Assembly (NCBI RefSeq): GCF_008369165.1
Contig: NZ_VOBA01000001.1
Span: forward strand, 2,349,630 to 2,413,629
Direction: 5' to 3'
From: Dietzia sp. ANT_WB102
GTDB lineage: Bacteria; Actinomycetota; Actinomycetes; Mycobacteriales; Mycobacteriaceae
Length of the DNA: 64,000 nucleotides
Shown here: positions 1 to 64,000 of the stretch, in pieces
How positions within the stretch are numbered: the stretch's first letter is position 1
How the letters are laid out: each line of letters starts with the position of its first letter
Notes under the pieces: model-generated
The model's input: only the letters and a program-made list of their open reading frames with translations
What the model was told of the DNA's origin: nothing
Databases searched by the model: none
Position numbers and translations under genes: made by a program

Positions 1-1
1 C

Positions 2-460
2 GTCATCACTGACAATTTGCCGGACGGTCACCCGAACAACTGGTGGCAGGCGGTGGTGCTGTTCCTCGTCATCTTCTTCTGGACGCCTCCGCACACCTGG
101 GCGCTGGCAATGCGCTACAAGGAGGATTACGAGGCTGCCGGCGTACCGATGCTGCCGGTGATCATGTCGCCGGAGGGCGTCACCCGTCGCATCACCATCT
201 ACACGTGGGTGACGGTCCTGTGCACGTTCGCGTTGATTCCCGCGGCCGGCTGGGTGTACGCGGCCGGCGCCGTCGGCTTCGGCGTGTGGTTCATCGTCAT
301 GGCCCACCGCCTGGAAGCCGGTGTGCGGCGCGGGATGGAGGTCAAGCCCCTCAAGCTGTTCATCCTGTCGAACAACTACCTCGCCGGAGTGTTCGTCGCA
401 CTGTCCGTCGACGCGGTCCTCGGACTCCAGACGGTGGCGGAAATGCTCCAGATCGCCTGA
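2..460 (+). CDS. ctaB: Protoheme IX farnesyltransferase (heme O synthase), 3' part only
   Basis: This is the C-terminal half of an integral membrane UbiA-type prenyltransferase that adds farnesyl to heme B to make heme O for cytochrome c oxidase. The reading frame is open from base 2, so the N-terminal part lies outside the window. Visible are the polar segment [20 protein letters not shown] and the acidic motif [15 protein letters not shown], both typical of CtaB/COX10, followed by hydrophobic segments. The TTG at 17 is an internal Leu codon rather than a start. ctaA, the next enzyme of heme A synthesis, lies 2.7 kb downstream on the other strand, which supports the call. Confidence 0.93.
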
Positions 461-480
461 CCGGCCGCCCCACCCGCTGC

Positions 481-1449
481 TCAGCGAGCGGGATCGAGCG
501 TGACGGATCCGGTGGTTTCCCTGGACTGGAGCGCTCGGTGTGCCTCCGCCGCCTCCGAGAGCCCGTACGTCGCGCCCACGCTCAGCCTCAGCGAGCCGTC
601 TACGATCCCCCCGAGGACCTCGCCGGCTCGATCCCGGAACTCGGTGGTGTCGGCAATGAAGTCACCGAGGCTCGGCCGCGTGAGAAACACCGAGCCGGCC
701 GCGTTGAGCCGCTGCGGGTCCACCGGGGCAACCGGACCGCTCGCCGCTCCGAACAGCACCAGAGTCCCACGGCGGGCCAGTGAGGCCAGACTGTCGTCGA
801 ACGTGTCTCTGCCCACCCCGTCGAACACCACGGAGACGCCGCCTCCGGACAACTCGCGGACCTTCCCCGGCGTTGCGTCGGGGTAGAGCAGCACGTGGTG
901 CGCCCCCAGATTCCGACACAGTTCCGCCTTCTCTTCCGTCGAAGTGGTGGTGATGACCTGGTATCCGCGGGTTGTGGCCAACTGGATAAGCAATTGACCG
1001 ACTCCGCCCGCTCCGGCGGTGATCATCACGGTGTCACCGGGTACGGCCCTGTGGGTGTCAGTGATCAGATAATGCGCAGTGAGCCCCTGCAGCAGCATCG
1101 ATGCCGCCACCTCGTCGTCGATCCCCTCGGGCACCGTCACCAGCGACTCGGCCGGTGCCACGATGTACTGAGCGTACGAGCCGGGTACCTGGCACCACGA
1201 CACCCTGTCGCCGACAGTCAGGTCAGGCGTGCCCTCACCAAGTTTTTCGACCACACCGGCCCCTTCGCTACCCGGGATGAAGGGCAGGTCGCGGGAGTAG
1301 AGGCCCTCGCGGAAATAGGTGTCGATGTAATTGACCCCGATAGCGGTGGTCCGCACCAGTACCTCGCCGGGGCCCGGTGAGGGCACGCCCACCTCGACCG
1401 ACGTGAGCACCTCGGGCCCGCCGTGCCTGGAGATCTCAATTGCTCTCAT
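481..1449 (-). CDS. qor: NADPH:quinone oxidoreductase, zinc-free MDR family
   Basis: This is a 322-residue medium-chain dehydrogenase/reductase of the quinone oxidoreductase type. The N-terminal GroES-like domain starts MRAIEISRHGGPEVL. The nucleotide-binding fold carries ITAGAGGVGQLLIQLA near residue 150. No catalytic or structural zinc cysteines are visible, which separates it from alcohol dehydrogenases. The frame stays open upstream to 1512, but the ATG at 1449 aligns with the usual family start. It converges with ctaB across a 20-base gap. The equivalent gene (Rv1454c) sits in the same place in M. tuberculosis. The substrate is not predictable beyond a quinone or enone. Confidence 0.88.
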   Translation of the reverse strand: MRAIEISRHGGPEVLTSVEVGVPSPGPGEVLVRTTAIGVNYIDTYFREGLYSRDLPFIPGSEGAGVVEKLGEGTPDLTVGDRVSWCQVPGSYAQYIVAPAESLVTVPEGIDDEVAASMLLQGLTAHYLITDTHRAVPGDTVMITAGAGGVGQLLIQLATTRGYQVITTTSTEEKAELCRNLGAHHVLLYPDATPGKVRELSGGGVSVVFDGVGRDTFDDSLASLARRGTLVLFGAASGPVAPVDPQRLNAAGSVFLTRPSLGDFIADTTEFRDRAGEVLGGIVDGSLRLSVGATYGLSEAAEAHRALQSRETTGSVTLDPAR

Positions 1450-1550
1450 AACAGTCAGTATCTGACAGGGCAGCGCCAGACGCAGCCGGTGCACGGCCTC
1501 CGGTTCGCTCATACGTGGGAGTGCCGGCGGACGAGGGGTGGGGGAGGCGA

Positions 1551-1556
1551 TAGGCT
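1551..1556 (+). promoter_or_regulatory. -10 hexamer TAGGCT, likely leaderless start of the Ala-rich gene
   Basis: TAGGCT fits the actinobacterial -10 pattern TANNNT and ends 6 bases before the ATG at 1563, so transcription would begin at or next to the start codon. No ribosome binding site precedes this ATG. Confidence 0.5.
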
Positions 1557-1562
1557 ACCCCC

Positions 1563-3041
1563 ATGAGCCTGCAGATCCTTTCTCAGTACGCCGGGGGGCC
1601 GCGAGTCCGGAAGAACGGAGGGCCCGAGATCGTCACGAGTGGGTCCGGGGCGGCAACCGCGCCCAGCCCATCCCCGGCGGCCGCCGGGGACGCTCCGTCG
1701 ACGTCGACACCCCAGACGCAGGCTCCGGAAACTGCGTCCCCGGAAGTCGCCGAGCCTGCACAGGGTGCAGCATCCTCGGTTAAGGCGTCGCCCGCGCAAG
1801 ACGCGAATGCCCCCGCGGGCAGTGGAATCGCCATCGGGCGCCGCGCCCCACGCGCCCCAGGCGGAGGTGAGTCCACGCTGCACGGTTCACGGATCACCGA
1901 GGTTGACGGTGGCGATCCCGGCGCCTCGTCGTCATCCGCACCGACCGCGGCGTCAACAACCTCTGCGGCAACCGAGGCCCCATCCGGGGACACATCGGAG
2001 TCGACCGGATCGCGGCAGACAGTATCTTCCGGCGGTACCGAGCAGACCCCGGAGGTGGCGCCGTCGGAGAAGCCAGCTGCCACTCCGACTCAGACCACTT
2101 CGACAGAATCCGCTCAACCACAGCCCGCTCCGGCGGCTTCGTCCGGCGGGGGACTGAAGCTCGGGGGAAGTTCCGCTGCCAAGGCCCCCGGCGGAGGGTC
2201 GGCCAGCACACTCGTCCTGGGTGGGGGGGCCGGAGCTGCGGCGGCAGCTGGCGCGGTTGCGGCCGCCGGAAGCGGCCGGAAGGACGAGACGCCAGCGGAC
2301 GAAACAAAGCCGGCAGCAGTCGCCTCGTCCGCCGCCCCAGCGGACGACGCAGCTCCCGCTTTGCAGAAGGCCGACAAGGCGTCGGCGGAGAAGAAGGACG
2401 AGTCGCCGGCGGAGAAGAAGTCCGGTGGTCTCGCTCTGGGCGGCGGGGGCAAGGCCAAGGCGCCGGGTGGCGGGAAGTCCGGAGGCCTGACGTTGGGTGG
2501 CGCCACCGCGCCTGCTGCCCCTGCCGCGCAGGTAAACGACAAGGCTGAGAGTTCGGAGGCCGCGAGCTCGGCCGAATCCGCACCGTCCGCAGCCGACCGT
2601 CCCGCGGACTCGCCGGCTGCATCTCAGCCGGCGGCCACGACCTCGGTCGATGAGGCCTCGATGGAGAAGGAGAAGCCTGCCGCCGCGAAGGCTCAGCCGG
2701 CCGAGAAGGCTCCCGCGGAGAAGATCGAGCCCGCGCCGGTTCCGGCCGGCCCGACCCCTCCGGCCAAGACGGTGAAGGTCGTCGAGAAGTTCCTGGCCCG
2801 ACACGGCGGCTCGGCGGATGTAGTCATCCAGCCTGTGGGCCGCCGCGGGGTCCGCATCACCCTGATCGGCGCGGATGGGGTGCTCGGCGACACGATGGTC
2901 GACCGACTCTCGGATGCCGAGGCAGTTCGCGACGGGATCCCCGGCCTCACTGGTTCCGACTGGACGCGCGAGCTGGTCTCTCGTACCGATGTTCCGGCCG
3001 GGCACTGGAAGCGAATGGCGGGATCGGGCTCGCTGGTCTGA
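1563..3041 (+). CDS. Low-complexity Ala/Pro/Gly/Ser-rich protein of unknown function
   Basis: This 492-residue protein has three parts. The N-terminus (about 35 residues, MSLQILSQYAGGPRVRKNG) looks ordered. A long disordered middle is rich in Ala, Pro, Ser, Glu and Lys. A compact C-terminal part (about residues 398-492) runs from TVKVVEKFLARHGG to the end. The middle carries short repeats such as GGLKLGG, GGLALGGGGKAKAPGGG and GGLTLGG. There is no signal peptide or membrane segment. A perfect 13-bp hairpin follows the stop codon. I do not recognise a family. It is probably a real gene because the C-terminal part has normal composition and the -10 hexamer and terminator frame it neatly. Conservation of the C-terminal part in relatives would decide this. 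Confidence 0.72.
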   Translation: MSLQILSQYAGGPRVRKNGGPEIVTSGSGAATAPSPSPAAAGDAPSTSTPQTQAPETASPEVAEPAQGAASSVKASPAQDANAPAGSGIAIGRRAPRAPGGGESTLHGSRITEVDGGDPGASSSSAPTAASTTSAATEAPSGDTSESTGSRQTVSSGGTEQTPEVAPSEKPAATPTQTTSTESAQPQPAPAASSGGGLKLGGSSAAKAPGGGSASTLVLGGGAGAAAAAGAVAAAGSGRKDETPADETKPAAVASSAAPADDAAPALQKADKASAEKKDESPAEKKSGGLALGGGGKAKAPGGGKSGGLTLGGATAPAAPAAQVNDKAESSEAASSAESAPSAADRPADSPAASQPAATTSVDEASMEKEKPAAAKAQPAEKAPAEKIEPAPVPAGPTPPAKTVKVVEKFLARHGGSADVVIQPVGRRGVRITLIGADGVLGDTMVDRLSDAEAVRDGIPGLTGSDWTRELVSRTDVPAGHWKRMAGSGSLV

Positions 3042-3057
3042 TTCCCCGTAAGAACCT

Positions 3058-3087
3058 CAGCGGCCCCGCCGGATGGCGGGGCCGCTG
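3058..3087 (+). terminator. Rho-independent-type hairpin after the Ala-rich gene
   Basis: The arms cagcggccccgcc (3058-3070) and ggcggggccgctg (3075-3087) are perfectly complementary over 13 bp with a GGAT loop. It lies between two convergent genes (stop at 3041, and ctaA ending at 3136), so it may serve both strands. There is no strong T-run. Confidence 0.75.
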
Positions 3088-3135
3088 TCGTTGGCTCGCA
3101 GGGAGCGATGCTCGGTCGGGGCGCACCCCGACCGG

Positions 3136-4119
3136 CTAGGCGGGAATGCGGTCTCTGATGACCCCCGCTGCCCACAGTGCACTCGTGACGGCGGTAATCG
3201 CGCCTGCGAGCGTCACGTGCGCCACGACCAGGAGCTCGGGGACCCCGAGCTGGTATTGAGTAATCCCGATGACCGCCTGTGCCGCGATGAGCCCGATGAG
3301 GATCGCACACCGCCGGATCGCGGGTCCCTCTGTCCGAAGTGCGATGAGCCCGGCCAGCAAGCCGATGAGCAGGCAGACGTAGCCCACCATGAGTTCGGCG
3401 TGGAAGTGGACGAGCCACTGAATGGGCATCTGGAGGCGGTCTGCGGCGCTGATGCGGGCGTCGCCGGCGTGGGGACCGGCCCCGGTGACCATCGTTCCGG
3501 TGGCGAGCACCCCGGTGAGCAGGACGGCCGACAGTAAGGTCAACCACGTCATGACCTGGTGCATGACCCGTCGGCGCGGCGCGGTGTCGTCCTCTCCGAT
3601 GCGCACGAAGAGGACGGCCGCCAGCCACGCGAGGATCATCGAGGGCAGCAGGTGCAGCGCCACGGTCCACCACACCAGTCCGGCCAGCACGGTGATCCCG
3701 CCGATCAGGGCCTGTGCGAGGATGCCAGCGGGCATCGCCCAGGCGAGTGCCTTGATCCCGCGGCGGCGCCCTGCGCGGTACACGGCGAGTAGAAGTGCCA
3801 CCGCGATCGCGGCGAGCACAAAGGTGAGTAGGCGATTGCCGAACTCGACAGCTTGGTGCAGTGCCGGCATGGCGCCGGGGACGGGAACGAAGCTGTCCTC
3901 GTTGCACTGCGGCCACGTCTCGCAGCCGAGGCCGGAGGCGGTGACGCGAACGGTGACGCCGGTGGTCATGATGCCGACCTGCGCGATGACGTTGGCGAGT
4001 GCGAGACCCTTCTGGACGCGAATCGACGGCATCGGCAGGCGGGACAGTGGTCCGGCGAACCGCCCGGGGTCGCTCACGGCCGGCGTTCCGGAGGTCTGGG
4101 CGTGCGCAGTCGAGGTCAC
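3136..4119 (-). CDS. ctaA: Heme A synthase (CtaA/COX15)
   Basis: This 327-residue polytopic membrane protein has about eight hydrophobic helices and converts heme O to heme A for the aa3 oxidase. Likely heme-ligand histidines are seen in PALHQAVEFGNR, VALHLLPSM, VHFHAELM and VAHVTLAG. An outside-facing Cys pair lies in GLGCETWPQC near the first helix. I place the start at the GTG at 4119. The frame is open further upstream, but that stretch overlaps the neighbouring permease gene and has no family similarity. A -10 hexamer TAGAAT lies 7 bases before the GTG, which suggests a leaderless message. It shares the pathway with ctaB at the window start. Confidence 0.92.
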   Translation of the reverse strand: MTSTAHAQTSGTPAVSDPGRFAGPLSRLPMPSIRVQKGLALANVIAQVGIMTTGVTVRVTASGLGCETWPQCNEDSFVPVPGAMPALHQAVEFGNRLLTFVLAAIAVALLLAVYRAGRRRGIKALAWAMPAGILAQALIGGITVLAGLVWWTVALHLLPSMILAWLAAVLFVRIGEDDTAPRRRVMHQVMTWLTLLSAVLLTGVLATGTMVTGAGPHAGDARISAADRLQMPIQWLVHFHAELMVGYVCLLIGLLAGLIALRTEGPAIRRCAILIGLIAAQAVIGITQYQLGVPELLVVAHVTLAGAITAVTSALWAAGVIRDRIPA

Positions 4120-4126
4120 GGGCCTG

Positions 4127-4132
4127 ATTCTA
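4127..4132 (-). promoter_or_regulatory. -10 hexamer TAGAAT for ctaA
   Basis: On the minus strand TAGAAT ends 7 bases before the ctaA GTG at 4119, consistent with a leaderless transcript. It is the main reason for preferring this start. Confidence 0.5.
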
Positions 4133-4157
4133 GGCCGCAGGGCGCCGGGTTCTGCTA

Positions 4158-4949
4158 TCAGGTGAACGAGAAGTGACGCACGGCAAGTCCTCCGCACGCC
4201 GCCGTCCACAAAAGCAAGGACAGGGCGGCCAGAGCGGGCAGACCGCCGCCGAGTGCGGTGCCCAATGCGGTGGTCAGCGCGTAGGAGGGAACGACGACGA
4301 GGAGGTCCGTCACGCCGGAGGGCAGGTCGACCACCCCGATCGCGAGTCCGGCGCCACCGATGAGCACGAACCAGATGAGGTTGGCCAGCGCGAGGACGAT
4401 CTCCGCGCGCAGGGTGCCCCCGAGCAGTAGTCCCATGGAAGAGAACGCCACCGATCCCAGAGCAATCACGAGTGCTCCGACCGCCATTCCGGGGACACTG
4501 GGACGCCACCCCAGTAGAGCGGCGATGGCGCCGAGGACGACCGCCTGACCCGCAACCAGCACCAGCGTCGCCAGAATCTTGCCCGCGATGATGACGGCGG
4601 GCGGGAGGGGAGTGCCGCCGAGGCGTTTGAGGGCGCCGTAACGTCGATCGAATCCCACGGCGATCGCCTGGCCGGTGAAGGCAGTGCCCATCACGGAGAT
4701 GGTCAGCACCGCGGTAATCGCGTAGTCGATCCGCGGCTCGGGCACCGCGCCGAACTCGATCGTGGTCAGGGCGAGCAGGATCGCGATGGGGATGACCAGG
4801 GCCACGAGGAGCTGTTCACCGTTGCGCAGGAACAGGGCCAGCTCCATGCGGGTCTGGGCAGCGGTCATCCGGGCGTGGGAAGCTGGCGCGGACGGCCGGG
4901 CGAAGGTGCCTGGCGCGAAGCGGTTGCCGTCGGTCTGGGCGTGGGTCAT
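4158..4949 (-). CDS. ABC-2 type transporter permease
   Basis: This 263-residue membrane protein has about six hydrophobic segments after a hydrophilic N-terminus of some 45 residues. The segments include LLVALVIPIAILLAL and MAVGALVIALGSVAFSSMGLLLGG. It pairs with the ATPase encoded immediately upstream: the ATPase stop and this ATG overlap as ATGA (4946-4949), a sign of translational coupling. The pair resembles drug or lipid exporters of the DrrAB type and occupies the position of Rv1457c-Rv1458c. The substrate cannot be told from sequence. Confidence 0.87.
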   Translation of the reverse strand: MTHAQTDGNRFAPGTFARPSAPASHARMTAAQTRMELALFLRNGEQLLVALVIPIAILLALTTIEFGAVPEPRIDYAITAVLTISVMGTAFTGQAIAVGFDRRYGALKRLGGTPLPPAVIIAGKILATLVLVAGQAVVLGAIAALLGWRPSVPGMAVGALVIALGSVAFSSMGLLLGGTLRAEIVLALANLIWFVLIGGAGLAIGVVDLPSGVTDLLVVVPSYALTTALGTALGGGLPALAALSLLLWTAACGGLAVRHFSFT

Positions 4950-5881
4950 CGCAGATCCCGTCCTGTCAGGTCGAGGAAGACCTCCTCGAGGCTCCTGGTG
5001 CGGGTGGCCAGGGAGGTGAGCTGGACGCCGGACCGCTCAAGAGCGGCACACATGGCGGTCATGATTTCGGGTGAGACCGGGCCGTTGACCTCGAGGATTC
5101 CGGCAGTGGCCCCGGCCGCGACCGTGTGCTCCTCGCCGAGTGCGTCCGCGAGCAGAGACGGGGCCACCTCACCGTCGACGACGAGGGTGACGCCCTCGGT
5201 GGCCCCGGTGCGTTCGAGCTCGGCCGGGCTCCCGGAGGCGACGCGACCGCCATGGTCGATGATCACGACCTCATCGGCCAACGAGGCAGCCTCGTCCATG
5301 AGGTGGGTCGTGAGCAGTACCGCGGCGCCGTCGCGACGCAGCGCGTGAACCAGGTCCCACACGGCCCGGCGTGACTGGGCGTCGAGACCGGCGGTCGGCT
5401 CGTCGAGGAAGACCAGCTCCGGCCGCCCGATGACCGCGATAGCCAGGGACAGCCGTTGTTGTTGACCCCCCGACAGCCGGCGATAGGGGGTTCTGGCGTG
5501 CGCGTTGAGCCCGAGCTCACCGAGGAGCCAGTCCGGATCGAGGGGGTCAGCGTAATAGGACGCCACCAGCCGGAGCATCTCACCGACCCGGGCAGCGGGG
5601 TAGGAGCCGCCACCCTGGAGCATCATCCCGATCCGGCTTCGGACCTGCTGACGGTCGGTGACCGGATCCATACCCAGGACACGCACGGTTCCCTCATCGG
5701 GACGGACGAATCCCTCACAGATCTCGACAGTGGTGGTTTTGCCGGCACCGTTGGGGCCCAGCAGGGCCATGACCTGCCCGCGCTCGAGGCGCAGGTCGAG
5801 GCCTGCGACGGCGGTCGTGGGGCCGAATCTCTTGACGAGACCCTCGACGTGCAGAGCGGGCGGGTCCGTCGGAGAAGTCAC
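4946..5881 (-). CDS. ABC transporter ATP-binding protein (DrrA-like)
   Basis: This 311-residue ATPase has Walker A LLGPNGAGKTTT near residue 40, the signature LSGGQQQRLSLA near 140, Walker B LVFLDEPTAGLD near 155 and the switch LLTTHLMDEA. A C-terminal extension of about 90 residues is typical of the daunorubicin-resistance ATPase group. The start is a GTG at 5881, only 4 bases beyond the mptB stop. A TAGACT hexamer 8 bases upstream of that GTG, inside the end of mptB, could drive the two-gene operon separately. It energises the permease encoded next. Confidence 0.9.
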   Translation of the reverse strand: MTSPTDPPALHVEGLVKRFGPTTAVAGLDLRLERGQVMALLGPNGAGKTTTVEICEGFVRPDEGTVRVLGMDPVTDRQQVRSRIGMMLQGGGSYPAARVGEMLRLVASYYADPLDPDWLLGELGLNAHARTPYRRLSGGQQQRLSLAIAVIGRPELVFLDEPTAGLDAQSRRAVWDLVHALRRDGAAVLLTTHLMDEAASLADEVVIIDHGGRVASGSPAELERTGATEGVTLVVDGEVAPSLLADALGEEHTVAAGATAGILEVNGPVSPEIMTAMCAALERSGVQLTSLATRTRSLEEVFLDLTGRDLR

Positions 5882-5885
5882 AGGT

Positions 5886-7493
5886 TCAGAGTCTAGGCCG
5901 GTTCGGGAGGCGGTAGCGCAACAGCCCCGGCCAACGGAACAGCGCGATGAGCAGGAGCACGACCACCACCACGGTCGCTGCCCAGGCCTGAACGGTCACG
6001 AACGGGGGAAGTCCCGCGCCCGGTGGGAGGGTGAAGCAGGCCAGCACGGCGCTCACCGCCACCACGGGGAGTCGGAAGGTCATCCGCGATGCCCACGCCG
6101 CAAGCGGAATCAGAGCCCACAGGACATACCAGGGCTGCACGACGGGAAAACACAGGACGATTGCGGCCATGGACACCCCGAGCCCTCCAACCGGGTTGAT
6201 CCGGCCGGACTGGACCGCGAACAGCATGCGGACGGTGAATGCGCCGGCGGCCACTAACGCGGCGGTCTGCACCATGACGAGGATCTGCTCTGTGTGGTCC
6301 CCGAGCCCGAGATACTGGCCAATGCCGCCGACGATCACACCGATAGCCGTGGGCGGGGAGAGCCAACTCCGCAGTGAGGTGGCCGCGCCCAACTTGGTGA
6401 TCCAGCCCAGACCGGACGACGTGACGAGCATCGCCATCGCCGTGGTCACGCCGCCGACAACGAGCATGGACAGTGCCGCGCGCACGGTGGCGGACCCGCC
6501 GCCGCCCCAGCGCCTCGCAAGCGCCATGCCTAGGAATCCGAGAGCGACCACGGTGGGGAGCTTGACTAGTGCCGAACCGGTGACCAGGACCGTGCCCAGG
6601 ACGAACAGTAAGGTGTCGCGCCACCCGGATTTGGCGGAGTCCACGGCACGCAGCGCCAGGACCAGTCCGATCGCGAGCAGTCCCATCATGAGAGATTCGG
6701 AGTGGATGCCGGAGACCAGGTGGAACAGCACCAGGGGGTTGGCCACAGCCAGCCAAAGGGCGGCGACGTCTGACACGCCGCAGTACTCTGCGAGCCGCGG
6801 CACGGCCCAGCCGAGCATGAGGATCCCGAAGACCGCTACGACCCGGTGCAGGATCGTGCCGAGCACCACGTCGTCGCCGGTGAGCCCGTGGATGACCTTC
6901 TGGATTCCCAAGAACAACGGGCCGTATTGGTTGGGCGTATCACGCCAGATGTCGGGGACGTTGATGGTGAGCGGGTGAGTTGCGCCCAGTGCGGAGACAG
7001 GGCCGAGGCGGTAGGGATCGTCGAGCGAATTGCCGATCGCCCCCTGGGCGAGATAGCTATAGACGTCCCGACTGAACATCGGTGGCGCCAATGCGAGAGG
7101 AAGCGCCCACGAAGCGATGACCCGGTCGAGTGTCGACCGGTCGATCCGGCCGCTGATCCGGCCCCGGCGATCCTGCCCCAGAACGTAGGGGGCCAGCAGC
7201 AGCCAGCACAGGGTGACCGTGACCATCCCGACCATGACGACCGTCATCGAGGACTGCTGCAGCCGTAGCCACAACCCGAACAGCCGCTCACCGGCGATTG
7301 GGTTCTGCAGGACCGGCAAGGCTCCCGCACCGAGCGCGCCAACAGCCATCGCGACCGCCGCGGTGGTGCCGATCCGTCGAATGCGGCGCAGGCGGGCCAT
7401 CTCCGCGGACACCGGCGATCCGGTGAACCGCTCCTGCGAGTGAAGACGTGAGGTGACCGACCCTGCACCGCGCCTCGAAGAATCGCGTGCCAC
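5886..7493 (-). CDS. mptB: Alpha-(1->6)-mannopyranosyltransferase, MptB type
   Basis: This 535-residue GT-C membrane glycosyltransferase has about 12-13 hydrophobic helices. An early loop carries acidic residues in the motif FSRDVYSYLAQGAIG, the usual position of the catalytic Asp. MptB uses a polyprenyl phosphomannose donor to build the alpha-1,6-mannan core of lipomannan and lipoarabinomannan. The start is a GTG at 7493, preceded by the strong binding site ggaggaagg. The frame runs 30 codons further up, but those would extend into the sufR control region. It is divergent from sufR exactly as Rv1459c is from Rv1460, which supports orthology. Confidence 0.9.
   Translation of the reverse strand: MARDSSRRGAGSVTSRLHSQERFTGSPVSAEMARLRRIRRIGTTAAVAMAVGALGAGALPVLQNPIAGERLFGLWLRLQQSSMTVVMVGMVTVTLCWLLLAPYVLGQDRRGRISGRIDRSTLDRVIASWALPLALAPPMFSRDVYSYLAQGAIGNSLDDPYRLGPVSALGATHPLTINVPDIWRDTPNQYGPLFLGIQKVIHGLTGDDVVLGTILHRVVAVFGILMLGWAVPRLAEYCGVSDVAALWLAVANPLVLFHLVSGIHSESLMMGLLAIGLVLALRAVDSAKSGWRDTLLFVLGTVLVTGSALVKLPTVVALGFLGMALARRWGGGGSATVRAALSMLVVGGVTTAMAMLVTSSGLGWITKLGAATSLRSWLSPPTAIGVIVGGIGQYLGLGDHTEQILVMVQTAALVAAGAFTVRMLFAVQSGRINPVGGLGVSMAAIVLCFPVVQPWYVLWALIPLAAWASRMTFRLPVVAVSAVLACFTLPPGAGLPPFVTVQAWAATVVVVVLLLIALFRWPGLLRYRLPNRPRL
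5890..5895 (-). promoter_or_regulatory. -10 hexamer TAGACT before the ABC ATPase gene
   Basis: TAGACT on the minus strand ends 8 bases before the GTG at 5881 and lies within the last codons of mptB. It is consistent with an internal promoter giving a nearly leaderless message. Confidence 0.4.
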
Positions 7494-7572
7494 AGTTCCG
7501 ATCCTTCCTCCACCGCCGCTGTCGTTGCACACACCTCGCCCCGGCAAGGCGCGCCCGGGGGTGGGGGAATAT

Positions 7573-7599
7573 TTCCGAAACACAAGTGTTGCGTAATAT
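7573..7599 (+). promoter_or_regulatory. sufR promoter with a candidate SufR operator
   Basis: The inverted repeat AACAC-AA-GTGTT (7579-7590) sits between a possible -35 (TTCCGA, 7573-7578) and a -10-like TAATAT (7594-7599), upstream of sufR at 7653. A repeat placed inside a promoter spacer is what a repressor site should look like. SufR family proteins in mycobacteria are known to repress their own suf operon. The assignment of this repeat to SufR is inference. Confidence 0.5.
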
Positions 7600-7652
7600 C
7601 AGTAGGTGCGTCCCGCTTGGGCGCACCGAGCATAACCGGAAGGGAGTGGCGT

Positions 7653-8390
7653 ATGAGCGTGCAGCACGTGTTCGACAGCAGCACGCGTCCTGACACCCGC
7701 TCGTCAATCCGGGAACTCCTGTTGGAGCGTGGGGCACTGACGGCCACCGAGATCGGGCACGAGCTCGGACTCACAGCCGCCGGTGTGCGACGCCACTTGG
7801 ACCACCTTGTCGAGAGCGGCGAGGTGGAAGCGGTCCGTACCCGGCCGGCTGGCACCCGCGGTCGCCCGGCAAAGGCGTTCCAGATGACGGCCACCGGACG
7901 CAGCACCGCTCGGCACGGCTACGACCATCTGGCCGTCGAGGCGCTGACTGCTCTGCGTCGCATCGGCGGCACAGCGGCAGTTACCGAGTTCGCCCGTGAA
8001 CGCGTTCGCTCGGTGATCGGTCACGTCCGCCCGGCCGAGGGGCCGGAGGACGTCGAGCGCGCGGCGGTCGACATCGCCACCGCCCTCTCCGGGGCGGGGT
8101 ACGCGTCGTCCGTGGAGGAGGCTGGCACGGGGCTGCAGATCTGCCAGCATCACTGCCCGGTATGGAACGTCGCCTCCAGGTTCCCCGAACTGTGTGCAGC
8201 CGAGCAGGAGGTGGTGTCCGAGCTTGTCGGCACCCACGTCCAGCGACTCGCCACCATCGCGGGCGGCAACTGCGCCTGCACGACGAACATCCCGACCGGG
8301 ATTGTTACCGTGAACGACCTCGCGGCCACGATCCCTGCACCCGCCGACGCATCCGCGTCGGCACCGACCGCCGAAAGGACAGTGCGATGA
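7653..8390 (+). CDS. sufR: SUF operon repressor, Fe-S containing winged-helix regulator
   Basis: This 245-residue regulator has an N-terminal winged helix-turn-helix (about residues 18-65; [20 protein letters not shown]). Its C-terminal part carries a cysteine set in [17 protein letters not shown] and GNCACTTN. Such cysteines bind a [4Fe-4S] cluster in SufR, whose loss relieves repression of Fe-S assembly genes. The ATG at 7653 is preceded by ggaaggga. The stop overlaps the sufB start (ATGA at 8387-8390), so sufR is the first gene of the operon. Divergence from mptB and an inverted repeat in the gap fit autoregulation. Confidence 0.93.
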
Positions 8391-9838
8391 CCATCACCCC
8401 AGATCAGGTGACGGCCGACGTCACGGAGCCGACCACCGATGAGGAACGAATCGCCTCCATCGGCCAGTACAACTATGGCTGGCACGACTCGGACGACGCC
8501 GGTGCCACTGCGCAACGCGGCCTGTCCGAGGCGGTCGTGCGTGACATCTCCGCCAAGAAGAACGAGTCCGAGTGGATGCTCGACAAGCGTCTCAAGGCAC
8601 TGAAGATCTTCGACAAGAAGCCGATGCCCACCTGGGGTTCGGATCTGTCCGGAATCGACTTCGACAACATCAAGTACTTCGTCCGTTCCACGGAGAAGCA
8701 GGCTACCAGCTGGGAGGACCTGCCCGAGGACATCAAGAACACCTACGACAAGCTCGGGATCCCCGAGGCGGAGAAGCAGCGCCTGGTGTCCGGTGTCGCC
8801 GCTCAGTACGAGTCCGAGGTCGTGTATCACCAGATCCGTGAGGACCTGGAGAGCCAGGGAGTCATCTTCTTGGACACCGATACCGCACTCAAGGAGCACC
8901 CCGAATACTTCGAGGAGTACTTCGGCTCCGTGATCCCGGCTGGCGACAACAAGTTTTCCGCGCTCAACGCGGCCGTGTGGTCGGGCGGATCGTTCATCTA
9001 CGTCCCCAAGGGTGTCCACGTGGACATCCCGCTTCAGGCCTACTTCCGCATCAACACCGAGAACATGGGCCAGTTCGAGCGGACGCTGATCATCGTCGAC
9101 GAGGGCGCCTACGTGCACTACGTCGAGGGCTGCACGGCGCCGATCTACAAGTCGGACTCGTTGCACTCGGCGGTCGTCGAGATCATCGTCAAGAAGGGCG
9201 GCCGGTGCCGCTACACGACCATCCAGAACTGGTCGAACAACGTGTACAACCTCGTCACCAAGCGTGCCCGGGCCGAAGAGGGCGCCACCATGGAGTGGAT
9301 CGACGGCAACATCGGCTCCAAGGTGACCATGAAGTACCCGGCGGTGTGGATGACCGGCGAGTACGCCAAGGGTGAGGTTCTCTCGGTGGCGTTCGCCGGA
9401 GAGGGCCAGCACCAGGACACCGGGTCCAAGATGCTCCACCTGGCCCCTAATACGTCCTCGAACATCGTCTCCAAGTCAGTGGCCCGCGGGGGCGGCCGCT
9501 CTGCGTACCGCGGGTTGGTCCAGATCAACGCCGGCGCGAAGGGCTCTAAGTCCAACGTCGAGTGTGATGCCCTGCTGGTCGACAACATCAGCCGGTCGGA
9601 CACCTATCCCTACATCGACATCCGCGAGGACGATGTGACGCTGGGCCACGAGGCGACCGTCTCCAAGGTGAGCCAGGACCAGATGTTCTACCTCATGAGT
9701 CGCGGCCTGGCCGAGGATGAGGCGATGGCGATGATCGTCCGCGGTTTCGTCGAGCCGATCGCCAAGGAACTCCCCATGGAGTACGCCCTCGAGCTCAACC
9801 GCCTGATCGAACTCCAGATGGAAGGATCGGTGGGCTGA
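8387..9838 (+). CDS. sufB: Fe-S cluster assembly scaffold subunit SufB
   Basis: This 483-residue subunit of the SufBCD scaffold receives sulfur and builds clusters in the cytosol. Family hallmarks are [15 protein letters not shown] with the key Cys, [14 protein letters not shown] in the beta-helix, and the C-terminal [23 protein letters not shown]. The ATG at 8387 overlaps the sufR stop and has aaagga upstream. The frame is open before that only as overlap with sufR. Unlike several mycobacterial SufB proteins, there is no intein: the length and continuity of the motifs show an uninterrupted gene. Confidence 0.96.
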
Positions 9839-9843
9839 CCACT

Positions 9844-11052
9844 ATGACCGACACCACTACACCCACGACCGGATCCGGCACCGCGCCGGACACGAAGGGC
9901 AACAGCATCCTCGTCAACGCGACCAAGGGGGACCAGTTCTCATCCTTCGACGTCGGCGCCTTCGAGGTACCGGTGCACAAGGACGAGATCTGGCGTTTCA
10001 CCCCGCTCAAGCGGCTGCGCGGCATCCACGACGGAACGCGCGTCGCAGCCACGGGCAACCTGCTCGTCTCCGTGGCCGAGCGTGACGGACTCGCGGTCGA
10101 GACCGTCGGCACGGACGACCGACGGATCGGCCAGGCTGGTGCACCGCGCGACCGCGTGGCGGCCCAGGCCTTTTGCTCCGTGGAGCACGCGACTGTGCTC
10201 ACCGTCGCCAAGGAGACCGTGCTGGACGAGCCCGTGTACCTCACGGTCGACGGGCCCGGGGAGGGCGAGCTGGCCTACGGCCACTTCCAGATCCGCCTGG
10301 AGCCGTTCGCCAACGCCACGTTCGTCGTGGACCAGCGCGGCGGGGGGACGATCGCCGAGAACGTCGAGTTTGTCGTCGGCGACTCGGCGCACCTCGAGGT
10401 GGTCCTGATCCAGGACTGGGACGACGACGCTCTGCACCTGGCCAATCACCATCTGCAGGTCGGTCGCGACGCAACCCTCACCTACACCGCCGTGACCTTT
10501 GGTGGCGAGCTCGTGCGGATCGCGCCGTTCGCAAACTTCACGGCCCCGGGTGGCACGGTCAAGATCAACGGCCTGTACTACGCCGACGACGGTCAGCACA
10601 TCGAACACCGGCTCTTGGTCGACCACTCGGTGCCCCACTGCACTTCCCGGATCCTCTACAAGGGGGCGCTGCAGGGCGACGCCAAGTCGACGCTGCCCGA
10701 CGCGCATACGGTCTGGATCGGAGACGTCATCATCCGCGCTGCGGCCGAGGGGACCGACACCTACGAGATGAACCGCAACCTCGTCCTCACCGACGGGGCT
10801 CGCGCCGACTCCGTGCCCAACCTCGAGATCGAGACCGGCGAGATCGCCGGAGCGGGTCACGCCAGCGCCGTCGGGCGCTTCGACGAGGAGCACCTGTTCT
10901 ACCTCATGTCGAGAGGCATCCCCGAGTCCGACGCGCGTCGCCTCGTGGTCCGGGGGTTCTTCGGCGAGGTTATCGATCGCATCGGCGTGCCCGAGGTACG
11001 CGAGCGGATCACCGAGGCCGTCGAGCTGGAACTGCAGTCCTCCGGCATGTGA
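9844..11052 (+). CDS. sufD: Fe-S cluster assembly protein SufD
   Basis: This 402-residue paralogue of SufB forms the SufBC2D scaffold with SufB and SufC. It has the N-terminal KDEIWRFTPLKRLRG, a central beta-helix and the C-terminal signature GAGHASAVGRFDEEHLFYLM, containing the conserved His. It starts 5 bases after sufB stops. Its acidic, low-Cys make-up is normal for SufD, which supports SufB rather than carrying the cluster. Confidence 0.95.
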   Translation: MTDTTTPTTGSGTAPDTKGNSILVNATKGDQFSSFDVGAFEVPVHKDEIWRFTPLKRLRGIHDGTRVAATGNLLVSVAERDGLAVETVGTDDRRIGQAGAPRDRVAAQAFCSVEHATVLTVAKETVLDEPVYLTVDGPGEGELAYGHFQIRLEPFANATFVVDQRGGGTIAENVEFVVGDSAHLEVVLIQDWDDDALHLANHHLQVGRDATLTYTAVTFGGELVRIAPFANFTAPGGTVKINGLYYADDGQHIEHRLLVDHSVPHCTSRILYKGALQGDAKSTLPDAHTVWIGDVIIRAAAEGTDTYEMNRNLVLTDGARADSVPNLEIETGEIAGAGHASAVGRFDEEHLFYLMSRGIPESDARRLVVRGFFGEVIDRIGVPEVRERITEAVELELQSSGM

Positions 11053-11111
11053 GCCGCGGCAGTTCCAGAGACCATCCCCGATAGTTTTCACAGAAGATTG
11101 CGAGCACACCA

Positions 11112-13608
<2,497 letters not shown>

Positions 13609-13612
13609 TGAC

Positions 13613-14077
13613 ATGACTGAGCAGATGACACCTGCCACCAACGCGACGGGCGCTGACCAGGCACCGGCGTCGGAGAATGCCGTGGGCACCGCCCGCGATC
13701 GCGAGTTCAAGCCGGATCCCAACCGTCCGGTGCAGTCCGCGGAGGACCTCGCGCTGGTCGCAGATCTTGAGGAGGCCATGCGCGATGTGGTGGACCCTGA
13801 ACTCGGCATCAACGTTGTTGATCTGGGTCTGGTCTACGACATCTGGGTTCGGCCGGGCAAGACCGAGGGGTCGATGATCGCTCGCGTCGACATGACGCTG
13901 ACCTCCGCCGAATGCCCCCTCACGGACGTGATCGAGGACCAGGCGGTCAGTGCGACCGTCGGCGCCGATCTGGTCAACGAGCTCGAGCTCAACTGGGTCT
14001 GGATGCCACCGTGGGGCCCGCAGAAGATCACCGACGACGGTCGCGAGCAGCTCCGCGCGATCGGCTTCACCGTGTAG
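13613..14077 (+). CDS. sufT: SufT/MIP18 (DUF59) Fe-S assembly factor
   Basis: This 154-residue protein has an extended, Ala/Thr-rich N-terminus of about 45 residues. The DUF59 domain follows: EEAMRDVVDPELGINVVDLG, a Cys in TSAECPLTD and the terminal WGPQKITDDGREQLRAIGF. SufT-type proteins help mature Fe-S enzymes under iron or oxidative stress. It closes the suf operon, 4 bases after sufU, and a strong hairpin follows. Confidence 0.92.
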   Translation: MTEQMTPATNATGADQAPASENAVGTARDREFKPDPNRPVQSAEDLALVADLEEAMRDVVDPELGINVVDLGLVYDIWVRPGKTEGSMIARVDMTLTSAECPLTDVIEDQAVSATVGADLVNELELNWVWMPPWGPQKITDDGREQLRAIGFTV

Positions 14078-14092
14078 CCACGGAACTCCGAA

Positions 14093-14127
14093 GAGCGCCT
14101 GCCCTATTCATTACGGGGCAGGCGCTC
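14093..14127 (+). terminator. Terminator hairpin at the end of the suf operon
   Basis: The arms gagcgcctgccc (14093-14104) and gggcaggcgctc (14116-14127) are perfect complements with an 11-base loop. It lies between the convergent sufT and lycopene cyclase genes, so it may stop transcription from both sides. Confidence 0.8.
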
Positions 14128-14171
14128 GTCGCGTTCGTGGGCCCGACCCTGCAATGCGATCATCGCCGTGC

Positions 14172-15332
14172 TCATCGGACCTGTTCTCCTCGCGACGGCG
14201 GGGAACGCAGCACTGCCTCGACAAGACCTGCCTTGGCACGGGCGGGCATGGAGAGCCACATGCCCCACATCGCCGCGGCCACCTGGTAGGACGGGCTCGA
14301 CGCGTCGAGGAACCACTGTTGGCGTCGACCGTCGAGGCGGCCGAACGCGTTGAACAGCGCCATCAGTGTGCTGGCATCGGCCCGCAGCAGGGCCCTCAGG
14401 CCGACGCCGTGGAGTGTCGTAGTCAGCGGAGACCGGGGAACCGGAAGCGGGAAACCCGCGTCGATCGCGTGCACCACTGCCGGTACCGCCGCAAGCATCG
14501 CCGCCACGGAGTACCCCGTCGCCGCGTGCCCGTGACCGCCGGCGGTGCCGAAGGCCTCGACCAGTGGATCACCCGGCACCCCGGGTCGGGGCAGAAGTGG
14601 AATGCGTACGCGCTCTACTGATAGCGGCGACTCGATAGCCGCGGTGGACACGCCCCTGCCTACCAATCTTGAGCGCAGTCGGGCGGCAAGGGTGGCGTGA
14701 CCGGGCGCGGGCAGTCCGGCCAGACACGTCTCCTCGAGGAGAACCCGATCCGGGCCGACGGGGATCGCGTACAGAAAACTGGGGCTGGTCTCGTCGTCGT
14801 CGTAGTCGGTGCGCCAGTCCATGAACAGCGCGATGTCCCCGCCCAGTGCGGGAGCCGCGTCGGCCGCGTCCACGATGATTCCGTAGGCCGTCTGCAGGGG
14901 CCCCTGGTTGAGCCGCCCTCCGGCGCCGCGGCAGTCCACTACGCGCTGGGCACGAGCGGTCAGGTCGCGCAGCCCCGCATCATCGATCTCCGCAGACTCG
15001 ACGGAGACTCCGGGACCGAGCGGCAGTGCGCGTCGCAATGCGTCGTTGTTGAGTACGGCGTATTCACGGTGCAGTACGGCCCTGTCCGGCGCGTAGAGGA
15101 CCGGGTCCGCGACGGTGAGGGCGAGCACGTCGATCCCACAGGCGTCGACGCGCAACCACGGCGGGATCTGATCCGACCACACTGAGAGCGTCTGGCGCCA
15201 CGGCGCGTCGGGGTTCGGATCAACAGCGAGTACGGAGAGACCTGCTGCGGCACATCTGGAGGCGAGCGCGCGGCCAGCGGGTCCGAGCCCGACGACAGCG
15301 ACGTCGAATAGACCACCACCCGTAGCGTTCAT
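14172..15332 (-). CDS. crtL: Lycopene cyclase, FAD-binding CrtL/CrtY type
   Basis: This enzyme of about 386 residues has an N-terminal dinucleotide-binding motif (VAVVGLGPAGRALASRCAAA) and a middle region with FMDWRTDY, the F-x-D-W-R pattern of lycopene beta-cyclases. It closes the ends of lycopene to make beta-carotene-type pigments. I prefer the ATG at 15332, because a TAGTGT hexamer ends 8 bases before it; a GTG four codons upstream is the alternative. No other carotenoid gene is nearby, so the rest of the pathway must be elsewhere in the genome. Confidence 0.87.
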   Translation of the reverse strand: MNATGGGLFDVAVVGLGPAGRALASRCAAAGLSVLAVDPNPDAPWRQTLSVWSDQIPPWLRVDACGIDVLALTVADPVLYAPDRAVLHREYAVLNNDALRRALPLGPGVSVESAEIDDAGLRDLTARAQRVVDCRGAGGRLNQGPLQTAYGIIVDAADAAPALGGDIALFMDWRTDYDDDETSPSFLYAIPVGPDRVLLEETCLAGLPAPGHATLAARLRSRLVGRGVSTAAIESPLSVERVRIPLLPRPGVPGDPLVEAFGTAGGHGHAATGYSVAAMLAAVPAVVHAIDAGFPLPVPRSPLTTTLHGVGLRALLRADASTLMALFNAFGRLDGRRQQWFLDASSPSYQVAAAMWGMWLSMPARAKAGLVEAVLRSPPSRGEQVR

Positions 15333-15340
15333 CAGAATCG

Positions 15341-15346
15341 ACACTA
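15341..15346 (-). promoter_or_regulatory. -10 hexamer TAGTGT for crtL
   Basis: On the minus strand TAGTGT ends 8 bases before the ATG at 15332. No ribosome binding site is visible, in keeping with a leaderless start. Confidence 0.4.
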
Positions 15347-15492
15347 CCGCCGCGCGGCCTCGATTCAGCCGAGACGCAGGTCACCGGAGTCGCCGAGGGC
15401 CTCGCGCCGCAGGTAGAGTGGCAGGTCGGCTCGGAGCACGTCTTGGCGGGCCGCATCCTTTCCCCGAACGCAACAGCGAGGTACCCGCGCAC

Positions 15493-17124
15493 GTGATCAC
15501 CATCGACGACCTGGAGGTGCGCGCCGGCGTGCGCACCCTGCTCCACATGGACGGGTCCTCGTTGCGGGTCCAGCCCGGCGACCGGATCGGCCTGGTGGGA
15601 CGTAACGGAGCGGGGAAGACGACGACGATGAGAATCCTCGCCGGTGAGGGCGAGCCCTACGCCGGCAGCGTCACACGGACCAGCGACCTGGGTTATCTGC
15701 CACAGGATCCGCGCGAGGGCAACATGGATCAGCTCGCGCGCAGCCGAGTCCTCTCCGCACGTGGGCTGGACGTACTCATGGCCGACATGACCGAGGCCCA
15801 GACCCAGATGGTCGAGGCCGAGGACGACAAAGCCATGGACAAGGCCGTCCGCCGGTACGGTCGACTCGAGGACGAGTTCTCCGCCCGCGGGGGTTACGAG
15901 GCCGAGAGCGAGGCCGCCCGCATCTGCAACAGCCTGGGACTGGAAGACCGGATCCTCACCCAGAATTTGGGCACCCTGTCCGGTGGGCAACGCCGCCGCG
16001 TGGAGTTGGCGCGGATTCTGTTCGCCGCCTCCGACGGCGCCGGAAAGTCGCAGACGATGCTGCTGCTTGATGAGCCCACCAACCACCTCGACGCCGACTC
16101 GATCACGTGGCTGCGCCAGTTCCTTGAGAAGCACGAGGGCGGGCTGATCATCATCTCGCACGACGTCGAACTTCTCGAAGCAGTTGTTAATCGAGTGTGG
16201 TTCCTCGACGCGGTGCGCGGGGAAATCGACGCCTACAACATGGGCTGGAAGAAGTACCTCGACGCGCGCGCCACCGACGAAGCTCGTCGCCGGCGCGAGA
16301 AGGCGAATGCGGAGAAGAAGGCGTCGCAACTCAAGATGCAGGCAGCCAAGCTGGGTGCCAAGGCCACCAAGGCCGCCGCCGCCAAGCAGATGGTCCGCCG
16401 CGCTGAAGCAATGATCGACAATCTTGACGAGGTCCGCGTGGCCGACAAGGCGGCGCGAATCAAGTTCCCCACGCCGGCGGCCTGCGGCAAGACACCGCTT
16501 TTCGCCAAGGGGCTCACCAAAATGTATGGCTCGCTCGAGGTGTTCGCCGGGGTTGACCTGGCGATCGACCGTGGCAGTCGCGTAGTGGTGCTCGGCTACA
16601 ACGGTGCCGGAAAGACCACACTGCTCAAACTGCTGGCCGGCGTCGAGCGCACCGACGGCGAGGGGGGCGTCGTCTCCGGTCACGGGCTGAAGATCGGATA
16701 CTTCGCCCAGGAGCACGACACCCTCGATATGAACACGAGCGTGTGGGAGAACATCCGGCACGCTGCACCGGACGCGGGGGAGCAGGACCTGCGGGGTCTG
16801 CTCGGCGCTTTCATGTTCTCCGGCCCCCAGCTCGAGCAGCCGGCGGGCACCCTCTCCGGCGGCGAGCGGACCCGTCTGGCGCTTGCAGGGCTCGTCTCGT
16901 CGGCGGCCAACGTGCTGCTGCTCGACGAGCCGACCAACAACCTGGACCCGATCTCACGCGAGCAAGTACTGGATGCTCTACGGACGTATGAGGGCGCGGT
17001 CGTCTTGGTCACCCACGACCCAGGCGCCGTCGAGGCCCTTGAGCCGGAGCGGGTCATCATCCTGCCCGACGGCACGGAGGACCTGTGGAGCCAGGAGTAC
17101 ATGGAGATCGTCGAACTGGCGTGA
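15493..17124 (+). CDS. ABC-F family ATPase
   Basis: This 543-residue soluble protein has two ABC domains and no membrane segment. The first has Walker A GLVGRNGAGKTTTM and signature LSGGQRRRVELARIL. A charged linker (about residues 255-320), rich in Lys, Arg and Ala, follows. The second has VVLGYNGAGKTTLLKL and LSGGERTRLALAG. ABC-F proteins act on the ribosome, either as translation factors or as antibiotic protection proteins; sequence does not say which. It corresponds in position to Rv1473. The start is a GTG at 15493; a TAGAGT hexamer at 15414-15419 would give a leader of about 67 bases. Confidence 0.9.
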   Translation: MITIDDLEVRAGVRTLLHMDGSSLRVQPGDRIGLVGRNGAGKTTTMRILAGEGEPYAGSVTRTSDLGYLPQDPREGNMDQLARSRVLSARGLDVLMADMTEAQTQMVEAEDDKAMDKAVRRYGRLEDEFSARGGYEAESEAARICNSLGLEDRILTQNLGTLSGGQRRRVELARILFAASDGAGKSQTMLLLDEPTNHLDADSITWLRQFLEKHEGGLIIISHDVELLEAVVNRVWFLDAVRGEIDAYNMGWKKYLDARATDEARRRREKANAEKKASQLKMQAAKLGAKATKAAAAKQMVRRAEAMIDNLDEVRVADKAARIKFPTPAACGKTPLFAKGLTKMYGSLEVFAGVDLAIDRGSRVVVLGYNGAGKTTLLKLLAGVERTDGEGGVVSGHGLKIGYFAQEHDTLDMNTSVWENIRHAAPDAGEQDLRGLLGAFMFSGPQLEQPAGTLSGGERTRLALAGLVSSAANVLLLDEPTNNLDPISREQVLDALRTYEGAVVLVTHDPGAVEALEPERVIILPDGTEDLWSQEYMEIVELA

Positions 17125-17303
17125 GCGAGCGCAGCGAGTGAGGGCCACGTTCGCGCATGCCTCCGTCGAACCCGTGTGAGGGTGCGGAGCTACCGACCGA
17201 GCCCACTTGCTCGCGAGGGCGCATCGGCCCGACTACGGTGGAGACATTGTTGGGGTACGACCGCTCGAGTGCCGCCGGCACTCTCGTTACAGGAGGACAG
17301 CCC

Positions 17304-17741
17304 ATGGACACCGGACCAGTCGTCGTTGGAGTTGACGGGGGGCCTGATTCGTTGCGAGCCCTCCAGTGGGCGTCTGATTACGCCAGCGCCGTCGGTGCCC
17401 CACTGATCGCCCTGACCGCGTACGAGTTACCGACCGTGTACGGTCCCTACGCTATGGCCGGCTGGGAGAGTGCAACCGAGCTGGAGAACGCCGCTCGCGA
17501 GATGCTCGCCGACGCCGTGCGGGAAAGCCTGGGGGACAACGCGAAGGTGGAGCAGCACGTTCTCCGCGGCCACCCGGCAGAAGCGATCGTCGCGGCGTCG
17601 CAAGACGCGCGTCTGGTGGTGGTCGGTAGCCGGGGACGGGGTGGCTTCAAGGGGATGCTGTTGGGCTCGGTGAGCCAGCATGTCGTTCCCCACGCGCACT
17701 GCCCCGTGGTTGTTCTGCCTCACGCGTCCGGCGATCAGTAA
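17304..17741 (+). CDS. Universal stress protein (UspA family)
   Basis: This 145-residue single-domain cytosolic protein has an N-terminal strand VVVGVDGGPDSLRALQWA and the ATP-binding motif VVVGSRGRGGFKGMLLGS (G-2x-G-9x-G-S pattern), so it is likely an ATP-binding Usp. The ATG at 17304 has an excellent aggagga site 6 bases upstream; the longer open frame before it is ignored. It stands alone on the plus strand, 180 bases after the ABC-F gene. The role in stress or dormancy is family knowledge only. Confidence 0.9.
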   Translation: MDTGPVVVGVDGGPDSLRALQWASDYASAVGAPLIALTAYELPTVYGPYAMAGWESATELENAAREMLADAVRESLGDNAKVEQHVLRGHPAEAIVAASQDARLVVVGSRGRGGFKGMLLGSVSQHVVPHAHCPVVVLPHASGDQ

Positions 17742-17831
17742 TCTCGTCCATCAGCGGCGATTCACCGGCTCAACGCTTGAGTAGCCAAGCCTCGACTGGG
17801 CTAATTCTGCGCTCCCTGAAACAATAGGTGC

Positions 17832-18182
17832 ATGGACATTGTTTTCAGTATTGTTCTCATCCTGCACTTCGTCGGGCTCGCCGGCATCATTGGGGGTTGG
17901 CTGGCCGTAATCAAGGCGCCTCACGTCAACAAGGCAATCCTGCACGGCGCTATCCTCCAGGTCGTCACCGGCCTCCTGCTGGTCGGGCTGCGCGAGATGC
18001 AGGACGGCGACCCGCTCAACCACATGAAGATCGGCATCAAACTCGTCGTCGCGATCGTCATACTCGTCGTCGCAATCATCGGCGTACGCAAGGAGGCTAA
18101 GGCGCAGGGCAGCACAGCCACCCTCGCCAATGTCGCCGGTGCGCTCGGCGTCCTCAACGTCGCGATCGCGGTCTTGGTCTGA
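17832..18182 (+). CDS. Small four-helix membrane protein, function unknown
   Basis: This 116-residue protein is made almost entirely of hydrophobic segments: VFSIVLILHFVGLAGIIGGW, ILQVVTGLLLVGL, KLVVAIVILVVAIIGV and a final NVAGALGVLNVAIAVLV. Short charged loops (REMQDGDPLNHMK, RKEAKAQG) separate them. It resembles small conserved actinobacterial integral membrane proteins, but I cannot name a function. The gene is monocistronic, with a strong terminator 20 bases after the stop. Confidence 0.85.
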   Translation: MDIVFSIVLILHFVGLAGIIGGWLAVIKAPHVNKAILHGAILQVVTGLLLVGLREMQDGDPLNHMKIGIKLVVAIVILVVAIIGVRKEAKAQGSTATLANVAGALGVLNVAIAVLV

Positions 18183-18201
18183 TTGTCCACCTGCGTTCGA
18201 C

Positions 18202-18232
18202 AACGCCTCCCGACTTCAAGTCGGGAGGCGTT
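18202..18232 (+). terminator. Strong intrinsic terminator after the small membrane protein gene
   Basis: aacgcctcccga pairs with tcgggaggcgtt around the loop cttcaag, and the hairpin is followed by a short T-run. It sits between convergent genes and ends a few bases before the decarboxylase stop (18239), so it can act on both. Confidence 0.85.
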
Positions 18233-18238
18233 TCTAGT

Positions 18239-19780
18239 TCAGCACTCCATGACGGCGGCGAGATAGGCGCGGACCAGACGGGCCCCGATGTCCGCGGGCA
18301 ATCGCTCGATCGCTGCGAGCAACGGTGCCATGGCGCTCGCCGTGTCACCGTCGCCCTCGAGGACTCCGGCGACTAGCGAGTGCACGTCGTCCTCCGGTAG
18401 GGCGAGCAGGTCGGCGGGGGAGAGAGCCCCCGAGTCAAGCGCCTCGAGAACCTCCCGGAAGCCGGCGGGCGGTGCCGGGGCGGCCTGGCCGCGAACCTCG
18501 TCAGCGGCTTCACGCGCAACTAGAAGGATCTCCTCCACGAGCCGTTCGGTCACCGGCGTGACAGTGAGGTGGGACGACGACGACAAGGTCCCCCGCTCCT
18601 GACGGTAGGCCGGTTGCGCTTGGACGGCGATGCCCCTTCGTGCACAGGCGTCGGCCCAAAGGTGGGGGTGTACGCGTCGGCGATCGGAGACGGACTCGTC
18701 CGCGACCACTGCGAGCAGCGGTCCGGGGTCGCGGTCCGACACCCGCAGGCCCTCGATGCCGGCCAGCCCGTCTCCCAGACGCTCGGTGGCCCGGGCGGTG
18801 CGGCTGACGAGTTCACGCTGGCCGTCCTCCCCGAGAGCCTCGAGAACCGCCCATGCGGCCGCCGCGGGCTCGAGCGGCTTGGACCCGGCGAGGGTCGGAT
18901 TGACAACCGGATACCCCGGCCAGTCGACGGTGGCGAACCACGCCGCCCGGTGACGCTCGCGACCCCGAGTGAGCAGTACGGAGGTGCCCTTGGGTGCGAA
19001 GCCGTACTTGTGCAGGTCAGCCGAGATGCTCGTGACCCGATCGACCCGCAGGTCCCAGGGCTCTGCGGTGACGGGTTCCGGCCAGAACGGCAGCACCAAG
19101 CCGCCCAAACAAGCGTCGACGTGCAGCCCGATACGCGGGTCGTGGTGTGCCTCGAGTCCCGCTGCGACCTCGGCGACGGGGTCGATCACGCCGTTCGGGT
19201 AGGCCGGCGCCGAGCACACCACCAACACCGTGTCTTCGTCGACCGACGCAAGGAGCTCTCCAGCGCTCACCCTTCCCGTCCCGGGATCGACCTCCACACC
19301 CACGAACCTCAGGCCCAACAGGTGCGCGGCCTTCCGGAACGCCGCGTGCACAGTCACGGGCGCGACGATCGTGCCGCCACTGACCGGCTCACTACTGCCC
19401 GTCTCAGATCGCGAGACCGCGCGGGCGGCGAGGCAGGCGAGAATGCAGCTCTCGGTCCCGCCGGACGTCACGCTTCCGTGGATGCCCTGTCCGTCGACTC
19501 CTGAGCCCTCGCCGCCGAGGATGGCGCGAACGCGGTCGACGATCTCCCTGTGGATCCGGGCGACCGAGGAGAAGACCGTCGGGTCTAGGCCATTGACTCC
19601 GTGAGCCAGGCGGGCTGCGCGCATCGCGAGCTCATCAAGTTCGGCGAGTCCGGAATCGTAGACGTAGGACAACACCCGACCCCCGGTGGTGGGCGGGTCC
19701 TCGGCCCGCATCGCGACCAGGCGGGCCAGTGCGTGTTCCCCGCGGTCGGTGACCGCGAGAGAAAGGGGATCGGGTGTCAT
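18239..19780 (-). CDS. PLP-dependent decarboxylase / sphingosine-1-phosphate lyase-like protein
   Basis: This 513-residue fold-type I PLP enzyme of the group II decarboxylase superfamily carries SGGTESCILACLAAR for phosphate binding and HVDACLGGLVLPF with the PLP-ring Asp. The Schiff-base lysine is K258 in ISADLHKYGFAPKGTS. The spacing and the words HVDACLGG and LHKYGFAPKG point to the S1P lyase branch rather than classical glutamate decarboxylases. A C-terminal extension of about 100 residues is Ala/Glu/Leu rich. The ATG at 19780 overlaps the stop of the upstream transporter gene (ATGA), so the two are probably co-translated. Substrate unknown. Confidence 0.82.
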   Translation of the reverse strand: MTPDPLSLAVTDRGEHALARLVAMRAEDPPTTGGRVLSYVYDSGLAELDELAMRAARLAHGVNGLDPTVFSSVARIHREIVDRVRAILGGEGSGVDGQGIHGSVTSGGTESCILACLAARAVSRSETGSSEPVSGGTIVAPVTVHAAFRKAAHLLGLRFVGVEVDPGTGRVSAGELLASVDEDTVLVVCSAPAYPNGVIDPVAEVAAGLEAHHDPRIGLHVDACLGGLVLPFWPEPVTAEPWDLRVDRVTSISADLHKYGFAPKGTSVLLTRGRERHRAAWFATVDWPGYPVVNPTLAGSKPLEPAAAAWAVLEALGEDGQRELVSRTARATERLGDGLAGIEGLRVSDRDPGPLLAVVADESVSDRRRVHPHLWADACARRGIAVQAQPAYRQERGTLSSSSHLTVTPVTERLVEEILLVAREAADEVRGQAAPAPPAGFREVLEALDSGALSPADLLALPEDDVHSLVAGVLEGDGDTASAMAPLLAAIERLPADIGARLVRAYLAAVMEC

Positions 19781-21141
19781 GTTCGCTCCGTCCATCGGTC
19801 ATAGGACCTTCCCAGGGACCTGATCATCAGCAGACTGGCCCCGGCGAGGATCGCGGGCACAAGGGAAAACGCCAACACGATCGCCCAGTGCGCCGTCCCG
19901 GGCTGGTCGGCCACCCCGCCGGAGCGGAAGCCCCCGATCGCCAACAGGGTCAGTACGACGGCCGGACCCAGCGCCATCGCGCCGGTCTCGGACGCAGTCC
20001 ACAGGCCGCTCATCGCGCCACTTCGTCGTCGTCCCCCGAGCTCGCGGTCCAAGTCCGTGCAGTCGGGTAGCATCGACATCGGTAGAGCCTGCATGCCCGC
20101 GTACGCGACACCCGCCAACGCCACCGGCAGATGCACCCAGGCGCCGGGAGCGAGGCCCGCCGGGATGAGCAGGAGGGCAGCCGCGGTGAACAGGGCCGTG
20201 GACGTACCGAGCGCCGCCACCTTGCCGCGGGCGTGGGCGAGACGCGTCCACAGGGGCATCACCAGCAGTGCCGGGCCCACCAGGGCCAGGAACAACCCGG
20301 TCAGCGCGGTCTCGTCGCCCAGGATGTACGTCGCCACGTACTGTCCGCCGGCCAGCATCACGGCAGTCGCGACGGCCTGCAGGCAGAACACGCCGACCAG
20401 TAGCCGAAACGGGCGGGTGACCCGGAGGGCATCGAGTCCGTCGCGGTATTCGTGGGCCAGACCGCCGGCCGGGGCATCGGCACGCGTGACCGTGCGGCGG
20501 CCGGCGACGAATGTCGCCCACAACATCCCCACCAGCATCAGCGCGGACACCCCGACGGCCATCAACAGGTACCCGCCAGGCCCGCCGCCTGCGGCATCAC
20601 GAATCGCCGGCCCGCCACCCCCCGTGAGCAGGATCGCCGCGGCGAGCACCGCCACGCGCCACGCCAGGATCGTCACGCGGGCCGCCGCGTCATCGGTGAG
20701 CTCGGCGGGCAGTGCCAGGTACGGCACCTGGAAACACGAGTAGGCGATCGAGGCCAGCAGGAAAAAGCCCATTACCCAGACGCCGGACGCGCCGGTGCTC
20801 CAGCCGGTCGGTGCCGCGAACGTCGCCACGAACAGCAGCGGCAGCGCCAGCGCCCCGAACAGCATCAGACCCGTGCGATACCCGGTGCGGTGCGATGCCC
20901 GGTCCGAGACGGCGCCGATGAGTGGGTAGGCCAGGACGTCAATGACCTTCGGTACCAGAACCAGAACGGTCGCGACCGCCGCGGCCACCCCGATCGAGTC
21001 GGTGAGGTAGTAGGCCAGGACGAGACCCGGCAGGGTGCCGAACGCGCCCGTGCCGAGGCTGCCCGCCGCGTACGAGGCGAGCACCGGGGCCGTGGTGGAA
21101 CGGTCGCTCGCCACGCCGTCCGGCGCGTCCGTGGTGGTCAT
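19777..21141 (-). CDS. MFS-2 / GPH-type cation symporter
   Basis: This 454-residue transporter has about 12 hydrophobic helices. The loop GAVSDRASHRTGYRTGLMLFG carries the conserved D-R-x-x-x-R-T-G-Y-R pattern of glycoside-pentoside-hexuronide symporters, and MPLWTRLAHARGKVAALG forms the matching second-half motif. It is first in a two-gene operon with the S1P lyase-like decarboxylase. Members of this group can also carry lysophospholipids, which would suit a lyase acting on lipid phosphates, but that is speculation. A TAGAGT hexamer 6 bases before the ATG overlaps the stop of the aldo-keto reductase gene. Confidence 0.85.
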   Translation of the reverse strand: MTTTDAPDGVASDRSTTAPVLASYAAGSLGTGAFGTLPGLVLAYYLTDSIGVAAAVATVLVLVPKVIDVLAYPLIGAVSDRASHRTGYRTGLMLFGALALPLLFVATFAAPTGWSTGASGVWVMGFFLLASIAYSCFQVPYLALPAELTDDAAARVTILAWRVAVLAAAILLTGGGGPAIRDAAGGGPGGYLLMAVGVSALMLVGMLWATFVAGRRTVTRADAPAGGLAHEYRDGLDALRVTRPFRLLVGVFCLQAVATAVMLAGGQYVATYILGDETALTGLFLALVGPALLVMPLWTRLAHARGKVAALGTSTALFTAAALLLIPAGLAPGAWVHLPVALAGVAYAGMQALPMSMLPDCTDLDRELGGRRRSGAMSGLWTASETGAMALGPAVVLTLLAIGGFRSGGVADQPGTAHWAIVLAFSLVPAILAGASLLMIRSLGRSYDRWTERT

Positions 21142-21147
21142 GGACAG

Positions 21148-21153
21148 ACTCTA
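21148..21153 (-). promoter_or_regulatory. -10 hexamer TAGAGT for the transporter/decarboxylase operon
   Basis: TAGAGT on the minus strand ends 6 bases before the ATG at 21141. Its first three bases are also the TAG stop codon of the upstream aldo-keto reductase gene. Confidence 0.5.
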
Positions 21154-22020
21154 GGACGCGTTCGCACGCGTCGGCGGCGGAAACCGCCAGTCGAAGGTGT
21201 CGGGGTCCGGTCCCGAGCGGGTGCCGTTGTGCAGCGCCGTGATCGAGGCCATCTGCTCGTCCGACAGGGTGAAATCGAACACCTCGAGGTTTTCGCGCAT
21301 CCGGGCCGGGTTCGAGGACTTGGGAAAGACGATGTCACCGCGTTGCAGAGTCCAGCGCAACACCACCTGGGAGACGGTCCGACCGACCTGCTCGGCGAGG
21401 GACTGCAACTGGGGGTCCCCGAAGACCGAGCCCTGCGCGAGCGGGCTCCACGCCTCGACGGCGATACCGCGCTCGACGCACGCGGCCCGCAGCTCATCGT
21501 TGACGAAGTAGGGGTTCGATTCGATCTGGTCGACCGTCGGGCTGCTCAGGCCCGCCTCGGCGAGGCGGTCCAGGTTCGCCCGCGTGAAGTTGGAAACTCC
21601 AATCGAATCGACGGGCAGCTCGGACCGAATCTCCTCCATCGTCTCCCAGACCCGCGCGACGTCTTCGTGCATGGCCAGCGGCCAGTGTACGAGGTAGAGG
21701 TCGAGGCGCCCACCCAAGGCCTCGAGCGAGCGCTCGGTGGCCTCACGAGCGGCCGTGCGCTCATGGAACGTGTTGTTGAGCTTGGTCGTGATCCAGAACT
21801 GGTCGCGCGGGATGCCGGAGGCCGCAACGGCCCGACCCACGCCTTCCTCGTTGCCGTACATCTGAGCAGTATCGAGGTGACGGTACCCGGCCTCGATGGC
21901 GTCGGTAACGACCTTCTCAGTGTCGGCGGGTGGGACCTGGAAGGTGCCGAATCCGAGCTGGGGGATCGACCGACCGTCGTTGAGGGTGATCAATGGGATC
22001 TGGGTATCAGGTGTGGACAT
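21151..22020 (-). CDS. Aldo/keto reductase (AKR5-like)
   Basis: This 289-residue NADPH-dependent oxidoreductase has the catalytic tetrad visible as Asp and Tyr in HLDTAQMYGNE, Lys in WITTKLNN and His in YLVHWPL. The cofactor end is seen in VFPKSSNPARMRENLEVF. It is a TIM barrel of standard length, most like 2,5-diketo-D-gluconate reductase-type aldehyde reductases. The ATG at 22020 is supported by TACGTT 6 bases upstream; 20 further open codons overlap the acnR region and are rejected. Confidence 0.9.
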   Translation of the reverse strand: MSTPDTQIPLITLNDGRSIPQLGFGTFQVPPADTEKVVTDAIEAGYRHLDTAQMYGNEEGVGRAVAASGIPRDQFWITTKLNNTFHERTAAREATERSLEALGGRLDLYLVHWPLAMHEDVARVWETMEEIRSELPVDSIGVSNFTRANLDRLAEAGLSSPTVDQIESNPYFVNDELRAACVERGIAVEAWSPLAQGSVFGDPQLQSLAEQVGRTVSQVVLRWTLQRGDIVFPKSSNPARMRENLEVFDFTLSDEQMASITALHNGTRSGPDPDTFDWRFPPPTRANAS

Positions 22021-22026
22021 GCGACC

Positions 22027-22032
22027 AACGTA
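22027..22032 (-). promoter_or_regulatory. -10 hexamer TACGTT for the aldo/keto reductase gene
   Basis: TACGTT on the minus strand ends 6 bases before the ATG at 22020, in the gap between this gene and the acnR stop at 22067. Confidence 0.45.
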
Positions 22033-22066
22033 CGCCCGCAGAAGGGGGCCGCGCAGGCGGGCAGGC

Positions 22067-22636
22067 TCACCCCTGCGCAACGCGCAGCGACGCCTCGACT
22101 AGGTCCAACATCTCGCTCACGTGCTCGGTGCCCCGTCCTGTGGCCAAATGGGTGATAAGTCCGTCCAGCACGATGTCGAGGTAGACGCGCAGCACGTCCG
22201 CTGGTATATCGGTCCGCATCCGTCCGGAGGCCTTCTGCTCCCGCAGTCGGGCAACGACCGCAGCGTCGACCTCGGCCTGACGGTCCGTCCATCGTTCCCG
22301 GAATTCCGGGTCAGTGCGGATCCGGCGCGCGATCTCCAGCCGCGTGCCGAGCCAGGAGAACTCCTGCGGGTCCGCGAGGATTTCCCGCATCACCTGGACG
22401 AGCCCTTGCTCGGACACCGTCGCCGCCATGGCAGCGGCGTCGTCGTGGGCAAGGGCGAGAAAGAGCGCGTCCTTGTCGTCGAAGTGATGGAAGATGGCCC
22501 CCCGGCTCAGTCCGGTGGCCTGCTCCAGTCGACGCACGGTGGCGCCTTCGAACCCGTACTCGGCAAAGCACTCGCGTGCGCCCGACAGAATTTGCTGGCG
22601 CCTGGCGTCGATGTGATCCTGGCTGACCCTGGGCAT
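22067..22636 (-). CDS. acnR: TetR-family repressor of aconitase (AcnR)
   Basis: This 189-residue regulator has an N-terminal TetR helix-turn-helix (about residues 10-56: ARRQQILSGARECFAEYGFE, then TGLSRGAIFHHFDDKDALFL) and a helical ligand-binding part. It lies directly downstream of acn in the same direction, as acnR does in Corynebacterium glutamicum (188 residues) and Rv1474c in M. tuberculosis. The ATG at 22636 has agaagg upstream. In C. glutamicum AcnR represses acn; a matching palindrome is present in the acn promoter here. Confidence 0.92.
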   Translation of the reverse strand: MPRVSQDHIDARRQQILSGARECFAEYGFEGATVRRLEQATGLSRGAIFHHFDDKDALFLALAHDDAAAMAATVSEQGLVQVMREILADPQEFSWLGTRLEIARRIRTDPEFRERWTDRQAEVDAAVVARLREQKASGRMRTDIPADVLRVYLDIVLDGLITHLATGRGTEHVSEMLDLVEASLRVAQG

Positions 22637-22662
22637 CTCGCTACCTTCTTTCGGATACACCG

Positions 22663-22711
22663 CGGCGGTGCGCAGTCTCCTCGCCTGAGCTGAGGAAACC
22701 GCGCACCGCCG
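22663..22711 (-). terminator. Large hairpin between acn and acnR
   Basis: The outer arms cggcggtgcgc (22663-22673) and gcgcaccgccg (22701-22711) pair perfectly, and an inner tcctc/gagga stem extends the structure. Placed just after the acn stop, it may terminate or attenuate acn read-through into acnR, or protect the acn 3' end. Confidence 0.65.
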
Positions 22712-22731
22712 TCGGTGTGAGAGGCCGCCGA

Positions 22732-25545
<2,814 letters not shown>

Positions 25546-25679
25546 GTCAGCTCCACTCGTGGTGCGAATGTCGGTTCGTCATCCCTCCCGGTGTCACCAC
25601 ACGTCTCACGGACGGCGACGCCGGGGCGGACACAGGACCCATTGTGAACCCTGCGATCCGTCTTTCGTGGCCAATTTAC

Positions 25680-25695
25680 CAGTACGCCCGTCCTG
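25680..25695 (-). promoter_or_regulatory. Candidate AcnR operator in the acn promoter
   Basis: CAGTACGCCCGTCCTG is an inverted repeat of the form CAGNAC-N4-GTNCTG. It matches the AcnR operator consensus described for C. glutamicum, with one deviation in the second arm. On the minus strand a TAAATT -10-like hexamer lies just after it, so the site would cover the -35 to -10 spacer. It is about 135 bases upstream of the acn start codon. Confidence 0.62.
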
Positions 25696-25798
25696 TATAG
25701 GCTCCGGCACGCCCGAACGTGGGCATCCGAGTGCGGATATCTGCGCGAGCGGCGCGTGGACTCGTAGTTGACGACGACGAGATGGCACCATATCGAGC

Positions 25799-26332
25799 GT
25801 GGACAAGCCCGCCGAATCCGTGACGCTGCTCGCCTACGAGGCCGAGCCGATCGTGTCGTTGCGCGAGGGCGAGGTCCCACACTGGCTGGACTACCAGTCC
25901 GTGGTCGCAGACCTGGCGGATGACGGTGTCGCCGCACCAGAGCCGTTCGTCGAAGGCCTGCAGACGGTGGTGAGGGAAGCCAGCGACCGGGGCCTGGACC
26001 TCAAGGTGGTCTACACCGAGGCTCCTGCAGCCGTCTACACGGACGCCCGCGACGTCGCAATGTTCCTCAACGACGAGTTCGGGGGCACGATCCTCGTGCG
26101 GACCCCGGCGTTCATCGGCAGCTCCAGTGACACCATCCCTCGGCACCAGCTCGAGGCCGGTCAGGACGACGCCTGGGAGGAGCCCGACCCGGTGACCTCC
26201 GCGTCGATCTTCGTCCAGAAAGTCACCGCCCCGGCTCCACAGTGGGGCGTCCTGACCGCGACCGCCATGGTGGTGGCCATCCTCGTCGTCGTCGCCTTCG
26301 CCGTCGTGTTACGTCGCCGAACACGCGGATAA
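25799..26332 (+). CDS. Single-pass membrane protein, Rv1476-like
   Basis: This 177-residue protein has a soluble domain of about 145 residues followed by one C-terminal membrane helix (VLTATAMVVAILVVVAFAVVL) and a basic tail RRRTRG. The soluble part (VVADLADDGVAAPEPFVEGL, LKVVYTEAPAAVYTDARDVA) resembles the TPM-like fold of Rv1476, which lies in the same place between acn and ripA. The start is a GTG at 25799 with no clear ribosome binding site. The function is not established; the position suggests an envelope role with the next gene. Confidence 0.82.
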   Translation: MDKPAESVTLLAYEAEPIVSLREGEVPHWLDYQSVVADLADDGVAAPEPFVEGLQTVVREASDRGLDLKVVYTEAPAAVYTDARDVAMFLNDEFGGTILVRTPAFIGSSSDTIPRHQLEAGQDDAWEEPDPVTSASIFVQKVTAPAPQWGVLTATAMVVAILVVVAFAVVLRRRTRG

Positions 26333-26378
26333 AGGAACTTTTGGACTTTACGTCCAGCTTCAGACACGCCGCGCCGCC

Positions 26379-26400
26379 TGCTGTTATAGAAGTTACAGCA
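26379..26400 (+). promoter_or_regulatory. Inverted repeat upstream of the ripA-like gene
   Basis: TGCTGT (26379-26384) and ACAGCA (26395-26400) form a 6-bp inverted repeat with a 10-base spacer containing GTTATAGAAGTTAC. It lies about 20-40 bases before the likely -35 of the next gene. The GTTAY repeats recall MtrA-type sites, which regulate cell-wall hydrolases in relatives, but the 9-base period does not match the published spacing that I know. Confidence 0.35.
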
Positions 26401-26420
26401 GTGTATTTTGCCGATCGATG

Positions 26421-26449
26421 TTTCACATGTGTTCCCTGTGACCTACGGT
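26421..26449 (+). promoter_or_regulatory. Predicted promoter of the ripA-like gene
   Basis: TTTCAC (26421-26426) and TACGGT (26444-26449) are 17 bases apart and would start RNA near 26456. The palindrome CACATGTG (26424-26431) overlaps the -35. This predicts a leader of roughly 145 bases before the GTG at 26602. Confidence 0.4.
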
Positions 26450-26455
26450 GCTAAA

Positions 26456-26597
26456 GGAACAATAGGTTCTGCCGAGTCGGCATGAGGCACCAGTGGCGCA
26501 GGGGAAGGCATCACCGGCCGCCGAGTCCGTCTCGGTCACGCGTCCCGCCGTGCGGGTCGCGCGGTCAGCCGCACCCAGGTGCGGTCAGCGGAAGGTG
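26456..26597 (+). promoter_or_regulatory. Structured 5' leader, possible c-di-AMP (ydaO-type) riboswitch
   Basis: The leader holds two copies of GCCGAGTC (26471-26478 and 26520-26527), as in the two-fold symmetric ydaO fold with its repeated GAAUC-like motifs. A GGGGAA element lies between them (26501-26506), followed by a CCGCACC/GGTGCGG hairpin (26569-26584) and GGTCAGC near the end. Known ydaO leaders begin GGUU-x-GCCGAAUC and end with CGCACCC...CAGC. Genes for NlpC/P60 and Rpf cell-wall enzymes are known targets in actinobacteria. The match is partial, so this stays a candidate. Confidence 0.42.
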
Positions 26598-26601
26598 AAA
26601 C

Positions 26602-28164
26602 GTGGAGCCTGACCATTCGTCGAATCGTGCCCGTGGGGTGCGCCCGCGTGGCAATCGTGGAAGACCACCGGGCCGGGCGGCACTGGCCGCTGCGCTGGTC
26701 CTGGGAACTGCTGCCGGGGTCGTACACGCGCCGATCTCCGGCGCACAGCCGATCTCGGCGGTCGCACCGAGGGACATCTCCGGACTCATCCGTGCCGTCG
26801 CCGAGGCCACCGCCACACTCGACCAGACCCATGAGGAGATCGCGGTCCAGCGCGAGAGCGTCAACAAGAGCCTGGTCGACCTGCAAATGGCCCGAATCGA
26901 ACTCGATCGCGCCATTGCCCACGCCGACCGCACCTCCGCCGAACGCGAGCAGGCCGAGTCCGGCGTCGAGGCCGCGCGGAACGCGCTCGACGACTACTCC
27001 CGCCTGCTGCACCGCCAGGGCACCGCACCTGGCGCGGCGTCAGGGATCCTGAACCCCGGCGGTCCGGCGGACGCAGGTCTCCGCCAGGAGTATCTCCGGC
27101 GCGCCGCGGCTGATCAACGCACGGTGGTGGGGGACATGGTGGCGGCGGCCGAGGAAGCCGCCCGACAAGAGTCCGACGCCGTCGCCGCCCGCGACGCAGC
27201 CGAGCAGCGCTACTCCGATGCCGCCGCTCGTCGTGACTCCGCGGAGGCGGAAGTGTCCGAGGTCGCGGGGGATGTCGCCGCTCTCGAGGAGCAGGTCGGC
27301 ACATTGACCCGCGAACTGGAGGAGCACCGTTCAGCCCTCGCGGAGTCGGGAGCGACGCCTGCCGGCCCGCGAACCGAGGCCACGGACGGGGTCGACGCCG
27401 AAGCCATGCGTGCCGAAGCGCTCAGTGCTCTCGCCGCCGAACCAGAGGCGGGGGAGCAAGCCGCCGACATTGCGTCCGCCCTCCCCTCGCATCTCGACCT
27501 CGGCGCCGTACGTCAGTTCGCCGGAGGCTCCTCCGACCAGGCGACCCGCGCCCTCGGCGGGACGATCGACGCCGGCAGCGTGGGCGCGGCCATCGACGCG
27601 GGTATCAACGGTGACACCGAGCGGATCGTGCAGCAGGTTGCCGACGCCATCGGCCGTGCCGACTTCGGGTCGATCGCCCAGGGGCCGGCGGCACCCGGGC
27701 CAGCGGCACCCGGGCCGGGAGGCGGCCAGGGTGGGAATTCCGGACCCCCCTCGAACAGTGCTCGCGTGGAGACCGTCGTCAACCGGGCCCTATCCCAGCT
27801 CGGGGTTCCTTACGCCTGGGGAGGCGGCGACGCCAAGGGGCCCACCCGCGGTATCCGCGACGGCGGTGTCGCCGACAGTCACGGGGACTACAACAAAATC
27901 GGATTCGACTGCTCAGGTCTGATGATCTACGCGTTTGCCGGGATCGGTAAAGCCCTCCCGCACTACACCGGCTACCAGTACACCGCCGGACCACAGCACC
28001 CCGTGGCCACCCGCCAGCGCGGGGACATGCTGTTCTGGCCCGGCCACGTGGCCCTCTACCTGGGTGACGGCAAGATGGTCGAGGCTCCCCAGTCCGGCGA
28101 CGTCGTGAAGATCTCCTCGGTGCGCATGGCCGGGATCTGGCCGATGGTGGTGCGGCTGGTCTGA
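26602..28164 (+). CDS. ripA: NlpC/P60 peptidoglycan endopeptidase, RipA-like
   Basis: This 520-residue secreted hydrolase cleaves the peptidoglycan stem peptide during cell separation. A basic N-terminus with hydrophobic AALAAALVLGTAAGVVHA is a Sec signal. A long coiled coil (about residues 60-250), rich in Ala, Glu, Arg and Gln, follows. A disordered linker has GPAAPGPAAPGPG. The NlpC/P60 domain (about 385-520) has catalytic C437 in GFDCSGLMIY and H482 in WPGHVALYLG. Mycobacteria have ripA and ripB in tandem here; this window has one. The start is a GTG at 26602 with ggaagg upstream. Confidence 0.9.
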   Translation: MEPDHSSNRARGVRPRGNRGRPPGRAALAAALVLGTAAGVVHAPISGAQPISAVAPRDISGLIRAVAEATATLDQTHEEIAVQRESVNKSLVDLQMARIELDRAIAHADRTSAEREQAESGVEAARNALDDYSRLLHRQGTAPGAASGILNPGGPADAGLRQEYLRRAAADQRTVVGDMVAAAEEAARQESDAVAARDAAEQRYSDAAARRDSAEAEVSEVAGDVAALEEQVGTLTRELEEHRSALAESGATPAGPRTEATDGVDAEAMRAEALSALAAEPEAGEQAADIASALPSHLDLGAVRQFAGGSSDQATRALGGTIDAGSVGAAIDAGINGDTERIVQQVADAIGRADFGSIAQGPAAPGPAAPGPGGGQGGNSGPPSNSARVETVVNRALSQLGVPYAWGGGDAKGPTRGIRDGGVADSHGDYNKIGFDCSGLMIYAFAGIGKALPHYTGYQYTAGPQHPVATRQRGDMLFWPGHVALYLGDGKMVEAPQSGDVVKISSVRMAGIWPMVVRLV

Positions 28165-28253
28165 CCGGGGCACCGGTACTGTCGTCCCCAGCCCGTTCGG
28201 ACGGCCCCGGCAGGGCGCCCGGAACACCCGACCACGCGAAGGAGCCCTCCGCG

Positions 28254-29314
28254 GTGAGCGATCCCCACCCCGAAACGCCGAGCCAGCACGGCGAGCCGCC
28301 AGCGGTGAGCGCGTCGACCGCCGCGGAGGACGCCCGTCTCCTTGAGCGGGCAGTCTACGAGGTCAAGAAGGTCGTGGTGGGCCAGGACCGATTGATCGAG
28401 ATGATCCTCGTCGGCCTGCTCTCGCGGGGTCATATCCTGCTCGAGGGTGTCCCCGGCGTGGCCAAGACCCTCACCGTGGAGACCTTCGCGACCGTGGTGG
28501 GGGGCAGCTTCAGTCGTCTCCAGTTCACCCCGGACCTGGTACCCGCCGACATCGTCGGTACCCGGATCTACCGTCAGGGGCGCGAGGAGTTCGAGGTCGA
28601 ACTCGGCCCGATCCTGGCCAACTTCGTGCTCGCAGACGAGATCAACCGGGCTCCCGCGAAGGTCCAGTCCGCGTTGCTGGAGGTCATGGCCGAGGGACAC
28701 GTTTCCATCGGCGGTCAGACCTTCCCCATGCCCAGCCCGTTCCTCGTCATGGCTACGCAGAACCCCATCGAGAGCGAGGGCGTGTACCAGCTGCCCGAGG
28801 CGCAACGGGACCGCTTCCTGTTCAAGCTCGTCGTTGATTACCCGAGCCCGGAGGAAGAACGTGAGATCGTCTACCGGATGGGCACCACGCCCCCGGAACC
28901 GACGCAGGTGCTCGGGGTGGACGCCCTGATACGCCTACAGACGGCGGTCCGCGAGGTGTTCGTCCATCACGCGTTGGTCGACTACGTCGTCCGCGTCACG
29001 ATCGCCACGCGCGAACCCGCACGACACGGCCTCGAGGACGTCGCGCGTTGGCTGTCCTACGGCGCTTCTCCGCGCGCGACGCTCGGCGCCGTCACCGCGG
29101 CCCGCGCGCTCGCCTTGGTGCGCGGGCGCGACTACGTGGTCCCGCAGGACGTAGTTGACGTCCTGCCCGCCGTCCTCCGCCACCGGCTCGTGCTGACCTA
29201 CGATGCACTGGCCGACGAGGTCACCGCCGACACCGTTGTGCGCCGCGTGCTCGAGGCAGTGCCGCTCCCGCAGATCAGCGCGGTTCCCGCCCAGGCCGGC
29301 CCACCGCCGTCACG

Positions 29315-29318
<4 letters not shown>
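28254..29318 (+). CDS. moxR1: MoxR-type AAA+ ATPase
   Basis: This 354-residue AAA+ ATPase has Walker A ILLEGVPGVAKTL near residue 65, Walker B VLADEINRAPAKVQ near 127 and sensor 1 in LVMATQNPIESEG. MoxR proteins act as chaperones that insert or activate partners with VWA domains, and such a partner is encoded two genes on. The start is a GTG at 28254 with gaaggag upstream. Its stop overlaps the next start (GTGA). The order moxR1-DUF58-VWA after ripA matches Rv1479-Rv1481. Confidence 0.93.
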
Positions 29319-32072
<2,754 letters not shown>

Positions 32073-32073
32073 T

Positions 32074-32916
32074 ATGAGCGAGACCGACACGGGCGCGACA
32101 GTGGAGGGCGGCACCGGGTTGCTGTCCGGTAAGACGATCCTCGTCACAGGCGTCATCACCGACGCGTCCATCGCGTTCCACATCGCAAAGCACTGCCAAC
32201 TTCACGGCGCGCGGGTCATCCTCACCGCGTTCGGCCGTCCCACACTGGTCAAAGCCATCTCCAAGCGCCTGCCCGAACACCCGCCGGTGATCGAGCTCGA
32301 CGTCCAGAACGAGGAGGACCTGGCGGCATTGTCCGACCGAGTGCGGGAGCACACCGACTCGCTTGACGGGGTGGTCCATTCGATCGGGTTCGCTCCGCCC
32401 AGCTGTCTCGGTGATCCCTTCCTCGACGCGCCGTGGAAGGACGTGGCAGTGGCGCTCGAGGTCTCCGCCTACTCCTACGCCGCGCTCGCAAAGGCTGTGC
32501 GTCCCCTCCTGGGTCGCGGCGGGTCGATCATCGGCCTCGACTTCGACCCCCGATTCTCCATGCCGTTCTACAACTGGATGTCGGTCGCCAAGAATGCCCT
32601 CGAGGCGGTCAACCGCTATGTCGCCCGCGAACTGGGGCCCGAGGGGATCCGCTCGAACCTCATCGCGGCCGGGCCCGTGAAGACCCTCGCAGCCAAGGCG
32701 ATCGCCGGGGACGCACTCGGCCCCGGTGGCGAGCTCGACCAGATGCAGGACGAGTGGGACAGGCGGGCGCCGCTGGGCTGGGATGTCGACGACCCCACCG
32801 CGGTCGCGACGACAGCAGTCGCGCTGCTCTCTGACCTCATGGCCGCCACGACAGGCACGGTCATCTACGCGGACGGCGGCGCCGGCACCGTCTCCTTCAG
32901 CGGACAGGAGAAGTGA
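32074..32916 (+). CDS. inhA: NADH-dependent enoyl-ACP reductase InhA
   Basis: This 280-residue enzyme performs the last reduction of the FAS-II cycle. Cofactor residues are in [24 protein letters not shown] carries the Ser equivalent to S94 of the M. tuberculosis enzyme, and the active-site Tyr (Y166) and Lys (K173) are in [18 protein letters not shown]. It is the orthologue of the isoniazid target. Two residues commonly changed by resistance mutations, the S94 and I21 equivalents, are conserved. It is part of the fabG1-inhA-hemH operon. Confidence 0.95.
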
Positions 32917-32917
32917 C

Positions 32918-33964
32918 ATGACCGGATCGACGGACGACACCGGGCAGCAGGTGGACGCACTGCTCGTGCTCTCCTTTGGCGGGCCCGAGGGGCAGGAGGA
33001 CGTGATCCCCTTCCTCGAGAACGTCACCCGGGGCCGAGGGATCCCGCGGGAGCGACTGGAGGAGGTGGCCACCCACTACCGCCATCTCGGTGGCCGCAGC
33101 CCCATCAACGACCTCAACCGGGAGATCATCACCAATGTGGAGGCCGAACTGGCCCGCCGAGGACGCGACCTGCCTGTCTACTTCGGTAACCGCAACTGGA
33201 TGCCGATGGTCGAGGACACCGTGCGTCAGATGGTGGCCGACGGCGTGCGCACCGCCGCCGTATTCGCGACGTCGGCCTGGGGCGGGTACTCGGGCTGCGC
33301 CCAGTATCAGGAGGACATCGCCAGGGCCCGGGACCAGGTCGAGGGAGCGCCGACCATGGTGCGGCTCCGTCAGTTCTACGACCACCCATTGTTCGTGCAA
33401 CGGTTCGCGACCGATCTCAAGGCGGCGGTCGCCTCCGCCGCCCCGGGGGCTCGGGTGATCTTCACGGCCCACTCCGTCCCGAATGCCGCAGACGAGACCG
33501 CGGGCCCGCCGGCCCTCGGCGGCCGCCTCTACAGCCGTCAGGTCGCCGAGGCGTCGCGACTGGTTGCAGCAGCGGCCGGCGTTGAGGACTACGACCTGGT
33601 GTGGCAGTCCCGCTCCGGCCCGCCGAGCGTGCCGTGGCTGGAACCGGATGTAGTGGACCATGTGAGCGACCTGGCATCGACGAAGGAGGTCCGAGACGTC
33701 GTGGTGGTTCCCATCGGGTTCATCTCCGACCACGTCGAAGTGATCTGGGACCTGGACACCGAACTGGTCGACGAAGTCCGCGAACTCGGTGTGACGGTGA
33801 CCCGCTGTGCGACTCCCGGACCGAGTCCGGAGTTCGCCGGCATGATCCTCGAACTGCTCGACGAGGTCGAGTCGGGCACCCCGCAGGAGCGTCCCGGTAG
33901 CGTCCCCGCTCTGGGGCGCAACCGCGACGGTTCGCGCTGCGCGATCGGCTGCTGCGCGCGCTAG
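32918..33964 (+). CDS. hemH: Ferrochelatase (coproporphyrin III type, CpfC/HemH)
   Basis: This 348-residue enzyme inserts iron into the porphyrin. The metal-site His is in [12 protein letters not shown] and the distal acid in [14 protein letters not shown]. The C-terminal end [10 protein letters not shown] together with C in SGCAQY offers the four cysteines that bind a [2Fe-2S] cluster in actinobacterial ferrochelatases. Actinobacteria use the coproporphyrin-dependent route, so coproporphyrin III is the likely substrate. It starts one base after the inhA stop, with aggag upstream. Confidence 0.94.
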
Positions 33965-33977
33965 ATTTCCGCTCGGG

Positions 33978-34790
33978 CTAGATCTCTCTCAGGGCCGCCT
34001 CGCCGGCCGCGGCCACCGCGGACCGGCGGGCCGCGTCTTTCACCGCGACGAGACGACGAAGTACCGGCTCGCGCGCAGCGGGGTCGACGCCGACCTCCGG
34101 CTGTGCCAGAGCGACCGAGATGATCGCCTCGACCCGGTCGATCCTGTCCACCAACTCGAGAACCCTGGACGGGAGCCCCTCGGGTAGGCGAGTCGCATGG
34201 GCAGGGATGTCGACGGGGGCTGCAGCGTCGGCACGCACCGCGCTCCGTTCGATGAGTTCGGCGGCCTCCACGACGGCCCGCCCCAGATCGGCCAGCGCCT
34301 CCGAGGGGCCGGGCGGCTGCGGCGGGACGGGGCAGTCCTGCACACCGCGGGCCCGCCACCGGAGCACGTCCGGGTGCGGCCGGACGCAGGTGAGACACAC
34401 GGCCGTCCGCGAGTCCGGGTCGCGGACGAGGAGGCCCCATCCAGCGTCGGCCACGTCCGCTCGGACGGCGGGGACCGGCGGCAGGCTTGAGGAGTCCCCG
34501 GGCGCCATCGTCAACAGCGACAGCGCCTCCGGGGCCGGGTGCGCACGCCCGGCTCGACGCAGCGCGGTCACGAGACCGGGCAGCAGGCCCGCGGGGCCAG
34601 CGACGGGGGAGACCTCGGCGATCATCGGCACCGACTCGCCGACGATCTCCAGGAGGTGGGACTGGGCCAGTCCGGAGACGTACTCCGTCAGTACGTCGAA
34701 CGGCTGATCCGCCCACGCGGTGCGCAGCAGGTGCAGCGGCATCGGCCACGCAGGGGAGAGCGCCGTACTGCGGGTGAGGGGTCGGGACAT
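33978..34790 (-). CDS. Conserved actinobacterial protein of unknown function (Rv1486c-like position)
   Basis: This 270-residue cytosolic protein is rich in Ala, Arg, Pro and Val. It has no signal peptide or clear enzyme motif. One Cys pair (AVCLTCVRPHPDVL) lies near the middle, with a third Cys in GVQDCPVPPQP. The C-terminal third (ELVDRIDRVEAIISVALAQP and on) looks helical. It converges with hemH, 13 bases apart, where Rv1486c lies in M. tuberculosis. The ATG at 34790 is preceded by TAGGAT at 8 bases; the longer frame upstream overlaps the divergent gene. Confidence 0.72.
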   Translation of the reverse strand: MSRPLTRSTALSPAWPMPLHLLRTAWADQPFDVLTEYVSGLAQSHLLEIVGESVPMIAEVSPVAGPAGLLPGLVTALRRAGRAHPAPEALSLLTMAPGDSSSLPPVPAVRADVADAGWGLLVRDPDSRTAVCLTCVRPHPDVLRWRARGVQDCPVPPQPPGPSEALADLGRAVVEAAELIERSAVRADAAAPVDIPAHATRLPEGLPSRVLELVDRIDRVEAIISVALAQPEVGVDPAAREPVLRRLVAVKDAARRSAVAAAGEAALREI

Positions 34791-34798
34791 GACGATCA

Positions 34799-34804
34799 AT
34801 CCTA
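34799..34804 (-). promoter_or_regulatory. -10 hexamer TAGGAT, minus-strand gene at 34790
   Basis: TAGGAT on the minus strand ends 8 bases before the ATG at 34790. A plus-strand -10 lies 40 bases away, forming a compact divergent promoter region. Confidence 0.4.
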
Positions 34805-34843
34805 CCGACGGTGTGCCGCGGTCACCCCCGGTGAGGCGGCGGC

Positions 34844-34849
34844 TACCGT
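34844..34849 (+). promoter_or_regulatory. -10 hexamer TACCGT for the DUF3097 gene
   Basis: TACCGT ends 8 bases before the ATG at 34858, with no ribosome binding site between them. Confidence 0.4.
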
Positions 34850-34857
34850 GTCTTGCC

Positions 34858-35679
34858 ATGGCTGACATGTACGGCTCCGACATCCTGTCCGGGACGGCCC
34901 GGCGTCGACGACCGGAGATCCCGGTCGTCGACGCCGAACGCGATCTGGTGGTGGAGGACGCCGAGTCCGGGTTTTGCGGGGCCGTGGTGGGGTTCGACAG
35001 GTCGTACGACGGCGAGTTCGTCAAACTCGAGGACAGGCGGGGCCGGGTGCGTCTCTTCGCGATGACCCCCTCGGCGTTCCTCATCGACGGTTCTCCGGTC
35101 ACCCTGCGCAAGCCGGCGCCGGTCGCGCAACGGGGACCCGCGATCACCGCGTCGGGGTCGCGGAAGGTCGAGGGGTTGCGCGCTCGTACTGCCCGGGCGG
35201 GCCGGATCTGGGTTGAGGGCATCCACGACGCGGCCCTGGTCGAGAAGATCTGGGGTCACGACCTGCGGGTCGAGGGCGTGGTCGTCGAGCCGCTGCACGG
35301 GATCGACGACCTGCACTCTCTGGTCACCCAATTCGGTCCCACCCGCCAGGCGCGCCTGGGGGTCCTGGTGGACCACCTCGTCAAGGACAGTAAGGAATCT
35401 CGGATCGTCGCCGGGCTCGGGGAGAACGTCCTGGTGACCGGTCACCCGTACGTGGATATCTGGCAGGCGGTCAAGCCCTCCGCTGTGGGTATTGACGAAT
35501 GGCCGGTGGTGCCTCGCGGGGAGGACTGGAAGACGGGGATCTGCCAGCGACTGGGCTGGGGCGAGCCAGCGGACGGTTTCCGCCGCGTCTTGTCCTCGGT
35601 GAGTTCCTACCGGGACATCGAGCCGGCCCTGCTTGGCGCGGTGGAGAGACTGGTCGACTTCGTCACCGAACCGGCCTGA
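34858..35679 (+). CDS. DUF3097 family protein
   Basis: This 273-residue cytosolic protein matches the DUF3097 family as I know it. The N-terminal part (about 1-95) has DAESGFCGAVVGFDRSYDGE and a beta-rich look. The second part begins RIWVEGIHDAALVEKIWGHD and continues with VVVEPLHGIDDL and LGVLVDHLV. That E...DD...D pattern on alternating strands resembles a Toprim fold, found in nucleic-acid enzymes. No function is established. Its last 17 bases overlap the convergent TVP38-like gene. Confidence 0.8.
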   Translation: MADMYGSDILSGTARRRRPEIPVVDAERDLVVEDAESGFCGAVVGFDRSYDGEFVKLEDRRGRVRLFAMTPSAFLIDGSPVTLRKPAPVAQRGPAITASGSRKVEGLRARTARAGRIWVEGIHDAALVEKIWGHDLRVEGVVVEPLHGIDDLHSLVTQFGPTRQARLGVLVDHLVKDSKESRIVAGLGENVLVTGHPYVDIWQAVKPSAVGIDEWPVVPRGEDWKTGICQRLGWGEPADGFRRVLSSVSSYRDIEPALLGAVERLVDFVTEPA

Positions 35680-36298
35680 CCGGCAGCTTGGCGTCGAGGA
35701 CCATCCCCACCAGGCCGACCGCGGCGAAACCGCCGGTGGCCCACAGTGCGGCCACGCCGTCGCCCTCGGTCAGCGAATGCCCCAGGAGGACCGCGGCCAC
35801 TGTCCCCGGCGCACTGCCGATGAGTGTGGCCAGCAGGAACTGCGGGTAGGGGATCGAAGTCAGTGGGGCGGCGTAGTTAACCACCGAGAACGGCACCGCA
35901 GGTACCAGTCGCAGGCTGCCGACCGACAGCCACCCTCGCCGGCGCAGTCTCGCGTCAATTGAGGCCACCCGCGGATCCGCCCGGAGCGCTGCGGTCCGCT
36001 CGTGTCCGAGGCGCCGGATCCCGACAAACGCGAGCGTTGCGGCAACGCCGGTAGCCACGAGCGAGCATGGGATGGCCACGGCCGGGGTGAACAGGACCGC
36101 CGCCGAATAGGTGAACGTGGACCGGGGGACCGGCGTGACGGTGACAACCGCGTAGGCCGTGAAGAACGCGACCGGGAACCATGGCCCGAGATGTGCCGCC
36201 CAGTCGCGGAGTTGTTCCAATCCGGGGGTCGGCACGAGGGTCGCCACGATGATCACCAGCACCACAGCTGCCGCCCACGCCGTCACCCGGTTCCGCAC
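35663..36298 (-). CDS. TVP38/TMEM64 (VTT domain) membrane protein
   Basis: This membrane protein of about 211 residues has some six hydrophobic segments. The VTT-type core is seen in PVAFFTAYAVVTVTPVPRST, GVAATLAFVGIRRLG, LRLVPAVPFSVVNYAAPLTS and ATLIGSAPGTVAAVLLG. The family is implicated in lipid scrambling and membrane homeostasis. Neither candidate start (GTG 36298, TTG 36343) has a good ribosome binding site; I use 36298. The position and family match Rv1491c, just upstream of and divergent from mutA. Confidence 0.85.
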   Translation of the reverse strand: MRNRVTAWAAAVVLVIIVATLVPTPGLEQLRDWAAHLGPWFPVAFFTAYAVVTVTPVPRSTFTYSAAVLFTPAVAIPCSLVATGVAATLAFVGIRRLGHERTAALRADPRVASIDARLRRRGWLSVGSLRLVPAVPFSVVNYAAPLTSIPYPQFLLATLIGSAPGTVAAVLLGHSLTEGDGVAALWATGGFAAVGLVGMVLDAKLPVRPVR

Positions 36299-36390
36299 TG
36301 GGACGACTGTAGTCGCCGTCGCTGGTGACGACTTCCCCCACAAGTCCCCCTCGGCACACGGGCGTGTTTCGGGCGCTCCGCGGGCTGGAC

Positions 36391-36396
36391 TAGAGT
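36391..36396 (+). promoter_or_regulatory. -10 hexamer TAGAGT for mutA
   Basis: TAGAGT ends 6 bases before the GTG at 36403, so RNA would begin on the start codon. This favours 36403 over the in-frame GTG at 36439. Confidence 0.5.
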
Positions 36397-36402
36397 CCGG
36401 GG

Positions 36403-38277
36403 GTGACCCCCTTCACTCCACAAGAGAACGAGGTACCGGTGACCAGTCCGACCACAGGTCCAGACCTTCACTCCTGGTACGCCTCTGTGGGAGCCGTCCT
36501 CGCGAAGGCCGCCCGCAAGGATCCCGCCGACATGCCGGAGGACGCGTGGCGTGCCCTCGTCGCCACCACTCGGGACGGCATCGATATCAACCCGCTGTAC
36601 ACGCGGGAGGACGAGATCGCTGAGCGCCCCGCGCCCGGCCAGTTCCCGTTTGTCCGCGGCGGGGACCGGTCGGGACTGCCGGAGAGCGGCTGGCACGTCA
36701 GCTCGCGGGTCGAGGTCGCGGGCGAGGTCTCCGAGGCCAATACCGAGATACTGGACCTGCTGAACCAGGGCGTCTCTGCACTGTGGCTCACCGCCGGGGC
36801 CACCGATCTGGCTGCTGTCCTGAAGGACGTCTACCTGGATCTGGCTCCGGTCACGTTCGACTCCGGCGCTGACCTGACCGAGGTCGCAGAGGCTTTCCTC
36901 GCCCTGCTCGATGAGCGCCGCTCCGCCGGCGACGGGGTCACCAACCGCGCCGCCGTCATCGCCGATCTGGGCGCGTCGCCCGTGACCTCCGCGTACGCGG
37001 GGGCGGACTCGATCGGACTCGACGCCGCGGTCCGGCTCGCGGCGCGGGTGTCGGAGCGGGAGGAGACAATCCGGACCTTCGTCGCCGACGGCACGGTCTT
37101 CCACGCCGACGGCGCCGGAGACGCCCAGGAGCTGGCGTATTCCGTCGCGGCAGGTCTGGAGTACGTGCGAGCGCTGATCTCCGCGGGATTGTCCGCCGAG
37201 GCCGCACTCGGCCAGGTCTCATTCCGGCTCGCCGCGACCGACGACCAGTTCGCCTCGATCGCCAAGTTCCGTGCCGGCAGGCTCATCTGGGCCCGGGTCG
37301 CCGAACTCCTCGGCGCCCCCGAGGCCGGAGGGGCACCTCAGCACGCGGTCACCTCGTCCGCAATGATGTCGCGCCGCGACCCCTGGGTGAACATGCTCCG
37401 CACCACCCTCGCCGCGTTCGGTGCTGGTGTCGGCGGCGCCACCACGGTGACGGTCCTCCCGTTCGACGCCTCGGTGCCGGGCGGGCTCGAGAACACGTCC
37501 CGCGCCTTCGCCGCGCGTATCGCCCGCAACACGCAACTCCTGCTGCTCGAGGAGTCCCATCTCGGTCACGTCGTGGATCCGGCCGGTGGCTCCTGGTACG
37601 TCGAATCGCTCACCGACTCACTCGCCGACGCCGCGTGGTCTGCGCTGCAGACGATCGAGGCCGAGGGCGGCCTGATCGCCGCGATCGAGGCGGGTACCGT
37701 CGCCGAGGCCATCGCCCGGGTGCGCCAGGCTCGCGACGCTGACATCGCCCACCGCACAGCCCCGATCACGGGCGTATCCGAGTTCCCCAATCTCGACGAG
37801 CAGGCCCTTGACGCGTCCCGCCGCGGTGGCGACACCTACCGCTATGGCCGCGCATTCGAGGACCTGAGGGACCGGTCTGACGCCCACCTGGAAGCCACCG
37901 GCGCCCGCCCGACCATCCTCATCGCGGGTCTCGGCCCGCAGGCCGAAACGACGCCCCGGGTGACGTTCGTGGCCAACCTGCTCGCCGCGGGCGGCATCGA
38001 GGCACGCAATCCGGGAGTCACCGAAGCCGGACAGTACGCCGGGGCCGCAGAGGGTGAGCAGATCGCCGTGCTCTGCGGCGCGGACAAGCGCTATGCAACC
38101 GAGGGGGCCGACGCCGTCCGCGCCCTCCGGGACGCCGGGATGTCGAAGGTGTACCTCGCCGGCAATGAGAAGGGCTTCCCCGCGGACGCGACCGACCGTC
38201 CGGACGGATACTTGGCCCTCGGCATGGACGCCGTCACCGCCCTGACCACCCTTCTCGACCAGCTGGAAGTGAAGTGA
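36403..38277 (+). CDS. mutA: Methylmalonyl-CoA mutase small subunit
   Basis: This 624-residue beta subunit of the B12-dependent mutase has a TIM-barrel half ([40 protein letters not shown]) and a C-terminal flavodoxin-like half ([20 protein letters not shown]). The latter lacks the DxHxxG cobalamin motif, as expected for the non-catalytic subunit. It pairs with MutB, encoded one base downstream. Together they interconvert methylmalonyl-CoA and succinyl-CoA in propionate and odd-chain lipid metabolism. Confidence 0.95.
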
Positions 38278-38278
38278 C

Positions 38279-40567
<2,289 letters not shown>

Positions 40568-40647
40568 CCCGCCCCGGCTCCGGACCCGACCCCGCCGGGT
40601 CGGGCAACCTGTCGGGCAGTCTGTCGACGACGGCCGGCACCGGCACG

Positions 40648-41667
40648 GTGCGCGGCCCGGTGCCCTCGGCCACCGGGCGGCGTCCGCGTCGCGAGATCGA
40701 CGTCGATGCTCTGCTCGCCGGAGTCCTCGAAGACCGCCGCCCAATCCTGGCACGGGCGATCACGCTGTTGGAGTCCACGAACCCGGCGCACCGCGAGAAG
40801 GCCCAGCAACTCCTCCTGGGCGCGCTACCCCACGCCGGCGGGGCTCTGCGGGTCGGCATCACCGGGGTGCCGGGGGTCGGCAAGTCGACGTTCATCGAGT
40901 CCTTCGGGCTGTTTCTGGTTGAGCAGGGCCACAAAGTCGCGGTCCTCGCCGTCGACCCGTCGTCCACCCGCACCGGCGGCTCGATCCTCGGCGACAAGAC
41001 CCGAATGGCCACCCTGTCCACCGAACCGAGGGCGTATATTCGCCCCTCACCCACGTCAGGCACTCTCGGTGGCGTCGCCAAGGCCACTCGGGAGTCGATG
41101 GTCCTGCTGGAGGCCGCAGGCTTCGACGTGATCCTCGTGGAAACAGTCGGCGTCGGTCAGTCCGAGGTGACGGTTGCCGGGATGGTCGACTGCTTCACCT
41201 TCCTCACCCTCGCTCGCACCGGGGATCAGCTGCAGGGAATCAAGAAGGGCGTTCTCGAGCTGGCGGACGTCGTCGCCGTCAACAAGGCCGACGGGCCGCA
41301 TGTCAAGGACGCCGCCCGGGCCGCCCGTGAGCTCGGGGCCGCGTTGCGACTGGTGCGCCCTTCGGACGCGGTGTGGAAGGTGCCCGTCCTGACCATGTCG
41401 GGGCTGGAGGGCGACGGCCTGGACCGCTTCTGGGACGCCGTCCGCTCGCACCAGGACACGATGGCGGAGATCGGTGAGGTGGAGGCCCGGCGGGCGCGTC
41501 AGCAGGTCGACTGGACGTGGTCGATGGTCCACGACACCCTGATGGCCCGGTTGGCCGCCGACCCGGACGTTCGACATATCGCACCGCAGGTCGAGCGCCA
41601 GGTCCGAGAGGGAACTCTGACCGCGGCATTGGCAGCTCAGGCGATCATAGACGCGTTCGATTCCTGA
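40648..41667 (+). CDS. meaB: Methylmalonyl-CoA mutase-associated GTPase MeaB
   Basis: This G protein of about 339 residues guards and reloads the B12 mutase. Walker A is in GITGVPGVGKSTFIE. The ADPSST-like switch is AVDPSSTRTGGSILGDKTRM, DxxG equivalents lie in ILVETVGVGQSE, and the base-specificity motif is NKAD in VVAVNKADGPHV. The start is uncertain: the GTG at 40648 leaves an 80-base gap after mutB and has no ribosome binding site, and a non-standard upstream CTG in the same frame cannot be excluded. M. tuberculosis carries a toxin-antitoxin pair at this junction; none is seen here. Confidence 0.93.
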   Translation: MRGPVPSATGRRPRREIDVDALLAGVLEDRRPILARAITLLESTNPAHREKAQQLLLGALPHAGGALRVGITGVPGVGKSTFIESFGLFLVEQGHKVAVLAVDPSSTRTGGSILGDKTRMATLSTEPRAYIRPSPTSGTLGGVAKATRESMVLLEAAGFDVILVETVGVGQSEVTVAGMVDCFTFLTLARTGDQLQGIKKGVLELADVVAVNKADGPHVKDAARAARELGAALRLVRPSDAVWKVPVLTMSGLEGDGLDRFWDAVRSHQDTMAEIGEVEARRARQQVDWTWSMVHDTLMARLAADPDVRHIAPQVERQVREGTLTAALAAQAIIDAFDS

Positions 41668-41676
41668 CCCACCCGT

Positions 41677-41742
41677 GTGGAGTCACTCCGTCAGCGTCGC
41701 CCGGGAGCGTTCCTGAGGAAACGCTGCACGCAGTGACTCCAC
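41677..41742. repeat. Long inverted repeat in the meaB-methyltransferase gap
   Basis: gtggagtcact (41677-41687) and agtgactccac (41732-41742) are perfect 11-bp complements 44 bases apart. A nested agcgtt.../...aacgct pair (41706-41725) closes a second stem. It could terminate the mut operon or be part of a small mobile repeat. Confidence 0.6.
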
Positions 41743-41745
41743 GCC

Positions 41746-41806
41746 GGGCGCCCTAAACGCCGCGCAACTGCAGTGCCGCGCGACTGCAGTGCAGGGCGCC
41801 CGAAAC
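41746..41806. repeat. Tandem 16-mer repeat flanked by direct repeats
   Basis: Two 16-base units, CGCGCAACTGCAGTGC (41761-41776) and CGCGCGACTGCAGTGC (41777-41792), differ at one base. They are flanked by GGGCGCCCTAAAC (41746-41758) and GGGCGCCCGAAAC (41794-41806), 48 bases apart, exactly three unit lengths. No gene is supported here. Confidence 0.75.
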
Positions 41807-41891
41807 ACCCCGTGCGTCTGACGTAGCGGGAGTGAAACAGCGGGAGCACACCGAGCGCCAGAGAGCGCCAGACCCGTGTCGGCGCAGGGTC

Positions 41892-42683
41892 TCACCGCTT
41901 ACGCAGGACGAACCCGACTGCGCTCATGTGCTCGTCGTGGGTGACGAAGGTCTTGCGCATCGCGAGCACGCGCGCGCAGGCGTCGGCATCGCGCATCAGG
42001 TTCCGGACGATCCGCGACACACCGGCGACACCCTCGTCGGCGAGCATGCGCATGGGCTTGAGCAGGGACATCGGACGAAGCTCGGTGCTCTCCACCTCGA
42101 AACCGGCGTCGTCGAACAGCTGCGTCCACTCCGCCACTGTGAGAGGCCGGGCGTTCACGCGGATCGAGCGGGCGAGATCTTTGCGGATGCTCGTCTTCAC
42201 CTCGCCGTCCAGGGTGTCGGGGACCAGGCACAGTTCGTGGACCAGGTACCGACCACCCGGTCCGAGCACCCGACCCGCCTCCGCGACGATCTGCTTCTTG
42301 GCGGAGTCACCCTGCATGGTGAGCATCGCCTCGCCCACGATGATGTCGGCCGAAGCGGTTTCCAGCCCGGTCTCCTGGGCGGTCGCCACCACCAGGTCAC
42401 CCCGTCCGTCGATGGCGTCACGGGTGACTGCCACCGCCTCGGGATCCGAGTCCACGCCCATGTAGGACGCCGGACCCTCGTCCAGCAGAAGTCTCGCCGT
42501 CAGCCCGAGCCCGGGTGCGAACTCCACCACGCGCTTGCCGGCCACCGTCGTCGCCGAGACGAGCCATTTCGACAGCTCCTTGCCTCCGGGACGCAGGACT
42601 TTCTTGCCGATACGCGCGAGGAGCCAGTGACCGGCGACGGACTCGGTATCGCGCTCATGCTGGGGGAGCGGGGTGATGGTCAT
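41892..42683 (-). CDS. Class I SAM-dependent methyltransferase, likely iron-regulated
   Basis: This 263-residue methyltransferase has motif I VVEFAPGLGLTARLL (E-F-A-P-G-x-G form), an acidic ribose-binding residue in YMGVDSDPEAV and a post-motif region GRVLGPGGRYLVHELCLVPD. It has no membrane segment. It starts at an ATG with an excellent ggaggaaa site. A 19-base IdeR/DtxR-like box lies 57-75 bases upstream and overlaps the promoter, so expression may rise when iron is low. The acceptor substrate is unknown; a small molecule or lipid is more likely than RNA. Confidence 0.83.
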   Translation of the reverse strand: MTITPLPQHERDTESVAGHWLLARIGKKVLRPGGKELSKWLVSATTVAGKRVVEFAPGLGLTARLLLDEGPASYMGVDSDPEAVAVTRDAIDGRGDLVVATAQETGLETASADIIVGEAMLTMQGDSAKKQIVAEAGRVLGPGGRYLVHELCLVPDTLDGEVKTSIRKDLARSIRVNARPLTVAEWTQLFDDAGFEVESTELRPMSLLKPMRMLADEGVAGVSRIVRNLMRDADACARVLAMRKTFVTHDEHMSAVGFVLRKR

Positions 42684-42739
42684 GGTGGGTTTCCTCCGGG
42701 CCGGCAGTACGGCACCGGCGCCGCGCCGGCAACTAACGT

Positions 42740-42758
42740 TTAGGCAAGCCTATCCTAT
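42740..42758 (-). promoter_or_regulatory. IdeR/DtxR-type iron box
   Basis: TTAGGCAAGCCTATCCTAT agrees with the IdeR/DtxR consensus (TTAGGTTAGSCTAACCTAA) at about 14 of 19 positions, and its outer TTAGG and CCTA arms are kept. It lies upstream of the methyltransferase and overlaps -10-like hexamers on the minus strand, the usual place for iron-dependent repression. Confidence 0.65.
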
Positions 42759-42837
42759 ATTCCGGCTAGGGAACAGCCGGTGCAGCGGCGGAAATTCGGA
42801 CTGTCGTCGTCCTGAATTCGACTCGATCCATCGGAGT

Positions 42838-44256
42838 TCATCGACGTTCGAGAGCCCGACGCGCGGGCTGCTCCAGCCAGCGATAGCTAGCCGATCCAGC
42901 CGCCAGCGACCCCGCAACGGTCACCGGCCAGATGACGCCCATCCGCCGGTCCCAGAGCTGGGTACGGGTGAGCGGGAAGGCCCCGATCAGGACCAGCTGG
43001 TGCCACAGGAAAATTCCATACGACCACGTACCGACCTTCTGAAGCGGGGCTGACTCCAGCACAGGGAACCTCGTGCCCTCCGGGGCAAGGACTACGGGGG
43101 CCAGAACAAGGAAGGCCATCGTCCCCGCGAGACCGGTACGGGCCGCGAACTCGATCGGACCCGGATGGATGAAGCCCTCAGAGAACCATGCGGGGACCGT
43201 AGTGGCGAGAAGCGTCGCGCTGCCGGCAACCCACCATCCCCACTTCGAGAGCTGATCCCGACACATTCGGGCGAGGGTACCGGGAGGTGCGGTGGCCAAC
43301 TCTGCCAGCAGCATTCCCGCGGCGAACCACGCAGCGAACGACGGCGGAAGGATCTGGACGTTGAGACCGGCCGGCAGCAGGCCGAGGGCGTGCCACGGAA
43401 TCAACGGGAACACCAGACCTGAGGCCCCGAAAGCGGCGATCGCCGGGATCCGCCATCGCGCCGCGCCGCCGCGCAGCTCCTTCATTGCTGTCCACAGCAG
43501 CGGGAAGACGAGGTAGTACGCCATCTCGACCGCCAGCGACCACGCGTGGGTCAGCCCCGCGACGAGGAAGTTCGAGGTATAGATCTGCGTGAGAGTGAGG
43601 TTCGCGATCCACGACGCCGGGCCGTTGACGTGGTTCTGCTCGAGCACCAGCATCGCGGCGGCGACCAACACCGCGTAGGCCGGCATGATCCGCACCAGGC
43701 GAGAGCGGAGGTACTCGCGGGTCGGACGGGCGGTCGCGGGTTCGTCGCGTCGAGCGTGGGCGGCATGTGCTCGCCACAACAGGAAGCCGGACTTGGCGAA
43801 GAACACCGCAACGGCCAGGTCGAGTCGGCCGAATAGGCGCTTGACGGGAGAGCCGGTGGACGAACGGGTGACAAAAGCGACGTGGGTGGTCAGGACCCCC
43901 ACTGCCGCGAGACCGCGGATCCCCTCGAGAGCGGGCACAAATCCCCGGGCCCCGGCAAGCCTGGGCTGCGCAGAGTCCGCAGACGGGTCCGTGGCGGCAG
44001 AGAACCCCCAGACCGGTCCGCGCGCGGGGGCCGCACCTGCGGACGATCCGGCGCGGAATGTTGCCGCGGGCACGGCTATCTCGCGCCGCTGCCGGACCCG
44101 GCGCCGCACTGTCTCTCGGGCATTGACCACCGCAGCCCTCACAGTGGCCACCAGTGGCTCGGCCTCCCCGGCGGCTACCCCGGAGCGGCGAGTGGAGATC
44201 CCCGCCGCGATCGCTCCACCCGCGACGACAATCAGGGCGGCAGCGACAGACCTCAT
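42838..44256 (-). CDS. Acyltransferase-3 family membrane protein
   Basis: This 472-residue protein has an N-terminal helix (VAAALIVVAGGAIAAG), a basic, Ala-rich stretch to about residue 105, and then the acyltransferase-3 core with some ten helices. Motifs are ALEGIRGLAAVGVLTTHVAF with the catalytic His, FFAKSGFLLW (usually FFVLSGFLL), YLRSRLVRIMPAY and THAWSLAVEMAYYL. Such proteins O-acylate cell-surface sugars or lipids; TmaT, which acetylates trehalose mycolates, is one relative type. It starts at an ATG with gggagag upstream. Confidence 0.87.
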   Translation of the reverse strand: MRSVAAALIVVAGGAIAAGISTRRSGVAAGEAEPLVATVRAAVVNARETVRRRVRQRREIAVPAATFRAGSSAGAAPARGPVWGFSAATDPSADSAQPRLAGARGFVPALEGIRGLAAVGVLTTHVAFVTRSSTGSPVKRLFGRLDLAVAVFFAKSGFLLWRAHAAHARRDEPATARPTREYLRSRLVRIMPAYAVLVAAAMLVLEQNHVNGPASWIANLTLTQIYTSNFLVAGLTHAWSLAVEMAYYLVFPLLWTAMKELRGGAARWRIPAIAAFGASGLVFPLIPWHALGLLPAGLNVQILPPSFAAWFAAGMLLAELATAPPGTLARMCRDQLSKWGWWVAGSATLLATTVPAWFSEGFIHPGPIEFAARTGLAGTMAFLVLAPVVLAPEGTRFPVLESAPLQKVGTWSYGIFLWHQLVLIGAFPLTRTQLWDRRMGVIWPVTVAGSLAAGSASYRWLEQPARRALERR

Positions 44257-44443
44257 GGACTCTCCCGGGGCGGTGAAGTGGGATGACGGTGTCGTCCGGA
44301 CGGGTCAACGAGCCGCCCGGCACATCCGGAGCAGCCTAACACCGGTTCTAGTTTCGTCCCGCGACCGCCCGCGTGACCGGCTCAAACGCGCAGATCCCTG
44401 ATGGCAAACTGAGTGCATCCACCCTCAGTCGGGCGTGCACCGG

Positions 44444-45448
44444 TCAGCCTGGGGGGCCCGCCAACGAGACGATTGCCGCACAGATCTCGTCGAGTACGGC
44501 ATCCGCGCCGCCGGGCACCACCACGTCGGACGCGATCCGCGCGTTGTCCACCACGCCCCGCTGCCCGCGCACATCTGCCACCGTCATCCCTCGGGTGTGT
44601 TCACCCGCGCACTCGACTCGCAAGTGCGCCTTCTCCCAGACCACGACTTCCGGGTGCAGCGCCATCCACGCGACGAACGGGTCATGAACCTGGGCCACGT
44701 ACCCCTCTCCGACGGAGGCGTGGAACTCGAAGTAGAACCGCAGGGCGTCCACCAACCGATGGGTCAACGGGGAGTCCGATACCTCGAGCAACCGCCGCGA
44801 CCGCTCCGGGGTCCACACCGCGTGCTCGGTCAGGTCCAGACCGCACCACAGCGGAGCCATGACCACAGGATCGGCGACGATCGCGTCCTCCCACACCTGG
44901 CACACCCGGTCGGCGGCCTCAGGGTCGACGTCGACGTTCCATTCACTGACGGGCGTGGTGTTGCCCGGGTGCCCGCGAAAGGTCCCGCCCATCACCACCA
45001 ACCGGCCTAGCAGGCGGGGGAGCGCGGGATCGAGCGCCACCGCACGGGCCAGCGTGGACGACGGACCGGTCACTATCCCCACGAGCTCACCCGGATGCGC
45101 GCGGGCCGCGTCCACCCAGAGTCGCGCACCGTCGCGAGGATCGGCACCCCTCGTCGTCGTCAGCTCCGCGTGCCCGGCCCCACGGGGGCCGTGTGTCTCC
45201 GGGGTTAGCGCGTGGGGAACGGCGATCGGGCCGGAAGCGCCGGCGGCCACCGGGAGTTCCGGGGAGCCGGCCAGCTCCAACCAGGCCAGTGCGTTGGCTA
45301 CGGTGTCGTCCAGGCTGGCATTACCTGCCGTGCATACGAGCCCGGCCAGGTCGATCCGTCCGGCGCGGTGCTCGGCCACCAGATAGGTGATCGCTAAGGC
45401 GTCGTCGATGCCGGGGTCGCAGTCCAGCAGCACCGGGGTCCGGCTCAC
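44444..45448 (-). CDS. Inosine-uridine preferring nucleoside hydrolase
   Basis: This 334-residue N-ribohydrolase has the calcium-binding motif LLDCDPGIDDALA at the N-terminus, the loop VVMGGTFRGHPGNTTPVSEW and NVDVDPEAADRV, and the distal metal residue in HDPFVAWM. It splits nucleosides to base and ribose, a salvage role. The start is the GTG at 45448, preceded by ggagg; the frame upstream overlaps the SDR gene end. It probably follows the SDR gene in one transcript, 46 bases apart, though the functions look unrelated. Confidence 0.9.
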   Translation of the reverse strand: MSRTPVLLDCDPGIDDALAITYLVAEHRAGRIDLAGLVCTAGNASLDDTVANALAWLELAGSPELPVAAGASGPIAVPHALTPETHGPRGAGHAELTTTRGADPRDGARLWVDAARAHPGELVGIVTGPSSTLARAVALDPALPRLLGRLVVMGGTFRGHPGNTTPVSEWNVDVDPEAADRVCQVWEDAIVADPVVMAPLWCGLDLTEHAVWTPERSRRLLEVSDSPLTHRLVDALRFYFEFHASVGEGYVAQVHDPFVAWMALHPEVVVWEKAHLRVECAGEHTRGMTVADVRGQRGVVDNARIASDVVVPGGADAVLDEICAAIVSLAGPPG

Positions 45449-45494
45449 CCGACACGCCTCCGACCGGCGCCGCGCGCAGAGCCGACACCGACGG

Positions 45495-46943
45495 TCACCA
45501 CGGGCTGGGGTGGAAATCCTTGAGGAAGCAACCGTAGAGGTCCTCTCCGGCCTCCCCGCGAACGATCGGGTCGACCACGCGCGCGGCGCCGTCAACGAGA
45601 TCCAGGGGCGCGTGGAAGCCCTCCTCGTGGAGCCGGACCTTGGTCACGTGCGGGCGTTCGTCGGTGATCCACCCGGTGTCCACCGCGGTCATAAGGATGC
45701 CGTGCTCGGTGAACATCTCCTCGGCGGAGGTGCGAGTGAGCATGTTGAGGCCCGCCTTGGCCATGTTGGTGTGCGGGTGGCCGGCGCCCTTGTAGCGGCG
45801 CGAGAACTGACCCTCCATGGCGGAGACGTTGACCACGTACTTGCGGCGCGCCTTCGAGGCCGCCATGGCCGGGCGGAGGCGCGAGACGAGGATGAACGGC
45901 GCTACCGAGTTGGCGAGCTGCACCTCGAGCATCTCCATCGGCTCAACCTGCTCGACGGTGGCGACCCAGCTGTTGTGGTCCACCACGTCCGGCAGTAGCC
46001 CGCCTGCGTCGATGGCGGTGCCGGCGGCCATCCGTTCTAGAGACGCCGAGCCGGCCTGCAGCGCAAGCGTCGCGATGTGGTCGGCTTCGCGCTCCGCCTC
46101 GTCCGTCCCGATGAGAGCGGACTCGCCGCCCATGAGTGCAGCCGGGTGCAACTCGGAGGTGCGGCCCATGGTGACCATGGGGATGTCTGCGGCGCGCCCC
46201 GTGATCGGCGCGGATTCGCCCTCGACGAGCCCGGAGTACGAACCGGGGGACCGACGCACGGTCTGGGCGGCGTTGTTGATGAGGATGTCCAGCGGGCCGG
46301 CGGCAGCCACCTCGTCGGCCAGGGCCACCACCTGGGCAGGGTCTCGCAGATCCACACCGATCACGTGCACGCGATTGGCCCAGTCGGGGTAATCGTCCAT
46401 CGACGCAAAGCGACGGACGGCGTCCCGGGGGAAACGGGTGGTGATGGTGACGTCGGCGCCCGCCCGCAGGAGCATCAGTGCGATGTACATGCCGATCTTC
46501 GCGCGGCCCCCAGTGAGCAGGGCTCGGCGGCCACGCAGATCCATCTCGGGGTCCCGCCTGGCGCGGTTGAGTGCCGCACACCTCGGGCACAACTGGTGAT
46601 AGAAGGCGTCGACCTGCGTGAACCGCTGCTTGCAGACGTAACAAGCCATCGCGCGTTGGAGGTGGCCGGCGACGGCGCCCGGCGCGTTGGAGACCAGTCG
46701 GATGCCGGCGGTCTCGTCGTCGATCCGGGTCGGCGATCCGGTGGCGGTGGCCTCGATGACCGCCTTGTCCGCTTCCTGCCGGGCACGACGCACCTCGGAG
46801 CGGCGCGCCTTCTTGAGGAGCTTGAACATGTGTCCCACCGACCGCTGCACCCGAACCGAGTCGGGATGATCCTCGCCGAGTTCGGCGGCCTGGTCGAGGA
46901 CACGCAGGCAGGTCTCGAGGTCTTCTGGGTCGATGCCGGTCAC
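45495..46943 (-). CDS. Zinc-ribbon / short-chain dehydrogenase fusion protein
   Basis: This 482-residue protein has an unusual layout. Residues 1-90 are helical and charged. A Cys4 ribbon follows, with C101, C104, C119 and C122 (CYVC ... CPRC). The Rossmann domain starts at RRALLTGGRAKIGMYIALML and has NNAAQTVRR. Active-site Ser (S374 in VVNVSAMEG) and Lys (K396) are present, but the position of the usual YxxxK tyrosine holds Thr392 (HPHTNMAKAG). Catalysis, if any, must differ from classical SDRs. It is a known but unstudied actinobacterial type as far as I can tell. The start is a GTG at 46943 with TACCGT 6 bases upstream. Confidence 0.82.
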   Translation of the reverse strand: MTGIDPEDLETCLRVLDQAAELGEDHPDSVRVQRSVGHMFKLLKKARRSEVRRARQEADKAVIEATATGSPTRIDDETAGIRLVSNAPGAVAGHLQRAMACYVCKQRFTQVDAFYHQLCPRCAALNRARRDPEMDLRGRRALLTGGRAKIGMYIALMLLRAGADVTITTRFPRDAVRRFASMDDYPDWANRVHVIGVDLRDPAQVVALADEVAAAGPLDILINNAAQTVRRSPGSYSGLVEGESAPITGRAADIPMVTMGRTSELHPAALMGGESALIGTDEAEREADHIATLALQAGSASLERMAAGTAIDAGGLLPDVVDHNSWVATVEQVEPMEMLEVQLANSVAPFILVSRLRPAMAASKARRKYVVNVSAMEGQFSRRYKGAGHPHTNMAKAGLNMLTRTSAEEMFTEHGILMTAVDTGWITDERPHVTKVRLHEEGFHAPLDLVDGAARVVDPIVRGEAGEDLYGCFLKDFHPSPW

Positions 46944-46949
46944 CCCGAT

Positions 46950-46955
46950 ACGGTA
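46950..46955 (-). promoter_or_regulatory. -10 hexamer TACCGT for the ribbon-SDR gene
   Basis: TACCGT on the minus strand ends 6 bases before the GTG at 46943, with no ribosome binding site, consistent with leaderless translation. Confidence 0.5.
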
Positions 46956-47040
46956 CGACGACGAGGGGGTCCGTCCCTAAACCGTCCGCCCCCGCAGGGT
47001 GGACGTACTACTTCCACGGCGGTATTCGGGTGGACAACGC

Positions 47041-48636
47041 TCAGGTACGACCGAGGTCCCTACGGCCGAACCCCGAGAAGCCCACCACCAGCATCAAGGC
47101 GGTGATGAGACAGACCCAGATCAGTCCACCCAGATCTGCGGCACCGCCCGCGACCGACGGCACGTGCCAGAACGGGCTGATCGCCAGGAACACGTCGGGG
47201 AGCTTGAAGGTGGGCCCGAGAAGAGTCAGCGCGAAAGATGCCAGCACGCCCACCCACGCGGCGGGACTGAGGCGTGGGCGCGCACCGACAACTGCGACCG
47301 AGACCGCGACGACGGTCCACACCGCGGGGACGGTGGCGGCTGCCTGCGCCATCACGCGCGCAAACGTCACCCCGATACCGGAAGCGGTTGCAAGGGTCGC
47401 GATCAGCAGGCCTGCGATAAGGACGTAAAGGGTCGGAGCGGCGAAGGCCAGCACGACGTTCCCCGCGTAGTACCTGCGGCGGGAAACCGCGCCGGCCAGT
47501 ACTGGTTCCACCCGGTTATCCATCTCCTCGGAGCGGACACTGAGCATGATCTGAACACCCGGGACGGCAGCGATGATCCCGACGAACCCGAGGATCGTCA
47601 CGAGGAACCGTGAGACCAGGTCGTCCGGGGTGGCCGCTCCCGCGGCGAGGATCGCGGTGACCGCCGAGTCCTCACGCAGGATGTCGTGGATGGAGGTAGC
47701 GAAGAATCCGAACACCAGCCCGAGCGCTACAAACGCGACGCTCCACGTCACGATGGCGCCTCGGTTGAGGCGGAGCGCGAGCCGCCACGTCGATCTGACG
47801 CGCCCGCGATCCGGACCGGGCCGCGGCGCCACGACTCCCTGTCCGAAGTCACGACGGGCCTGCAAGACGAACGCGACTACGAGACACACACAGACGAGCA
47901 ATACGGCACAGAACAGCGGCCACCAGCGGTCACCGGTCGCCGGTCGAGTCTCCGTGATCCACCCCAAGGGGTTGACCCACACCGACCATCCGGGGGCGTG
48001 CAGCGAGTACGCCACGGCGCGGAGGAGGAAGAGGACCCCTAGAGCCCCCACGGCGAGCGAATGCGCGGTTCGGGCGTCGTAACCGAGTTGAGCGGTAACG
48101 GCCGACAAGCCTGCGAACATCCAGCCGGAGGCAGTGAAGGTGGCGCCCAACAGCAGCGAGGCCTGCCAGCCTCCACCGCAGAAGCCGGTGACGACACCCG
48201 CGACGACACCGACGGCGAGGGAGCCGAGCAGTGCCAGCCCCACACCTGCGAGCAGACGACTCGATCGTCCGAGCACGCCGGAGGCCAGGAGTTCGGCCTG
48301 TCCCGAATCCTCCTGGCCGCGAGTGGAGCGGATGACGGTGTTGATCGCGCCTAATGCGGTGAAGAAGCCCGCGAGCGAAAGCGAGCGCCAGGCGTTGAAC
48401 CCGTCCACGGTCGACAGATCAAACGCGGGGCCAAAGACGATTCCGAGTGCAGGATTGGCGCTCACGGCGGTGGCAAAGGCGAGTCGTTCCTGCGTCTCGG
48501 GGAACAGCCACGGGTAGACGAGGACCGACGACGCGGACAATGCCGTCGCGATGAGGATCCACGGCGCGAAGCGGTGTCCCTCGTGCCGGAGCGACGCCCG
48601 CAGCAGAGTACCGATGCCGGCGAGAGGAGCGGTCAT
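47041..48636 (-). CDS. ABC exporter permease, two-domain ABC-2 type
   Basis: This 531-residue protein has about 12 hydrophobic helices in two halves joined by a basic loop near residue 265 (RRDFGQGVVAPRPGPDRGRV). Each half has the ABC-2 style, with a long first loop (FDLSTVDGFNAWRSLS) and small-residue-rich helices. The size fits actinobacterial tetronasin-type antibiotic exporters. Its ATG overlaps the ATPase stop by one base (TAATG at 48634-48638), so they are co-translated. Substrate unknown. Confidence 0.87.
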   Translation of the reverse strand: MTAPLAGIGTLLRASLRHEGHRFAPWILIATALSASSVLVYPWLFPETQERLAFATAVSANPALGIVFGPAFDLSTVDGFNAWRSLSLAGFFTALGAINTVIRSTRGQEDSGQAELLASGVLGRSSRLLAGVGLALLGSLAVGVVAGVVTGFCGGGWQASLLLGATFTASGWMFAGLSAVTAQLGYDARTAHSLAVGALGVLFLLRAVAYSLHAPGWSVWVNPLGWITETRPATGDRWWPLFCAVLLVCVCLVVAFVLQARRDFGQGVVAPRPGPDRGRVRSTWRLALRLNRGAIVTWSVAFVALGLVFGFFATSIHDILREDSAVTAILAAGAATPDDLVSRFLVTILGFVGIIAAVPGVQIMLSVRSEEMDNRVEPVLAGAVSRRRYYAGNVVLAFAAPTLYVLIAGLLIATLATASGIGVTFARVMAQAAATVPAVWTVVAVSVAVVGARPRLSPAAWVGVLASFALTLLGPTFKLPDVFLAISPFWHVPSVAGGAADLGGLIWVCLITALMLVVGFSGFGRRDLGRT

Positions 48637-49544
48637 TAGGTCACCTGGCTGCGGGTCTCGGACCCGTACAACTGCAGGAACAACGATTCGAGCGACGGGG
48701 GTTCGACCGTCAACGACGAAAGACCATAAGGGACCAGGAGCTCCATCGCCTCCCCGATCCTGTCGGCCTCGGTCGTGGCGTTGAGTTGGTGGCCGTCCAC
48801 ATGTACGTCAGACAGCGAGCCCAACGCACCGGGACCGGGGAGGCGCTCGAGGGTCGCGACGATCGAGGTGCGGGCGTCGCCTCGAAGCTCAGTCAGGGTG
48901 CCCGTCCGGACGATCCTGCCGTCGCGGATGATCGAGATCCGATCAGCCAACGTCTCCACCTCGGCCAGTATGTGGCTCGACAGCAATACTGATGTGCCGC
49001 ATGACACCGCCTCGGAGATCACGTCCTGGAACACTCTCTCCATCAGCGGGTCGAGCCCACTCGTGGGCTCGTCGAGAATCAGAAGTTCGACGTCCGAGGC
49101 CAACGCGGCAATGATGGCGACCTTCTGCCGGTTGCCCTTCGAGTACTGGCGACCACGCTTGGACGGGTCCAGCTGGAAACGTTCGATGAGCTCTTCCCGC
49201 CGCGCTTCGTCGAGGCCACCACGCAGCGACCCGAGCAGGTCGATTGCTTCGCCGCCACTCATCCCGGGCCACAGGGAGACGTCGCCGGGAACGTAGGCCA
49301 GACGGCGGTGCAGAGCCACGACGTCCCGCCAGGGATCGCCGCCCAGCACAGTCGCCGTTCCACCGTCAGCTCGCAGCAAGCCCAGCAGAACGCGGATGGT
49401 GGTGGACTTGCCGGCCCCGTTTGGCCCGAGAAACCCGTGCACCCGGCCCTTCTCCACCCGTAAGTCGACTCCGTCAAGGGCCCGGAGTCTCCCGAAGGAC
49501 TTCATCAGTCCCCGCACGTCGATCACGTCGTTCGTCGTCATCAT
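48636..49544 (-). CDS. ABC exporter ATP-binding protein
   Basis: This 302-residue ATPase has Walker A GFLGPNGAGKSTTIRV near residue 40, the variant signature QYSKGNRQKVAII (S-K-G-N in place of S-G-G-Q, common in this exporter group), Walker B VELLILDEPTSGLD and the switch SSHILAEVETL. It forms one transporter with the two-domain permease encoded directly downstream. There is no regulator gene next to it, unlike many drug-induced exporters. Confidence 0.9.
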   Translation of the reverse strand: MMTTNDVIDVRGLMKSFGRLRALDGVDLRVEKGRVHGFLGPNGAGKSTTIRVLLGLLRADGGTATVLGGDPWRDVVALHRRLAYVPGDVSLWPGMSGGEAIDLLGSLRGGLDEARREELIERFQLDPSKRGRQYSKGNRQKVAIIAALASDVELLILDEPTSGLDPLMERVFQDVISEAVSCGTSVLLSSHILAEVETLADRISIIRDGRIVRTGTLTELRGDARTSIVATLERLPGPGALGSLSDVHVDGHQLNATTEADRIGEAMELLVPYGLSSLTVEPPSLESLFLQLYGSETRSQVT

Positions 49545-49557
49545 TCGTACCCCGCCG

Positions 49558-49920
49558 TCACTCCGTGCGGCCGACTACACCGTGGTTGTATTCCAGGGCG
49601 GGGGCGAGCCACTCCGACAGTCCCGCATCGCTGTCCAGCGCGACGGCCGAGACGCTGATCCAACCCGGGCCCATGGTCCGCCCGGCACCCATCTCGGCAC
49701 GGGTCGCACCGGGGCGACGGAGAAGCTCGCCTTCGTGTTCTGCGGCAACGCGGAGCAGTATTCCGCCGTCGCGCCCCGCGCTCACGAGGATCTTGCCAGC
49801 GACCATGAAGCAGTGACCGCCGAACATCGATACCTCGCGGGTAACCGTCTCGTCCGCGAGATGATCGCGCAGGCGGTCGATGAGGCGCTGCTGGGCGGGG
49901 GGAGTCGGTGTCCTGGCCAT
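49558..49920 (-). CDS. TfoX N-terminal domain protein
   Basis: This small protein of 120 residues has the TfoX-N fold: an N-terminal helix (QQRLIDRLRDHLA), then VSMFGGHCFMVAGKILVSAG with the typical M-F-G-G, and a final helix SEWLAPALEYNHGV. In gamma-proteobacteria the full-length TfoX controls competence; stand-alone N-domains like this are common and uncharacterised. The start is an ATG with gggaagg upstream. It lies 13 bases before the ABC ATPase start, possibly in the same transcript. Confidence 0.85.
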   Translation of the reverse strand: MARTPTPPAQQRLIDRLRDHLADETVTREVSMFGGHCFMVAGKILVSAGRDGGILLRVAAEHEGELLRRPGATRAEMGAGRTMGPGWISVSAVALDSDAGLSEWLAPALEYNHGVVGRTE

Positions 49921-49947
49921 CGGGGAACCTTCCCTCGAAACGAGAGC

Positions 49948-49977
49948 GGGCCCCGGATCCTAGCGGATCCGAGGCCC
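49948..49977 (-). terminator. Hairpin downstream of tRNA-Leu
   Basis: gggccccggatcc and ggatccgaggccc pair around TAGC with one bulged base. It lies 21 bases beyond the 3' end of the tRNA on its own strand, the expected position for its terminator. Confidence 0.65.
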
Positions 49978-49998
49978 TTCTACTGTCTCGACACAGTG

Positions 49999-50084
49999 TG
50001 CGCGAGGGGGGACTTGAACCCCCACGTCCGTTAATAGGACACTAGCACCTCAAGCTAGCGCGTCTGCCATTCCGCCACTCGCGC
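49999..50084 (-). tRNA. tRNA-Leu (anticodon GAG)
   Basis: Read on the minus strand, the acceptor arms GCGCGAG and CTCGCGC pair perfectly. The anticodon stem CTAGC/GCTAG encloses the 7-base loop TTGAGGT with anticodon GAG, which reads CUC and CUU. A long variable arm (GTCC...GGAC) marks a class II leucine tRNA. The T-arm GGGGG-TTCAAGT-CCCCC is intact. The 3' CCA is not encoded. The gene is 86 bases long. Confidence 0.96.
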
Positions 50085-50271
50085 TCGCACACTGGTGACC
50101 TTTGCCGGTTGTGACCGGCTTGGTCGTGCGAGGAATGACACTAGTCGATGCCCGAACCGCGGGCCAAATCGGGGTCCCCTCGCAGCCCACGCCGCCCGGT
50201 CATCGCTGGTAGACAGGGATGTGACCGGCTGGAGGATTACTCCACACCGCCCCGATCGCAGGAGGATGACG

Positions 50272-50814
50272 ATGACCGACTTCCGTGTGCCCGACCCATA
50301 CGCCGCACTCCCGGAACTACCGGCCTTGAAGGTGACAAGCGAGTCGTTCACCGAGGGTGCCACCCTGTCCGCCGCGCAGCTCGGTGGGAAGATGGGCGTC
50401 GAGGGAGGCCAGGACAAGTCTCCGCAGGTGAGCTGGAACGCTGGCCCAGAGGGCACCAAGAGCTACGTGGTGACCGTCTTCGATCCGGACGCCCCCACCG
50501 CGTCGGGTTTCTGGCACTGGTCTGTCGCCAACATCCCGGCGGACGTCACCGCTCTGCCCGAGGGGGCGTGCACCGGCGACGACACCTCAGGACTCCCCGA
50601 GGGCGCCGTCGTGGTCCGCAACGACGCGGGCTTCAAGGGCTTCGTGGGCGCCGCCCCGCCGGCCGATCACGGGCCGCACCGCTACATCCTCGCCGTCCAT
50701 GCGGTGAGCGACCAGATCGACCTGGGTGAAGACGCCTCGTGCGCGTTCGTCGGGTTCAACTTGTTCAGCCAGGGTCTGGCCCGCGGCACCGTGACGGGGA
50801 TCTACGAGCAGTAG
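50272..50814 (+). CDS. PEBP (YbhB/YbcL) family protein
   Basis: This 180-residue phosphatidylethanolamine-binding-protein-like protein has ligand-site motifs TVFDPDAPTASGFWHWSVAN and GPHRYILAVHAV. It has no signal peptide, so it acts in the cytosol. The relative Rv2140c lies beside pyrD in M. tuberculosis, as here. The function in bacteria is unsettled; anion or small-lipid binding is suggested by the fold. The aggagg at 50260-50265 leads me to the ATG at 50272 rather than the ATG two codons earlier, which touches it. Confidence 0.9.
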   Translation: MTDFRVPDPYAALPELPALKVTSESFTEGATLSAAQLGGKMGVEGGQDKSPQVSWNAGPEGTKSYVVTVFDPDAPTASGFWHWSVANIPADVTALPEGACTGDDTSGLPEGAVVVRNDAGFKGFVGAAPPADHGPHRYILAVHAVSDQIDLGEDASCAFVGFNLFSQGLARGTVTGIYEQ

Positions 50815-50817
50815 GGC

Positions 50818-51885
50818 CTAGCGCACCGCAGAGCCGACCGCCGCCGCCAGGGACTGGAACCCACCCTGGCGGAGGCGCTTGGCCACCAAACGGTTGGTAC
50901 CGCGCAGGAGCGTCGGTCCGGTGAAGATGAACCCGGTGTAGGTCTGGACAAGGTTCGCGCCGTGGGTGATGCGGTCCCACACGTCCTCTGGCGTCTCGAT
51001 CCCCCCGACCGAGATGATTACGATACGGCCACCGGCGCGACGGTGGATTCGCGCGAGGACCTCGCGCGAGCGGGCGGCGACTGGGGCACCGGAGATTCCC
51101 CCGGCGCCCAACGCCTCCACCGTGGCGGCAGGGGTCCGTAGGCCGCCTCGCGAGATGGTCGTGTTGGTGGCGACGATGCCCGCCAGCCCGAGCTCCACCA
51201 CGAGGTCCGTCACAGCGTCGATGTCCGCGTCGTCCAGATCGGGCGCGATCTTCACTAGAACGGGAATCGTGGCCACGTCACGCACCGCCGCAAGGATGGG
51301 CTGGAGTGACTCGACGGTCTGCAGATCCCTCAAGCCCGGCGTGTTGGGGGAACTGACGTTGACGACGAGGTAGTCGGCCAGTCCGGTGAGCATCGTCGCC
51401 GACGCCACATAGTCACGAACCGCGTCCTCAGCGGGTACGACCTTCGTCTTGCCTATGTTGATCCCCACGGGGTCACTGCTGCGACGTCGGCGGAGGTTGT
51501 TGGCGGCGTTACCAGCCCCATGGTTGTTGAACCCCATTCGGTTGAGGATCGCCCGGTCCTCCACCAGTCGGAACAACCGCGGGGTGGGGTTGCCAGGCTG
51601 AGGAGAGGCGGTCACGGTCCCGACCTCACTGAAACCGAAACCGATCGCGCCCCACGAGTCCACGGCTGCGGCGTTCTTGTCGAACCCGGCCGCCAACCCT
51701 AGGGGGCCGGGGAAGGTCCGACCGAGCACCTGCTGGGCGAGTACCGGGTCACGCACCCCCAGGATCCTGCGCGCCACGGCGCCCAATGGGGGAATCAGAG
51801 TCAGGAGCTTGAGCAGGCCGAACACCAGATGATGGATCCGCTCAGCGGGAAAGCGGAACAGCACCTTCTTGAGCAGTGCGTACAC
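50818..51885 (-). CDS. pyrD: Dihydroorotate dehydrogenase (quinone), class 2
   Basis: This 355-residue flavoenzyme catalyses the fourth step of pyrimidine synthesis. An N-terminal membrane-association helix region (about residues 1-40) marks class 2. FMN residues are seen in [14 protein letters not shown], the catalytic base Ser in [14 protein letters not shown], and the phosphate loop near [12 protein letters not shown]. It starts at a GTG with gaggagg upstream. A perfect 18-base palindrome lies 15 bases before the start. It converges with the PEBP gene. Confidence 0.95.
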
Positions 51886-51900
51886 GGTCCTCCTCGGTGG

Positions 51901-51918
51901 ACGTCCCAGCTGGGACGT
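51901..51918. promoter_or_regulatory. Perfect 18-base palindrome before pyrD
   Basis: acgtcccagctgggacgt is fully self-complementary. As RNA it can fold as a 7-bp stem with an AGCT loop just upstream of the pyrD ribosome binding site. As DNA it could be an operator. It also lies 16 bases after the lppL stop, but there is no T-run for a terminator. Confidence 0.5.
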
Positions 51919-51933
51919 GGGTCGTCGTGACGA

Positions 51934-52965
51934 TCAGTTCGCGGGCTCGGTGAGGGTAGGTCGGATGAGGTGCAGGCCTTCCCCGTCCGCGGAACCCACC
52001 ACCACCGTGCCGGAATCGGTGACCGCCAGAGAATCTGGTTGGCGCACCGTCGGAATGTCCGCGCGCTGGATACCGACGCCGTCGCCGAGATCGTACGCCT
52101 GGACGGTGTTCGTTCCGGTGGAGGTAACCCACACGAGTCCCCGGGACGCGTCCGCCGCCACCGCCCACGGGGCCGCGGCGACGGGGAACTGCTGGTGCAG
52201 CCGGACCGGCGAGGTCGAATACACCAGCAGGGTCCCACCAACGGTGTCGCTGGCGACCACGGACTCCCTGCCGAACCCCGCGAGTTGCCCTGCGCCCGTG
52301 CCAGCGCGCAGGAGGGGACCCGCGATGTCCTTCTCGAGATCGATGGTCGCTATCACGGTGTCGGGTCGACTCAGGGCCGTCACCGAACCGTCCTCGTCGA
52401 CGATGATCCGGTCCACCGAGGTCAGGCCGCCGATCCGGCGCTGCTCCGTGCCGTCGGCATCACGCACAACGACCTCACCCTCAGGGGTGCCGGTCAACAA
52501 CCGACCCTCGGTGGTCACCGCTGCCGCAGTCACCTGGCCCAGTCCGGCGAGATCGCGGACCTGCCCGGTGGCAGACAGCAGGACCACCCCGTCGGAGTAG
52601 GGGACCACCACGGTGCCGTCGTACGCGGCCGAGGCCTCACCCGCTCCTGCGGGCAGGGGCACGGAGTCCTCTGCCACCCAGCGGGTGGCGTCGACGCGGC
52701 CGATCTCCAGCGACGGCGGGAGATCAACCTGCGCGATGACCCGGTCACCCACCGCGACCAGGGAGCGGACCGAACCGGGGACCGGGACCACCTCGCCCCC
52801 GACCGGGCCAGAGACCTGCGGCGACTCCGCGGGAGAGGCATTGCCCTGGGTGACCCGATTCTGATCATCCAGCTCGGCGGTGGGCGAGGAGCAGGCGGTC
52901 AATCCGATCGCCAGGGCAATCAAAGCGGCGGGCACGCCGGAACGGCGGAGGACACGTCGGTGCAC
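51934..52965 (-). CDS. lppL: Lipoprotein with predicted beta-propeller, LppL-like
   Basis: This 343-residue exported protein has the N-terminus [21 protein letters not shown] ending in the lipobox L-T-A-C, so it is predicted to be lipidated and anchored to the outer face of the membrane. The rest is made of repeated beta strands ([53 protein letters not shown]), suggesting a six- or seven-bladed propeller. It lies between pyrD and uppP as Rv2138 does. The GTG at 52965 has aaagga upstream; the longer frame is rejected. Ligand unknown. Confidence 0.87.
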
Positions 52966-53100
52966 GTTGTTCCTTTCGACTTCCGCCATTGTCCACCACC
53001 CGGGTGCTCAGTCGCCGTTCAGGCCCGAGCAACTACTCTCGCGGCGTGCGGTGACGCGACCTGCGTCCGATCCGCCGAAACCCGAGAGGAACCCACGCCC

Positions 53101-53985
53101 GTGAACACATTGGTCCTCGCCGCGCCAGGTGTGGAAGGGATGTCCTGGCTGCAGGTCGTCGTCCTGTCCGCGATCCAGGGACTCACCGAGTTCCTCCCCG
53201 TGTCCTCGTCCGGGCACCTGCGAATCTTCTCCACCTGGTTCTTCGGAGAGGACGCCGGCGCGTCGTTTACGGCCGTGGTCCAGCTCGGCACCGAGGCCGC
53301 CGTCCTCGTGTTCTTCTTCAAGGACATCGTGCGCATCCTCGTCGCCTGGTTCCGGGGCGTATTCGACGCCGGGCATCGTCATGATCCCGACTACCGGCTC
53401 GGGTGGTTCGTCATCGTGGGGTCGGCCCCCATCGCCCTCATCGGATTCGTCGGCAAGGACTTCATCCGCGACGCCGCGCGCAACCTCTGGATCACCGCGA
53501 TCGTGCTCGTCGTGTTCTCGTTCGTTTTCCTGCTCGCCGAGAAGTTGGGCAGGCAGGACCGCCCCGTTGACGCGAAGTCACTCGACGGACTGACGATGAA
53601 AGACACGATCGTCATGGGGCTGGCCCAGTGCTTGGCCCTCATCCCGGGAGTGAGCCGCTCCGGAGGAACGATCTCCGCCGGACTCTTCCTCAACATGTCG
53701 CGTGAGGCCGCGGCACGGTTCTCGTTCCTGCTGGCGATTCCCGCCGTCCTTGCCTCGGGCCTGTTCAGCCTCCCCGACGCGTTCGCGCCGTCCGTGGGTC
53801 AGTCCGCGAGTGGGATCCAGCTCCTTGTAGGGTCCGCGATCGCGTTCGTCATCGGGTACGCGGCCATCGCCTGGCTGCTGAAGTTCGTTCAGAACCATTC
53901 GCTGGCCTGGTTCGCGGGCTACCGCGTCATTCTCGGAGCCCTGGTCATGATCCTGCTCGGCACTGGGACCATCCCGGCTACCTGA
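53101..53985 (+). CDS. uppP: Undecaprenyl-diphosphate phosphatase (UppP/BacA)
   Basis: This 294-residue membrane enzyme recycles the lipid carrier of peptidoglycan synthesis and gives bacitracin tolerance when abundant. Active-site motifs are [19 protein letters not shown] (E and S/H) and the inverted-repeat partner [17 protein letters not shown] with the catalytic Arg. About eight helices are seen. The start is a GTG at 53101 with gagagga upstream; the long open frame before it is antisense to lppL. TACTCT at 53033-53038 is a possible -10. Confidence 0.95.
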
Positions 53986-54036
53986 CCGGGGTCACCGTCC
54001 GAACAGCGGCCCGTGACCGGCACGGCCCGTCGTCGG

Positions 54037-54042
54037 TAATCT
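54037..54042 (+). promoter_or_regulatory. -10 hexamer TAATCT for the histidine phosphatase gene
   Basis: TAATCT ends 6 bases before the ATG at 54049, giving a predicted leaderless transcript for the trio of genes that follows. Confidence 0.5.
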
Positions 54043-54048
54043 TCCGGT

Positions 54049-54753
54049 ATGACCGTCATCCTGCTCCGGCACGGCCGTTCCACCGCAAACACAGCTCTCA
54101 CGTTGGCCGGTCGAACCCCGGGGGTCAGCCTCGACGACACCGGCCACGCCCAGGCCGCAGAGCTGTGCCGGCGGCTCGGGGACCTGCCCGTCGAGGCGGT
54201 CGTTCGCTCGCCGCTGATGCGGTGCCGCCAGACTGTCGAACCTCTGGCCGGGACGTTGGGGGTGGACCCAGTGATCGATGATGCTCTCGTGGAGGTCGAC
54301 TACGGCGCCTGGACGGGTCGGCCACTCAAGGATCTCGCCACGGAGGAGCTGTGGTCGGTGGTCCAGCAGCATCCCTCGTCGGCCGTATTCCCGGAGGGGG
54401 AGTCGCTTGCCGACATGGCGGGTAGGGCGGTGACCTCCATCCGTCGACATGACCGACGACTCGCCGAGGACGCGGGCCGCGACGTGCTGTGGGTGGCGTG
54501 TAGCCACGGCGACGTCATCAAGGCGGTACTCGCGGACGCCTACGGTATGCACCTCGATCAGTTCCAGCGGATCGTGGTAGAGACTGCGTCGGTGTCCGTG
54601 GTGCGCTACACACCCCACCGGCCATTCGTGCTCCGGGTCAACGACACCGGCGGTGACCTGACCAGCCTGCGGGGGGACCCGGCCGGCCGGGTCGGAGACG
54701 CCACGAAGGGGCACGCCAGCTCGGACGCCGTCCCCGGAGGGAACGTAGCCTGA
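54049..54753 (+). CDS. Histidine phosphatase family protein (Rv2135c / MSMEG_4193 type)
   Basis: This 234-residue member of the phosphoglycerate-mutase-like superfamily has the catalytic RHG in VILLRHGRSTANTAL, the second Arg in VVRSPLMRCRQTVEPL, the acid residue in ALVEVDYGAWTGRP and the second His in VACSHGDVIKAVLADAYG. The last 25 residues are extra and polar. It is first of three co-directional genes always found together in actinobacteria near mshC. The substrate is unknown. It is not a glycolytic mutase, because the mutase-specific insert is missing. Confidence 0.88.
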   Translation: MTVILLRHGRSTANTALTLAGRTPGVSLDDTGHAQAAELCRRLGDLPVEAVVRSPLMRCRQTVEPLAGTLGVDPVIDDALVEVDYGAWTGRPLKDLATEELWSVVQQHPSSAVFPEGESLADMAGRAVTSIRRHDRRLAEDAGRDVLWVACSHGDVIKAVLADAYGMHLDQFQRIVVETASVSVVRYTPHRPFVLRVNDTGGDLTSLRGDPAGRVGDATKGHASSDAVPGGNVA

Positions 54754-54793
54754 TGATCCGAATCACCACTCACCCCATGAGGAGACCACCGGC

Positions 54794-55381
54794 ATGAGCA
54801 GGGCAGTGCACGAGTTCCGCGATCCGACCCGGTTCGTGGTAGGCACGGTCGGCCAGCCGGGCGAGCGGGTCTTCTTCGTCCAGGCCACCGAGTCGGGTCG
54901 GACCATCTCCGTACGGTGCGAGAAGCAGCAGGCCCAGATCCTCTCAGAGCGGATGGGCGACCTGCTCGACGAGATCGCAGCCAAGTCCGACATTCCGGTT
55001 CCGCCCGCCGGCGGGGTTGTCGACGACCTGGACCCGCTGGAGATGCCCGTGGACGCTGAGTTCCAGGTGGGAACCATGGGGCTGGGCTGGGACGGTGAAC
55101 ACAGCAAGGTCGTGGTGGAGTTGTTGGCCATGGACCCGTCCGCCACCGACGAGTCGGTGGTGCTGTCGGACGCCGAGGATGCCCCGGATGCCCTGCGCGT
55201 CTTCCTCACCCCGCAGCGAGCCCGTCAGTTCGTGCTGCGCAGCGAGCGGGTCGTCTCCGCCGGCCGTGCCCCGTGCCCGCTGTGCGGCGAACCTATCGAC
55301 ACCACCGGCCACCTGTGCGTCCGCCTCAACGGTTATCTCCCGCGGTCCGGTGAAGCGCTCACCGAGCTTATCGACCCGTGA
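54794..55381 (+). CDS. DUF3090 family protein with zinc-ribbon-like Cys cluster
   Basis: This 195-residue cytosolic protein has an N-terminal beta-rich part with FREDPTRFV-like FRDPTRFVVGTVGQPGERVF and FVQATESGRTISVRCEKQQA. A C-terminal Cys cluster, CPLCGEPIDTTGHLC, could bind zinc with the nearby His. It starts 40 bases after the phosphatase gene, and its stop overlaps the SCO1664-family start (GTGA, 55378-55381). I know the family only as a conserved actinobacterial protein of unknown role. Tight coupling suggests a complex with the next product. Confidence 0.85.
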   Translation: MSRAVHEFRDPTRFVVGTVGQPGERVFFVQATESGRTISVRCEKQQAQILSERMGDLLDEIAAKSDIPVPPAGGVVDDLDPLEMPVDAEFQVGTMGLGWDGEHSKVVVELLAMDPSATDESVVLSDAEDAPDALRVFLTPQRARQFVLRSERVVSAGRAPCPLCGEPIDTTGHLCVRLNGYLPRSGEALTELIDP

Positions 55382-56160
55382 CCACCCGCCCGGTTAGTCC
55401 TGAACTCACCGTGCTGTACCGGATCCCGTCCGGTAGCAACGCGGTCTACCACTGCGTGGACGCTTGGGGGGACAGCTGGGTCTACAAGCCATCGGCGGGG
55501 GAGCGGCCGCTGTTGGATTTCCCCGACGGCAGCCTCGCTGCGCGGGAAATCGCCGCGCACGCGGTGTCGGAGGCACTCGGGTGGGGTCTCGTGCCGCAAA
55601 CCGTTGCGGCGCACGGCCCGGGTGGGCCGGGCATGGCCCAGCGGTGGATCGCCGAGGTAGATCGGGAGCAGCGCCCCGGGCACGATCCCGTCGACGTCCA
55701 CCCCGCCGATGCCGTCCCAGGGAACCGGGCTGTGGTGCTGCGCGGGGAGGGTGACCGGGGGGAGGAGGTGGTGGTCGCCCACGACACCGATGACCGACTG
55801 CGACGCATCGCGCTGTTCGATCTTGTGGTCAACAATGCCGACCGCAAGGGCGGGCACGTCCTGGTTGACTCGGAGGGGGTCGTCTGGGCGATCGACCACG
55901 GGCTGTCCTTTCACACCGCGCCCAAGTTACGCACGGTCCTGTGGGGGTGGGCGGGTCACAGCTTCACCGACGACGAGGTTGCGGGCTTAGAACGACTCCG
56001 CGGCGAACTGGCGGAAGACGGCGACCTCACCGAGGCGCTGTCTGACCTGCTCTCCTCCACAGAGGTCGAGGCTCTCTCCGAGCGCGTCGTCGCCCTGCTC
56101 GCCAGCCGGGTCTTCCCCGTCCCCGGGCCCGGCTACCCCTTACCCTGGCCGCTCTTCTGA
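55378..56160 (+). CDS. SCO1664 family protein, PI3/4-kinase-like
   Basis: This 260-residue protein belongs to a family noted for weak similarity to phosphatidylinositol kinases. Kinase-like elements are visible: a possible phosphate-binding lysine K37 in [13 protein letters not shown], a catalytic-loop-like [11 protein letters not shown] with D155, and a metal-site-like AIDHGLSFH with D173. These match the HipA/PI-kinase pattern (D-R-K-x-x-x and D-x-G). It is translationally coupled to DUF3090 and sits next to a phosphatase gene. Activity and substrate are not established. Confidence 0.82.
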
Positions 56161-56172
56161 CCGCGCGGTCTC

Positions 56173-56178
56173 TAGACT
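56173..56178 (+). promoter_or_regulatory. -10 hexamer TAGACT for mshC
   Basis: TAGACT ends 7 bases before the mshC ATG at 56186, predicting a leaderless message separate from the upstream trio. Confidence 0.45.
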
Positions 56179-56185
56179 CGGCCGC

Positions 56186-57439
56186 ATGCACTCGTGGTCC
56201 TCGCCTGTCGTCCCCTCGGTCCCCGGCGCCGGCGTTTCGCTGAGGTTGTTCGATACGGCGAGCGGGGAGGTCCGAGACGTGGCTCCCGGGCCGGTCGCGC
56301 GGATGTACGTCTGCGGGATCACCCCGTACGACACCACCCACCTCGGTCACGCCGCCACCTATCTCGCGTTTGACCTCGTCTACCGTCAGTTGCTCGACGC
56401 TGGCCACGAGGTTCACTACGTCCAGAACACGACCGACGTCGACGACCCGTTGTTCGAGCGGGCCGAGCGCGACGGTGTGGGCTGGCAGGAACTCGGGGAC
56501 CGCGAGACGGATTTGTTCCGGGCGGACATGGAGGCACTGCGGGTCATCCCTCCCCGCGACTACGTGGCCGCCACGGAAACCATCGACGAGGTGGTGGACA
56601 TGGTGGCGGAGCTCCTTGAGCGCGGCCACGCCTACTGCATCGATCCCGCGGTCGACGGTTACTCCGACGTCTACTTCCGTCATCGCGCCACGGAGGACTT
56701 CGGCTACGAGTCGGGGTACGACGACGAGGAGATGACGGTCGCCTTCGCCGAACGCGGTGGCGACCCGGACCGAACCGGCAAGGAGCACCCGCTGGATGCA
56801 CTCCTGTGGCGCGTCGAGAGGCCCGGCGAGCCGTCGTGGCCCTCTCCCTGGGGGGCGGGCCGACCCGGGTGGCACATCGAGTGCTCGGCGATCGCCCGCA
56901 ACCGCCTGGGGATGGAGTTCGATATCCAGGGCGGTGGTAGCGATCTGGCGTTCCCCCACCACGAGTTCTCTGCGGCGCACGCCGAGGCCGCGACGGGGGA
57001 GCAGCCCTTCGCTCGCTTCTACGTCCACGCCGCGATGATCGGGCTGGACGGAATAAAGATGAGCAAGTCGCTCGGCAACCTCGTGCGCGTGCAGGCGTTG
57101 CGGGAGGAGGGCGTTGATCCGGCGCTCATCAGGCTCGGGCTATTCGCCGGGCATTACCGTGTCGACAGGTCCTGGTCCGAGGGACTGCTCGAGGACGCTC
57201 GCGCCCGATACGAGACCTGGAACAGGGCGATCGCCCGAGGAGCCGGCGCAGACTCCGCTGCCGCGATCGGCGCTCTGCGTGAGCGGCTCGCGGACGACCT
57301 CGACACGCCGGGGGCGCTCGCGGCGATCGACGCGTGGGCGCGGGCGACGCTTGACGGCGACGCATCTGACGCGTCCGCCGGCACCGCCGTCGCGAACGCG
57401 CTGGACGCCCTGCTCGGTGTTCCGCCGGTCACGGATTGA
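56186..57439 (+). CDS. mshC: Mycothiol ligase: L-cysteine:GlcN-Ins ligase
   Basis: This 417-residue class I tRNA-synthetase-like enzyme joins cysteine to GlcN-inositol in mycothiol synthesis. It shows the zinc Cys in [17 protein letters not shown] with the HIGH-like [18 protein letters not shown] with the second zinc Cys, [12 protein letters not shown], and the loop [10 protein letters not shown]. The length is shorter than CysRS (about 460-470), as usual for MshC, lacking the anticodon-binding tail. Mycothiol is the main thiol of actinobacteria, so this gene fixes the taxonomic group. Confidence 0.95.
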
Positions 57440-57479
57440 TCGGCAGACGCGCAGCACGCGTACCCGTACCGCGGCAGGA

Positions 57480-58406
57480 TTAACCGGGATCCGGCTCATC
57501 TCGGTCGCCCCGTAGGAAGCGCTCGAACTCGGCGGCGATCGCCTCGCCGTCGACCAGGGGCATCGCCTCCCCACCCGACGCTCGTCCACGGTCGGGCTCC
57601 GGGTCGATACCGGGTGTCACCCCGGACTCCTCGTCCATCCGGTCTTCGAGGGACTGGATGTAGTCGCGCAGGTCCTCGTCCTCACCCGCGGCTGTGTCGA
57701 CCCGTTCGGCCCACGTCCGGGCCTGTACGCGCAGGGCGTCCATCGGCACCGCCATACCCAGGTTCTCGGCGAGCCAGGACAGCATCGCCTCGGTTCCGCG
57801 CGGGTTCGGTGGCGAGGCCACATAGTGGGGGACCCCCGCGAACACACTCAGAGTCGGCACACCCGCCTCGGTGAGCAGTTGCTGGAGTACGCCGGACATC
57901 CCGGTGGGCCCCTCGTAGTCCGATGCCTCGACGCCCATGGTCGACATCCGCTGCCGGCTGAATGCAGCGCCGGTCAGGGGGACCGGCCGGGTGTGCGGCA
58001 CGTCCGCGAGATAGGCGCCGAGCAGGACCACCTGGGTCACGCCGAGAGTGTCGACGAGGTCAACGAACTCGGAGGCGAACCTGCGCCACTTCAGGGCCGG
58101 TTCGGGCCCGCGCACCAACAACACATCGTTGGCGACGCCATCCGGGCGGCATGCAGACACCACGATCCGGGGCCACTCCACCGAGCGCGACACTCCGCCT
58201 GAGATCCGGACGACCGGCCGCTGCTCCAGGTAATCGAAGAACTCGTCACCGCCGACCTCGGCGATCTGGCGGGCCTCCCAGTTGAGCGCCAGGTGTTCGA
58301 TGGTGCCGGTCGCCACGTCGGCGGCGTCATTCCAGCCCTCGAAGGCCACGATCATCACCGGGCTCTCCAAATCGAGATGCCCGTCGGGACTCCATTGGAC
58401 AGTCAT
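57480..58406 (-). CDS. PAC2 family (proteasome assembly chaperone 2-like) protein
   Basis: This 308-residue protein matches actinobacterial PAC2 proteins such as Rv2125. Features are PVMIVAFEGWNDAADVATGT at the N-terminus, VVRISGGVSRSVEWPRI, VVLLGAYLADVPHTRPVPL and VPHYVASPPNPRGTEAML, a mixed alpha/beta fold related to nucleoside phosphorylases. The C-terminal 40 residues are acidic and probably disordered. It is linked to the proteasome only by fold. It converges with mshC. TAGGCT lies 6 bases before the ATG. Confidence 0.88.
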   Translation of the reverse strand: MTVQWSPDGHLDLESPVMIVAFEGWNDAADVATGTIEHLALNWEARQIAEVGGDEFFDYLEQRPVVRISGGVSRSVEWPRIVVSACRPDGVANDVLLVRGPEPALKWRRFASEFVDLVDTLGVTQVVLLGAYLADVPHTRPVPLTGAAFSRQRMSTMGVEASDYEGPTGMSGVLQQLLTEAGVPTLSVFAGVPHYVASPPNPRGTEAMLSWLAENLGMAVPMDALRVQARTWAERVDTAAGEDEDLRDYIQSLEDRMDEESGVTPGIDPEPDRGRASGGEAMPLVDGEAIAAEFERFLRGDRDEPDPG

Positions 58407-58412
58407 CAGTAC

Positions 58413-58418
58413 AGCCTA
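58413..58418 (-). promoter_or_regulatory. -10 hexamer TAGGCT for the PAC2 gene
   Basis: TAGGCT on the minus strand ends 6 bases before the ATG at 58406. The divergent metH promoter lies only about 30 bases away. Confidence 0.5.
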
Positions 58419-58443
58419 CGTTCGTCCGATTGCACGGCACCCA

Positions 58444-58449
58444 TACACT
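58444..58449 (+). promoter_or_regulatory. -10 hexamer TACACT for metH
   Basis: TACACT ends 7 bases before the metH ATG at 58457. The 50-base divergent gap is too small for a cobalamin riboswitch, so B12 control of metH at this site is unlikely. Confidence 0.5.
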
Positions 58450-58456
58450 GGGGCTC

Positions 58457-61400
58457 ATGTCTGTCGATTTCGATTCGCCCTTACTGGATGCCGCCCGTCG
58501 GCGAGTACTGATCGGTGACGGCGCGATGGGCACAATGTTGCAAGCCGTCGACCTCGACGTGGACTCGGACTTCCTGGGCCTGGAGGGGTGTAACGAGATC
58601 CTCAACGCCACCCGCCCGGACGTCGTGGAGAACATCCACCGGGCGTTCTTCGCTGCTGGCGCCGACCTGGTGGAGACCAACACCTTTGGCTGCAACTTAT
58701 CCAACCTGGGCGATTACGACATCGTCGACAGGATCGGCGAACTCGCAGAGAAGGGGGCGGCGATCGCCCGGAAGGTCGCGGACGAGATGGGCCCGTCCGA
58801 GGACGGGACGCCGCGGATGGTGCTGGGCTCTCTCGGGCCGGGCACCAAGCTGCCCTCTCTCGGGCAGACCACCTTCGAGGAGATGCGGGACGCCTACGCC
58901 AAGGCCGCCGAGGGACTCGCCCGAGGCGGCGCGGACGCCTACCTGATCGAGACGAGCCAGGACCTGCTCCAGGTCAAGGCCGCGGTACTCGGTTGTCAGG
59001 ACGGGATGGCCGCGGCTGGGCGACGGCTGCCGATCATCTCCCACGTCACCATCGAGACCACCGGCACCATGCTCCTCGGTTCGGATATCGGCGCGGCCCT
59101 CACCGCGTTGGAGCCACTCGGCATCGACATGATCGGTCTCAACTGCGCCACCGGGCCGGCCGAGATGATCGAACACCTGCGGTTTCTGTCCCGGCACGCC
59201 GGGATCCCGGTGTCGGTCATGCCCAACGCCGGCCTACCGGAGCTCGGTGAGCACGGCGCCGTCTACCCCCTGGGCGCGGAGGCGTTCGCGCCCCAGGTGG
59301 CCGACTTCGTCTCCGAGTTCGGGCTGTCGATGGTGGGAGGGTGCTGCGGCACTACTCCGGAGCACATCACGCGCCTACGGGACGAGGTACTCGCTCGAGA
59401 GAAGGCCGAGCGACGGGTCGAGCCCATCAACGCGGTCGCATCGCTGTACACGTCGACCCCCTTGCGTGCCGACGCCGGCATTCTCATGATCGGCGAGCGC
59501 ACCAACGCCAACGGGTCCAAGCGGTTCCGCGACGCCATGCTCGCCGAGGACTGGGAAACCTGCATGGACATCGCCAAGGAACAGATGCGCGACGGTGCTC
59601 AAATGGTCGACCTCTGTGTCGACTACGTCGGCCGGGACGGCTCCGGGGACATGCGGGAGCTGGCAGGTCGGCTCGCCACGTCCTCGACACTGCCGATCAT
59701 GCTCGACTCGACCGAACCCGATGTCATCGAGGCCGGTCTGGAGAAGCTGGGTGGCCGCTGCGCGGTCAACTCGGTCAACTACGAGGACGGTGACGGGCCG
59801 GATTCCCGGTTCCAGCGAATCATGCAACTGGTCTCCCGCCACGGCGCCGCTGTCGTCGGCCTGACCATCGACGAGGAGGGACAGGCGCGTACGGCAGACC
59901 GTAAGGTCGAGATCGCTGAACGGCTCATCGCCGACCTCACCGGGAACTGGGGGGTAGCGGAAGAAGACATCATCATCGACTGTTTGACCTTCCCGATCTC
60001 GACCGGCCAGGAGGAAGTGCGCCGCGACGGCATCGAGACCATCGAGGCGATCCGCCGGCTCACCGAGTCCCACCCGAAGATCCACACGACACTCGGGCTC
60101 TCGAACATCTCGTTCGGCCTCAACCCGGCCGCCCGCCAGGTTCTGAACTCGGTGTTCCTGCACGAGTGCATCCAGGCGGGTCTCGACACGGCGATCGCAC
60201 ACAGCTCGAAGATCCTGCCCATGAGCAAGATCGACGACCGGCAGCGGGAGGTCGCCCTTGACCTGGTGTACGACCGTCGCCGAGAGGGCTACGACCCCCT
60301 CCAGGTCTTCATGGAACTGTTCGAGGGTGTGTCCGCGGCCGGTGCGAAGGACGCACGAGCAGCTGAGCTCGCGGCGATGCCGCTCATGGAGCGACTGTCG
60401 GCGAGGATCGTCGACGGCGAGCGCAAGGGGCTGGAGCAGGACCTCGACGCCGCGATGGCGGAGATCCCCCCTCTGGAGATCATCAACGAGCACCTGCTCG
60501 GAGGAATGAAGACCGTAGGTGAGCTCTTCGGTTCCGGACAGATGCAGCTGCCGTTCGTCCTGCAGTCAGCGGAGACCATGAAGGCCGCGGTCGCTCACCT
60601 GGAGCCCCACATGGAGGCCAGCGACGAGGACGGCAAGGGTCGCATCGTGCTGGCGACAGTCAAGGGCGACGTGCACGACATCGGCAAGAATCTCGTGGAC
60701 ATCATCCTGTCCAACAACGGATACGATGTGGTCAACATCGGCATCAAGCAGCCGGTCTCGGAGATCATCTCGGCTGCCCGCGAGAACAAGGCCGATGTGA
60801 TCGGTATGTCCGGCCTGTTGGTGAAGTCGACAGTGGTGATGAAGGACAACCTGGCCGAGCTCAACTCGGAGGGCATCGCCGGGGAGTTTCCCGTCCTGCT
60901 CGGCGGCGCCGCGCTGACTCGGTCCTACGTCGAGGTCGATCTGGCCGAGATGTATCAGGGCGACGTGTTCTACGCGCGGGACGCGTTCGAAGGTCTGCGG
61001 CTGATGGACGAGGTGATGACGGCCAAGCGGACCGGTGTCCCGATGTCGCAGTCCTCAGAATCCGCAGCCAAGGCAGCAGAGCGGCGCGAGCGCCGCGCCC
61101 GTAGTGAGCGGATCGCGGCCAAGCGCGCGGCCGAGGCCGAGCCCGTCGTGGTCCCCGAGCGATCGGATGTCGCGGCCGACCAGCCCATCGCGACCCCGCC
61201 GTTCTGGGGGACCCGGATCGCCAAGGGTATCCCGGTGGCCGACTACGCCGGTCACCTTGACGAACGCGCGCTGTTCTTCGGACAGTGGGGACTTCGGGGC
61301 ACACGCAGCGGGGATGGGCCCGACTACGAGGAGTTGGTGGCGACCGAGGGGAGGCCTCGCCTGCGCGCGTGGATCGACAGGCTGACCACCGAGAACATCC

Positions 61401-62017
61401 TGTCGCACTCTGCCGTCGTGTACGGCTACTTCCCGGCCTACTCGGTCGGGGACGAGATCTGGGTGCTCGCCGAGCCGCGCCCGGATGCCGAGGTCCTCCA
61501 CAAGATCGCGTTCCCGCGCCAGCAGCGTTCCCGCTTCCTGGCCATCCCCGACTTCGTGGCCTCCAGAGAGCGCTGCGAGGCGGAAGGAGTCGTGGACGTC
61601 CTGCCGTTCCAGCTGGTCACCATGGGTAAGCCCATCGCGGACTTCGCCAACACGCTGTTCGCCGCCGACAACTACCGGGACTACCTTGAGGTCCACGGCC
61701 TGTCCGTACAGCTCACTGAGGCTCTGGCCGAGTTCTGGCACCGGCGGGTCCGGGACGAACTTCGCCTGCCCGAGGGCTCGGTCTCGGACGAGGACCCGGA
61801 CAACATCGAGGAGTACTTCAACCTCAAGTACCGGGGTGCCCGATACAGCTTTGGGTATGGCGCCTGCCCGGACCTGGAGTCGCGCAAGGTGGTCGTCGAC
61901 CTGCTCGAGCCCGAACGCATCGGGGTCGAGCTCTCCGAGGAGCTACAGCTGCACCCGGAGCAGTCGACGGACGCGTTCGTGCTCTACCACCCGGAGGCGA
62001 AGTACTTCAACGTCTGA
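58457..62017 (+). CDS. metH: Cobalamin-dependent methionine synthase
   Basis: This 1186-residue modular enzyme moves the methyl of methyltetrahydrofolate to homocysteine. In order: a homocysteine domain (about 10-310) with zinc ligands C230, C296 and C297 (LNCATGP, GGCCGTTP); a folate domain (about 335-600) starting IGERTNANGSKRFRD; a cap (about 630-710); a cobalamin domain with Co-ligand H740 in GDVHDIGKNLVDI; a charged Ala/Arg linker (about 865-900); and the reactivation domain with RGARYSFGYGACPD. All modules are present. The ATG at 58457 is chosen by the -10 and the family N-terminus. Confidence 0.97.
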   Translation: MSVDFDSPLLDAARRRVLIGDGAMGTMLQAVDLDVDSDFLGLEGCNEILNATRPDVVENIHRAFFAAGADLVETNTFGCNLSNLGDYDIVDRIGELAEKGAAIARKVADEMGPSEDGTPRMVLGSLGPGTKLPSLGQTTFEEMRDAYAKAAEGLARGGADAYLIETSQDLLQVKAAVLGCQDGMAAAGRRLPIISHVTIETTGTMLLGSDIGAALTALEPLGIDMIGLNCATGPAEMIEHLRFLSRHAGIPVSVMPNAGLPELGEHGAVYPLGAEAFAPQVADFVSEFGLSMVGGCCGTTPEHITRLRDEVLAREKAERRVEPINAVASLYTSTPLRADAGILMIGERTNANGSKRFRDAMLAEDWETCMDIAKEQMRDGAQMVDLCVDYVGRDGSGDMRELAGRLATSSTLPIMLDSTEPDVIEAGLEKLGGRCAVNSVNYEDGDGPDSRFQRIMQLVSRHGAAVVGLTIDEEGQARTADRKVEIAERLIADLTGNWGVAEEDIIIDCLTFPISTGQEEVRRDGIETIEAIRRLTESHPKIHTTLGLSNISFGLNPAARQVLNSVFLHECIQAGLDTAIAHSSKILPMSKIDDRQREVALDLVYDRRREGYDPLQVFMELFEGVSAAGAKDARAAELAAMPLMERLSARIVDGERKGLEQDLDAAMAEIPPLEIINEHLLGGMKTVGELFGSGQMQLPFVLQSAETMKAAVAHLEPHMEASDEDGKGRIVLATVKGDVHDIGKNLVDIILSNNGYDVVNIGIKQPVSEIISAARENKADVIGMSGLLVKSTVVMKDNLAELNSEGIAGEFPVLLGGAALTRSYVEVDLAEMYQGDVFYARDAFEGLRLMDEVMTAKRTGVPMSQSSESAAKAAERRERRARSERIAAKRAAEAEPVVVPERSDVAADQPIATPPFWGTRIAKGIPVADYAGHLDERALFFGQWGLRGTRSGDGPDYEELVATEGRPRLRAWIDRLTTENILSHSAVVYGYFPAYSVGDEIWVLAEPRPDAEVLHKIAFPRQQRSRFLAIPDFVASRERCEAEGVVDVLPFQLVTMGKPIADFANTLFAADNYRDYLEVHGLSVQLTEALAEFWHRRVRDELRLPEGSVSDEDPDNIEEYFNLKYRGARYSFGYGACPDLESRKVVVDLLEPERIGVELSEELQLHPEQSTDAFVLYHPEAKYFNV

Positions 62018-62071
62018 TTCCGTCCGGGCGGGGGCGGGCAGCATCACATCCGAGAGCCAGAGGGAGTCACC

Positions 62072-62596
62072 ATGACCACCGTCCGGAGATCTGCTGGCAT
62101 CGCCTGCGTGGCAACACTGCTCGCTGGGGGTGCGGCCGTGGCGTCGTCCCCGGCCGCCTCCGCCCAGGTCTGGCACGACTCTCCCGCGTGGGACATGCGC
62201 CTGCCTTATCCACTCGGGGGCGAACACACCATCCGCTTCGGGGTCTTCAGTAGTTGCCTGCTGGGGGGCGACGGGAAGTTCCATCAAGCGTTCGCCGCCA
62301 ATGCCCGGGACCTCGATCATCACGTCAACTCGTTCGACTTCTCAGCCGCGATGTTCCCGTTCAACTCGGCGACGGTGGACTGGCACAACATCGACACCGA
62401 TGTCCGGGGGACGCAGACCGTCCAGTCGACCGGGCCGGAGGTGGGCGCCGGTGCCACGCTCACCGGGCGCGGGTGGGTGGCGGTCACCATCACCACCAGC
62501 AAATCCGCGCTACCCACGTTCGCGCCGGGCTCGGTCGCGCCATTCGCCTCGGCCACCCACACCGAGCGGTTCATCGTGCCGCCGCGAGACTGCTGA
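62072..62596 (+). CDS. Small secreted protein of unknown function
   Basis: This 174-residue protein has a Sec signal peptide of about 32 residues (basic TTVRRS, hydrophobic GIACVATLLAGGAAVASSP, then a likely cut after AASAQ or ASA). The mature part is about 140 residues, beta-rich and low in charge. It contains two cysteines, in FSSCLLGGDG and the C-terminal PPRDC, that could form a disulfide outside the cell. No known domain is recognised. A gagggag site precedes the ATG. The neighbouring metH and HAD genes give no hint. Confidence 0.8.
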   Translation: MTTVRRSAGIACVATLLAGGAAVASSPAASAQVWHDSPAWDMRLPYPLGGEHTIRFGVFSSCLLGGDGKFHQAFAANARDLDHHVNSFDFSAAMFPFNSATVDWHNIDTDVRGTQTVQSTGPEVGAGATLTGRGWVAVTITTSKSALPTFAPGSVAPFASATHTERFIVPPRDC

Positions 62597-62669
62597 GAAC
62601 GGGGCGACCTGCTCCCCGAAGGTCACGCTCGCCACCCCCGGTCCACATTGTTCAGGTAGACAGTAGGCC

Positions 62670-63386
62670 GTGACCAGCACCTCTCCCGACCTCGCTCCGG
62701 CCGCCGTGTGTCTTGACATGGACGGCACCCTCGTCGATACCGAACGCCTGTGGGATATCGCCGTGTACGAACTCGCCGAGCACATGGGCCGCCCCCTCGA
62801 CGACACGACGCGCGAGCGCACGCTGGGCAACTCGCTCCACGGGTTTTTCGAGATCCTCAGCGAGTACACCGGGCGTCGGATCGAGGGGGAGGAATTTGAC
62901 CGCCTCGCTCACCGCCTCAACTCGCGTGTCACCGAGCTGATGCGCACCGACATGCGGTGGCGACCGGGCGCCGAGCAGCTTCTCGATGATGTCGCCTCGA
63001 CAGGAATGCCGGTCGCGTTGGTCACCAATACCACCGCCGACGTCGCGGTGGTGCCTCTGGAATTCATCAATCGCTCCCGCTTCGACGTGGTTGTCACCGG
63101 GTGCATGGTCGCCAACGCCAAACCCGCCCCGGACCCGTACCTCCTCGCGTGTGCCCGCCTCGGGGTGCAGCCCGGCGCGACCGTGGCGGTGGAGGATTCG
63201 GTGACGGGCGCGACCGCTGCTGTCGCCGCCGGGTGCCGGGTTCTCTATATCCCGTCGACCGATGGCCAGCCTGACGTCGTCGGGGCCCACACCCACACGA
63301 CCCTGGAGGGGGTCGACACTGCGGGTCTCCACGCCCTCACCTCCGGCACACCCGCTCGTACGGCTGTGGGACAATCGAGCATGTGA
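62670..63386 (+). CDS. HAD-superfamily phosphatase
   Basis: This 238-residue hydrolase of the phosphoglycolate-phosphatase-like HAD subfamily shows motif [16 protein letters not shown] with nucleophile and acid Asp, motif [13 protein letters not shown], motif III Lys in [14 protein letters not shown] and motif [17 protein letters not shown] helical cap follows motif I. The gene starts at a GTG and its stop overlaps the hisE start (GTGA, 63383-63386), so it is translated together with histidine genes. A role in histidine synthesis (histidinol-phosphate phosphatase) is possible but not shown. Confidence 0.88.
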
Positions 63387-63646
63387 AGACCTTCGACTCA
63401 CTGTTCACCGAGCTGTCCGAGCGGATCACCGCGCGACCCGAAGGCTCCGGCACCGTCGCTGCATTCGACAAGGGTGTGCATCATCTGGGCAAGAAGGTCA
63501 TCGAGGAGGCTGGCGAGGTGTGGATCGCCGCCGAATACCAGTCAGACGACGAGCTCGCGGAGGAGATCTCCCAGCTTCTGTACTGGACCCAGGTCATGAT
63601 GCTCAGGCGCGGACTGGCCCTCGAGGACGTCTACCGACATCTCTAG
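63383..63646 (+). CDS. hisE: Phosphoribosyl-ATP diphosphatase
   Basis: This all-helical MazG-like enzyme of 87 residues catalyses the second step of histidine synthesis. It shows [40 protein letters not shown] with the metal-binding Glu and Asp, and the terminal [20 protein letters not shown]. The GTG start overlaps the HAD stop. hisG follows 49 bases on, the usual hisE-hisG order of actinobacteria. Confidence 0.95.
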
Positions 63647-63695
63647 ACCTCGACCCACGTCCACCCTTACGCTCACAGATCCCGGAGCCGCCGTC

Positions 63696-64000
63696 ATGCT
63701 GCGTGTCGCACTGCCCAACAAGGGCGCCCTGTCCGAGTCCGCATCCGAGATGCTCGCCGAGGCGGGATACCGCCGGCGTCACGAGGGGAGCAAGGACCTC
63801 ACCCTGATCGACCCGGACAACGACGTCGAGTTCTTCTTCCTCCGCCCCAAGGACATCGCCGTCTACGTCGGTTCTGGCCGCCTCGAGATGGGGATCACCG
63901 GTCGTGATCTGGCTGCGGATTCCATGGCCGAGGTCGACGAGCAGCTCGATTTGGGGTTCGGGCACTCCACTTTCCGGTACGCGGGTCCCGCCGGGGCGGG
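63696..64000 (+). CDS. hisG: ATP phosphoribosyltransferase, 5' part only
   Basis: The first 101 codons of the first enzyme of histidine synthesis are visible. The ATG at 63696 follows cggag. The N-terminus [20 protein letters not shown] and the lobe [20 protein letters not shown] are family hallmarks. The gene runs off the window, so the C-terminal regulatory part that decides the long or short form cannot be seen. Confidence 0.93.

Follow-up and report, generated by a model that had tools for sequence, protein, structure and literature searches.

Introduction

Kinases comparable to the SCO1664-family protein are known from several settings. Type II phosphatidylinositol (PI) 4-kinases (PI4K2) carry a palmitoylated cysteine-rich CCPCC motif, FAM20 kinases work in the secretory pathway, CtkA is a secreted kinase and HipA is a toxin partnered by HipB, a DNA-binding protein. 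PI4K2-alpha and PI4K2-beta share the kinase fold with the SCO1664 protein, which however has a histidine instead of the metal-binding asparagine five residues after the catalytic aspartate (D+5) and, with a single cysteine (residue 26), is thus without a palmitoylated motif of the PI4K2 type. Unlike FAM20, CtkA and HipA, it is partnered by a histidine phosphatase and a DUF3090 protein; these, and not a HipB-type protein, are the conserved partners at the kinase loci.

We take Rv2135c of Mycobacterium tuberculosis to be the orthologue of the phosphatase studied here, and Rv2134c and MSMEG_4192 to be orthologues of the DUF3090 protein; in the TIGRFAM texts the three genes presumably already form one actinobacterial system that includes a probable kinase, with Chloroflexi named under TIGR03843. 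In PMC3866925, Rv2135c, which belongs to the same superfamily as our phosphatase and whose gene also adjoins that of UppP, shows weak acid phosphatase activity towards pNPP, broad in range, and no mutase activity. DUF3090 is described in PMC9425974 as putatively metal-binding, with a CxxC..HxC motif, Rv2134c and MSMEG_4192 occupy one table row each in two transposon screens (PMC11329110, PMC10127668), and a further row comes from a ClpC1 interactome (PMC10433963). The designation of the locus as a likely undescribed system, made in an earlier note on this DNA, has to be narrowed: the three families are NCBIfam models, the link of SCO1664 with mshC and the DUF3090 motif are in print, and Rv2135c has been assayed. 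What stands is that neither a function for the three-gene unit nor a paper with the names of the three TIGR families was found in the literature searched; the literature passages covered do not state fold, substrate, fusion or His160 for TIGR03848, TIGR03847 and TIGR03843.

The three-gene locus

The window, that is, the whole stretch of 64,000 nucleotides from Dietzia sp. ANT_WB102 that was analysed, holds the three genes at 54049–56160 (Table 1), and all three products score above their NCBIfam cut-offs. The histidine phosphatase matches PF00300 with an E-value of 8.3e-45 and TIGR03848 with 325.2 bits (cut-off 203.85), the DUF3090 protein matches PF11290 (E 1.3e-60) and TIGR03847 (229.4 bits, cut-off 117.25), and the SCO1664 protein matches TIGR03843 over residues 9–260 (293.4 bits, cut-off 172.4). 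A gap of 40 bases separates the phosphatase gene from that of DUF3090, which is coupled to the kinase gene through the GTGA overlap that the earlier note had pointed out. The other features named there were likewise recovered: K37, D155 (NNADRKGGH) and D173 (IDHG) of the kinase stand where they had been placed, the CPLC...C motif of DUF3090 was confirmed as C161, C164, H173 and C175, and profile matches identify the genes at the two flanks as UppP and MshC.

Table 1. Positions of the trio, its motifs and its immediate neighbours in the window.
Feature	Position	Strand	Evidence or remark
Neighbour UppP, lineage-specific, outside the module	53101..53985 (start 53101 or 53140)	+	439 bits, upstream
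Histidine phosphatase (branch 1, MSMEG_4193 subfamily, TIGR03848)	54049..54753	+	ORF + PF00300 + TIGR03848
DUF3090 / TIGR03847: putatively PUR/Whirly-like core (~residues 5–160) and C-terminal CxxC...HxC motif	54794..55381	+	
Zinc-ribbon motif C161-x2-C164 ... H173-x-C175 within DUF3090	55274..55318	+	
GTGA: overlap of DUF3090 stop and kinase gene start	55378..55381	+	
SCO1664-family putative kinase (TIGR03843), PI4K2/FAM20/HipA-type fold	55378..56160	+	
Kinase catalytic loop NNADRKGGH, residues 152–160; D155 putative catalytic Asp, H160 in place of the metal Asn	55831..55857	+	
Kinase IDHG, residues 172–175; D173 putative DFG-type metal Asp	55891..55902	+	
Neighbour MshC, lineage-specific, outside the module	56186..57439	+	662 bits, downstream

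Co-occurrence and gene order

A sample of 296 Actinomycetota genomes with a completeness of at least 90% contained matches to TIGR03843 in 121, to TIGR03847 in 122 and to TIGR03848 (E ≤ 1e-35) in 139 genomes. Kinase and DUF3090 were found together in 120 genomes and were both missing from 173, counts in which genomes related by descent are treated as independent. The only kinase-only genome (G165) owes its place to an 18.9-bit match, far under the cut-off, and the two DUF3090-only genomes (G163, G286) are cases of contig ends. With these three exceptions explained, the claim that the genes are conserved together in actinobacteria holds. A phosphatase match at E ≤ 1e-35 accompanies kinase and DUF3090 in 119 of the 120 genomes; in the remaining one (G150) DUF3090 starts 20 bases from a contig end. 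Weaker phosphatase matches (127–157 bits) stand alone, with neither partner, in 18 further genomes of the 296. Within the Actinomycetia the kinase is present in 139 of 148 genomes, and family f82, where the kinase alone was searched, retains it in all 13 of its genomes, 12 of which measure 1.2–1.5 Mb.

At 101 of 117 kinase loci (119 loci examined) the phosphatase gene is followed on the same strand by DUF3090 and then the kinase, the others having DUF3090 and kinase (11), the kinase alone (3) or phosphatase and kinase (2). At 76 of 141 loci the kinase could start no more than 30 bases from the stop of DUF3090, and an overlap of 4 or 1 bases is possible at 19 of these 141. The trio is a real, widespread unit.

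It is also not confined to actinobacteria. The kinase occurs in 65 of 121 genomes of a Chloroflexota draw (a figure that includes the centre genome, chosen for having the kinase), and 51 of the best 80 of at least 592 kinase relatives from a genome scan are titled as Chloroflexota lineages. In the kinase tree, whose bootstrap is not settled, Chloroflexota and Actinomycetota rows are largely separate, L139 and L047 excepted: L047, which comes from the Actinomycetota and has a long branch, pairs with a row of the Chloroflexota, and the kinase of a Chloroflexi bin (L139:9836-10657) sits inside the Actinomycetia, from a misbinned contig or by transfer. Genome G008 has, besides a full trio (L051), a second phosphatase–kinase pair without DUF3090 (L050:9392-10766), for which horizontal gain is suggested because its kinase groups with rows of the Actinomycetota family f29.

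Fusions and exceptions

A clear fusion of phosphatase and DUF3090 was found in an Anaerolineae bin (L083:8284-9844), in which the phosphatase and a ribbon-less DUF3090 domain form one ORF that is followed by a free DUF3090 and then by the kinase. In another Chloroflexota locus (L128) the two proteins likewise form a single ORF of 405 residues, but a methionine remains at the old DUF3090 start, so that the stop may have been lost or the sequence may be in error.

Among the 11 genomes with DUF3090 and kinase only, Bellilinea alone has a phosphatase match over the TIGR03848 cut-off elsewhere, 27 kb away, and one has a 186-bit match; one of these loci (L122) starts at a contig end. Conversely, the control genome of Corynebacterium glutamicum has kinase and phosphatase with no TIGR03847 match, and the same two genes without DUF3090 make up L050 and a Frankia locus. 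DUF3090 is dispensable somewhere. As it stays with the kinase when the phosphatase is absent or apart, while C. glutamicum and these two loci do without it, an adaptor role of DUF3090 would be useful yet not indispensable. In the Frankia locus (L107:7190-8897, Candidatus Frankia nodulisporulans) phosphatase and kinase follow each other with no DUF3090 between them. In L125, L126 and L148 other genes separate DUF3090 from the kinase; by eye, these look like unrelated inserts.

A putative reversible-phosphorylation module

The closest fold to the SCO1664 protein is that of type II PI 4-kinases, with an identity of 18–20%. In a profile search against the PI-kinase and HipA families, which the earlier note had suggested, the window protein stays under both cut-offs, with 19.7 bits for PF00454 (PI3/PI4 kinase; gathering score 27.1) and 12 bits for the HipA_2 family (E 0.12; cut-off 27), and at E ≤ 0.01 its relatives match PF00454 in 63 of 72 cases (best 1.6e-11) and HipA_2 in 7 of 72. 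K37, E57, D155 and D173 are unvarying in 146 of 146 rows, a count that leans toward conservation because 80 of the loci, the best 80 of at least 592, were picked by patterns containing the DRKxGH loop and the GERPLWDF stretch. The residue count free of pattern selection covers 66 rows, one G008 gene being present twice (L023, L051), and has His160 in all 66; this residue aligns with the asparagine (D+5) of PI4K2-beta and PI4KA.

The phosphatase of the window has the RHG motif, R58, E82 and H153 expected of a branch-1 histidine phosphatase. Across 134 rows, R7 and H8 are found in 130 (4 gaps), R58 in 132 (2 gaps), E82 in 132 (1 Asp, 1 gap) and H153 in 134. Fold and residues thus far support the presumed pairing of a kinase with a phosphatase. 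From the earlier idea of a kinase-like and a phosphatase activity in one unit, the kinase fold, the phosphatase catalytic residues, the zinc-ribbon protein and the tight, conserved coupling were borne out, and the tie to envelope or thiol metabolism was not (see below).

On balance, the trio probably constitutes a module dedicated to reversible phosphorylation, in which DUF3090 would be the adaptor. The SCO1664 protein would be a kinase of the PI4K2/FAM20/HipA type that uses ATP and has a catalytic loop of its own; D155, H160 and D173 would act as catalytic and metal residues, and K37 and E57 would form the ATP pair. The histidine phosphatase would remove the phosphate added by the kinase, or act on a neighbouring step of the same short pathway. 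DUF3090, with its PUR/Whirly-like core and usually a zinc ribbon, would hold or present the substrate and bring both enzymes together. Consistent with this reading are the three families with the way they co-occur and are ordered, the conserved residues and the one clear phosphatase–DUF3090 fusion; it predicts an active kinase, a substrate common to both enzymes and an adaptor role. Against it speak the loci from which DUF3090 or phosphatase is absent, the 12 Chloroflexota DUF3090 without ribbon and the broad, weak activity of Rv2135c; with a histidine in place of the metal asparagine, the kinase might also catalyse another reaction. A unit of kinase, phosphatase and adaptor that two phyla have conserved would likely serve something basic that is nameless so far.

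Inositol phospholipids as a possible substrate

A more specific proposal is that the trio acts on an inositol phospholipid, the kinase phosphorylating phosphatidylinositol and the phosphatase reversing this step, in a phosphoinositide cycle that possibly touches the conversion of PIP to PI. The closest fold, that of type II PI 4-kinases, points in this direction, as does the distribution of PIPSynth (NF045883), homologues of which (E ≤ 1e-12) are present in 122 of 122 trio genomes of the Actinomycetota versus 89 of 174 others (G165, with its 18.9-bit kinase match, left out of the trio set), in a comparison of genomes that are not independent. Counted by hand by family at E ≤ 1e-25, the figures are 28 of 28 with the trio versus 18 of 38 without. 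Some of these matches may be related enzymes, because only 31 of 296 Actinomycetota and 0 of 80 Chloroflexota genomes reach the curated cut-off, which weakens the proposal. The kinase is also present in 73 of the 78 genomes that have either MshC, itself inositol-dependent, or a gene like it. PI3P synthesis has reportedly been observed in mycobacteria, which would favour a phosphoinositide cycle.

The same distribution also argues against it. PIPSynth homologues occur without the trio in the 89 Actinomycetota genomes above and, in the Chloroflexota, in 40 of 40 genomes with the kinase and 40 of 40 without, so that there is no contrast (first 40 of 64 kinase-bearing genomes and first 40 of 56 without a kinase match). 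Three of the four kinase-less Actinomycetia tested (G312, G344, G381) have PIPSynth over the cut-off and the fourth (G396) reaches only 33–35 bits; these are draft assemblies, so a gap at the kinase is possible. In the Chloroflexota comparison, the PIPSynth match of one kinase-bearing genome (G458) is partial, with 50 bits. As PIPSynth homologues occur without it, PI can be made in the absence of the trio; in these samples the trio appears only where inositol lipid synthesis is likely, yet is not required for such synthesis. The PI4K2 fold class, moreover, also holds protein and sugar kinases. Taking both sides together, a phosphoinositide cycle seems rather unlikely.

The phosphatase acting from PIP to PI was called as-yet-unidentified in 2015 in a passage of PMC4634129 and unknown in 2020 in one of PMC7502851, and this vacancy would suit a phosphoinositide role of the trio. 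The trio phosphatase as the missing PIP phosphatase itself was set back as a candidate by the genomes that have a PIPSynth homologue and no trio, which speak against its being the sole enzyme of this step. The fullest form of the proposal is a bacterial phosphoinositide switch of Actinomycetota and Chloroflexota, with an indigenous (not injected) PI-kinase that would form a new subfamily marked by a metal site of the His type, its own phosphatase and a PUR-like adaptor; we hold this to be unlikely. If the trio did act on phosphatidylinositol, bacteria would possess a lipid switch comparable to those of eukaryotes, with consequences for the phosphatase step of PI synthesis. About 7 kb from the trio of L083, and possibly by chance, lies a gene similar to archaetidylinositol/phosphatidylinositol phosphate synthases (L083:972-1607; 141 and 118 bits, both under the cut-off).

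DUF3090 and a possible link to single-stranded nucleic acid

Residues G20, G23, R25, F27, E43 and K44 of DUF3090 are present in 143 of 143 rows, and the three ribbon cysteines in 130 of 143. C161, C164, H173 and C175 make two pairs of possible zinc ligands, for which the Pfam ribbon matches are weak. The ribbon is absent from 12 Chloroflexota DUF3090. A shared NGRxxYYWT-like tail replaces it in L077, L078, L083, L085, L086, L091, L095, L098, L125, L141 and L148.

The core appears to resemble the Pur-alpha, Whirly and MRP folds (Foldseek E 4.1e-3 at best, 10% identity), which bind single-stranded nucleic acids and to which DUF3090 adds the zinc ribbon. No PUR family was present among the 16 families matched by 70 DUF3090 members at E ≤ 0.05. 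The resemblance to PUR would point to nucleic acid, in which case DUF3090 would bind RNA or ssDNA via core and ribbon, and kinase and phosphatase would modify the nucleic acid or its proteins. We consider such a function quite unlikely. If the trio acts on RNA or protein, it would represent a new reversible-phosphorylation system.

Putative phosphotransfer by the SCO1664 protein

The SCO1664 protein might not be a phosphotransferase at all: it could be a pseudokinase-like scaffold or transfer another group, and the phosphatase could serve metabolism and have nothing but the operon in common with it. The invariant His160 at the position of the metal asparagine, the PF00454 score under the gathering cut-off (19.7 versus 27.1 bits) and the loci without a phosphatase fit this alternative. 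However, K37, E57, D155 and D173 are fixed in all 146 rows, unlike in usual pseudokinases, and FAM20 kinases also lack the asparagine, with a glutamate there, and yet are active. The alternative is improbable, and a phosphorylating enzyme within the module described above is the reading we prefer.

UppP, MshC and other neighbours

The earlier note had tied the trio to envelope and thiol metabolism through UppP and the mycothiol ligase MshC. Neither tie was upheld. UppP was found in 10 of 119 loci and in 0 Chloroflexota loci by neighbour clustering, in which ORF picking may miss some genes, and MshC does not reach its cut-off in 91 of the 121 genomes with the kinase. In 48 of the 121 there is not even an MshC-like gene (344–446 bits, under the MshC cut-off); leaving out the weak G165, the figures are 90 and 47 of 120. 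MshC does adjoin the trio in the window, all 30 genomes of the 296 with MshC over the cut-off have the kinase, and the 148 Actinomycetia genomes divide into 136 with kinase and MshC, 3 with the kinase only, 1 with MshC only and 8 with neither. Neighbouring genes kept or lost together could give such a pattern. Two genomes of 1.2 Mb (G367, G385) keep the kinase with no MshC at E ≤ 1e-140, and in G008, G198, G356 and G362 MshC lies at a distance from the trio or on another contig. The statement in a passage of PMC4255298 that SCO1664 is invariably close to mshC has, in view of these six genomes, exceptions. In addition, mshC of C. glutamicum has its own SigH promoter, according to the part of PMC3489674 that deals with it. 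A function in mycothiol or UppP metabolism was rejected as the main reading, the link being positional, the neighbours of the Chloroflexota trios different and MshC missing from the 91 genomes mentioned; that the trio is a module of mycothiol or envelope metabolism is thus hardly probable.

No fourth conserved partner was found in the neighbour clustering, and the recurring neighbours are lineage-specific. Pfam matches, with one or two members each, identify PAC2, CorA, aldo/keto reductase, FrhB-type, DUF6183 and response-regulator/ParA proteins among them, and EtfAB, GDPD, FumC, RecO and a helicase were read by eye from the sequence. The PAC2-family protein is encoded in the window at 57480–58406 on the minus strand, as the second gene past the kinase, and its cluster lies near the trio in 12 other loci. 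Another cluster is formed by six related loci 3' of the kinase (including L058:10436-11437 and L137:1933-2916), two scanned members of which match DUF6183.
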